Assembly (NCBI GenBank): GCA_017504605.1
Contig: JAFVQW010000051.1
Coordinates: forward strand, 1-36,567
Direction: 5' to 3'
Length of the DNA stretch: 36,567 bases
From: Clostridia bacterium
GTDB taxonomy: Bacteria; Bacillota; Clostridia; Oscillospirales; CAG-272
Part shown: piece after piece, positions 1-36,567 of the stretch
How the letters are laid out: the number at the start of each line of letters is the position of its first letter
How positions within the stretch are numbered: the first letter of the stretch is position 1
Notes under the pieces: generated by a model
Seen by the model: the letters and a program-made list of their open reading frames with translations, nothing else
Told to the model about the DNA's origin: nothing
Databases searched by the model: none
Position numbers and translations under genes: made by a program

Positions 1-33
1 AGTCTATCTTGTAGGATAGACCTACCCCTTAGG

Positions 34-241
34 AGGGGTTTATTATATCCATTTAACTATGCAGGCGTATTTAGTTTTGTATGTAAGAGGGGTTTATTAT
101 ATTCCGCAGCCGTCGCATAGTCGTAAGCTATCGCCTCGATACACTCGGCGCTGCTTACTCGTTGCTTTGGGCTGTCTCGCGTCGCCAAAACAACACTCAG
201 TTGTTTTGCCTTAGCGAGCATTTAACTATGCAGGCGTATTT
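34..241. repeat. Two-copy repeat module, second copy split by a 116-base insert
   Basis: A 15-base block (34-48) followed after one base by a 23-base block (50-72) is repeated exactly: the 15-base block recurs at 88-102 and the 23-base block at 219-241. In the second copy the two blocks are separated by 116 bases (103-218) that carry a perfect 9-bp hairpin with a 5-base loop at 186-208. The identity of both blocks is read directly; that the 116 bases are an insertion into a once-contiguous module is inference. Family unknown. Confidence 0.65.
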
Positions 242-284
242 GGTTTAAGGGATTATCGCGCGCGGGCGGGGCTCGCGCTTATAT

Positions 285-313
285 ATTGTAACACATTTAA
301 ATCGAAAAGTCAA
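285..313 (-). promoter_or_regulatory. Leftward sigma-A promoter
   Basis: On the minus strand TTGACT (308-313) and TACAAT (285-290) are separated by 17 bases, with a TG one base upstream of the -10 (extended -10). It points out of the window to the left, through the repeat module. Its gene is either beyond the left edge or is a non-coding RNA made from 1-278. Confidence 0.6.
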
Positions 314-444
314 CAGAAAAAACGGGTGAAGAGAAAAAAGAAAAAGCGGTGGGGCGTGCGGCGATTTTGTCGGGAAATGGCGGTAAAAGACAATAAAGGT
401 TTACAAAATGCGAGAGATGCGAAATTCTCGGGGAAAGCGGGTGC

Positions 445-473
445 TTGACTTTTTCCCCGCTTTGTAATAAAAT
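445..473 (+). promoter_or_regulatory. Sigma-A promoter of the yitT-like gene
   Basis: TTGACT (445-450), a 17-base spacer and TAAAAT (468-473) precede the coding start by 63 bases. The octamer AAAGCGGG occurs at 434-441 and 484-491, flanking the promoter, and its complement CCCGCTTT lies inside the spacer at 456-463, an arrangement that could serve as an operator. Confidence 0.7.
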
Positions 474-536
474 ATTATTCGGTAAAGCGGGAAATAATAT
501 CCAATAATATCCATTAAGTAAAGGCAGGAGAGAAAA

Positions 537-1502
537 ATGAAGCTTCGTGAGCACGTAACGCAAAAGGCGCTGTGGCGTACGGCGAGAAATATCGCCCTTA
601 CCGCCGTCGGCACACTCATACTCGCAATAGGCGTCGGCGGATTTATAATGCCGACGGGTCTCGTTATGGGTGGTGTCTCGGGTACTGCTATAATCATAGA
701 GCAGTTAGTTGGCGATGCCGTGCCGCTGACGGCCTCCTTCTACGCCTCTGTGCTTAACTGGATATTCTTCTTCCTCGGACTTATATTCCTCGGCAAGAGC
801 TTCGCCGCGAAGACACTCGTCTCGACGGTGGTCTTCCCGTTTGCTCTTTGGATTGCCGAGCGTATAATTTCCCCTGACGTTTTCGGCGGATTTTTTAATC
901 TCGCCTCTGAAAGATATGCCTCTATGGGCTCTCTGACCCTTCTCGTTGCCGCCGTCGTCGGCGGTGCGCTGCTCGGCGTCGGCGCGGCTCTGACCTTCCT
1001 TGGCGGCGGCTCGACGGGCGGCGGCGACATTCTCGCCTTTATACTCTGCCGCTTCTTTAAGTCGCTTCGCAGCTCGGTCGTCATCTTTATCACCGATGCG
1101 ACCGTTATAGTCTGCGGTATGTTCGTGACGAAGAACTTCGTCATCTCGCTTCTCGGTATAGTCTGCTCGGTTGTCGCAACCATTATGATAGATAAGGTAT
1201 TCCTCGGCGAGTCGCGGGCCTTTATCGCTCACGTTATATCCGACCGCTACGCCGATATTAACGAGGCGGTGGCTACCCGCCTTGAGCGCACGACCACTCT
1301 TATCGAGGCTCGCGGCGGCTATTCGGGCGAGGAGAAGAAGGTGCTCATGGTCACCTTTACCCGCCGTCAGTACGCCGAGCTTACCGCAATACTGAATTCT
1401 ATTGACAAGAACGCCTTTATAACCGTGCACAGAGCCCACAAGATAGGCGGTGAGGGCTGGAGCTACGAGAAGGGCAAGAGATATAAGGAGAGCCATGACT
1501 AA
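537..1502 (+). CDS. YitT family membrane protein
   Basis: Integral membrane protein of the YitT family (DUF161 membrane domain plus C-terminal DUF2179). The substrate of the family is not established. The N-terminal two thirds of the 321 residues holds about five or six hydrophobic segments, starting around residue 18, with glycine-rich turns such as GGGSTGGGD that are typical of the family. The last 90 residues (about 230-315) form the soluble alpha/beta DUF2179 domain, recognisable from the GGYSGEEKKVLMVTFTRRQ stretch. Length is close to the usual 280-300 with a slightly long C-terminus. The ATG follows AGGAGAG at 527-533. The gene overlaps the next by 8 bases, so the two are translationally coupled. 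The family call is secure; transport role is inferred only from the fold. Confidence 0.9.
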   Translation: MKLREHVTQKALWRTARNIALTAVGTLILAIGVGGFIMPTGLVMGGVSGTAIIIEQLVGDAVPLTASFYASVLNWIFFFLGLIFLGKSFAAKTLVSTVVFPFALWIAERIISPDVFGGFFNLASERYASMGSLTLLVAAVVGGALLGVGAALTFLGGGSTGGGDILAFILCRFFKSLRSSVVIFITDATVIVCGMFVTKNFVISLLGIVCSVVATIMIDKVFLGESRAFIAHVISDRYADINEAVATRLERTTTLIEARGGYSGEEKKVLMVTFTRRQYAELTAILNSIDKNAFITVHRAHKIGGEGWSYEKGKRYKESHD

Positions 1503-2781
1503 GGAATTTTCTGTAGATTTTGCCCTTCGACCCTCGAAGCTCGGTGTCGTATCGGGCGTCGAGGGCGCGCCGATTGACACGCTGCACGACGGCTGGGATT
1601 TTTCCGCCGAGCTTTCGCGAATGAATACGCCCCTCGTGCGTCTCTCCCCGTCACGTAGGCGCCCCTATCTCCGTCTTTGCTCGATTTTTCCCTCGGTCTC
1701 GCTTGACCCGACCCTGCCCGAGTCCTACGACTTTTCGCTCGCAGACGGGTATATTCTCTCCGCCGCCGGGAGCGGTGCGAAGCTCCTTCTCTCCCTTGGC
1801 GAGTGCGATAAGCGCTACCTCGACGAGCCCGAGAAGTGGGCCGAGGCCTGTATCGGAATTATTGCGCATTACAACGAGGGCTTTGCCGACGGCTATAAGC
1901 TCGGTATAAAATACTGCGAGCTCTTCGCCCACGAGGGCGGCGCACTAAAGGAGGGAGTAACGCCCGAGGCACACGCCGAGCTTTATCGCACCGTCGCGCG
2001 TGCGCTCAAGGAGCGCTTCCCGAGGCTGAAGCTTGGGGGCTACTCTGCCGGGGGCTTCCGAGCCTTAAACCATATCGATGCGAGCGAGGACGAGCGCCGT
2101 CAGCTCGAATATCTCGATGCCTATCTCTCGGCGCTCAGGGCGCCCGAGCGCGCACCGCTCGACTTTCTCTCCTGGTGCTGTCACGCCGACGAGCCCGAGG
2201 AGATTACCGTTCACGCAAACTATGCGAGGAGCTATCTTGCACAGCACGGCTATAAGCGCACGGAGAGCATCATAACCTCTCTTTCCCTCGGTGCTGCGGC
2301 ACTCGAGAGGCGCTATCCCGCCTATCTTGCCTCGGCGCTCGTAATTGCCGAGTCGAGCAGTGCCGACACCGTAATATCGGCGAGCATTTTGCCGTATTCG
2401 GCGGATAACGCGCTCTTTACTCTTGACGACTGCTCCGAGCACCACCCGTACGCCGCGTACGAGGTTATGACCTCCTTCGGCGAGCTTTACCGCCTCGGTC
2501 GGCGGGCCTCGAGCTCACAGGACTTCAGGCGCGAGGTTTATCTTCTTGCCGCCGCGGATAAGGCAGGGGCGGGCCTGCTGCTCGTCAGCCGAGACTTCTC
2601 GGGCACGGTTCGCGTGGAGCTGAAGAACGCGCCGTCCGACAAATGCAAAATCAAGGGCATCATCGGCGGCGGAAAAAGAGGCGCGGGCTACCTCACCGAG
2701 CGCGAGGGAATACCTCTCGGGCAGGGCGCCCTGACCCTTAAGGTCGGCAAAAACGAGGTCTATTTTATAACTCTTTTGTGA
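1495..2781 (+). CDS. GH39-like TIM-barrel protein, probably catalytically inactive
   Basis: A 428-residue protein resembling glycoside hydrolase family 39 (beta-xylosidase/iduronidase type), with a TIM-barrel body and a C-terminal beta-domain from about residue 345. Two GH39 landmarks can be placed. The acid/base segment, normally YWEIWNEP, reads YCELFAHEGG at 140-149. The nucleophile segment, normally GYxxTExxLTEW, reads GYKRTESIITSLS, so Ser262 stands where the nucleophilic Glu is expected. Both catalytic glutamates therefore look replaced, although Glu147 is one residue away from the acid/base position. No signal peptide is visible, so it is probably cytoplasmic. The start is the ATG behind AAGGAGA; an upstream in-frame ATG at 1450 lies deep inside yitT without a ribosome site. 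It overlaps yitT by 8 bases. A sugar-binding or degenerate hydrolase role is inference. Confidence 0.7.
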   Translation: MTKEFSVDFALRPSKLGVVSGVEGAPIDTLHDGWDFSAELSRMNTPLVRLSPSRRRPYLRLCSIFPSVSLDPTLPESYDFSLADGYILSAAGSGAKLLLSLGECDKRYLDEPEKWAEACIGIIAHYNEGFADGYKLGIKYCELFAHEGGALKEGVTPEAHAELYRTVARALKERFPRLKLGGYSAGGFRALNHIDASEDERRQLEYLDAYLSALRAPERAPLDFLSWCCHADEPEEITVHANYARSYLAQHGYKRTESIITSLSLGAAALERRYPAYLASALVIAESSSADTVISASILPYSADNALFTLDDCSEHHPYAAYEVMTSFGELYRLGRRASSSQDFRREVYLLAAADKAGAGLLLVSRDFSGTVRVELKNAPSDKCKIKGIIGGGKRGAGYLTEREGIPLGQGALTLKVGKNEVYFITLL

Positions 2782-2843
2782 AAAAATGACAAAAAACGCC
2801 TCGCGCGCCCCCGAAAACTTTTTCGCGCTCGCGCACGATTCTA

Positions 2844-2873
2844 TTGACAGGCGAAGATTAAATATGATAAAAT
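2844..2873 (+). promoter_or_regulatory. Sigma-A promoter of the purine operon
   Basis: A perfect TTGACA (2844-2849), an 18-base spacer and TAAAAT (2868-2873) preceded by TG plus one base, giving an extended -10. Transcription should begin near 2880, which lies inside the 5' arm of the hairpin at 2876-2918. Confidence 0.8.
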
Positions 2874-2875
2874 AT

Positions 2876-2929
2876 AAAGCGGAAGGGGAAGGACCCTATG
2901 TGTCGGACCCTCCGCTTTTTGTTTTTTTT
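2876..2929 (+). terminator. Terminator or attenuator before purE
   Basis: An 8-bp stem (2876-2883 with 2911-2918), extended after a bulged A by three G-C pairs (2885-2887 with 2908-2910), is followed by a long T run broken by one G. It can terminate transcripts from the GH39-like gene. Because it sits between the purine promoter and purE it could also act as an attenuator, although the start site trims its 5' arm. No purine or PRPP riboswitch fold is visible in the roughly 85-base leader. Confidence 0.7.
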
Positions 2930-2964
2930 GATTTTTTTATGCCCTGAGGCAGAAAGGATTTTGT

Positions 2965-3459
2965 ATGAAAAAAGTTGCCGTGCTTATGGGAAGCGACAGT
3001 GACCTTCCTATTGTAGAAAAGGGAATTAACGTTCTTCGCGAATACGGCGTGCCCTACGAGGTGCACGTATATTCCGCACACAGAACTCCCCGCGAGTGCG
3101 CCGAGTTCGTCGGCGGGGCGAGGGAGCGTGGCTTCGGCGTTATTATCGCCGCGGCGGGAATGGCGGCGCACCTTGCGGGTGCGGTTGCCGCGAACACGAC
3201 ACTCCCCGTTATCGGTATTCCGATTTCCTGTAAGAATACGGGCGGTATGGATGCGCTTCTTGCGACGGTGCAGATGCCCTCGGGTATTCCCGTTGCGACG
3301 GTGGCTATCGACGGTGCGGCGAACGCCGCTCATCTTGCGGTTGAAATTCTCGCACTCTCCGACGAGGGCCTTGCACAGAAGCTTGTCGAGGCGCGCCGCG
3401 CGGCCTCCGAGACCGTTCTTGCAAAGAATGCCGCCGTTGAGGCGAGGTATAACGCATAA
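2965..3459 (+). CDS. purE: N5-carboxyaminoimidazole ribonucleotide mutase PurE
   Basis: Catalyses formation of 4-carboxy-5-aminoimidazole ribonucleotide in de novo purine synthesis, in the cytoplasm. The 164 residues carry the class I signatures: GSDSD near the N-terminus, SAHRTP with the catalytic-site histidine, and the [10 protein letters not shown] loop followed by LPVIGIPI. These fit the bacterial N5-CAIR mutase rather than the class II AIR carboxylase. Class I PurE normally works with the ATP-dependent PurK, and no purK lies in this window. It is the first gene of the operon, starting with ATG behind AGAAAGGA, 9 bases ahead of purF. Whether PurK exists elsewhere or PurE uses bicarbonate/CO2-derived substrate cannot be decided here. 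Confidence 0.95.
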
Positions 3460-3468
3460 GGAGTAAAA

Positions 3469-4884
3469 ATGAGCTTTTTTGGAATTATAGGCAACGAGCG
3501 TACGAGCGTTGCCGGCAGTGTTTATTACGGTCTCTACGCTCTTATGCATAGAGGACAGGAGAGCTGCGGAATTACGGTAAACGACGACGGACTTTTCCGC
3601 ACTCATAAGGGCACGGGCCTTGTGAACGACGTGTTCGACAATGAGAGCCTCGCGCATCTCGGAGAGGGAACTATGGTGATAGGCCACGTGCGCTACGGCA
3701 CTCTTCGCACTAAGGGCAGGGAGAACGTCGAGCCCGTGGTTGTAAATCACGTTAAGGGACGGCTCGCTATTGCGACCGAGGGCTGTCTTGTGAATTCGGG
3801 TGAGCTTCGCCGCGAGCTCGAGCTTCGCGGAATGATATTCCACTCGAACAGCGATGCCGAGATTATCTCCTACGTCATCACCGCCGAGCGCCTCAACGCT
3901 CCCTCGATTGAGGAGGCGGTTAACCGCGCAATGTCGCGGCTTAAGGGCGGCTACTGCCTGCTTCTTATGTCGCCTCAGAAGCTGATTGCCGCGCGTGACG
4001 AGAACGGACTTCACCCGGTTTGCTACGGCAAGCGCGAGGACGGACAGTACGTTATCGCGAGCGAGAGCTGCGCGCTCGACTCGGTCGGCGCAACCTTTAT
4101 AAGAGAGCTTGAGCCGGGCGAGATACTCGTATTCTCCCACGACGGAATAAAATCTATCAAGGACCACTGCGGTAAGCGCCCCGAGGCGCTCTGCGTGTTT
4201 GAATATCTTTATACCGCACGCCCCGACAGCGTGATATGCGGCCGCTCGGTGCACGCCGCGCGCAGGCGCGCGGGCGCTCTCCTCGCCGAGGCGCATCCCG
4301 TTGAGGCCGACGTCGTCGTCGGCGTTCCCGACTCGGGTCTTGACGCCGCTCTCGACTATGCCGAGAAATCGGGAATACCCTACGGTATAGGTCTCATCAA
4401 GAATAAATACATAGGAAGAACCTTTATCGCTCCCGGACAGGACGTCCGAGAGGATAAGGTCAGAATTAAGCTTAATCCGATAAGCGACACGGTTAGGGGA
4501 AAGAGAGTCGTGCTCGTTGACGACTCCATAGTGCGCGGAACGACCTGTGCAAGAATTGTCAGGCTGATACGCAACGCGGGAGCTACCGAGGTGCATCTTC
4601 GCTCCTCGGCACCGCCCTTTATGAACCCCTGCTATTACGGCACCGATATAGACTCCTGCGAGAGCCTGATTGCCTGCCACCACACGACCGAGGAAATCGC
4701 GAGAATTGTCGGCGCCGACACGCTCGGATACCTTCGTCTTGAGGACGTTACGAGGATTGCCGAGGGGGGAAGATGCGGCGGATATTGCACCGCCTGCTTC
4801 GACGGCAAATATCCGACCGAGCCCCCGACAAAGTACGTAAGCAAATTTGAAAATAAAATATCAGAAAGTGAGAGCAAGAAGTGA
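3469..4884 (+). CDS. purF: Amidophosphoribosyltransferase PurF, glutaminase nucleophile missing
   Basis: First enzyme of purine synthesis, making 5-phosphoribosylamine from PRPP. The 471 residues match PurF from end to end: an N-terminal Ntn-type glutaminase domain (about 1-235) and a PRTase domain with the PRPP loop VVLVDDSIVRGTT. The four 4Fe-4S cysteines are kept (C242, C388, C440, C443). The N-terminus reads MSFFGIIG. Aligned with the usual CGVFGV start, the essential Cys1 position is the initiator Met, followed by Ser. An in-frame stop at 3457-3459 with no start codon between excludes a longer product. The oxyanion Asn of the HNGNL motif is Glu (ATEGCL, E104), while Arg75 and Asp129 are retained. 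I infer that glutamine hydrolysis is lost and that free ammonia is used. The GTGA overlap couples it to purM. Confidence 0.93.
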   Translation: MSFFGIIGNERTSVAGSVYYGLYALMHRGQESCGITVNDDGLFRTHKGTGLVNDVFDNESLAHLGEGTMVIGHVRYGTLRTKGRENVEPVVVNHVKGRLAIATEGCLVNSGELRRELELRGMIFHSNSDAEIISYVITAERLNAPSIEEAVNRAMSRLKGGYCLLLMSPQKLIAARDENGLHPVCYGKREDGQYVIASESCALDSVGATFIRELEPGEILVFSHDGIKSIKDHCGKRPEALCVFEYLYTARPDSVICGRSVHAARRRAGALLAEAHPVEADVVVGVPDSGLDAALDYAEKSGIPYGIGLIKNKYIGRTFIAPGQDVREDKVRIKLNPISDTVRGKRVVLVDDSIVRGTTCARIVRLIRNAGATEVHLRSSAPPFMNPCYYGTDIDSCESLIACHHTTEEIARIVGADTLGYLRLEDVTRIAEGGRCGGYCTACFDGKYPTEPPTKYVSKFENKISESESKK

Positions 4885-5921
4885 AAAATTCCAAATCCGA
4901 GAGCTACGCTGCGGCGGGCGTTGACATTACCGCGGGCTATAAGGCGGTTGAGCTTATGAAGGCTCATATTGCGAGGACGGTTACCAAGGGAGCCGATACC
5001 GACATCGGCGGCTTCGGCGGCCTTTTCGACCTCGACCTTGAGGGTATTAAGCATCCTATGCTCGTTAGCGGCACCGACGGTGTCGGCACGAAGCTCAAGC
5101 TTGCTTTCCTTATGGACAAGCACGATACGGTCGGCATCGACTGCGTTGCTATGTGCGTTAACGACGTAATCTGCGTCGGTGCGAGGCCTCTTTTCTTCCT
5201 CGACTATATTGCCTGCGGCAAGAACGTGCCCGAGAAGATTGCCGACATTGTAAAGGGCGTGTGCGAGGGCTGCGTTCAGTCGGGCGCCGCGCTTATCGGC
5301 GGCGAGACGGCGGAGATGCCTGGCTTCTATCCCGTTGACGAGTACGACCTCGCGGGCTTTGCGGTCGGTATCGTTGATAAGGATAAGGTGCTTGACAAGA
5401 ACTCTATGAGAGAGGGCGACGTTATTATCGCTATTCCCTCGAGCGGCGTTCACTCGAACGGCTTCTCGCTCGTTCGTAAGGTTTTCGATATAGAAAACTG
5501 CGACCTTAAGTCTCCGAGGGCGGAGCTCGGCGGCAAGAGCCTCGGCGAGACACTTCTCACTCCCACCAAAATATACGTTAAGCCTATGCTCGCGCTCTTT
5601 AACGAAATCAAGGTTAAGGGCGTGTCTCACATCACGGGCGGCGGCTTCTACGAAAACATACCGCGCAGCTTCCCTGCGGGGCTCGGCGCGAAAATCAAGA
5701 AGAGGGACGTTCGCACGCTCCCTATCTTCGAGCTTATTGCGAAGGAAGGAAATATTCCCGAGCGCGATATGTACAACACCTATAACATGGGTGTCGGAAT
5801 GAGTGTTGTCGTTGCAAGGGAGGATGCCGAGCGCGCTATCGAGATTCTCCGCGAGTGCGGCGAGGATGCATACCTTCTCGGCGAGGTCGTTAAGACCGAC
5901 GAGGGCGTAATTTTATGTTAA
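4881..5921 (+). CDS. purM: Phosphoribosylformylglycinamidine cyclo-ligase PurM (AIR synthetase)
   Basis: ATP-dependent ring closure of FGAM to aminoimidazole ribonucleotide, acting as a cytoplasmic dimer of the PurM/PurL ATPase superfamily. The 346 residues show the family landmarks in order: SYAAAGVD at the N-terminus, the VSGTDGVGTKLKLA nucleotide loop, MCVNDVICVGARPLFFLDY, GGETAEMPGFY and ITGGGFYENIPR. Length equals that of known PurM. Translation begins at a GTG overlapping the purF stop, where the usual PurM N-terminal residues begin; the ribosome site is weak, which suggests reinitiation from purF. It overlaps purN by 7 bases. Confidence 0.96.
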   Translation: MKNSKSESYAAAGVDITAGYKAVELMKAHIARTVTKGADTDIGGFGGLFDLDLEGIKHPMLVSGTDGVGTKLKLAFLMDKHDTVGIDCVAMCVNDVICVGARPLFFLDYIACGKNVPEKIADIVKGVCEGCVQSGAALIGGETAEMPGFYPVDEYDLAGFAVGIVDKDKVLDKNSMREGDVIIAIPSSGVHSNGFSLVRKVFDIENCDLKSPRAELGGKSLGETLLTPTKIYVKPMLALFNEIKVKGVSHITGGGFYENIPRSFPAGLGAKIKKRDVRTLPIFELIAKEGNIPERDMYNTYNMGVGMSVVVAREDAERAIEILRECGEDAYLLGEVVKTDEGVILC

Positions 5922-6529
5922 AGGTAAAAATTGCCGTTCTCGTTTCGGGAGGCGGAACGAACCTACAGGCGCTTATAGATGCCGAGCGTGCGGGGATTAT
6001 CACCTCGGGCGAGATTGCTCTCGTGCTCTCGAACAACCCGAACGCATACGCTCTCGAGCGTGCCCGTGCGGCGGGAATTGAGACGGCGGTCGTCTCGCGT
6101 AAGGAGTGTCCCGAGAGCTTCGAGGAGCGCATCATAGCCGAGCTTGACCGCCACGGTATAGAGCTTATAGTCCTCGCGGGCTTTATGTCTATACTCTCCG
6201 AGCGCTTCACCTCTCGCTATCCCGAGAGGATAATAAATGTACACCCCTCGCTTATTCCGTCCTTCTGCGGTAAGGGCTTCTACGGCCTGCGCGTGCACGA
6301 GGCGGCGCTCGAGTACGGCGTTCGCGTGAGCGGTGCCACCGTCCACTTCGTTAACGAAATCCCCGACGGCGGAAAAATTATAATGCAAAAAGCGGTTGAG
6401 GTGAAGGACGGCGACACGCCCGAGACACTTCAGCGGCGCATTATGGAGGAGGCGGAATGGAAGATTTTGCCCCTCTCCTGCGAGCGGGTCTCGCGGGATA
6501 TACTTACGGCGAAGACAAACAACGACTGA
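5915..6529 (+). CDS. purN: Phosphoribosylglycinamide formyltransferase PurN
   Basis: Transfers a formyl group from 10-formyltetrahydrofolate to GAR. The 204 residues show the fold signature LVSGGGTNLQAL at the N-terminus, the catalytic Asn-x-His in NVHPSLIPSF, and the acidic residue in HFVNEIPDGGKII. These are the three active-site residues known for the family. The ATG lies inside the end of purM, so translation is coupled. It is the folate-dependent PurN type rather than the formate-dependent PurT. Together with the AICAR transformylase downstream, both formyl-transfer steps of the pathway are encoded in this operon. Confidence 0.96.
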   Translation: MLKVKIAVLVSGGGTNLQALIDAERAGIITSGEIALVLSNNPNAYALERARAAGIETAVVSRKECPESFEERIIAELDRHGIELIVLAGFMSILSERFTSRYPERIINVHPSLIPSFCGKGFYGLRVHEAALEYGVRVSGATVHFVNEIPDGGKIIMQKAVEVKDGDTPETLQRRIMEEAEWKILPLSCERVSRDILTAKTNND

Positions 6530-6543
6530 CAGAGGAGAAGAAA

Positions 6544-7263
6544 ATGAACATTTACGCTATCGACAGCATTTCCGAGCTTCTTAAGACCAACGCCTACCCC
6601 GGCCGCGGTATAGTTATAGGAAAGAGTGAGGACGGCCGCTCTGCCGTTTTCGCATACTTCATTATGGGAAGAAGTGCGAACTCGCGCAACAGAATCTTCA
6701 ACGAGAAGAACAACGCGGTTTACACCGAGCCCTTCGATTACAGCAAGGTATCCGACCCCTCGCTCATAATCTACTCGGCAATCCGTAAGATTGACAACAA
6801 GATTATCGTCACCAACGGCGACCAGACCGACACGATTTACGATGCGATAGAGAGGGGCGGCGATATGAGGAGTGCGCTTCGCACCCGCGAGTTCGAGCCC
6901 GATGCTCCGAACCTCACCCCCCGTATCAGCGGAGTTCTCACCTTCGATAAGGGGGACTTCAACTACGAGATGAGCATACTTAAGAGCTCCGACCCCGAGG
7001 GCGCGGGCTGTAACCGCTTCTTCTACGAGTATTCTCCCGTTTCGGGCCTCGGTCACTTCATACATACCTACGTAACCGACGGCAATCCTCTGCCTACCTT
7101 CGTCGGGGAGCCCGAGCGCGTCAGAATTCCCGCGGATATAGATGAGCTTACGAGCTCCATCTGGAATAATCTCAACGAGGAAAACAAAATATCGCTTTAC
7201 GTCTGCTACACCGACCTTGAAACGGCGAAGCAGGAAATAAGACTTATTAATAAGAACGCATAA
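6544..7263 (+). CDS. IMP cyclohydrolase, PurO-like fold
   Basis: Predicted to close FAICAR to IMP, the last step of the pathway. The 239 residues resemble the archaeal-type IMP cyclohydrolase family (PF07826, PurO-like) rather than the MGS-like N-terminal domain of bacterial PurH. Supporting features are the YPGRGIVIG start, YFIMGRSANSRNR and the later NGDQTDTIYDA block. It sits directly upstream of a stand-alone AICAR transformylase, which lacks its own cyclohydrolase domain, so context strongly supports the function. The ATG at 6544 follows GAGGAGAAG; an in-frame ATG at 6457 would overlap purN by 73 bases and adds a low-quality leader, so I reject it. Spacing to the next gene is 11 bases. 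Confidence 0.88.
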   Translation: MNIYAIDSISELLKTNAYPGRGIVIGKSEDGRSAVFAYFIMGRSANSRNRIFNEKNNAVYTEPFDYSKVSDPSLIIYSAIRKIDNKIIVTNGDQTDTIYDAIERGGDMRSALRTREFEPDAPNLTPRISGVLTFDKGDFNYEMSILKSSDPEGAGCNRFFYEYSPVSGLGHFIHTYVTDGNPLPTFVGEPERVRIPADIDELTSSIWNNLNEENKISLYVCYTDLETAKQEIRLINKNA

Positions 7264-7274
7264 GGAGAGGGAAA

Positions 7275-8459
7275 ATGAAGGAATTTGAACTTAAATACGG
7301 CTGTAACCCCAATCAGAAGCCGTCAAGAATTTATATGGCGGACGGTAGCGAGCTCCCGATTGAGATACTCTCGGGCAGACCCGGCTACATTAACTTCCTC
7401 GATGCATTCAACTCCTGGCAGCTCGTCAGGGAGCTGAGCCTCGCTACGGGGCTTCCCGCCGCGACCTCCTTCAAGCACGTCAGCCCCACCTCTGCGGCTG
7501 TGGGTGCCAAGCTCTCGCCCGAGCTTAAGAGAGCCTGCTTCGTTGACGATATAGAGGGACTTGACGACTCCCCCCTCGCATGTGCATACGCGAGAGCGAG
7601 AGGCACCGACAGAATGTCCTCCTTCGGCGACTGGATTGCACTCTCCGAGGTCTGCGATAAGACGACGGCGCTCCTTATCAAGCGCGAGATTTCCGACGGT
7701 ATTATCGCTCCCGGCTACACCGACGAGGCGCTCGAAATTCTTAAAACCAAGAAGAAGGGCAACTACAATATAGTTAAGATTGACCCGAATTATATTCCTG
7801 CACAAAAAGAGACCAAGCAGGTCTTTGGAATTACCTTCGAGCAGGGAAGAAACAACTTCGAGATTAACCGCGCTCTTTTTGAGAATATCGTTACCGAGAA
7901 CAAAAATCTCACCGAGGACGCCGTGCGCGACCTAATTATCGCGCTTATTACGCTTAAGTACACCCAGTCGAACTCGGTATGCTATGCATATCAGGGTCAG
8001 GCAATCGGTGTCGGTGCGGGTCAGCAGTCGAGAATTCACTGCACGCGCCTTGCGGGAACTAAGGCTGACACCTGGCATATGCGCCAGTATAAGAAGGTGC
8101 TTGATTTGCCCTTCCTTCCCACTCTCTCCCGCCCCGACAGAGATAACGTTATAGACGGCTACATCAATAAGAACGAGGAGGACGTGTGTGCCGAGGGCAT
8201 CTGGCAGAAGTATTTTACCACCCGTCCCGAGCCTCTTACCGACGAGGAAATCAGAGCGCATCTTGACACAATCAGCGGCGTTTCTCTCGGCTCGGATGCC
8301 TTCTTCCCCTTCGGCGACAACATCGAGCGCGCCAAGAAGAGCGGCGTCAGCTATATTGCCGAGCCCGGCGGCTCGGTCCGTGACGACATCGTTATCGAGA
8401 CGGCGAACAAGTACGGAATGGTAATGGCGTTTACGGGAATGCGCCTCTTCCACCATTAA
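7275..8459 (+). CDS. Stand-alone AICAR transformylase
   Basis: Formylates AICAR to FAICAR with 10-formyltetrahydrofolate. The 394 residues contain only the transformylase part of PurH: the Lys-His active-site pair in FKHVSPTSAAVG, the DRMSSFGDWIALS block, GAGQQSRIHCTRLAG, SDAFFPFGDN and a C-terminal RLFHH. There is no MGS-like cyclohydrolase domain, whose job is taken by the gene just upstream. From memory these blocks follow the C-terminal half of animal ATIC more closely than typical bacterial PurH (for example KHVSPxxAA in place of KHxNPCG, and the RLFHH ending). The ATG follows AAGGAGAGGG. The function is secure; the eukaryotic-like affinity is my reading from recalled sequences. Confidence 0.93.
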   Translation: MKEFELKYGCNPNQKPSRIYMADGSELPIEILSGRPGYINFLDAFNSWQLVRELSLATGLPAATSFKHVSPTSAAVGAKLSPELKRACFVDDIEGLDDSPLACAYARARGTDRMSSFGDWIALSEVCDKTTALLIKREISDGIIAPGYTDEALEILKTKKKGNYNIVKIDPNYIPAQKETKQVFGITFEQGRNNFEINRALFENIVTENKNLTEDAVRDLIIALITLKYTQSNSVCYAYQGQAIGVGAGQQSRIHCTRLAGTKADTWHMRQYKKVLDLPFLPTLSRPDRDNVIDGYINKNEEDVCAEGIWQKYFTTRPEPLTDEEIRAHLDTISGVSLGSDAFFPFGDNIERAKKSGVSYIAEPGGSVRDDIVIETANKYGMVMAFTGMRLFHH

Positions 8460-8476
8460 TTCTCGGGGGACGTCTG

Positions 8477-9748
<1,272 letters not shown>

Positions 9749-9751
9749 CGA

Positions 9752-12700
9752 ATGGTATACCGCATATATGTAGAAAAGAAGCCCGCCCTCGCGAACGAGG
9801 CGCGCTCTCTCGAGTCCGAGATTTCGACCTTTCTCGGTATTTGTGGTGTCGAGCGTGTGAGAATTGTCAACCGCTACGATGCAGAGAATATAACTAAGGA
9901 GCTTTTCGACTACGCTGTCGGCACGGTTTTCTCCGAGCCCCAGCTTGACGACGCTTACACCGAGGCGGATTTTGGCGATGCCGTCGTGTTTGCCACCGAG
10001 TATCTGCCCGGTCAGTTCGACCAGCGTGCCGATTCCGCCGCACAGTGTATTCAGCTTATATCCCAGGGAGATAAGCCCACCGTTGCCTCGGCTAAGGTTT
10101 ACGCCATTTACGGCAGCCTCACTGAGGCCGATATTGCAAAAATCAAAAAGCACGTAATAAATCCCGTTGAGGCAAGAGAGGCCTCGCTCGATTTGCGCGA
10201 TACGCTTAAGCAGGACTACACCGTGCCCGCTATGGTTAAGACCCTCGACGGATTTTTGGAGCTTGACCGCGCGGGGCTTGAGAAATTCGTTGCCGATTAC
10301 GGGCTTGCTATGGACGGCGACGACATCGAGTTCTGTCAGAGCTATTTTAAGAGTGAGGGCAGATGTCCGACCATTACCGAAATCCGTATGATTGACACCT
10401 ATTGGTCCGACCACTGCCGCCATACCACCTTTAATACCACTATAGACAACGTCACCTTCGAGGACGAGCTTCTTGAGAAGACCTATCGCGAGTATCTTGA
10501 GGCGCGCGAGTACATAGGCCGCAAGAAGCCCAAAAATCTTATGGACATCGGCACTATTGCCGCGAAGTGCCTTAAGAAGTGCGGCAAGCTCGAGGGGCTC
10601 GACGAGTCCGAGGAGATTAACGCCTGCACGGTAAAGATTACCGTCGAGATTGACGGGGTTAAGGAGCCCTGGCTTCTTCTCTTCAAGAACGAGACTCACA
10701 ATCACCCGACCGAGATTGAGCCCTTCGGCGGTGCGGCCACCTGTATCGGCGGCGCAATCCGCGACCCGCTCTCGGGCCGCTCCTACGTCTACGGCGCTAT
10801 GCGCCTGACGGGTGCTGCCGACCCGCTCCGTCCCATCGGGGATACCCTACCCGGTAAGCTCCCGCAGAGGAAGATTGTTACCACCGCTGCCGCAGGCTAC
10901 TCGTCCTACGGCAACCAGATAGGACTTGCTACGGGAATTGTTGACGAGATATACCACGACGGCTATGCCGCGAAGCATATGGAGGTCGGCGCGGTAATTG
11001 CGGCGGCTCCCGCGGCTAACGTTCGCCGTGAGGTTCCCGCTGACGGCGACCTCGTCGTGCTTCTTGGCGGCAGAACCGGTCGCGACGGCTGTGGCGGTGC
11101 TACGGGCTCGTCGAAGTCGCATAACTTAAAGTCGCTTGAGAGCTGCGGTGCAGAGGTGCAGAAGGGTAACGCTCCCGAGGAGAGAAAGCTTCAGCGCCTG
11201 TTCAGAAATCCCGAGGTTTCGCGTATGATTAAGCGCTGTAACGACTTCGGTGCTGGCGGCGTGTCGGTTGCTATCGGCGAGCTCGCCGACGGCCTTGACA
11301 TCGACCTCAATGCCGTTCCGAAGAAGTACGAGGGCCTTGACGGCACCGAGCTTGCTATAAGCGAGTCGCAGGAGAGAATGGCGGTTGTTATCGAGCCCCC
11401 ATCTCTTGAGAGATTTCTCGCGCTTGCAAACGAGGAGAACCTCGAGGCTACCGTCGTTGCGAGGGTTAAGGCTGACCCGAGACTTACCATGACCTGGTGC
11501 GGCAGGGTTATATGCGACATCAGCCGCGAATTCTTGAATTCCAACGGCGCAGAGAAGCATATCGAGATTAAGACCAATAAGATACAGAGCTTTGATAAGC
11601 CCACGCCCGAGAGCTTCGGCGCGGGTATGACGGCTCTTGCGGGCGGGCTCAACACCTGCTCTAAGAGGGGGCTTTCCGAGAGATTTGACAGCACTATCGG
11701 TGCGGGAACGGTGCTTATGCCCTTCGGTGGCAAGCATCAGCGCACGCCCATACAGGCAATGGTGCAGAAGGTCTCGGTGGAGAAGGGTCATACCGACGAC
11801 GTCTCCTTTATGTCCTGGGGCTACAACCCCGATATATCCGAGAAGAGCCCCTATCACGGTGCATATCTCGCGGTCGTTGAGTCTGTATCCAAGCTTATAG
11901 CGACGGGTGCCGATTTTAAGGACGTATACCTGACCTTCCAGGAATACTTCGAGAAGCCGATGAAGGATGCGGCAAGATGGGGCAAGCCCCTCGCGGCACT
12001 CCTCGGTGCCTTCCGCGCACAGATGGAGCTCGGCGTTGCCGCAATAGGCGGTAAGGACTCGATGTCGGGCAGCTTCGAGAAGCTCGACGTACCCCCGACC
12101 CTCATCTCCTTCGCCGTTACGACGGGAAAGGTGGGCGAGGTTATCTCCCCCGAGTTCAAGTCTGCGGGAAGCAGGGTTGCGCTTCTTACTCCCGAGTACG
12201 GCGAGGACGGCCTTCCTACCCATACCTCTCTTATCGCACTTTACAATAAGGTAACCTCGCTTATGCGCGAGGGCAAGGTCCTCGCGGCCTATACTCCCAC
12301 CATTGGCGGTGTCGGCGAGGCGGTTATGAAGATGGCTATGGGTAACGGCTTCGGCTTCAGCTTTGCCGAGGGCGTCAGCATGAAGGACGTGTTCTCCTAC
12401 CTTTACGGCTCGTTTATTCTTGAGCTCTCCGCGGACACCGAGGAGGGAAGAACTCTCGGCTACGTTACCGACGGCGGCGAGTTTACCCTCGGCGAGGAGA
12501 AAATCTCCGTTTCCGAGATTAACAAGACCTACGAGGACAAGCTTGAGAGCGTTTACTCCTGCAACGTAAAGAGCCCGACCGACTCTCTCGAGACGGTTTC
12601 CTATAAGGCAGGCGCGCGCCGCGCTCCCGCGGTAAGGGTTGCGAAGCCCCGCGTGCTTATCCCCGTATTCCCCGGCACCAACTGCGAGTACGACTCGGCA

Positions 12701-13444
12701 AAGGCTGTGACCGATGCGGGTGCCGAGGCCGAGATTTTCGTCATCAACAACCTTACTGCCGACGGAGTTAAGAGGAGTGCCGAGACCTTTGCTAAGAAGA
12801 TTGGCCAGAGCCAGGCTATCTTCGTTCCCGGCGGCTTCTCGGGCGGTGACGAGCCCGACGGCTCGGGTAAGTTTATAACGGCATTCTTCCGCGGCGAGGC
12901 GGTAAAGAGCGCCGTCAGCGAGCTTCTTGACTCGCGCGACGGACTTATGTGCGGTATCTGTAACGGCTTCCAGGCTCTTATCAAGCTCGGACTTCTTCCT
13001 TACGGAAGGATTATAGACACCGACGAGAGCTGTCCTACTCTTACCTTTAATAATATAGCACGCCACCAGTCGAAGATTGTAAGGACGAGAATAGCCTCGA
13101 ATATGTCGCCCTGGCTTGCACTTACCGAGGTCGGCGAGATTTACAACGTGCCGATTTCTCACGGTGAGGGTAAATTCCTTGCGACGGATGCGACCGTACG
13201 CGAGCTTATCGCGAACGGCCAAGTTGCAACGCAGTACGTTGACCTTGACGGACGCGCTACCTACGACATCGACTACAATCCGAACGGCTCGACCTACGCT
13301 ATCGAGGGTATAACCTCACCCGACGGACGAGTATTCGGAAAGATGGGACATTCCGAGCGTATCGGCGACGGACTTTATAAAAACGTCATCGGCGAATATG
13401 ACATTAAGATGTTTAAGTCGATGATTAAATATTTCAAAGGTTAA
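9752..13444 (+). CDS. purL: FGAM synthase PurL, single-chain type with glutaminase domain
   Basis: Converts FGAR to FGAM with glutamine and ATP. At 1230 residues this is the single-polypeptide form found in many Clostridia, fusing PurS-like, PurL and PurQ functions. The PurS-like N-terminal region is followed by the linker signature DTYWSDHCRHTTF, the first ATPase block with NETHNHPTEIEPFGGAATC, a second PurM-like half, and a class I glutaminase domain from about residue 967 (VLIPVFPGTNCEYD). The glutaminase triad is intact: Cys1070 in GICNGFQ, and His1137 and Glu1139 in SHGEGKF. This contrasts with the defective PurF glutaminase in the same operon. Start is ATG behind GAAAGGAAG, 4 bases after purD. 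It is the last operon gene, closed by a strong terminator. Confidence 0.97.
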   Translation: MVYRIYVEKKPALANEARSLESEISTFLGICGVERVRIVNRYDAENITKELFDYAVGTVFSEPQLDDAYTEADFGDAVVFATEYLPGQFDQRADSAAQCIQLISQGDKPTVASAKVYAIYGSLTEADIAKIKKHVINPVEAREASLDLRDTLKQDYTVPAMVKTLDGFLELDRAGLEKFVADYGLAMDGDDIEFCQSYFKSEGRCPTITEIRMIDTYWSDHCRHTTFNTTIDNVTFEDELLEKTYREYLEAREYIGRKKPKNLMDIGTIAAKCLKKCGKLEGLDESEEINACTVKITVEIDGVKEPWLLLFKNETHNHPTEIEPFGGAATCIGGAIRDPLSGRSYVYGAMRLTGAADPLRPIGDTLPGKLPQRKIVTTAAAGYSSYGNQIGLATGIVDEIYHDGYAAKHMEVGAVIAAAPAANVRREVPADGDLVVLLGGRTGRDGCGGATGSSKSHNLKSLESCGAEVQKGNAPEERKLQRLFRNPEVSRMIKRCNDFGAGGVSVAIGELADGLDIDLNAVPKKYEGLDGTELAISESQERMAVVIEPPSLERFLALANEENLEATVVARVKADPRLTMTWCGRVICDISREFLNSNGAEKHIEIKTNKIQSFDKPTPESFGAGMTALAGGLNTCSKRGLSERFDSTIGAGTVLMPFGGKHQRTPIQAMVQKVSVEKGHTDDVSFMSWGYNPDISEKSPYHGAYLAVVESVSKLIATGADFKDVYLTFQEYFEKPMKDAARWGKPLAALLGAFRAQMELGVAAIGGKDSMSGSFEKLDVPPTLISFAVTTGKVGEVISPEFKSAGSRVALLTPEYGEDGLPTHTSLIALYNKVTSLMREGKVLAAYTPTIGGVGEAVMKMAMGNGFGFSFAEGVSMKDVFSYLYGSFILELSADTEEGRTLGYVTDGGEFTLGEEKISVSEINKTYEDKLESVYSCNVKSPTDSLETVSYKAGARRAPAVRVAKPRVLIPVFPGTNCEYDSAKAVTDAGAEAEIFVINNLTADGVKRSAETFAKKIGQSQAIFVPGGFSGGDEPDGSGKFITAFFRGEAVKSAVSELLDSRDGLMCGICNGFQALIKLGLLPYGRIIDTDESCPTLTFNNIARHQSKIVRTRIASNMSPWLALTEVGEIYNVPISHGEGKFLATDATVRELIANGQVATQYVDLDGRATYDIDYNPNGSTYAIEGITSPDGRVFGKMGHSERIGDGLYKNVIGEYDIKMFKSMIKYFKG

Positions 13445-13445
13445 A

Positions 13446-13480
13446 ATAAAAGCCGCGAGAAATCGCGGCTTTTATTTGTT
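13446..13480 (+). terminator. Terminator of the purine operon
   Basis: A perfect 13-bp stem (13446-13458 with 13463-13475) is capped by a GAAA tetraloop and followed by a T-rich stretch. Confidence 0.9.
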
Positions 13481-13494
13481 TTTTCGGTATCATT

Positions 13495-13551
13495 TATACT
13501 ATTTCGGTTAAAACTATCGGTGTGTAAAACACACGGAAGGTAGGTTTTAAC
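13495..13551 (+). promoter_or_regulatory. Structured leader of the 61-residue protein gene
   Basis: An 8-bp outer stem (13507-13514 with 13544-13551) encloses an inner perfect 6-bp stem (13520-13525 with 13529-13534, loop AAA). The ribosome site GGAAGG at 13535-13540 lies between the inner stem and the 3' outer arm, and the outer stem ends one base before the ATG. The fold could therefore control translation. A possible -10 TATACT is at 13495-13500, but no convincing -35 is visible. Confidence 0.5.
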
Positions 13552-13552
13552 T

Positions 13553-13738
13553 ATGGCAGAAAACAAGAAAAAGGTAGAAGACGTGGACGGCAGATACGGC
13601 CCTCACCCGACGGGTGCCGTTCCCGGCATCAACAATCCCGAGATTGAGCTCCCCGCGTATAATCCGCCCGTGCCCAACAGAGCCTGGACGGCTATGCGTA
13701 AGGAAATGAACGAGAAGGCGGGCAATACCGCTAAGTGA
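13553..13738 (+). CDS. Small protein of unknown function (61 residues)
   Basis: I do not recognise this protein. It is hydrophilic, without membrane segment or signal peptide. The N-terminus is lysine-rich (MAENKKK), the middle is rich in proline and asparagine (GINNPEIELPAYNPPVP), and a short basic helix-like C-terminus follows. The case for a real gene is its own ribosome site GGAAGG 12 bases before ATG, a structured leader, and dedicated strong terminators on both sides that make it a single-gene transcription unit. Codon use is like that of its neighbours. A small spore or stress protein would fit the size and composition, but nothing in the sequence demonstrates that. Confidence 0.6.
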   Translation: MAENKKKVEDVDGRYGPHPTGAVPGINNPEIELPAYNPPVPNRAWTAMRKEMNEKAGNTAK

Positions 13739-13760
13739 TGCGGTGAAAAGCTTTAAAATG

Positions 13761-13790
13761 AGAACGGGGCGCACGCCCCGTTCTTTATTT
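13761..13790 (+). terminator. Terminator of the small-protein gene
   Basis: A perfect 10-bp GC-rich stem (13761-13770 with 13775-13784), loop GCAC, followed by TTATTT. Confidence 0.85.
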
Positions 13791-13803
13791 GTGTGCATTT
13801 CTA

Positions 13804-13832
13804 TTGACTTTTTGGTAAAAATATCTTATAAT
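13804..13832 (+). promoter_or_regulatory. Sigma-A promoter of aspS
   Basis: TTGACT (13804-13809), a 17-base spacer and a perfect TATAAT (13827-13832), 35 bases upstream of the aspS start. Confidence 0.85.
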
Positions 13833-13867
13833 ATTTTTGATATAAAAAATTCCGAAAGGGTATAAAT

Positions 13868-15160
13868 ATGGAAAGAACCTTAATAAAGGATATAACCCCC
13901 GGCGTGCGCCGTATATCCGGCTTCGTTGAGAACCTTCGTAACAAGAAGAGCATGGCCTTTATAGTTGTGAAGGACACGACGGGAAAGCTTCAGGTCACCG
14001 TTGTCAAGGAGGAGCACCCCGAGCTTTGCGAGCTTATTGACAAGCTCACCATTCACTCGGTCGTTACCTTCGAGGGCGAGGTCGTGGAGAGCGAGTACGT
14101 TAAAATGGGCGGTAAGGAGATGTACCCTACCTCGATGAGGATTGAGTCGATTGCCGAGGCGCTTCCTATTAAGGACGACTCCGACATCGACGTCCGTATG
14201 GACTACAGATGGATTGACCTTCGCCGCGAGAAAAATCATCTTATGATTAAGCTCCAGACTACTCTAACTGCCGCTATGCGCGAGTTCCTCGTCGAGCGCG
14301 GCTTCGTCGAGATTCACACGCCGAAGCTCATCGGTGCTGCGAGCGAGTCGGGCTCCGACGTTTTCGAGGTTAAGTACTTCGACACCCACGCCTACCTTGC
14401 ACAGTCGCCTCAGTTCTATAAGCAGATGGCTATGGCATCGGGCCTCGAGCGTATTTTCGAGACCGGCCCCGTATTCAGGGCAGAGAAGTCCTACACCAAC
14501 AAGCACGCGACCGAGTTTACCGGCTTCGACCTTGAGTTCTCTTATATAGACAGCTTTGAGGACGTAATGAAGATGGAGGAGGAGCTCCTCGCCTATGCAC
14601 TCGGCAGAGTAAAGGAGGCACACGGCGACGAGATAGTAGAGCTCTTCGGCGAGGAATACGCCGTTACCGTTCCCACCCTTCCTTTCCCGAGAATGAAGCT
14701 CGCCGACGTTTACCGCGAGCTTGAAGAGAGATACGGCTACACCGTTCCCGCCGAGCTTCACGGCGACCTTACCACCGAGGCCGAGAGAATGACGAAGCAG
14801 CTTGCGGCCGATATGTTCGGTCACGAGTTCCTCTTTATCACCGATTACGATGCCAAGGAGCGCGCCTTCTACCATATGAGAGACGAGGCGGGTATTCCTC
14901 AGGGCTACGACCTTATCTGGCGCGGTGTCGAGATTACCACGGGCGCACAGCGCGAGCACAGATACGACGTGCTTCGTAATCAGGCAGAGGAGAAGGGGCT
15001 TGCGGAGGACGTTAAGTTCTATCTCGAGTTCTTCAAGTACGGCTGTCCCCCTCACGGCGGCTTCGGCATCGGCATCGACCGTCTTACGATGCTCTTCCTC
15101 GGTCTTTCAATCAAGGAAGTTCAGTTCCTCTTCAGAGGCCCGAACAGACTTACTCCGTAA
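13868..15160 (+). CDS. aspS: Aspartyl-tRNA synthetase, archaeal/eukaryotic type
   Basis: Charges tRNA with aspartate; class II synthetase of subclass IIb. The 430 residues comprise an N-terminal OB-fold anticodon domain (about 1-105) and a catalytic core with motif 2 (FRAE at 203-206) and motif 3 (GGFGIGIDR ending at Arg405). It lacks the GAD insertion that makes the ordinary bacterial AspRS about 590 residues, and its core blocks such as HTPKLIGAASESG and LAQSPQFYKQM are those of the archaeal/eukaryotic type. Such enzymes can be discriminating or can also charge tRNA-Asn for GatCAB; the sequence alone does not settle this and neither gatCAB nor asnS is in view. ATG follows GAAAGGG. The isomerase gene follows after 21 bases. 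Confidence 0.92.
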   Translation: MERTLIKDITPGVRRISGFVENLRNKKSMAFIVVKDTTGKLQVTVVKEEHPELCELIDKLTIHSVVTFEGEVVESEYVKMGGKEMYPTSMRIESIAEALPIKDDSDIDVRMDYRWIDLRREKNHLMIKLQTTLTAAMREFLVERGFVEIHTPKLIGAASESGSDVFEVKYFDTHAYLAQSPQFYKQMAMASGLERIFETGPVFRAEKSYTNKHATEFTGFDLEFSYIDSFEDVMKMEEELLAYALGRVKEAHGDEIVELFGEEYAVTVPTLPFPRMKLADVYRELEERYGYTVPAELHGDLTTEAERMTKQLAADMFGHEFLFITDYDAKERAFYHMRDEAGIPQGYDLIWRGVEITTGAQREHRYDVLRNQAEEKGLAEDVKFYLEFFKYGCPPHGGFGIGIDRLTMLFLGLSIKEVQFLFRGPNRLTP

Positions 15161-15181
15161 TAAATGAAAGGTGAATAAAAA

Positions 15182-15820
15182 ATGAAAATTGCACTTATTA
15201 ACGAGAACAGCCAGGCGGCTAAGAATTCGCTTATTTGCGACACCCTCAAGAAGGTAGTCGAGCCCCTCGGCCACGAGGTTTTTAACTACGGTATGTATTC
15301 CGCGGAGGACAAGGAGCAGCTTACCTACGTTCAGATTGGTATTCTCTCCGCCGTTCTTCTTAACTCGGGCGCGTGCGACCTCGTAATCACGGGCTGTGGT
15401 ACGGGTGAGGGCGCTATGCTCGCCTGCAACTCCTTCCCCGGAGTTCTTTGCGGTCACGTCGTTGACCCCACCGATGCTTATCAGTTCACTCAGGTAAATA
15501 ACGGCAACGCGATTGCTATGCCTTTTGCCAAGGGCTGGGGCTGGGGCTGCGAGCTCAACCTTCAGTACGTGTTTGAGAAGCTCTTTGTGTCCGAGTGGGG
15601 ACTCGGCTATCCGAGAGAGCGCGCCGTTCCCGAGCAGAGGAACAAGAAAATCCTCGACGAGGTTAAGAAGGTAACTCACACCGACATCGTTTACATACTC
15701 GAGAACCTTGACAGAGAGCTCGTGCTCGGCGCTCTCGGCGGTAAGAACTTCCGCGAGTACTTCTTCGCAAACTGCAAGGACGAGAGAATTGCGGCGTGCG
15801 TAAAGGCGCTTTTGGCGTAA
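15182..15820 (+). CDS. RpiB/LacA/LacB family sugar-phosphate isomerase
   Basis: A cytoplasmic isomerase-fold protein of 212 residues. The family signature GCGTGEG (70s; Cys72 matches the catalytic cysteine of RpiB) is followed by ACNSFPGVLCG and by NNGNAIAMP, equivalent to the conserved Asn-rich block of RpiB. It is about 60 residues longer than classical RpiB (about 150), with a C-terminal helical extension from roughly residue 150 that includes a run of basic residues. Substrate cannot be read from sequence: ribose-5-phosphate, galactose-6-phosphate or another aldose/ketose phosphate are all possible. It lies 21 bases behind aspS and shares its transcript, ending at a strong terminator. Confidence 0.85.
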   Translation: MKIALINENSQAAKNSLICDTLKKVVEPLGHEVFNYGMYSAEDKEQLTYVQIGILSAVLLNSGACDLVITGCGTGEGAMLACNSFPGVLCGHVVDPTDAYQFTQVNNGNAIAMPFAKGWGWGCELNLQYVFEKLFVSEWGLGYPRERAVPEQRNKKILDEVKKVTHTDIVYILENLDRELVLGALGGKNFREYFFANCKDERIAACVKALLA

Positions 15821-15828
15821 ATCCTTGA

Positions 15829-15867
15829 TATAAGCCGCAATCCCGGGATTGCGGCTTATAAATTTTT
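15829..15867 (+). terminator. Terminator after the isomerase gene
   Basis: A perfect 32-base palindrome (15829-15844 with 15845-15860) followed by AATTTTT. The few central bases must form the loop. Confidence 0.85.
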
Positions 15868-15877
15868 GGGGCGAAAA

Positions 15878-16657
15878 ATGGACAAAAAGAGAATAAAAAG
15901 AAATTATAAAACAGAGAAAAAAAGACTTTGTGATGATTTCAAGCGAGAGAAAAGACTTCTTCGATTGTCCTATGAGAGTGAAATTGAGAGATATTATATG
16001 GAGAGCGGGCGTCCGAGGCCTGTCGACCCGCCGAGGCGGAGCACGCTCGAGGAGGTAGGCAACGCCGTGACACACGGTGTCGGGGCACTGCTCTCGGTTA
16101 TTGCCCTCTTTCTTATGCTCGGCGCAGCGCAAAGCGCGGGGGAATATCTCGGTGCGGTTATCTATTTTTTAGGCCTTCTTTCGATGTTCCTCTTCAGCTG
16201 CCTATACCACTCGTTCCGCCACGGCCTCGCCGTTAAGCGGCTTCTCCGCCGCTTCGACTATTCCTCTATATATATCGTAATAGGCGCGACCTTTGCGCCG
16301 ATTGTTCTTGCCTATACCGAGCTTAGCTTCGGGCGATTATTCTTTGTTTTGCAGTGGAGCGTTATCGCGCTCGGGGTTATCCTCACGGCCGTCCTCGGCC
16401 CCGCAAGGCTTAGATTTGTAAGCGTGCCGATATATCTTTTGCTCGGCTGGTGCGGGCTTATGTTCCTGCCCGAGATGTACTCGCGCGCCGATTATACCCT
16501 TATGTCGCTCGTCCTCGGGGGCGGGGTGATATATTCGCTCGGTCTTATTCCTTATGCGAGGAGGAGCCCTGCGGCGCATTTCATATGGCATATATTCGTG
16601 CTTCTCGGGGCCATAGTACAGTGGCTCGGTATTTATCTCTCCATTTATCTTAAATAA
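15878..16657 (+). CDS. Hemolysin III / TrhA family membrane protein
   Basis: A seven-helix membrane protein of the hemolysin III (PAQR/TrhA) family. Members in bacteria are linked to membrane energetics and lipid homeostasis rather than proven toxin activity. The 259 residues begin with a strongly basic, charged segment of about 55 residues, followed by the family motifs: NAVTHGVGA in the first helix, SCLYHS, FDYSSIYIVIGATFAP and the C-terminal HFIWHIFVLLGA. The conserved histidines and the Asp of FDYSS, likely metal ligands, are present. I start at the ATG; an in-frame TTG 12 bases earlier lies in the preceding terminator. The basic N-terminal extension is longer than in most homologues. It is 11 bases from the PAP2 gene. 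Confidence 0.88.
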   Translation: MDKKRIKRNYKTEKKRLCDDFKREKRLLRLSYESEIERYYMESGRPRPVDPPRRSTLEEVGNAVTHGVGALLSVIALFLMLGAAQSAGEYLGAVIYFLGLLSMFLFSCLYHSFRHGLAVKRLLRRFDYSSIYIVIGATFAPIVLAYTELSFGRLFFVLQWSVIALGVILTAVLGPARLRFVSVPIYLLLGWCGLMFLPEMYSRADYTLMSLVLGGGVIYSLGLIPYARRSPAAHFIWHIFVLLGAIVQWLGIYLSIYLK

Positions 16658-16668
16658 GGAGCAGTATT

Positions 16669-17661
16669 ATGAAATTTCTGTATTTTTTAGAGGGGCTTCG
16701 CAATCCCTTCCTTGACGCCCTTTTCTCGCTTATCACGCATCTTGGCGAGGAGACGCTCTTCCTCGTCATTGCGATAGTCGTCTTCTGGTGTATAAACAAG
16801 CGCGAGGGCTACTATATTCTTACGGCGGGCCTTCTCGGCACGCTTATCAATCAGTGGCTGAAGCTCGTCTGCCGCGTTCCGCGCCCGTGGGTCAAGGACC
16901 CCGCCTTCTCGATAGTCGAGAGCGCGAGAGCAGAGGCAACGGGCTATTCCTTCCCCTCGGGGCATACCCAGAGCGTTACCACAACCCTCGGCGGCCTCGC
17001 TCGCTTCACACGGCGCGGGGTGCTCCGTGCGGTGCTCGTCACACTCGTCGCACTCGTCGCGCTCTCGCGTATGTATCTTGGCGTACATACTCCCGCCGAC
17101 GTGCTTACCTCTCTTGCTATCGGCTCGGTGCTCGTTTTCGGGCTCTATCCCGTATTCTCGAGCGAGGAGCGCTTTAATAGGCTTATGCCCTACGTCGTCG
17201 CGGCCTGCGTTGCCGTTGCCCTCGGCTTTGCCGTCTATGCCTTCGCCATAGCCTCGGGCGGCGAGGCGGAGAACCTCGCGAGCGCACGGAAGAACGCCGC
17301 GACACTCCTCGGCTGTCTTCTCGCTACCTGTGTGGTTTACCCCCTTGACAGATATAAAATCAAGTTTGAGACGGGCGGCGTGTGGTATTCTCAGCTTATA
17401 AAGCTTGTGCTCGGGCTTGGAATTATCCTCGCGATAAAGGAGGGCACGCGCACACCTCTTGAGTGGCTCTTCGGTCTTTTTATGCCCGAGCCGCTGTACC
17501 TCGCACGGGGCGTCAGATACTTCCTTATAGTCGTCTTTGCGGGTAGCGTGTGGCCGCTTACCTTCGGATTTTTCTCCCGACTCCGTATTCCCGTTATGGA
17601 GAAATTCACGGCGTGGCTCGGCAGGATTTTTGACAAAAAACAGCGCACGCCTACCGACTAA
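16669..17661 (+). CDS. PAP2-family membrane phosphatase
   Basis: Membrane-bound phosphatase of the PAP2 superfamily, acting on lipid phosphates such as undecaprenyl pyrophosphate or phosphatidate. All three catalytic motifs are visible: KLVCRVPRP (KxxxxxxRP form), SFPSGHTQS and SRMYLGVHTPADV. The 330 residues include about eight hydrophobic segments. The C-terminal 150 residues add further membrane helices beyond the 200-residue core PAP2 domain. The exact lipid substrate cannot be determined. ATG follows AAGGAGCAG, and the gene shares a transcript with the hemolysin III gene. A terminator follows at 17698-17745. Confidence 0.9.
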   Translation: MKFLYFLEGLRNPFLDALFSLITHLGEETLFLVIAIVVFWCINKREGYYILTAGLLGTLINQWLKLVCRVPRPWVKDPAFSIVESARAEATGYSFPSGHTQSVTTTLGGLARFTRRGVLRAVLVTLVALVALSRMYLGVHTPADVLTSLAIGSVLVFGLYPVFSSEERFNRLMPYVVAACVAVALGFAVYAFAIASGGEAENLASARKNAATLLGCLLATCVVYPLDRYKIKFETGGVWYSQLIKLVLGLGIILAIKEGTRTPLEWLFGLFMPEPLYLARGVRYFLIVVFAGSVWPLTFGFFSRLRIPVMEKFTAWLGRIFDKKQRTPTD

Positions 17662-17697
17662 CAGAGGAAAATGTAAATAAATAATTACAATTTGACC

Positions 17698-17745
17698 GAG
17701 CACCGAGCGGAAAGAGACCGAGCGGTGCTCCTTTCTTTTCCTTTT
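17698..17745 (+). terminator. Terminator after the PAP2 gene
   Basis: An 8-bp GC-rich stem (17698-17705 with 17723-17730) with a 17-base loop, followed by the T/C-rich stretch CTTTCTTTTCCTTTTT. Confidence 0.65.
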
Positions 17746-17781
17746 TGGAATGTAAAATATTTATTAAAATCTGAAAATCTA

Positions 17782-17810
17782 TTTACTTTTCTTACTTTGT
17801 GTGCTAAAAT
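17782..17810 (+). promoter_or_regulatory. Sigma-A promoter of the nrdR operon
   Basis: TTTACT (17782-17787), a 17-base spacer and TAAAAT (17805-17810) with TG one base upstream, giving an extended -10. No NrdR box was found near it. Confidence 0.7.
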
Positions 17811-17877
17811 ATAATGAATAAATTTGTGCGCGTGAGTATTTTCACGCACGCATAGCAAGCTTTGGAAAGGCAAAATA

Positions 17878-18366
17878 ATGAAGTGTCCCGTTTGTAATTT
17901 CACAGATTCGCGAGTTCTCGACTCACGTCCCGCGCAGGACGGCGCGAGCATCAAGCGCCGCCGCGAGTGCCCCTCGTGCGGTAAGCGCTTTACGACCTAC
18001 GAGGTCATCGATACCGTGCCTATCGCGGTGGTTAAGCGCGACGGACGGCGCGAGTTCTTCGATAAGCATAAGCTCACCGTAGGCATCGAGCGCGCGTGTC
18101 AGAAGCGCCCGGTATCCGCCGCGGATATTGCCGCAGATATTGAGACCGAGCTTCAGAACTCCATAGTAACCGAGATTTCCTCTATGGACATCGGCGAGAT
18201 GGTGCTCCAGCGCCTTAAGGAGGTGGACATCGTTTCCTACATACGCTTCGCCTCGGTTTACCGCGAATTTCAGGATATGGACTCCTTCGTAGAGGAGATT
18301 AACCGTCTTGGTAAGAAGGGAAGGCGGAGAGCTGCTACGCGCTCCGCGGGTGATAAGAATGATTAA
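17878..18366 (+). CDS. nrdR: Transcriptional repressor NrdR
   Basis: ATP/dATP-sensing repressor of ribonucleotide reductase genes. The 162 residues have the N-terminal zinc ribbon (C3, C6, C31, C34) with the RRRECPSCGKRFTTYE signature, followed by the ATP-cone domain starting at VVKRDGRREFFD. Length is typical. It opens a long operon running to rsgA. ATG follows GGAAAGG. Its stop overlaps the yicC start by 8 bases. It controls genes outside this window, since no ribonucleotide reductase is present here. Confidence 0.97.
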   Translation: MKCPVCNFTDSRVLDSRPAQDGASIKRRRECPSCGKRFTTYEVIDTVPIAVVKRDGRREFFDKHKLTVGIERACQKRPVSAADIAADIETELQNSIVTEISSMDIGEMVLQRLKEVDIVSYIRFASVYREFQDMDSFVEEINRLGKKGRRRAATRSAGDKND

Positions 18367-19246
18367 GAGCATGACTGCCTTTGGCAGAGGAAGAAACGAG
18401 ACCGAGGAGCGTATCGTCACAGTTGAAATCAAGAGCGTTAACTCGCGCTTTTTCGACTGCACGGTGAAGATGCCCCGCGCCTATGCCTTTCTTGAGGAGC
18501 GTGTTCGCTCCTATATTCAGAAGAACGCCGTTTCGCGTGCTAAGGTTGACGTTTACGTCACGGTTGAGAACCGCTCGACCCCCTCTCTTACTGTCGAGAT
18601 TGACAGAGCATATGCGAAAAGCTATATAGATGCTTTGCGCACCCTCGCGGCGGAGTTCGGTCTTCGCGACGACATCAGTGCGATGAGCGTTGCACGCAAC
18701 CCCGATATTCTTCTCTCGGTGCGTGAGGAGGCCGATATGGAGCGCGAGTGGGAGTTCATTCTTCCCGCGCTTGAGACGGCCGCCCGCGATTATCTTCACA
18801 CGCGCGAGGTCGAGGGCGAGAAGATTTACCGCGACCTGTGCGAGAAGCTTGAGAGCGTGCGCACCCTGTCGGGTGAGGTTGCCGAGATTTCCCGCACCGA
18901 CACCGTCGGCTACCGTGCGCGCCTTGAGGAGAGAATACGTAAGATCCTCGGCGAGTGCGACGTCGTGCCCGACGAGGCACGTCTGCTTACCGAGTGTGCC
19001 GTCTTTGCCGACAAGATAGCGATTGACGAGGAGCTCGTGCGACTCGGAGCGCACTTCGGCGCCTTTTACGAGATTGCGGGGGCGGCGGAGCCCTCGGGAA
19101 GGAAGCTCGACTTCCTTATGCAGGAGCTTAACCGAGAGACCAACACTATAGGCTCTAAGGCGAACAACGCGAGAATTGCGCGTATCGTCGTGGATATGAA
19201 GGGCGAGCTTGAGAAGATGCGCGAGCAGATTCAGAACGTAGAGTGA
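18359..19246 (+). CDS. yicC: YicC/YloC family endoribonuclease
   Basis: Member of the YicC family (YloC in Bacillus), reported endoribonucleases. The 295 residues begin with [11 protein letters not shown], the hallmark start of the family, and end with the DUF1732 region including [21 protein letters not shown]. The ATG sits inside the end of nrdR; the in-frame ATG at 18308 would add 17 residues that no family member has, so I use 18359. The position immediately before remA matches the standard Firmicutes order. Function beyond RNA cleavage is not shown by the sequence. Confidence 0.94.
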
Positions 19247-19256
19247 CGGAGGGAAT

Positions 19257-19526
19257 ATGAGATTTATCAACATAGGATTTGGAAATATGGTATCGGCGAG
19301 CAGGATAGTTGCTATCGCCTGTCCCGATTCCGCGCCCGTTAAGAGACTCGTTCAGGATGCCAAGGAGGATGCGCGTGTTATCGACGTCTCCTGCGGCAGG
19401 CGCACGAGAGCGGTAATAATCACCGACTCCGACCACGTTATTCTGTCCGCGATTGCGGCGGAAACTATTACAAACAGACTTGCCGATGACCTCTCCTCTG
19501 CCGATGAGGAGACCGAGGAAGAATAA
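19257..19526 (+). CDS. remA: Extracellular matrix regulator RemA (DUF370)
   Basis: DNA-binding protein of the RemA family, known in Bacillus as an activator of biofilm matrix and osmoprotection genes. The 89 residues start [12 protein letters not shown] and contain [23 protein letters not shown], the conserved core with the DNA-contacting arginines. The acidic tail ADEETEEE is variable in the family. In Firmicutes remA is usually followed by gmk; here rpoZ follows after 26 bases and gmk is absent. Confidence 0.95.
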
Positions 19527-19552
19527 ATCGAAAAACGAAAGGGAACTAACAA

Positions 19553-19816
19553 ATGATTTATCCTACTATTGACCAGCTTACCGAGGGAAAATTCAACCGC
19601 TACGAGCTCGTTGTCGGTGTTGCGAAGGGAGCACGTATCGTCACCGACGAGTACGTCGAGATGAGAAGCCGCGCACAGAAGATGATAGAGAACCACGAGA
19701 CCGACAAGCCGCTTTCGGCTCTTATCGATCCCGAGTACAAGGATCAGAAGGCGGTTAAGATTGCTATTGCGAAGCTCGTTGACGGCGAGTTCAAGATGGT
19801 TCGCTCCGAGGACTGA
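19553..19816 (+). CDS. rpoZ: RNA polymerase omega subunit
   Basis: Small subunit that assists assembly of the beta-prime subunit of RNA polymerase. The 87 residues start MIYPTIDQL and carry the RYELVVGVAKGAR segment, equivalent to the RYxLVxxxAKRAR motif of omega, with a C-terminal KAVKIAIAKL helix. Gene order (remA-rpoZ-priA) confirms the call despite the divergence of such short proteins. ATG follows GAAAGGGA. Confidence 0.9.
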   Translation: MIYPTIDQLTEGKFNRYELVVGVAKGARIVTDEYVEMRSRAQKMIENHETDKPLSALIDPEYKDQKAVKIAIAKLVDGEFKMVRSED

Positions 19817-19848
19817 TAATTTTTGAATTTTGAAAGGCGGTGATAGGA

Positions 19849-22089
19849 ATGTATTGCGAGGTATACCTCTTTGACGTTCCTTTTCACCTTGACCGTCCCT
19901 TCGACTATCTCTGTACAGAAGAAATAGCGCGGGGTAACATAGTTAAAGTGCCCTTTGGGAAGGCGAACAGGCTTCGCACGGGTGTCGTTACCGAGATTAA
20001 GGACGGCACCCCGCCCGACGGGCTTAAGCCCGTGCATTCGGTCTATGCTGACCGCTTCTCTCTCGATGAGGAAATGCTCGGGCTATGCTTTTTTTTGAAG
20101 GAATACACCCTCTCCACGCTCGGTGAGGCACTTCGTGCGGTGCTCCCGCCGGGCGCGCTTTCCGATGCGCCGAACCTCAAGGTGGGGAAGACCGTCCGTC
20201 TGAATATCCCGACCGAGGAGGCAGAGGCACTGCTCTTAGCCACGGGCAGAGCGGGAATTCGGAGCGAGGGGCAGAGGGCTCTTTTATCATTTCTTATCGG
20301 CACGCCGATTGCCGACCGCGAGCTTTGCATAGCGCAGCCGGGTGTCAGTGCGGCGCACATTACCGCGCTTCGCGAGCGCGGCGTGATAGTGCTTAGCGAG
20401 TATGAAATGATACGCAATCCCTACGAGGAGTACGCGCTCGTGCGCGACACCTCGCCGATAGTGCTCAGCGAGGCGCAGACGGTGGCATACCGTAAAATTG
20501 AGGAGCTCTATTCCGAGCCCGAGGCGCGCGCGGCACTTCTTTTCGGAGTTACGGGAAGCGGAAAAACCAAGGTAATAATGAAGGCGATAGACCGCACCCT
20601 CGCCGACGGACGGAGCGTTATTATGCTCGTGCCCGAGATTGCGCTTACGCCGCAGACGGTTAACATATTCTGCCGCAGATACGGCGAGAGGGTCGCGGTG
20701 ATACATTCCTCGCTCTCACAGGGCGAGCGCCAGGATGCCTGGCGGAGAATTAAGCGGGGCGAGGTTGACCTCGTAATAGGAACGCGCTCGGCGATATTTG
20801 CGCCCCTTTCCAATATCGGAATGATAGTTATAGACGAGGAGCACGAGCACACCTATAAATCCGAGCAGAGCCCGAAGTACCACGCCCGCGACGTCGCGGC
20901 GTACAGATGCGCCCGCCACGGTGCGCTTATGCTTTTAGCCTCTGCTACCCCCGCGATTGAGAGCTTTTACAAGGCGAAGAGCGGCAAATACACGCTCGTG
21001 CCTCTGCGCGAGCGATACGGCGGTGTCGGACTTCCGAGCGCCGTCGTTGTCGATATGCGTGAGGAGCTTCGCCGCGGCAACACCACCCCTGTCAGCGCCC
21101 GCCTTATGACGGCGCTCACCGAGGTCGGGGAGCGCGACGAGCAGGCGATTATATTCCTTAACCGCCGCGGCTACTCGAGCCAGATAAGCTGCAAGGAGTG
21201 CGGCGAGGTTATGACCTGCCCGCACTGCTCGGTCTCGCTTACCTATCACACCGATGCCGAGGGCGGGCGGCTGCTCTGTCACCTTTGCGGATATTCCGTG
21301 AGAGTGCCGCATAGCTGCGCGGCCTGCGGCTCGGATAAGCTGTCCTTCCTCGGCTTCGGAACGCAGAAGCTCGAGGGCGAGCTCGTGCGCACGCTGCCCG
21401 ATATGACGGTTATGCGAATGGACGCCGACACCGCGACGGGTAAGCTCGCCTACGACAGGATGCTCGACGACTTCCGCTCGGGCCGCGCCGATATTCTTCT
21501 CGGTACGCAGATGGTTGCCAAGGGACACGATTTCCCGCGCGTTACTCTCGTCGGCGTTGCGCTTGCCGACACCTCGCTCTACGTGAGCGACTTCCGCGCG
21601 GCGGAGCGCACCTTCTCACTGCTTACCCAGGTTATAGGCCGTGCGGGCCGTGCCAAGGACGGCGGCCTCGCGGTTATACAGACCTTCGCACCGCAGAACG
21701 AGACGATACGCCTCGCCTGCCTTCAAGACTACGAGAGCTTTTACGAGGGCGAGATTGCCCTTCGGCGCGAGCTCTCCTATCCGCCCTTTTGCGATATGGT
21801 TCAGCTTACCCTCTCCTCCTCCGACGAGGTCGCGCTTGCCAAGGCGGCGCGCCGCCTCAGCGATAAAATTATCGGCAAGCTCGAGGGTGAATACGGTAAG
21901 CAGAGCTTCGTCGTCTTCGGGCCCTTCGAGGCACAGGTATATAAGGTCAGCGAAAAATACAGAATGAGAATGGTAGTCAAATGCAGGCTAAATAAGCTCT
22001 CGCGGCAGCTTTTCGGCGAGCTCCTCTCGGAGTTTGCCACCGACCGCGATACAACGCTTGCGGTGGATTTAAATCCCCTGACGGTATAA
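19849..22089 (+). CDS. priA: Primosomal replication restart helicase PriA
   Basis: Superfamily 2 3'-5' helicase that reloads the replisome at stalled forks. The 746 residues have the N-terminal DNA-binding region (VYLFDVPFHLDRPFDY), Walker A GVTGSGKT at about 233-240, the DEEH box, and zinc-binding cysteines in the CKECGEVMTCPHC and CHLCGYSVRVPHSCAACG segments. Helicase motifs FLNRRGYSS, GTQMVAKGHDFP and IGRAGRAKDGG follow. I start at ATG 19849, 8 bases behind AAGGCGG; a GTG at 19840 would overlap that site. coaBC, often between rpoZ and priA, is absent. Confidence 0.96.
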   Translation: MYCEVYLFDVPFHLDRPFDYLCTEEIARGNIVKVPFGKANRLRTGVVTEIKDGTPPDGLKPVHSVYADRFSLDEEMLGLCFFLKEYTLSTLGEALRAVLPPGALSDAPNLKVGKTVRLNIPTEEAEALLLATGRAGIRSEGQRALLSFLIGTPIADRELCIAQPGVSAAHITALRERGVIVLSEYEMIRNPYEEYALVRDTSPIVLSEAQTVAYRKIEELYSEPEARAALLFGVTGSGKTKVIMKAIDRTLADGRSVIMLVPEIALTPQTVNIFCRRYGERVAVIHSSLSQGERQDAWRRIKRGEVDLVIGTRSAIFAPLSNIGMIVIDEEHEHTYKSEQSPKYHARDVAAYRCARHGALMLLASATPAIESFYKAKSGKYTLVPLRERYGGVGLPSAVVVDMREELRRGNTTPVSARLMTALTEVGERDEQAIIFLNRRGYSSQISCKECGEVMTCPHCSVSLTYHTDAEGGRLLCHLCGYSVRVPHSCAACGSDKLSFLGFGTQKLEGELVRTLPDMTVMRMDADTATGKLAYDRMLDDFRSGRADILLGTQMVAKGHDFPRVTLVGVALADTSLYVSDFRAAERTFSLLTQVIGRAGRAKDGGLAVIQTFAPQNETIRLACLQDYESFYEGEIALRRELSYPPFCDMVQLTLSSSDEVALAKAARRLSDKIIGKLEGEYGKQSFVVFGPFEAQVYKVSEKYRMRMVVKCRLNKLSRQLFGELLSEFATDRDTTLAVDLNPLTV

Positions 22090-22112
22090 TGCAGGGTAGA
22101 AAGGATAAGGAT

Positions 22113-22562
22113 ATGGCACGACTTAAAATACTTAAATTCGGCGAGCCTACGCTTCGTAAGACGGCGCGCCCTGTCGAGGAGATAACCCCGAGAATAAAAA
22201 TGCTCATCGACGATATGATAGAGACGATGCGCCACGCGGGCGGGTGCGGACTTGCCGCGCCTCAGGTTGGGGTGCTTCGCAGAATTGCGGTTATAGAGGT
22301 TGAGGAGGGCACGGTTTACGAGCTTATCAACCCGAAGATAATTATGTACAGCGGCGAGCAGCACGAGCAGGAGGGCTGTCTTTCCAATCCCGGTGAGTAC
22401 GGGTATACGAAGCGCCCGATGCACGTCACCGTCCGCGCTATGAACAGAGACGGAGAGACCTACGAGCTTACGGGTGAGGGCCTTCTCGCACGGGCAATCT
22501 GCCACGAGTGCGACCACCTTGACGGTAAGCTCTATATCGACGTAGAGACCGACCGCGCCTGA
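22113..22562 (+). CDS. def: Peptide deformylase
   Basis: Metalloenzyme removing the N-terminal formyl group from new proteins. The 149 residues carry all three motifs: GCGLAAPQVG (44-53), EGCLS with metal ligand C89, and HECDH with ligands H131 and H135 and catalytic E132. This is the compact form of the enzyme. The start MARLKILKFGEP at 22113 follows an AAGGATAAGG site; the in-frame ATG at 22089 overlaps the priA stop and adds eight residues unlike the family. It functions with fmt, the next gene. Confidence 0.95.
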   Translation: MARLKILKFGEPTLRKTARPVEEITPRIKMLIDDMIETMRHAGGCGLAAPQVGVLRRIAVIEVEEGTVYELINPKIIMYSGEQHEQEGCLSNPGEYGYTKRPMHVTVRAMNRDGETYELTGEGLLARAICHECDHLDGKLYIDVETDRA

Positions 22563-22571
22563 GAGGTAAAA

Positions 22572-23504
22572 ATGAGAATACTTTTTATGGGTACACCCGA
22601 AATTGCCGCGACGGCGCTTCGCGGGCTCGTTACGGCGGGCTTCACGGTCGTCGGTGCGGTTACGGGCGAGGATAAGCCGCGCGGGCGGGGAAATAAAATG
22701 TGTCCCACCGCCGTTAAGGCGTATGCCGAGGAATGCGGCATACCCGTCTTCACGCCGCGCACGCTTCGCGACGGCGCGGCTCTTGATATTCTTAACGCGA
22801 CACGCCCCGATATAATAGTCGTCGTCGCGTACGGAAAAATTCTGCCGAAGGACGTGCTCGAATATCCGCCCCTCGGCTGTATCAATATGCACGTATCGCT
22901 CCTTCCGCGCTGGCGCGGGGCCGCGCCTATGCAGCGCGCGGTAATGGCGGGCGACGAGAAAACCGGGGTTACCGTTATGCATATGGCAGAGGGGCTCGAC
23001 ACGGGGGATATGATATCCACGGTCGAATTCCCGATAGGCCCGCGCGACGACTTCGAGTCGGTGCACGACAGGGCGGCCGCTCTCGGCACCGAGCTTCTCG
23101 TTAAAACGCTTCCCGAAATCGAGGCGGGAAGGGCCACGAGGACACCGCAGGACGACTCTCTTGCGACCTACGCGGCAAAGGTAGAGAAGAGCGAGGGCAG
23201 GATTGACCTCTCCCTTGATGCCCGAGAGCTCGACCGCAAAATACGCGGCGTTACCCCCTTCCCCGGGGCATACGTCTATCTTGGCGGGAAAATGCTGAAA
23301 ATATATAATGCCGAGCCCATAGAGGCAGAGGGCACCGTCGGCGAGGTCATAGACCTTGACGGGCGCGGTGAGGGCTATATCACCGTGGCCTGCGGCGAGG
23401 GTGCGCTCCGCATACGCGGGGTTATTCCCGAGGGGCGTGGCAGAATGAGTGCGGGAGACTTTATCCGAGGCCGCAGAATTGCGCTCGGAGACCTTCTCTC
23501 GTGA
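22572..23504 (+). CDS. fmt: Methionyl-tRNA formyltransferase
   Basis: Formylates initiator Met-tRNA using 10-formyltetrahydrofolate, the counterpart of peptide deformylase. The 310 residues include RILFMGTPEIA at the N-terminus, the catalytic segment INMHVSLLPRWRGAAP with the active-site Asn/His, and the acidic residue in LDTGDMI. The C-terminal OB-fold tRNA-binding domain begins around residue 205 (VTPFPGAYVYL). Length is normal. It lies 9 bases after def. Confidence 0.96.
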   Translation: MRILFMGTPEIAATALRGLVTAGFTVVGAVTGEDKPRGRGNKMCPTAVKAYAEECGIPVFTPRTLRDGAALDILNATRPDIIVVVAYGKILPKDVLEYPPLGCINMHVSLLPRWRGAAPMQRAVMAGDEKTGVTVMHMAEGLDTGDMISTVEFPIGPRDDFESVHDRAAALGTELLVKTLPEIEAGRATRTPQDDSLATYAAKVEKSEGRIDLSLDARELDRKIRGVTPFPGAYVYLGGKMLKIYNAEPIEAEGTVGEVIDLDGRGEGYITVACGEGALRIRGVIPEGRGRMSAGDFIRGRRIALGDLLS

Positions 23505-23527
23505 GTAAAGACAAACGGATTTAGGGT

Positions 23528-24856
23528 ATGAAAAACGGACGAATGACGGCAAGAGAGGCGGCTCTTTTGCTCCTTAACGAATATGAGAGCGGCGAAAAAT
23601 ACGTAAACCTCTCGCTCCGCGGCCGTCGCCTCGACGGACTTACGGAGAGCGAGCGGTCCTTTCTCACGCGCCTTTTATACACCGCCGTCGAGCGTAAGAT
23701 AACCTACGATTACTATATCTCGAGCCTCTCTGCGAGGAGCATCTCGGATATAGATACACGGCTTAAGAATATTCTTCGCCTCGGCCTCGTCCAGCTTACC
23801 GCTATGGATAATATACCGCGCTACGCCGCGGTCGACGAGACCGTGCGCCTATGCGATAAGCCGCACGAGCGCAGCTTCGTTAACGGAGTTCTGCGCGCGG
23901 CCGTCCGCGCGATAGAGGGCGAGGGGCTTCCGCTTCCGCCGCGAGAGAAAAATCTCGCACGCTATCTCTCGGTCGCCTATTCCTTCCCGCTGTCGCTTTG
24001 TAAGAGATTTATAAGAGATTTCGGCGAGGCCGATGCCGAGCGGCTTCTTTCGGCCTTTGGCTCGGTTGATTACACCGACCTTACGGTAAACCCCACGCGC
24101 TCTTCGCGTGAGGCGCTTCTTTCGGAGCTTTCGGCTATGGGGCTTTCCGCTCGGCCGAGCGAGTATTCCGCCCTCGGCGTGCGTGTTTTCGGCGCCTTTA
24201 ACCCGATGCGTGTGCCGTCCTTCGCGAGCGGTGCCTTCTTCGTTCAGGATGCGGCGTCGCTTATCAGCGCCGAGGCGCTCGGCACACGTGCGGGCGACAC
24301 CGTGGTCGACGTATGCTCATGTCCCGGCGGCAAGAGCTTTGCCGCGGCGGCACTCTCGGGCGGCGGAGCTAAGATTTATGCATTTGATTTACACTCATCG
24401 AAGCTCTCGCTCGTCAGCGAGGGAGCCGAGAGGCTCGGCTTCGGTATATCGGTCGGAGAGCTCGACGGCAGAGGGAATGACGCGAGCCTTCTCGGCCTCG
24501 CCGATAGGGTTATATGCGACGTCCCCTGCTCGGGTCTCGGCGTTCTCGGTAAGAAGCCCGATATACGCTACCGCGCGGCAGACACCGACGATAGCCTTCC
24601 CGATTTGCAGTATGAAATCCTTTGCTCCGCGGCGAGGTATCTTAGGCTCGGGGGCGAGCTGCTCTACTCGACCTGCACGCTCTCGCGGAGCGAGAACGAG
24701 GAGGTTTTTCTTCGCTTTCTTAGCGAGAGCTCTGACTTCGAGTGCTGCGACTTCTCGGTAGGAGGCCTTCATTCGAAGGGCGGTATGCTTACGCTTTTAC
24801 CGCATATACACGGCACTGACGGCTTCTTTATGGCAAAGCTACGGAGGATAAAATGA
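23528..24856 (+). CDS. rsmB: 16S rRNA (cytosine-967-C5)-methyltransferase RsmB
   Basis: SAM-dependent methyltransferase of the NusB-Sun family, modifying 16S rRNA. The 442 residues comprise an N-terminal NusB-like RNA-binding domain (about 1-140, with AREAALLLL and RLGLVQL) and a Rossmann methyltransferase domain. The SAM motif DVCSCPGGKSFAAA, motif IV DVPCSGLGVLGKKPDIRY and motif VI YSTCTLSRSENEE hold the two catalytic cysteines. A second in-frame ATG at 23543 is possible. The stop overlaps the rlmN start by four bases (ATGA). Confidence 0.95.
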   Translation: MKNGRMTAREAALLLLNEYESGEKYVNLSLRGRRLDGLTESERSFLTRLLYTAVERKITYDYYISSLSARSISDIDTRLKNILRLGLVQLTAMDNIPRYAAVDETVRLCDKPHERSFVNGVLRAAVRAIEGEGLPLPPREKNLARYLSVAYSFPLSLCKRFIRDFGEADAERLLSAFGSVDYTDLTVNPTRSSREALLSELSAMGLSARPSEYSALGVRVFGAFNPMRVPSFASGAFFVQDAASLISAEALGTRAGDTVVDVCSCPGGKSFAAAALSGGGAKIYAFDLHSSKLSLVSEGAERLGFGISVGELDGRGNDASLLGLADRVICDVPCSGLGVLGKKPDIRYRAADTDDSLPDLQYEILCSAARYLRLGGELLYSTCTLSRSENEEVFLRFLSESSDFECCDFSVGGLHSKGGMLTLLPHIHGTDGFFMAKLRRIK

Positions 24857-25899
24857 GCGAGAGAATAGACATCTATTCTATGAATATAAACGAGCTTACC
24901 GACTTCTTTGCTTCGTTAGGTGAGCCGAAATACAGGGCGAAGCAGGTGTATCCGCATTTGCTTCACAGCGTACCGATAGACGAGCTTACCTCGCTCTCGA
25001 AATCGCTTCGGGAGCGGCTTCGCGAGACCGTTCTCGATACCTCTGTTGGCATTGAGAGGCGGCTCGTGTCGAAAATTGACGGTACGGTAAAATATCTCTT
25101 TAGGCTCTACGACGGCGAATTTATAGAGAGCGTTTTTATGCGCTACAAGCACGGTAACACCCTTTGCATATCGAGCCAGGTCGGCTGCCGTATGGGCTGT
25201 CGCTTCTGTGCCTCTACGATAGGCGGGCGCGTGCGCGACCTTCTTCCCTCGGAGCTTATCGGGCAGATAAGTGCCGCAGAGCGCGACACGGGTCTTCGCG
25301 TATCCAACATAGTTATGATGGGAATAGGCGAGCCGCTCGATAACTTCGATAACGTGGTGCGCTTTCTCGAGCTTGTAAACGACCCCTCGGGTCTTAATAT
25401 CGGATACAGACATATTTCGCTTTCGACCTCGGGCGTCGTGCCGAGAATTCGCGAGCTCGCCGAGCTTAAGCTCCCCATAACGCTCTCGGTGTCTCTTCAC
25501 GCCGCGACCGACGAGGCGAGGAGCGAGATTATGCCTATAAACAAAAAGTGGAATATATCCGAGCTGCTTTCCGCCTGTGTTGACTATTACAAGAGCACGG
25601 GTCGGCGCATTTCCTTTGAGTACACGCTTATTTCGGGAAAAAACGACAGTGAGAGCGATGCTCTCGCGCTTGCCTCGTTGCTTCGCCGTGCCTTCTCGGG
25701 CACGGGCGCGCCCCTACATATCAACCTTATCAGGGTTAACGAGGTCAAGGAGAGCGGATTTCGCCGCGGCAGTGCCGAGGCGGCGGCAGCCTTTGCCGCA
25801 GTGCTCGAGAGAGAGGGCTGCGTGGCTACCGTAAGACGAAGGCTCGGTGCGGATATAAACGCCGCGTGCGGACAGCTCCGCCGCGGGGAAACAAGCTGA
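24853..25899 (+). CDS. rlmN: Dual-specificity RNA methyltransferase RlmN
   Basis: Radical SAM enzyme that methylates C2 of adenine in 23S rRNA (A2503) and some tRNAs. The 348 residues have the 4Fe-4S cluster cysteines C112, C116 and C119 (CRMGCRFC) and the methyl-transfer pair: C105, equivalent to E. coli C118, and C339 in the C-terminal CGQL motif. The block INLIRVNEV near residue 295 is also typical. Presence of the CGQL cysteine and context favour RlmN; distinguishing Cfr by eye is less certain, but the housekeeping position argues for RlmN. Confidence 0.95.
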   Translation: MSERIDIYSMNINELTDFFASLGEPKYRAKQVYPHLLHSVPIDELTSLSKSLRERLRETVLDTSVGIERRLVSKIDGTVKYLFRLYDGEFIESVFMRYKHGNTLCISSQVGCRMGCRFCASTIGGRVRDLLPSELIGQISAAERDTGLRVSNIVMMGIGEPLDNFDNVVRFLELVNDPSGLNIGYRHISLSTSGVVPRIRELAELKLPITLSVSLHAATDEARSEIMPINKKWNISELLSACVDYYKSTGRRISFEYTLISGKNDSESDALALASLLRRAFSGTGAPLHINLIRVNEVKESGFRRGSAEAAAAFAAVLEREGCVATVRRRLGADINAACGQLRRGETS

Positions 25900-25914
25900 T
25901 TTTAGGAGAAAGAA

Positions 25915-26859
25915 TTGATTATTGAAAGAGTTGGACGCGTCGTTCGCGGCCTCGGCGGCCTTTACGTAACGCGCGTAGAGGTGGACGGCGAGACAGAGCG
26001 CTATACGACGAGGGCCAAGGGCGTGCTGAAGCGCGACGAGGAGCGCGTTCAGATTGGTGACGAGGTGAAGATTACTCTCGATACCGATATTCCCGATTCC
26101 GCCGTTATATCCGAGATTTTGCCTCGGCGCTCCTCGCTTATAAGACCCCCGATTGCAAATCTTGACTACCTCTTTATAGTCATCGCGGCGAAGCGGCCCG
26201 CCCCCGTGCTTGAGACGGTGGATAAGCTTGCTGCGATTGCCGTACATAATAAAATTAAGCCCGTCTGCGTTATAACCAAGGCGGACCTTGACCTTTCCCG
26301 TGCGGAGGAAATTTCGGAAATTTACACCCTCGCGGGAATACCCGTCTTTATCACCTCGAGCGCCGACGGGCGCGGCATCGATGCCCTCGCGGCCTACGTG
26401 AGAGAGAGGGTTACGGACGGTGCCTCGGCGGCCTTCGCTGGCGCCTCGGGCGTTGGAAAGTCTACGCTTATGAACTCTCTTTTTCCGAGCCTGTCTCTTG
26501 CAACCGCGGAAATTTCACAGAAAATCGAGCGCGGACGGCATACCACGCGCCACGTCGAGCTTTTCGATATTACCGAGGGGAGCGATACGGGCTTTCTCGC
26601 CGACACCCCGGGCTTCTCGCTCGTGGATTTTGAGAGGTTCGATTTCTTCTCACTCTCGGATTTGCCCGCGACCTTTCCCGAGCTTCTATGCTATAGCGGC
26701 GAGTGCAGATACGCCGATTGCACGCACGTAGGAGAGGGAAAAGACGAGTGCGCGGTGGCCCGCGCCGCGAGCGAGGGGAAAATCTCGCCCTCGCGCCTCG
26801 AGAGCTACCGCTCAATCTGGCGGGTTTTAAAGGCGAAGAAGCCGTATGAGGATAAATAA
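25915..26859 (+). CDS. rsgA: Ribosome small-subunit-dependent GTPase RsgA
   Basis: Circularly permuted GTPase aiding 30S subunit maturation. The 314 residues run through an N-terminal OB fold (about 1-75), then the permuted G motifs: G4 TKAD in CVITKADLDLS, G1 GASGVGKST, and G3 DTPG in FLADTPGF. A C-terminal zinc knuckle follows (CYSGECRYADCTHVGEGKDEC). Translation starts at a TTG 6 bases behind AGGAGAAAG, giving the family start MIIERVGRVVRG. The stp-prkC pair usually between rlmN and rsgA in Firmicutes is absent. It is the last gene of the operon, with a terminator at 26864-26896. Confidence 0.95.
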   Translation: MIIERVGRVVRGLGGLYVTRVEVDGETERYTTRAKGVLKRDEERVQIGDEVKITLDTDIPDSAVISEILPRRSSLIRPPIANLDYLFIVIAAKRPAPVLETVDKLAAIAVHNKIKPVCVITKADLDLSRAEEISEIYTLAGIPVFITSSADGRGIDALAAYVRERVTDGASAAFAGASGVGKSTLMNSLFPSLSLATAEISQKIERGRHTTRHVELFDITEGSDTGFLADTPGFSLVDFERFDFFSLSDLPATFPELLCYSGECRYADCTHVGEGKDECAVARAASEGKISPSRLESYRSIWRVLKAKKPYEDK

Positions 26860-26863
26860 ATCG

Positions 26864-26896
26864 GGTGGGAGCACTGCATCGGCTCCCGCCTTTTTT
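26864..26896 (+). terminator. Terminator of the nrdR-rsgA operon
   Basis: A 9-bp stem (26864-26872 with 26882-26890, one G-U pair), 9-base loop and a T6 tract. Confidence 0.9.
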
Positions 26897-26925
26897 CTTG
26901 GATTAAAATTTTTTTCAAAAAGCTA

Positions 26926-26954
26926 TTGACAAACGCCCTCCTTTCGTGTATAAT
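26926..26954 (+). promoter_or_regulatory. Sigma-A promoter of rplJL
   Basis: Perfect TTGACA (26926-26931) and TATAAT (26949-26954) with a 17-base spacer, the best consensus promoter in the window and fitting for ribosomal protein genes. Confidence 0.95.
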
Positions 26955-26965
26955 ACCATAGGTAT

Positions 26966-27060
26966 CCTAAGACAGCAGGTTCCGGTAAAAGCGTAGGCTT
27001 TCCTGCCGAGGTGAGACAAACGAATATTCGCGCGGAGTATTTTCGCGTATATTTTTTGTC
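26966..27060 (+). promoter_or_regulatory. Ribosomal L10 leader with additional hairpin
   Basis: The AAGACAGCAGG segment (26969-26979) and its partner CCTGCCGAGGTGAGAC (27002-27017) form the known L10-leader core, by which the L10(L12)4 complex represses its own mRNA. A second long hairpin follows, 27015-27020 with 27055-27060 and an inner 23-32 with 44-53 pairing block (27023-27032 with 27044-27053, one mismatch), ending in a T-rich stretch. It could serve as an attenuator. The leader lies between the promoter and rplJ. Confidence 0.85.
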
Positions 27061-27132
27061 CTTTCTCGGTTGGCCTATGTGTCGAATCCGGAAGGGATTT
27101 TTTATTTGAAATTTTTATGGAGGTGGAACAAA

Positions 27133-27660
27133 ATGCCTAGTAATAAGGTTCTTGAGCAGAAGAAGCAGATCGTAGAAGACCTTGCCGCCAAGATGCAGTC
27201 GGCTGCAGCAGGCGTGCTTGTTAAGTACGAGGGCATTACCGTTGCAGAGGACACCGAGCTCCGTGCCGCTCTTCGTAAGGCGGGCGTTGATTACGCCGTT
27301 ATGAAGAACACTCTCACCGGCAGAGCGTGCGACATGGTTGGTCTTGGTGAGATGAAGCAGTATCTTTCCGGCATGACTGCAATCGCAGTTTGCAAGGATG
27401 ATCCGCTCGCTCCTGCAAAGATTATGAAGGAATACGCCGACAAGATCAGCAAGTTTGAAATTAAGGCAGGCTTTGTTGACGGCGGTGTTATTGACGCGGC
27501 GGCAGTTGCCGAGCTCGCGGCTACTCCTTCCAAGGAGGTTCTCATCGCGAAGATGATGGGCAGCCTTATGTCTTCTCTTTACGGCTTTGCTTATGTTCTT
27601 CAGGCTAAGATTGATAAGGAAAACGGCGGCGAAGAGACTGCCGAGCCCGCAGAGGCTTAA
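27133..27660 (+). CDS. rplJ: 50S ribosomal protein L10
   Basis: Base of the ribosomal L7/L12 stalk. The 175 residues begin MPSNKVLEQKKQIVEDLAAKM and carry the conserved LRKAGVDYAVMKNTLTGRA block. The C-terminal helix that binds L12 dimers (about 135-165) is followed by an acidic tail. The ATG follows GGAGGTGG; an in-frame ATG at 27070 lies within the structured leader without a ribosome site and is rejected. Codon choice leans to GCA/GTT/CTT more than in surrounding genes, as expected for a very highly expressed gene. rplK and rplA are not upstream as they usually are. Confidence 0.97.
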   Translation: MPSNKVLEQKKQIVEDLAAKMQSAAAGVLVKYEGITVAEDTELRAALRKAGVDYAVMKNTLTGRACDMVGLGEMKQYLSGMTAIAVCKDDPLAPAKIMKEYADKISKFEIKAGFVDGGVIDAAAVAELAATPSKEVLIAKMMGSLMSSLYGFAYVLQAKIDKENGGEETAEPAEA

Positions 27661-27706
27661 AAGCTGCAACCAATAAAACAAATTAACACATTCGGAGGAT
27701 AATAAA

Positions 27707-28081
27707 ATGAACGAAAAGTCTACTCAGATCCTTGAGCTTGTTAAGGGTCTTACCATTCTTGAACTCGCAGATCTCGTTAAGGCGCTTGAGGAGGAGTTCG
27801 GTGTATCCGCAGCTCCCGTTGCAGCAGCTCCCGTAGCAGGCGCAGCAGCAGCTCCCGCAGCAGAGGAGAAGACCGAGTTTGACGTTATTCTTAAGGGCGC
27901 AGGCGCTAACAAGCTTGCAGTTATCAAGGTTGCTCGTGAGATCACGGGTCTTGGTCTTAAGGATGCGAAGGATCTCGTTGAGGCAGCTCCCAAGGCTATC
28001 AAGGAAGGCATTGCTAAGGACGAGGCAGAGAAGATCGCTGAGCAGCTCAAGGCTGCAGGCGCAGAAGTTGAAGTTAAGTAA
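27707..28081 (+). CDS. rplL: 50S ribosomal protein L7/L12
   Basis: Stalk protein that recruits translational GTPases. The 124 residues show the dimerising N-terminal domain ([20 protein letters not shown]), an Ala/Pro hinge around 40-55, and the C-terminal domain starting [17 protein letters not shown] with the factor-binding [12 protein letters not shown] segment. Standard length. The ATG follows GGAGGAT. rpoB does not follow as it does in most bacteria; the unit ends at a terminator and a convergent gene. Confidence 0.98.
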
Positions 28082-28100
28082 TTTCACCTCTCAAACGCAA

Positions 28101-28140
28101 AAAAAGAGTGCGGCAACCTGCGAGCCGCACTTTTTATTTT
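28101..28140. terminator. Terminator between rplL and the convergent DUF4416 gene
   Basis: A 7-bp GC-rich stem (28108-28114 with 28124-28130), extended by A-T pairs, with a 9-base loop and TTTTTATTTT on the plus strand. The A-rich 5' flank makes it usable in both directions. Confidence 0.85.
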
Positions 28141-28658
28141 GTCTTTTTTCTCTCGTTGAGATATTTTTTGCGCACGAGCGAGAGGAATTTCTGTACTCGC
28201 TCGGATTGATAGTCGCGGTAGGTCCAGGGCAGCTTCTGCCATTTTCCCCTCGCATAGAAGAGGGTAAGCTCGGTGTAAATTCCACCCGAGAGCGCGATGC
28301 GAAAGCCCGTGGGCTTCGTCGTCGCGAGAAGAAGCCTGCCGTGGCTCATAAAGCCGGGGTCGAGGTTAATTCGCCTGTCGAAGCGCGCCTCGATGTCGTT
28401 CGTCCGCAGCTTGATTTCTGCCTGACGAGAGGGGTCGACGGTTTCCTTAAAGCTTAAAATGACGCGCTGACCCTCGCCTCCGAGCTCACGGTCGTAGTAA
28501 TTCGAGTATTCCTTGGAGAAGGAGAAGCGCTCGCTCTCGTCCTCTACGGGGCCGAAGTCGGCAACAAGAAGCTCGAGAGCCTCGCGGTAAATATTTTCGT
28601 CGTTATATATAATACCGATTATGAGCTTCTCGCGCTCAAACTCGCCAACCTGTCCCAT
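28134..28658 (-). CDS. DUF4416 family protein
   Basis: A 174-residue conserved protein of unknown function. Family landmarks include LIIGIIYNDENIYREALELL at the N-terminus, the SFKE-then-EIKLRTNDIE segment, RRINLDPGFM, and the C-terminal GGIYTELTLFYARGKWQKLP and WTYRDY blocks. No signal peptide, membrane segment or catalytic motif I can name is visible. It starts behind GAGGAC and lies 13 bases downstream of cysK on the same strand, so the two are probably one transcript. Membership is recognised by eye; the biochemical role is unknown to me. Confidence 0.85.
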   Translation of the reverse strand: MGQVGEFEREKLIIGIIYNDENIYREALELLVADFGPVEDESERFSFSKEYSNYYDRELGGEGQRVILSFKETVDPSRQAEIKLRTNDIEARFDRRINLDPGFMSHGRLLLATTKPTGFRIALSGGIYTELTLFYARGKWQKLPWTYRDYQSERVQKFLSLVRKKYLNERKKTK

Positions 28659-28671
28659 AAGTCCTCACAAG

Positions 28672-29595
28672 CTAAAAAATTCCAAGAGATAAATAACGCT
28701 CTCCCGTGTCGGGAAGGAGCACCACCACGGTTTTCCCGCGATTTTCCTCTCGCGAGGCGACCTCGACCGCCGCGGCGAGCGCCGCACCCGAGGATATACC
28801 CGCGAGAACGCCCTCGCACGAGGCGAGGCGGCGCGCCCATTCCATAGCATCGTCGGTTTCTACGGCAATTACCTCGTCGTATATACCCGTGTCGAGTGTT
28901 TCGGGAACAAAGCCCGCGCCGATGCCCGCAATACCGTGCGCACCCGCCTTACCGCCCGAGAGGACGGGTGAGCTCTGCGGCTCTACCGCAACCACCTTGA
29001 CGGTGGGCTTTTTTTCTTTTAGGAAGCCGCCGACACCGCTGATTGTACCGCCCGTGCCGACACCCGCGACGAATATATCAACCTCGCCCTCGGTGTCACA
29101 GAAAATCTCGGGTCCGGTCGTGCGCCTGTGCGCGGCGGGGTTCGCGGGATTTGTGAACTGTCCCGCAATTATGGCGCCCGGTGTTTCGCTTGCGATGCGC
29201 TCTGCCTCGGCAATAGCGCCGGGCATACCGAGCTCGGCATCGGTGAGCACGAGCTCGGCGCCGAAGGCGCGAACGAGCGCGCGGCGCTCCTCGGACATAG
29301 ATGAGGGCATAACAATTACCGCACGGTATCCGCGCGAGGCGGCGATAGCGGCGATGCCGATACCGGTATTGCCCGAGGTGGGCTCGATTATAACCGAGCC
29401 CTCGGTAAGTCTGCCCGAGCGCTCAGCATCATCGATAATCTCTCTTGCAACGCGGTCCTTGGCACTGCCCGTGGGGTTGAAGCTCTCGAGCTTCGCTACG
29501 AGGCGTGCGGCGAGGCCGTATTTTTTCTCTATTTTCCGAAGGCGCACAAGGGGGGTTCTGCCTACGAGCTGCGCTATATTCTCATAAATTTTCAT
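28672..29595 (-). CDS. cysK: Cysteine synthase (O-acetylserine sulfhydrylase)
   Basis: PLP enzyme making cysteine from O-acetylserine and sulfide. The 307 residues begin MKIYENIAQLVGRTPLVRL and contain the PLP lysine in NPTGSAKDRVA, the substrate loop PTSGNTGIGIA, the phosphate-binding GTGGTISG, and SGAALAAA near the C-terminus. Length fits CysK rather than cystathionine beta-synthase. The start codon follows GGAGAAG; 41 upstream in-frame residues are hydrophobic and unlike the family and are excluded. No cysE is adjacent, which is unusual but not rare. It is transcribed leftwards with the DUF4416 gene. Confidence 0.95.
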   Translation of the reverse strand: MKIYENIAQLVGRTPLVRLRKIEKKYGLAARLVAKLESFNPTGSAKDRVAREIIDDAERSGRLTEGSVIIEPTSGNTGIGIAAIAASRGYRAVIVMPSSMSEERRALVRAFGAELVLTDAELGMPGAIAEAERIASETPGAIIAGQFTNPANPAAHRRTTGPEIFCDTEGEVDIFVAGVGTGGTISGVGGFLKEKKPTVKVVAVEPQSSPVLSGGKAGAHGIAGIGAGFVPETLDTGIYDEVIAVETDDAMEWARRLASCEGVLAGISSGAALAAAVEVASREENRGKTVVVLLPDTGERYLSLGIF

Positions 29596-29626
29596 CAGCT
29601 TCTCCGTAAGAGATTTATTTGATATT

Positions 29627-29655
29627 AGTATAAACCTTTTTGCCCACAAAATCAA
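29627..29655 (-). promoter_or_regulatory. Sigma-A promoter of cysK
   Basis: On the minus strand TTGATT (29650-29655), a 17-base spacer and TATACT (29627-29632), 31 bases ahead of the cysK start. Confidence 0.7.
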
Positions 29656-29658
29656 TAT

Positions 29659-29687
29659 ATAACGAAAAATTTTACGCGGCATATAAT
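29659..29687 (+). promoter_or_regulatory. Possible sigma-E promoter of cotJABC
   Basis: ATA (29659-29661) and CATATAAT (29680-29687) are 18 bases apart, resembling the ATA-16/18-CATACANT pattern of mother-cell sigma-E, which controls cotJ in Bacillus. A 6-bp hairpin (29694-29699 with 29704-29709) lies just downstream. The match is partial. Confidence 0.4.
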
Positions 29688-29740
29688 GAAAATGAAGCCC
29701 TACGGCTTCTACACACAAGCAAAATCAAAGGACGAAACAA

Positions 29741-29983
29741 ATGGAAAAAAACGAAAACGGATACCCGAGGAGCGGTGGCACGGCGCCGCGCTCGCCCGAG
29801 GCGGAGCCTAAGATGAACGGCTGCTACGAGAACGACGAGGCGACGCTCCACGACAGGCCCTTAGCCTATGCGTACGTTCCGATACAGCGCTGGCGTATGC
29901 TCTTCCCCGAGGGGGAGGCGCTCTCTCACGGAACGCTTTTTGAGGAGCTTTACAAGCCTATGGAGGTGTACGGAAATGAATAA
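29741..29983 (+). CDS. cotJA: Spore coat associated protein CotJA
   Basis: First gene of the cotJ operon, made in the mother cell and incorporated in the inner spore coat. The 80 residues have a variable, polar N-terminal 40 and the CotJA core LAYAYVPIQRWRMLFPEGEA, followed by LSHGTLFEELYKPM. The ATG follows AAAGGA. Its end overlaps cotJB by 8 bases. The combination with cotJB and cotJC makes the call firm despite the short length. Confidence 0.92.
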   Translation: MEKNENGYPRSGGTAPRSPEAEPKMNGCYENDEATLHDRPLAYAYVPIQRWRMLFPEGEALSHGTLFEELYKPMEVYGNE

Positions 29984-30254
29984 GGATGAGCTTTTACGCT
30001 ATATTCAGGAGCTCGCCTTCCGTAAGACCGAGACCGAGCTTTTCCTCGACACGCACCCCGACTGCCGCGATGCGCTCGACCTTTACAGGCGCAATTTGGA
30101 GATGCTCGAGGCGGCGACAGCGGAGTATAACAACAAATACGGGCCGCTCACGGCGACGGCAGCTGTGGGCGACTCCTGGAGCTGGATAAAGAGCCCGTGG
30201 CCCTGGCAGCTTGCCGAGGGCGATATGCCCACAGCAAAAGGGGGGAAGCGTTAA
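29976..30254 (+). CDS. cotJB: Spore coat protein CotJB
   Basis: Second cotJ gene. The 92 residues contain the family signatures LRYIQELAFRKTETELFLD, THPDCRDALDLY, and the C-terminal YGPLT followed by WSWIKSPWPWQ. The start is the ATG overlapping the end of cotJA, preceded by GGAGGTGTACGGAA; longer in-frame extensions upstream run inside cotJA and are not family-like. Its C-terminus is followed after three bases by cotJC. Confidence 0.93.
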   Translation: MNKDELLRYIQELAFRKTETELFLDTHPDCRDALDLYRRNLEMLEAATAEYNNKYGPLTATAAVGDSWSWIKSPWPWQLAEGDMPTAKGGKR

Positions 30255-30257
30255 GTT

Positions 30258-30806
30258 ATGTGGATTTATGAAAAGAAGCTGCAGTATCCCGTAAAAATAA
30301 AGAACCCGAATGCGCGACTTGCGGGAATGATTATCGACGCACTCGGAGGGCCCGACGGTGAGCTCGGTGCCTCGATGCGCTATCTCAACCAGAGATACAC
30401 CATGCCCTCGGGCAAGATTATCGGCACACTTACCGACATCGGCAGTGAGGAGCTCGGACACATGGAGATTGTGGCCTCTCTCGTGCATCAGCTGACGAGA
30501 AATCTTACCCCCGCCGAGATAATTGCGGGCGGCTTTGATAAATATTATATCGGGCACGGCACGGGAATTTACCCCGCCGCCGCATCGGGCGAGCCCTTCA
30601 ACGCCTTCGCAATCTCCTCGAAGGGAGATGCGATATGCGACCTCAACGAGGACCTCGCGGCAGAGCAGAAGGCGAGAGTCACCTACGACAACATTCTTCG
30701 CCTCTCCGACGACCCCGACGTCAACGACGTAATCAAATTCCTTCGTCAGCGTGAGATAGTTCACTATCAGCGCTTTGGCGAATGCTTACGATCCCTGACC
30801 GATTAA
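30258..30806 (+). CDS. cotJC: Spore coat protein CotJC (manganese catalase family)
   Basis: Manganese-catalase-fold protein of the spore coat, thought to protect against peroxide. The 182 residues retain candidate di-metal ligands: the EELGH motif in DIGSEELGHMEIV, a Glu in LAAEQKARVTY, and the REIVHY motif. The start MWIYEKKLQYPVKIK is the family start, behind AAAGGGGGGAAG. The operon ends with a strong terminator. The presence of cotJABC is direct evidence that the organism's lineage makes endospores. Confidence 0.95.
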   Translation: MWIYEKKLQYPVKIKNPNARLAGMIIDALGGPDGELGASMRYLNQRYTMPSGKIIGTLTDIGSEELGHMEIVASLVHQLTRNLTPAEIIAGGFDKYYIGHGTGIYPAAASGEPFNAFAISSKGDAICDLNEDLAAEQKARVTYDNILRLSDDPDVNDVIKFLRQREIVHYQRFGECLRSLTD

Positions 30807-30817
30807 GGTGGAAAGAG

Positions 30818-30852
30818 AGAAAAGAGGTGCCAAGTCACCTCTTTTCTTATTT
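30818..30852 (+). terminator. Terminator of cotJABC
   Basis: A perfect 11-bp stem (30819-30829 with 30836-30846), 6-base loop, followed by TTATTT. Confidence 0.85.
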
Positions 30853-30879
30853 GTGGCCATACCGTTTCAAAAAAAGTCC

Positions 30880-30908
30880 TTGAAAATACAGAGAAAGTGT
30901 GATATTAT
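30880..30908 (+). promoter_or_regulatory. Sigma-A promoter of the flavoprotein pair
   Basis: TTGAAA (30880-30885), a 17-base spacer and TATTAT (30903-30908) with an extended TG, 34 bases before the start codon. Confidence 0.75.
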
Positions 30909-30942
30909 ATATAATCATCACTTGTTTTAGAAGGTATTGCTT

Positions 30943-31797
30943 ATGTATAGGGTTGTATATCGCCGTGAGCTTAATCCCACGGTTACTATGATGGATATTG
31001 AGGCCCCGCTCGTCGCAAGACGTGCGGAGCCCGGACAGTTTATAATTCTGCGCGTAGACGAGGAGGGAGAGCGTATTCCTCTTACCGTCGCGGGCTTTGA
31101 CAGAGAGGCGGGCACGGTCAGGATAATATTCCAGGTCGTGGGCGCTACGACGGAGAAGCTTAACCGTAAGCGCGAGGGGGAATATATTTCCGACTTCGCG
31201 GGACCGCTCGGCGTGCCGACCGAGCTCGAGGGGCTTAAGAGGGTTTGTATAGTCGGTGGCGGTGTCGGCTGTGCTATCGCACTTCCGATTGCGAGGGCGC
31301 TTCACGAGAGGGGTGTCTCGGTTACCTCTATTATCGGCTTCCGCTCCTCCGAGCTCGTTATTCTCGAGGATGAGTTCCGTGCCGTATCGGACGAGCTTAT
31401 CCTGATGACCGACGACGGCTCGTACGGCAGGGCGGGTAACGTATGCCTGCCTCTTAGCGAGCTCTTCTCCGCGGGCGAGCGCTTTGACAAGGTTATAACC
31501 ATAGGTCCTCTTATTATGATGAAATTCGTCACCGAGGCGACACGCCCCACGGGTATTCCCTGTGTCGTTTCGATGAACCCAATAATGATAGACGGTACGG
31601 GAATGTGCGGCGGCTGCCGACTTACCCTGAACGTCGGCGGCGAGCGTGTAACGAAATTTGCCTGTGTTGACGGCCCCGACTTTAACGGCTACGAGGTTGA
31701 CTTCGACGAGGCGATGCTCCGAGGCGGTATGTACCGCGATTTCGAGCGCCACGCCTACGAGAGCACCTGCAATCTCTTTAAAAAGGAGGCTCGCTGA
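30943..31797 (+). CDS. Ferredoxin-NADP reductase-like subunit (NfnA/SudB type)
   Basis: Small subunit of an NADH-dependent reduced ferredoxin:NADP oxidoreductase or sulfide dehydrogenase-like complex. The 284 residues have an FAD-binding barrel (PGQFIILRVDEEGERIPLT, about 25-50), a nucleotide-binding Rossmann half beginning VCIVGGGVGCAIALPIA, and a C-terminal 2Fe-2S site with cysteines in MCGGCRLT and FACVDGPDF. The ATG at 30943 is 8 bases behind AGAAGG; a TTG two codons earlier is less well placed. The partner gene follows after 2 bases. The pair could instead function in glutamate synthase-like or sulfide chemistry; NfnAB is my best reading. Confidence 0.87.
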   Translation: MYRVVYRRELNPTVTMMDIEAPLVARRAEPGQFIILRVDEEGERIPLTVAGFDREAGTVRIIFQVVGATTEKLNRKREGEYISDFAGPLGVPTELEGLKRVCIVGGGVGCAIALPIARALHERGVSVTSIIGFRSSELVILEDEFRAVSDELILMTDDGSYGRAGNVCLPLSELFSAGERFDKVITIGPLIMMKFVTEATRPTGIPCVVSMNPIMIDGTGMCGGCRLTLNVGGERVTKFACVDGPDFNGYEVDFDEAMLRGGMYRDFERHAYESTCNLFKKEAR

Positions 31798-31799
31798 AA

Positions 31800-33218
31800 A
31801 TGGCAAAGGCTAATATGAGCCCGAATAAAAATCCTATGCCGACCCTCTCGGCCGAGGAGCGCTCGCACAGCTTTTCCGAGGTAGCCCTCGGATACAGTGC
31901 CGAGGCGGCGCTTGACGAGGCCCTTCGCTGCCTCGACTGTAAGAATATGCCCTGCGTTTCGGGCTGTCCCGTAAACATTCATATTCCCGAATTTATAAGG
32001 AAAATAAAGGAGGGCGACCTCGAGGGTGCATACGAGGTAATCTCGCGCTCCTCCTCGCTCCCCGCCGTATGCGGCAGAGTGTGTCCCCAGGAGACACAGT
32101 GTGAGGCTAAGTGTGTCAGAGGCATTAAGGGTGAGCCCGTCGGCATCGGCCGTCTTGAGCGCTTCGTTGCCGATTGGCACAATATGCACAGTGATAAGGC
32201 CCCCGCCTGTGCCGCGCCCAACGGACACAGGGTTGCCGTTGTCGGCTCGGGTCCCTCGGGTCTTACCTGCGCGGGCGACCTTGCAAAGCTCGGTTACTCG
32301 GTCAGTGTCTTCGAGGCGCTTCACGCCGCGGGCGGCGTTCTCGTGTACGGAATTCCCGAATTCCGTCTCCCGAAGGCAATAGTTAAAAAAGAGGTGGATA
32401 ACCTTACCAAAATGGGCGTTGAGATAAGAACCAACGTAATTATCGGAAAAACGCTTACCGTTGACGAGCTCTTCGATATGGGCTTTGAGGCGGTCTTTAT
32501 AGGCTCGGGCGCTGGCCTTCCGAGCTTTATGGGTATTCCCGGCGAGAGCAGTAAGGGAGTATACTCGGCTAACGAGTTCCTTACGAGAAGCAATCTTATG
32601 AAGGCATATCTCGATAACTCCGACACCCCGATAATGAAGGGCGGGCGCGTTGCCGTCGTAGGCGGCGGAAACGTTGCTATGGATGCTGCACGCGTGGCGA
32701 AGAGGCTCGGCGCCGACGAGGTTTACATAGTCTACCGCCGCTCAATGGATGAGCTCCCTGCTCGTCGCGAGGAGGTGGAGCACGCTATGGAGGAGGGCAT
32801 TAGGTTTATGCTACTCTCGAACCCCACCGAAATTCTCGCCTATGAAAATCCCGACAATCCCCGTGACGCCCGTCGCGGCTCGGTTACGGGTATGCGCTGC
32901 ATTAAAATGGAGCTCGGCGAGCCCGACGAGCGCGGCAGGCGCCGTCCGAGAGAAATTCCGGGTAGCGAGTTCACGCTCGACGTCGATACCGTCGTTATGT
33001 CTATCGGTACCTCTCCCAATCCCTTGATTAAGTCCACGACACGCGGGCTCGAGGTTAACTCCCGCGGCGGAATTATAGTCACCGAGGGCGGCAAGACGAG
33101 CCGTGAGGGCGTGTATGCCGGCGGTGACGCCGTAACGGGCGCCGCAACCGTTATATCGGCAATGGGCGCCGGAAAGGCGGCGGCCGAGGCAATAGACCGT
33201 TATATAATGAATAAGTAA
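31800..33218 (+). CDS. NADPH-dependent flavoprotein subunit, GltD/NfnB type
   Basis: Large subunit of the same complex. The 472 residues start with a double 4Fe-4S ferredoxin-like N-terminal domain (CLDCKNMPCVSGCP and CGRVCPQETQCEAKC, about 44-105). A FAD site (VAVVGSGPSGLTCAGDLAKL) and an NADPH site (VAVVGGGNVAMDAARVAKRL) follow, with the YRRSMDELPARREEVEHA signature of the GltD/SudA family. No glutamate synthase large subunit is adjacent, which argues against GltD proper. Coupled to the preceding gene, it fits the electron-bifurcating NfnAB of anaerobic Clostridia, balancing NADH, NADPH and ferredoxin. Enzyme identity is inferred from pairing and family. Confidence 0.88.
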   Translation: MAKANMSPNKNPMPTLSAEERSHSFSEVALGYSAEAALDEALRCLDCKNMPCVSGCPVNIHIPEFIRKIKEGDLEGAYEVISRSSSLPAVCGRVCPQETQCEAKCVRGIKGEPVGIGRLERFVADWHNMHSDKAPACAAPNGHRVAVVGSGPSGLTCAGDLAKLGYSVSVFEALHAAGGVLVYGIPEFRLPKAIVKKEVDNLTKMGVEIRTNVIIGKTLTVDELFDMGFEAVFIGSGAGLPSFMGIPGESSKGVYSANEFLTRSNLMKAYLDNSDTPIMKGGRVAVVGGGNVAMDAARVAKRLGADEVYIVYRRSMDELPARREEVEHAMEEGIRFMLLSNPTEILAYENPDNPRDARRGSVTGMRCIKMELGEPDERGRRRPREIPGSEFTLDVDTVVMSIGTSPNPLIKSTTRGLEVNSRGGIIVTEGGKTSREGVYAGGDAVTGAATVISAMGAGKAAAEAIDRYIMNK

Positions 33219-33266
33219 AAATAAGGCATTAGCGCGGATATTACGCTAATGCCTTATTTTTATTTT
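33217..33266. terminator. Bidirectional terminator between convergent genes
   Basis: A perfect 18-bp stem (33217-33234 with 33244-33261) with a 9-base loop. It has A runs on the left and T runs on the right, so it can stop transcripts from both the flavoprotein operon and the minus-strand esterase gene, whose stop codon overlaps its right arm. Confidence 0.9.
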
Positions 33267-34954
33267 ACTTTAAGCTTAAAGACAGGAAGTGCAATTCCCG
33301 TCTCGTTCGTAACGTTTCCGGGGAGCATCGTGCGGAGCGCCGTGTCGCCGTCAACCGTGAAGACGTACTCCGCGCCGTCTTGCGTCAGCGTGACGGTTTT
33401 TGCGGCTGTGTTCTGATTTGACGAGGTGCACTCTACAAGCTCTCCCGTCTTATGCTCGGCGGTCATCTCGCCGTAGCCGTATCTGACGTGCGTCGGAGAT
33501 GAGACACGGGCGGAGTAGAGGGTTATCACGTTGCCCGAGACGGTTGCCGTCGCATTTACGAAGGAGGAGCCGTTACTGCTGATTTGGAAGCCCATAGCAT
33601 TCTCGCCGTAGTAGAGGTATATATCACTGTCAAAGGTGAGAGTGACGTATTTACCCGATACCGACCAGGAGACGAGCTTCGGCGCGGTGAGGCGCTCGGA
33701 GCCAAAGCGGGTGAGGAGCATCTCCTCAGCGAGCTTAATGCCTATCGGAGATTTACGCGAGTTATGAACGAAGGTGGAAACACCGTTCGAGGGCTGATTG
33801 CGAAGATAGTCCGAGGTCGTATAGACACCGCCCTCGCGGAAGGAGGCGATGAGGTAGACGTTCTCGTCGTTCTTTGTGAAGTCATACTGTGCCGCACGGA
33901 AGCTGAAGAGCTTCTCGGCATCGTTAACGTAGGGCTGAATTTGAACAACGTAGAAGGGAAGAGTATCGTTTGCGAAGGTCTCTCTGTAGGAGCTCTTAAC
34001 AAGATTGAAGCTTGAAGTATAGGTAGAGCTTCCAATATTGCTCTCGCCCTGATACCAGACGGCAGAGCCCGCAACGAACCCCGTGTAGGGAGCTATATAG
34101 CAGGCGTTAAGAAGCCCCGGAATGTTCTTACTCGGGTGAAGATTTGCGCCGTAGGCCGAGCACTCGTCGCTCGAGGTGGGCCACCTGCCGTTCTCCTGAT
34201 AGAAGGTCTTGTAGGCGTTGTAGGTGTTCCTATCCGCTCGGCTGAGATGGTCATAGCCTATCCACGGCTCGATAGAGGAGCCCGAGACACAGAGGTTCAT
34301 TACCGCAACGGTGACGTCACTGCCGAACTCGGCCGCGAGGCGTGTTGCCGCAACGTATCCGACGGAGGATATGTAGTAGTCAACAGTGTGGTTTTCAAGG
34401 AAGGAGCGTGTCACGTCAAACCACTTGCCGTCACCGTAGGTGAGTATTTCCTCGGTGGGTGTCGGCGCCTTGGTCGTGGTGAACACGCGAAGATTATCAA
34501 AATTGTCGGCATTTGCGAGGTATTCCTCGTAGTCCTCCATCTTATAGAGCTCGTAAACCGCGTTGCTCTGTCCGCTGACGACGATAACCTCGCCGACGTC
34601 AACGTTCTCAATTACGATGGGCGCGGGGCGCAGGACGTTCTGCTGCTCGACGGTGAGGGTGAGGCCCCGAGCCGCCTCCATAGCGGGAAGGGTAACCGAC
34701 CAGCTCGTGCCGACGACCGTCGCACAGGCCTCGGCTTCTCCGAGAGTGACCTTTATCTCGGCGCCGCTCGTCTCGCAGGTGCCGAAGACGTTAATCGGCT
34801 CTCCGCGCTGGAACACCATACCGTCGGCAAAGACGGTGGGCAGCTTAACCGTGGATTTGCTCGCCGACACGGCTCTGTCCTCGGCGTAGACGAATGCGCC
34901 GACCGAAAGCGCGAGAGCGAGAAGAATAACTAAAAACAGAAGGGACCTTTTCAT
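33260..34954 (-). CDS. Secreted sialate O-acetylesterase-like SGNH protein
   Basis: A 564-residue exported esterase-like protein. The N-terminus is a typical signal peptide (KR, then a hydrophobic stretch of about 20 residues, likely cut after VYA near residue 24). The family blocks are LPTVFADGMVFQRGEPINVFG, kept here as positions about 38-58, the nucleophile motif VVSGQSN (Ser130), and AVWYQGESN at about 298-306. The C-terminal catalytic His is present (H397 in FVHNSRK), but the Asp usually two residues before it is Phe395. The C-terminal 140 residues are beta-rich. Likely substrates are acetylated glycans such as sialic acid. The start is the ATG behind AAGGAG; a longer frame is not preceded by a ribosome site. 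Confidence 0.85.
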   Translation of the reverse strand: MKRSLLFLVILLALALSVGAFVYAEDRAVSASKSTVKLPTVFADGMVFQRGEPINVFGTCETSGAEIKVTLGEAEACATVVGTSWSVTLPAMEAARGLTLTVEQQNVLRPAPIVIENVDVGEVIVVSGQSNAVYELYKMEDYEEYLANADNFDNLRVFTTTKAPTPTEEILTYGDGKWFDVTRSFLENHTVDYYISSVGYVAATRLAAEFGSDVTVAVMNLCVSGSSIEPWIGYDHLSRADRNTYNAYKTFYQENGRWPTSSDECSAYGANLHPSKNIPGLLNACYIAPYTGFVAGSAVWYQGESNIGSSTYTSSFNLVKSSYRETFANDTLPFYVVQIQPYVNDAEKLFSFRAAQYDFTKNDENVYLIASFREGGVYTTSDYLRNQPSNGVSTFVHNSRKSPIGIKLAEEMLLTRFGSERLTAPKLVSWSVSGKYVTLTFDSDIYLYYGENAMGFQISSNGSSFVNATATVSGNVITLYSARVSSPTHVRYGYGEMTAEHKTGELVECTSSNQNTAAKTVTLTQDGAEYVFTVDGDTALRTMLPGNVTNETGIALPVFKLKVK

Positions 34955-34988
34955 AAGGGGCTCCTTTTTAAAATATTTTAACAATATA

Positions 34989-35017
34989 ATTTTACCATAG
35001 ATTTCGCGAATAGTAAA
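34989..35017 (-). promoter_or_regulatory. Sigma-A promoter of the esterase gene
   Basis: On the minus strand TTTACT (35012-35017), a 17-base spacer and TAAAAT (34989-34994), 35 bases ahead of the start codon. It has the same hexamers as the nrdR promoter. Confidence 0.6.
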
Positions 35018-35029
35018 TATGCAACCCGT

Positions 35030-35065
35030 AAAAATTGTGACAGGAAAATTGGTTAAGTGTCACAA
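35030..35065 (-). terminator. Terminator of queT
   Basis: The inverted pair TTGTGAC (35059-35065 on the minus strand) and GTCACAA (35035-35041) spans a 17-base loop and is followed on the minus strand by TTTTT. The stem is short and the loop long, so an operator for the downstream esterase gene is an alternative. Confidence 0.5.
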
Positions 35066-35071
35066 AAAGGC

Positions 35072-35584
35072 CTAAAGTCCGAGGGGGCGGCGGTTTTTAT
35101 CAAGGAGATAATAGAGCGCCGAGCCGAATAGCCCCGCCGAGATAATTTCGCCTATACCCACCGTGAGAATAACGAACCAAAGAGCGTCGGGCACGCCGTA
35201 GGCATATACGAGCACGAGCGGGACGATAGAGGTGTTCGCTATCACCGTTGGAAGTGTCGAGAGCCACATAAGCCGCCTTGGCAGACGTCTTAAATAATAG
35301 GCTCCGAGAGCACCGAGGAGCGTTGCGAGACTGCCGAAGATAATATCCCAAACGACAGCGCTCGTAATGAGGTTCGATATAATGCATCCGATAAACAGCC
35401 CGGGCACGGCCTCGGGAAAAAAGACGGGCAGGACGGTAAGCGCCTCGGAAATACGAAGCTGAATTACACCGCCAGAGAGCCCGAGAAGCGAGGACAGCCA
35501 GGTGAGGATTACGTAGAGAGCGGCAACGGCAGAGGCCACCGTGAGCCCTCGCGCGTACCCTCTATTTTGATTTTTGCTTTTCAT
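35072..35584 (-). CDS. queT: QueT family transporter (queuosine-precursor ECF S-component)
   Basis: Substrate-binding membrane subunit of an energy-coupling-factor transporter, predicted to import a queuosine precursor such as preQ1. The 170 residues have about five or six membrane helices and the QueT signature GVIQLRISEALTVLPVFFP in the first third, with PGLFIGCIISNL next. A short basic N-terminus (KSKNQNRGYARG) and C-terminus follow the positive-inside rule. The ATG lies behind AAAGGAG. The ribosome site is predicted to be masked by a preQ1-type riboswitch, which independently supports the function. The shared ECF module (EcfA/EcfT) is not in the window. Confidence 0.92.
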   Translation of the reverse strand: MKSKNQNRGYARGLTVASAVAALYVILTWLSSLLGLSGGVIQLRISEALTVLPVFFPEAVPGLFIGCIISNLITSAVVWDIIFGSLATLLGALGAYYLRRLPRRLMWLSTLPTVIANTSIVPLVLVYAYGVPDALWFVILTVGIGEIISAGLFGSALYYLLDKNRRPLGL

Positions 35585-35589
35585 TTTGT

Positions 35590-35653
35590 CTCCTTTAGTT
35601 TTGTTTTTTCCGCGGCATAGAGCCGCGTAGGTGAGGAAGGTCTCGAACTCACC
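35590..35653 (-). promoter_or_regulatory. Candidate preQ1 riboswitch (preQ1-II-like)
   Basis: On the minus strand, immediately after the start site, GGTGAG (35630-35635) pairs as a stem with CTCACC (35648-35653) around a 12-base loop. A second perfect 6-bp hairpin (35611-35616 with 35622-35627) follows, then an A-rich stretch and the ribosome site AAAGGAG (35590-35596). The loop contains CCTT, which can pair with AAGG of the ribosome site, giving the pseudoknot arrangement of preQ1-II translational riboswitches. The call rests on architecture and gene context, not on a covariance search. Confidence 0.65.
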
Positions 35654-35659
35654 GAGAAT

Positions 35660-35688
35660 ATTCTACCACAGACGGCGGAAAAAAGCAA
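35660..35688 (-). promoter_or_regulatory. Sigma-A promoter of queT
   Basis: On the minus strand TTGCTT (35683-35688), a 17-base spacer and TAGAAT (35660-35665) with an extended TG. The start site falls at the first base or two of the riboswitch stem. Confidence 0.65.
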
Positions 35689-35845
35689 TAAAAAAAGAAA
35701 AAAACACCCCCGCGCGCTTATTTTGGCAACGAAGGCGTTATATCCGGGATATTTATCCAATAGAGGCGTGATTTGCCTGTAGCAAAAAAGCCCGACGAGT
35801 AGTAAAATGTAGGCAGGGGAAAACCTGAATTACGGAGGGTAAGCG

Positions 35846-36421
35846 GTGGAATTTTTGTGCGTGGGTCAGTCGAAGCTGAAGGTTATACTAACCGCCGAGG
35901 AGGCACGGCAATATAACATAAAGAGCGCTGACGGCGACAGCGCGGGCAGCGAGGTGCGGCGCTCGCTGAGAAAAATTCTATCCGAGGCGCGCGAGCGCGT
36001 GGGCTTCGACGTCGGGACGGAAAAGGTCTTAATTCAGCTATACCCGCTCGAGGGCGGCGGCTACGAGCTATTCGCTACGAAGCTTGGCTCACTCGGAGAG
36101 CGGGAGCGGCGCACGGTGGGCGCGTGCGAGGGGCTTACGACCTACTCGGGCGGCAGAGCTGTGTATGTCTTTCCAACTCTTGAGGCCTTTACCGCCGCCG
36201 CGCGGGCGGTCGGCTCGCGCGAGGCAGACTGCGACGTATATCTCACCGACGGCGGTGAGTATTACATAAGCATCGCCGAGCACACCTTGAACGGCTTTTC
36301 TGAGTTTGAGATACTCACCGAATTCGGCCGACGGCTCTCCGAGCTCCCCCGCCACTACCTCGCCGAGCACGCGAGGCTCCTCGTCGAGCGGCGCGGGATT
36401 GATATATTTTCGAAGCTGTAA
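35846..36421 (+). CDS. mecA: Adaptor protein MecA
   Basis: Adaptor that delivers substrates to the ClpC-ClpP protease; in Bacillus it controls competence and sporulation factors. The 191 residues have the N-terminal substrate-binding domain (MEFLCVGQSKLKVILTAEEA, then FDVGTEKVLIQLYPLEGGGY) and a C-terminal ClpC-binding domain with HYLAEHARLL near the end. Translation starts at GTG six bases behind GGAGGG. An upstream -10-like TAAAAT is at 35803-35808, without a good -35. Clostridial MecA is divergent, so the assignment rests on the N-terminal pattern and domain size. Confidence 0.87.
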   Translation: MEFLCVGQSKLKVILTAEEARQYNIKSADGDSAGSEVRRSLRKILSEARERVGFDVGTEKVLIQLYPLEGGGYELFATKLGSLGERERRTVGACEGLTTYSGGRAVYVFPTLEAFTAAARAVGSREADCDVYLTDGGEYYISIAEHTLNGFSEFEILTEFGRRLSELPRHYLAEHARLLVERRGIDIFSKL

Positions 36422-36460
36422 GCAAAAAGGGGCTGTCGCATTTAGGCATAACCGAATAAA

Positions 36461-36567
36461 AAACGAGGGGTATTGTGAAAAATCACAGTACCTCTCTTAA
36501 TATTATGTGAGTTTTGAGGAAATCAAGGTTGAAAACCTGCGGTTTTCCTCTTTTTATTCGTTTTTTA
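36461..36567 (+). other. Two stem-loops after mecA, possible terminators or element edge
   Basis: A 14-bp stem with two G-U pairs (36465-36478 with 36483-36496, loop AAAA) is followed by a 7-bp hairpin (36531-36537 with 36541-36547) and T-rich sequence to the window end. The second looks like an intrinsic terminator. Just upstream, GGGGCTGTCGCATTTAGG (36429-36446) has the look of an insertion-sequence end. No transposase is visible because the window stops. Confidence 0.45.

Follow-up and report, generated by a model that had tools for sequence, protein, structure and literature searches.

The 36,567-nucleotide stretch of DNA analysed here (the window), from an uncultured gut bacterium of the Clostridia, encodes a PurF that lacks the catalytic N-terminal cysteine of glutamine phosphoribosylpyrophosphate (PRPP) amidotransferase. 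This protein is likely the organism's working PurF, which has lost glutamine hydrolysis and forms phosphoribosylamine (PRA) from PRPP and free ammonia in a lineage that probably descends from an ancestor with two enzyme sets and lacks members of the glutamine set. In the standard account, purine synthesis depends on glutamine at its committed step. The loss of the nucleophile can be read directly from the gene and its relatives, and from the clade and its genomic context we infer ammonia as the donor, the ancestral two-set state and a high ambient ammonia supply.

The PurF of the window and its operon

The protein matches the PurF profile TIGR01134 over profile positions 5-432 of 432 at 468 bits, above the curated cut-off of 350, which places it in the PurF family. 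The next model scored 97 bits, and a GlmS or AsnB misfiled as PurF was thereby ruled out. The window PurF is a full-length homologue of the Bacillus subtilis enzyme (1ao0/1gph, EC 2.4.2.14), with which it shares the PRPP loop, the flexible loop, the four Fe-S cysteines (Cys242, Cys388, Cys440 and Cys443) and the purine operon. Unlike the enzymes of EC 2.4.2.14, it has neither Cys1 nor a propeptide, and the His-Asn of the HNG motif is replaced. The positions are given in Table 1.

Table 1. Features of the purine operon and of the window PurF
Feature	Positions	Strand	Basis or observation
purE	2965..3459	+	TIGR01162
In-frame stop TAA, end of purE	3457..3459	+	Sequence reading; no start codon before ATG at 3469
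purF, PurF without glutaminase nucleophile, 471 aa	3469..4884	+	TIGR01134, 468 bits
Initiator Met in Cys1 column	3469..3471	+	Met in 28/28 Cys-less loci, Cys in 59/59 Cys-bearing PurFs
Arg75 (E. coli Arg73)	3691..3693	+	Retained in 28/28 Cys-less loci
Glu88, clade-fixed	3730..3732	+	28/28 Cys-less loci; Gln in 57/59 Cys-bearing PurFs
Thr103-Glu104 replacing His-Asn of HNG	3775..3780	+	Thr103 in 27/28, Asn104 retained in 9/28 Cys-less loci
Asp129 (which we take to be Asp127 of E. coli PurF)	3853..3855	+	Retained in 24/28 Cys-less loci
Cys242, Fe-S ligand position	4192..4194	+	Sequence reading/alignment
Thr249, clade-fixed, adjoining the conserved Tyr of EYxYxARPDS	4213..4215	+	28/28 Cys-less loci; Phe in 54/59 Cys-bearing PurFs
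PRPP loop VDDSIVRGTT	4516..4545	+	Sequence reading/alignment
Cys388, Fe-S ligand position	4630..4632	+	Sequence reading/alignment
Cys440 and Cys443, Fe-S ligand positions	4786..4797	+	Sequence reading/alignment
purM	4881..5921	+	TIGR00878
purN	5915..6529	+	TIGR00639
purO-type IMP cyclohydrolase	6457..7263	+	PF07826
AICAR formyltransferase, separate gene	7275..8459	+	NF005492
purD	8477..9748	+	TIGR00877
purL with C-terminal GATase domain	9752..13444	+	PF13507; Cys, His and Glu motifs read by eye

A sequence-only reading of this DNA had claimed that Met/Ser stands where Cys1 should be and that there is no room for a Cys-bearing propeptide. In the alignment, the Met of the N-terminus MSFFGIIG lines up with the first mature residue of B. 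subtilis PurF, and the glutaminase nucleophile is absent. The only codons from the purE stop to the ATG at 3469 are GGA GTA AAA, with no ATG, GTG or TTG among them. Since no start codon separates the stop from the ATG, the protein has no propeptide and no Cys, and both claims stand; a misannotated start concealing a Cys was ruled out by the upstream frames. The same reading had the oxyanion Asn of HNGNL changed to Glu104, the phosphoribosyltransferase (PRTase) loop and all four Fe-S cysteines intact, and PurL in possession of its own triad. We found the motif to read TEGCL, with Glu104 at 3778-3780, and the loop, the cysteines and the PurL motifs were likewise as described. Judged from these residues, the known mechanism of glutamine amidotransferases is closed to the window PurF; it belongs by descent to the PurF family but should not be classified among the glutamine amidotransferases.

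The operon runs purE-F-M-N-O-H-D-L and is intact, as it is in 9 further genomes with a Cys-less PurF. The PF07826 match begins at residue 47 of the purO-type open reading frame, the true start of which is probably downstream of 6457. An Rfam scan of the window gave no match upstream of purE, and its sole match was the ribosomal protein L10 leader (RF00557) at 26948-27112. The window also encodes an NADPH-dependent glutamate synthase-like protein (TIGR01316, 31800-33218).

The Cys-less clade and selection on the two halves of PurF

We sampled 69 genomes of the genus. A PurF-like match was present in 59 of them, and a window-type protein in 17 (the window genome and 16 others). The 16 other proteins are 70-78% identical. 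In all 17 the Cys1 column holds Met, and the next residue is Ser, Gly or Ala. Named genomes were scanned as well and yielded 158 loci; among the best 80 of them were 16 window-type loci, 5 on contigs already in the genus set, and Met occupies the Cys1 column in 16/16. Columns were then compared between 28 distinct Cys-less loci and 59 Cys-bearing PurFs. Met1, Arg75, Glu88, Ala130, Gly161 and Thr249 are each fixed in 28/28 Cys-less loci.

Whether the Cys-less form is a clade, as the sequence-only reading had asked, was answered by two trees. The first placed 10/10 Cys-less PurFs in one clade with support of 100/100 (L029 and L039 were removed for length; L034 was labelled Cys-less there owing to a frame interrupted by one internal TAG, and was excluded from later sets). 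The second placed 27/27 Cys-less rows in one clade with an SH-aLRT of 100 by a quick method, with Cys-bearing PurFs around it. Its 86 rows took in L151-L182 minus 5 loci on contigs already included, together with 9 of the later loci; L214 entered the 28-locus column comparison and is absent from this tree.

The data are metagenome assemblies, which leaves room for an error of sequencing, assembly or start site; a sequencing error at the start had been named in advance as the result that would overturn the reading. However, the 28 distinct loci are concordant, 27 of them in one clade, the upstream stops and frames were checked, and Met recurs in both the genus and the named sets (5 loci shared). 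The chance of such an error is negligible, and we consider it refuted in practice.

The position of the losses in the clade qualifies another early claim, that of two independent active-site losses. It holds for the window protein but not clade-wide: Asn104 is retained in 9 of the 28 Cys-less loci while the loss of Cys1 is universal, so the loss of Asn104 appears secondary. Most simply, Cys1 would have been lost once and Asn104 later.

The enzyme might still hydrolyse glutamine through an unusual nucleophile, for example Ser2 after removal of the Met; the window PurF does have Ser at position 2, and Arg75 is kept in 28/28 and Asp129 in 24/28 loci. But among the 28 loci position 2 is occupied by Gly (22), Ala (3) or Ser (3), so no nucleophile is conserved there and Ser2 was ruled out in this role. 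Moreover, the available part of PMC3261824 reports that the Cys1-to-Ser form of E. coli PurF has no detectable glutamine activity. We regard this explanation as highly improbable.

We then compared the two halves of the protein. Conserved columns were defined as those with at least 94% conservation in 33 Cys-bearing PurFs, and their retention was scored across all 17 Cys-less PurFs. The PRTase half kept 55/57 such columns in all 17 proteins and the glutaminase half 37/52, with overall retention of 0.998 and 0.912, respectively. The median ratio of glutaminase to PRTase amino-acid divergence was 1.41 in the Cys-less PurFs (136 pairs) versus 0.98 in 16 same-genus Cys-bearing PurFs (120 pairs). 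The faster divergence of the glutaminase half is the pattern expected of an enzyme that still makes PRA but no longer hydrolyses glutamine. Since Glu88, Gly161 and Thr249 are invariant and Thr103 varies only once in 28 loci, the conservation also suggests that part of the old glutamine pocket is under a new constraint.

A sampling site is stated in the titles for 14 of the 16 named Cys-less loci among the best 80 of 158, and all 14 name the caecum, colon or rectum, in goat, sheep or deer. The 8 Cys-bearing loci that belong to the same RGIG series and listing have titles naming the rumen, omasum or ileum. Clade and sampling are confounded in this comparison.

Copy number, alternative PurFs and nitrogen genes

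A second, Cys-bearing purF, for which a search had been suggested, was not found in the window genome, where the only other match was GlmS; this genome is 83% complete, and a second purF could therefore sit in the missing part. The window-type PurF is the only PurF match in 15 of the 17 window-type genomes, including all four with at least 90% completeness and at most 5% contamination (G002, G030, G060 and G075; 91-97% complete). The two exceptions are G013, which also has a type-2 PurF (described below), and G086, which also has a Cys-bearing PurF. In G086 the Cys-less PurF is in the pur operon, and PyrG is encoded beside the Cys-bearing PurF on another contig.

These counts bear on the proposal that the window purF is a degenerating or regulatory paralogue in a cell that lives on purine salvage. 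The relaxed constraint in the glutaminase half fits that proposal, but the PRTase half has kept almost all of its constraint, the operon is unbroken in the window and the 9 further genomes, and no other PurF was found in 15 of the 17 genomes, all of which make it very unlikely.

The type-2 PurF is a second Cys-less family. It is about 32% identical to the window PurF and falls under the TIGR01134 cut-off (P0002, L046:1683-3119:-, scored 160 bits against 350). Like the window PurF, it lacks Cys1 and Asn104 (each 0/22) and the HNG motif, and it occupies the purF slot of the same operon, as seen in five same-genus genomes (L084-L088); L092 is a further example in the order. Unlike the window PurF, it lacks in the alignment the segment that bears Arg73, and the two types form separate clades with support of 100/100 each, so that the window PurF does not group with type-2. 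The same operon slot can hold a Cys-less, a type-2 or a Cys-bearing PurF. When 36 operons were placed in a tree by their PurM, those with a type-2 and those with a Cys-less PurF interleaved, as if the purF slot had been swapped between the two, although a single gene such as purM is itself transferable.

Among 147 genomes of the order, 37 have type-2 only, 42 have type-2 and another PurF match, 60 (the window genome among them) have only other PurFs and 8 have none, with unread type-2 genomes assigned by similarity. By coordinates, at least 7 of these 42 genomes (G053, G116, G142, G186, G204, G211 and G217) have the type-2 and the other PurF adjacent to each other rather than in separate clusters. 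In 19 genomes, 18 of the 42 plus G023, we examined the neighbourhood of the PurF other than type-2; in 19/19 that PurF carries both Cys1 and Asn104. This Cys-bearing PurF adjoins pyrG, asnB or carA in 12/19, a count that becomes 8/14 without the five genomes chosen because Amt is on the same contig (G136, G159, G163, G184 and G191). It is near amt in one more and beside purE in 2, and none of these genes is near in 4. The fullest cluster, glnA3-amt::PII-asnB-pyrG-purF-carA-carB in L094, begins with a glutamine synthetase III gene. From these neighbours, the glutamine-using enzymes are often co-located with ammonium uptake. A cluster of asnB, pyrG, purF, carA and carB was observed in L094, L096, L097, L101, L110 and L111, the fuller forms adding glutamine synthetase III and amt, and it looks like a nitrogen-limitation set.

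Other PurF variants were also encountered. The PurF of L038 (G040) is Cys-bearing, with GNCQY for GHVRY and an insertion, and has apparently lost the glutamine-binding Arg. Two Margulisiibacteriota/WOR-1 contigs (L227 and L228) carry a PurF-like open reading frame with an FEGN motif directly upstream of purF.

Nitrogen genes were compared by PurF type. Among same-genus genomes, Amt was found in 0/10 Cys-less and 0/7 type-2-only genomes versus 4/7 Cys-bearing ones; order-wide, it is present in 2/37 type-2-only genomes and 29/42 with type-2 and another PurF, and absent in 30/60 with only other PurFs. PyrG was found in 0/40 genus genomes whose PurFs are all of the Cys-less or type-2 kind versus 15/19 with a Cys-bearing PurF, Cys status having been read in 17 of these 19 and assigned by similarity in G084 and G090. 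It is absent in 16/17 window-type genomes, the exception being G086. The CTP synthase domain PF06418 had no match in 52/69 genus genomes, including 14/22 with at least 90% completeness and at most 5% contamination. Outside the genus, the type-2-only genome G054 has PyrG and G147 does not. The four of 19 Cys-bearing genomes without PyrG (G004, G018, G019 and G029) have PurFs with NNGTL or MNGAL for HNGNL; the NNGTL proteins (L018, L019 and L020, of G018, G004 and G019, respectively) possibly represent a halfway state.

CarA over the cut-off was found in 0/6 Cys-less and 0/4 same-genus type-2-only genomes, in which CarB is present in 5/6 and 4/4, respectively. In the window genome, the pyr operon runs pyrC-carB-pyrK, then pyrF-pyrE-pyrB, without carA (pyrD is named in the matching operon of L232), and pyrC precedes carB at the position that carA holds in G088 (carA-carB). 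In L231 (G000 C59) and L232-L241, a full-length CarB lies in the pyr operon with pyrC instead of CarA beside it, and from this arrangement these CarBs are likely ammonia-dependent carbamoyl phosphate synthases. AsnA is present in the window genome and 6/8 Cys-less genomes, and also in Cys-bearing ones. Control genomes were positive in 14/14 for Amt, PyrG, PF06418, CarA and CarB and in 2/14 for AsnA. The co-occurrences are strong in their counts but phylogenetically clumped, with 3 supported independent pairs, all concordant (sign test p 0.25). GlmS and HisH of the window genome have intact glutaminase motifs and there are glutamine synthetase matches, which makes continued synthesis and use of glutamine probable in this organism.

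Separate glutaminases acting in trans serve other amidotransferases, as HisH and PurQ do. A protein of this kind might supply ammonia to the window PurF, which would leave the step glutamine-using; in its favour, the Tyr and Ile positions that the available part of PMC7953260 names as channel wall fall in conserved motifs of the window PurF. On the other hand, the gaps from purE to purL in the 9 further Cys-less operons are at most 369 bases and leave no space within the operon for a normal glutaminase gene, and the glutamine users CarA and PyrG are also missing. We consider a glutaminase in trans unlikely.

Proposed ammonia use and relation to known systems

The proposal of the sequence-only reading, a PurF that makes PRA from free ammonia, is supported by the clade, the sole PurF and the genomic context. 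According to the part of PMC3261824 available to us, which cites Mei and Zalkin 1989, Cys1 mutants of E. coli PurF lose the use of glutamine and retain that of ammonia, so the ammonia chemistry can outlast the loss of the nucleophile. In the pathway that we propose, the window PurF would form PRA from PRPP and free ammonia at its intact PRTase site, and the PRA would pass to PurD, encoded in the same operon. Two sets of enzymes were probably present in the ancestor: an ammonia set, with PurF encoded in the pur operon, a CarB encoded in the pyr operon without CarA, and AsnA; and a glutamine set, encoded in a cluster that also held the ammonium transporter and glutamine synthetase III. Lacking Amt, PyrG, CarA and a Cys-bearing PurF from this second set, the window lineage would be committed to ammonia for the PRA step.

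More tentatively, the clade may be a remodelled, dedicated ammonia enzyme, in which Q88E, H103T, A161G and F249T turn the glutamine pocket and channel mouth into a route for ammonium capture and entry. It would be one instance of an order-wide two-set scheme that covers PurF, carbamoyl phosphate synthase and asparagine synthetase, with loss of the glutamine cluster committing the gut lineage to ammonia. We hold this wider reading as possible but doubtful. If the two-set scheme is true, the committed lineages imply a source of CTP other than PyrG, because PyrG is gone.

The pair AsnA and AsnB follows the same logic, with an ammonia-using and a glutamine-using enzyme for one step. To our knowledge, AsnA is not a converted AsnB; unlike AsnA, the window PurF was converted in place. 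The nearest precedent is the crenarchaeal PurF', which, as far as the available part of PMC3261824 describes it, has no N-terminal Cys, lies near purine genes, was proposed to use ammonia and is accompanied in each genome by a normal PurF. The window PurF is likewise Cys-less and near purine genes. It differs in having no Cys-bearing PurF found alongside it in the window genome, in being the sole PurF of most window-type genomes, in being bacterial and in being nested among close Cys-bearing relatives. In the open-access literature, we found no bacterium described with a Cys-less PurF as its only PurF, and no description of the glnA3-amt-asnB-pyrG-purF-carAB cluster. The nearest arrangement is the ammonium-responsive amtB-glnK-asnB-glnN-gltBD one of Prevotella ruminicola 23, in which the available part of PMC5552732 mentions no purF; that text is inconsistent on the direction of regulation.

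An annotation that follows TIGR01134 would assign the wrong reaction to the window PurF. Its genomes also offer a cleaner setting in which the 2011 proposal on Cys-less PurF can be tested, with no confounding Cys-bearing copy, and sister genomes hold a very divergent second Cys-less PurF in the same slot. Taken at the level of genes and genomes, purine synthesis in gut Clostridia appears to draw on ammonia at its committed step, with a PurF converted in place, which would link the architecture of the enzyme to the supply of ammonia.
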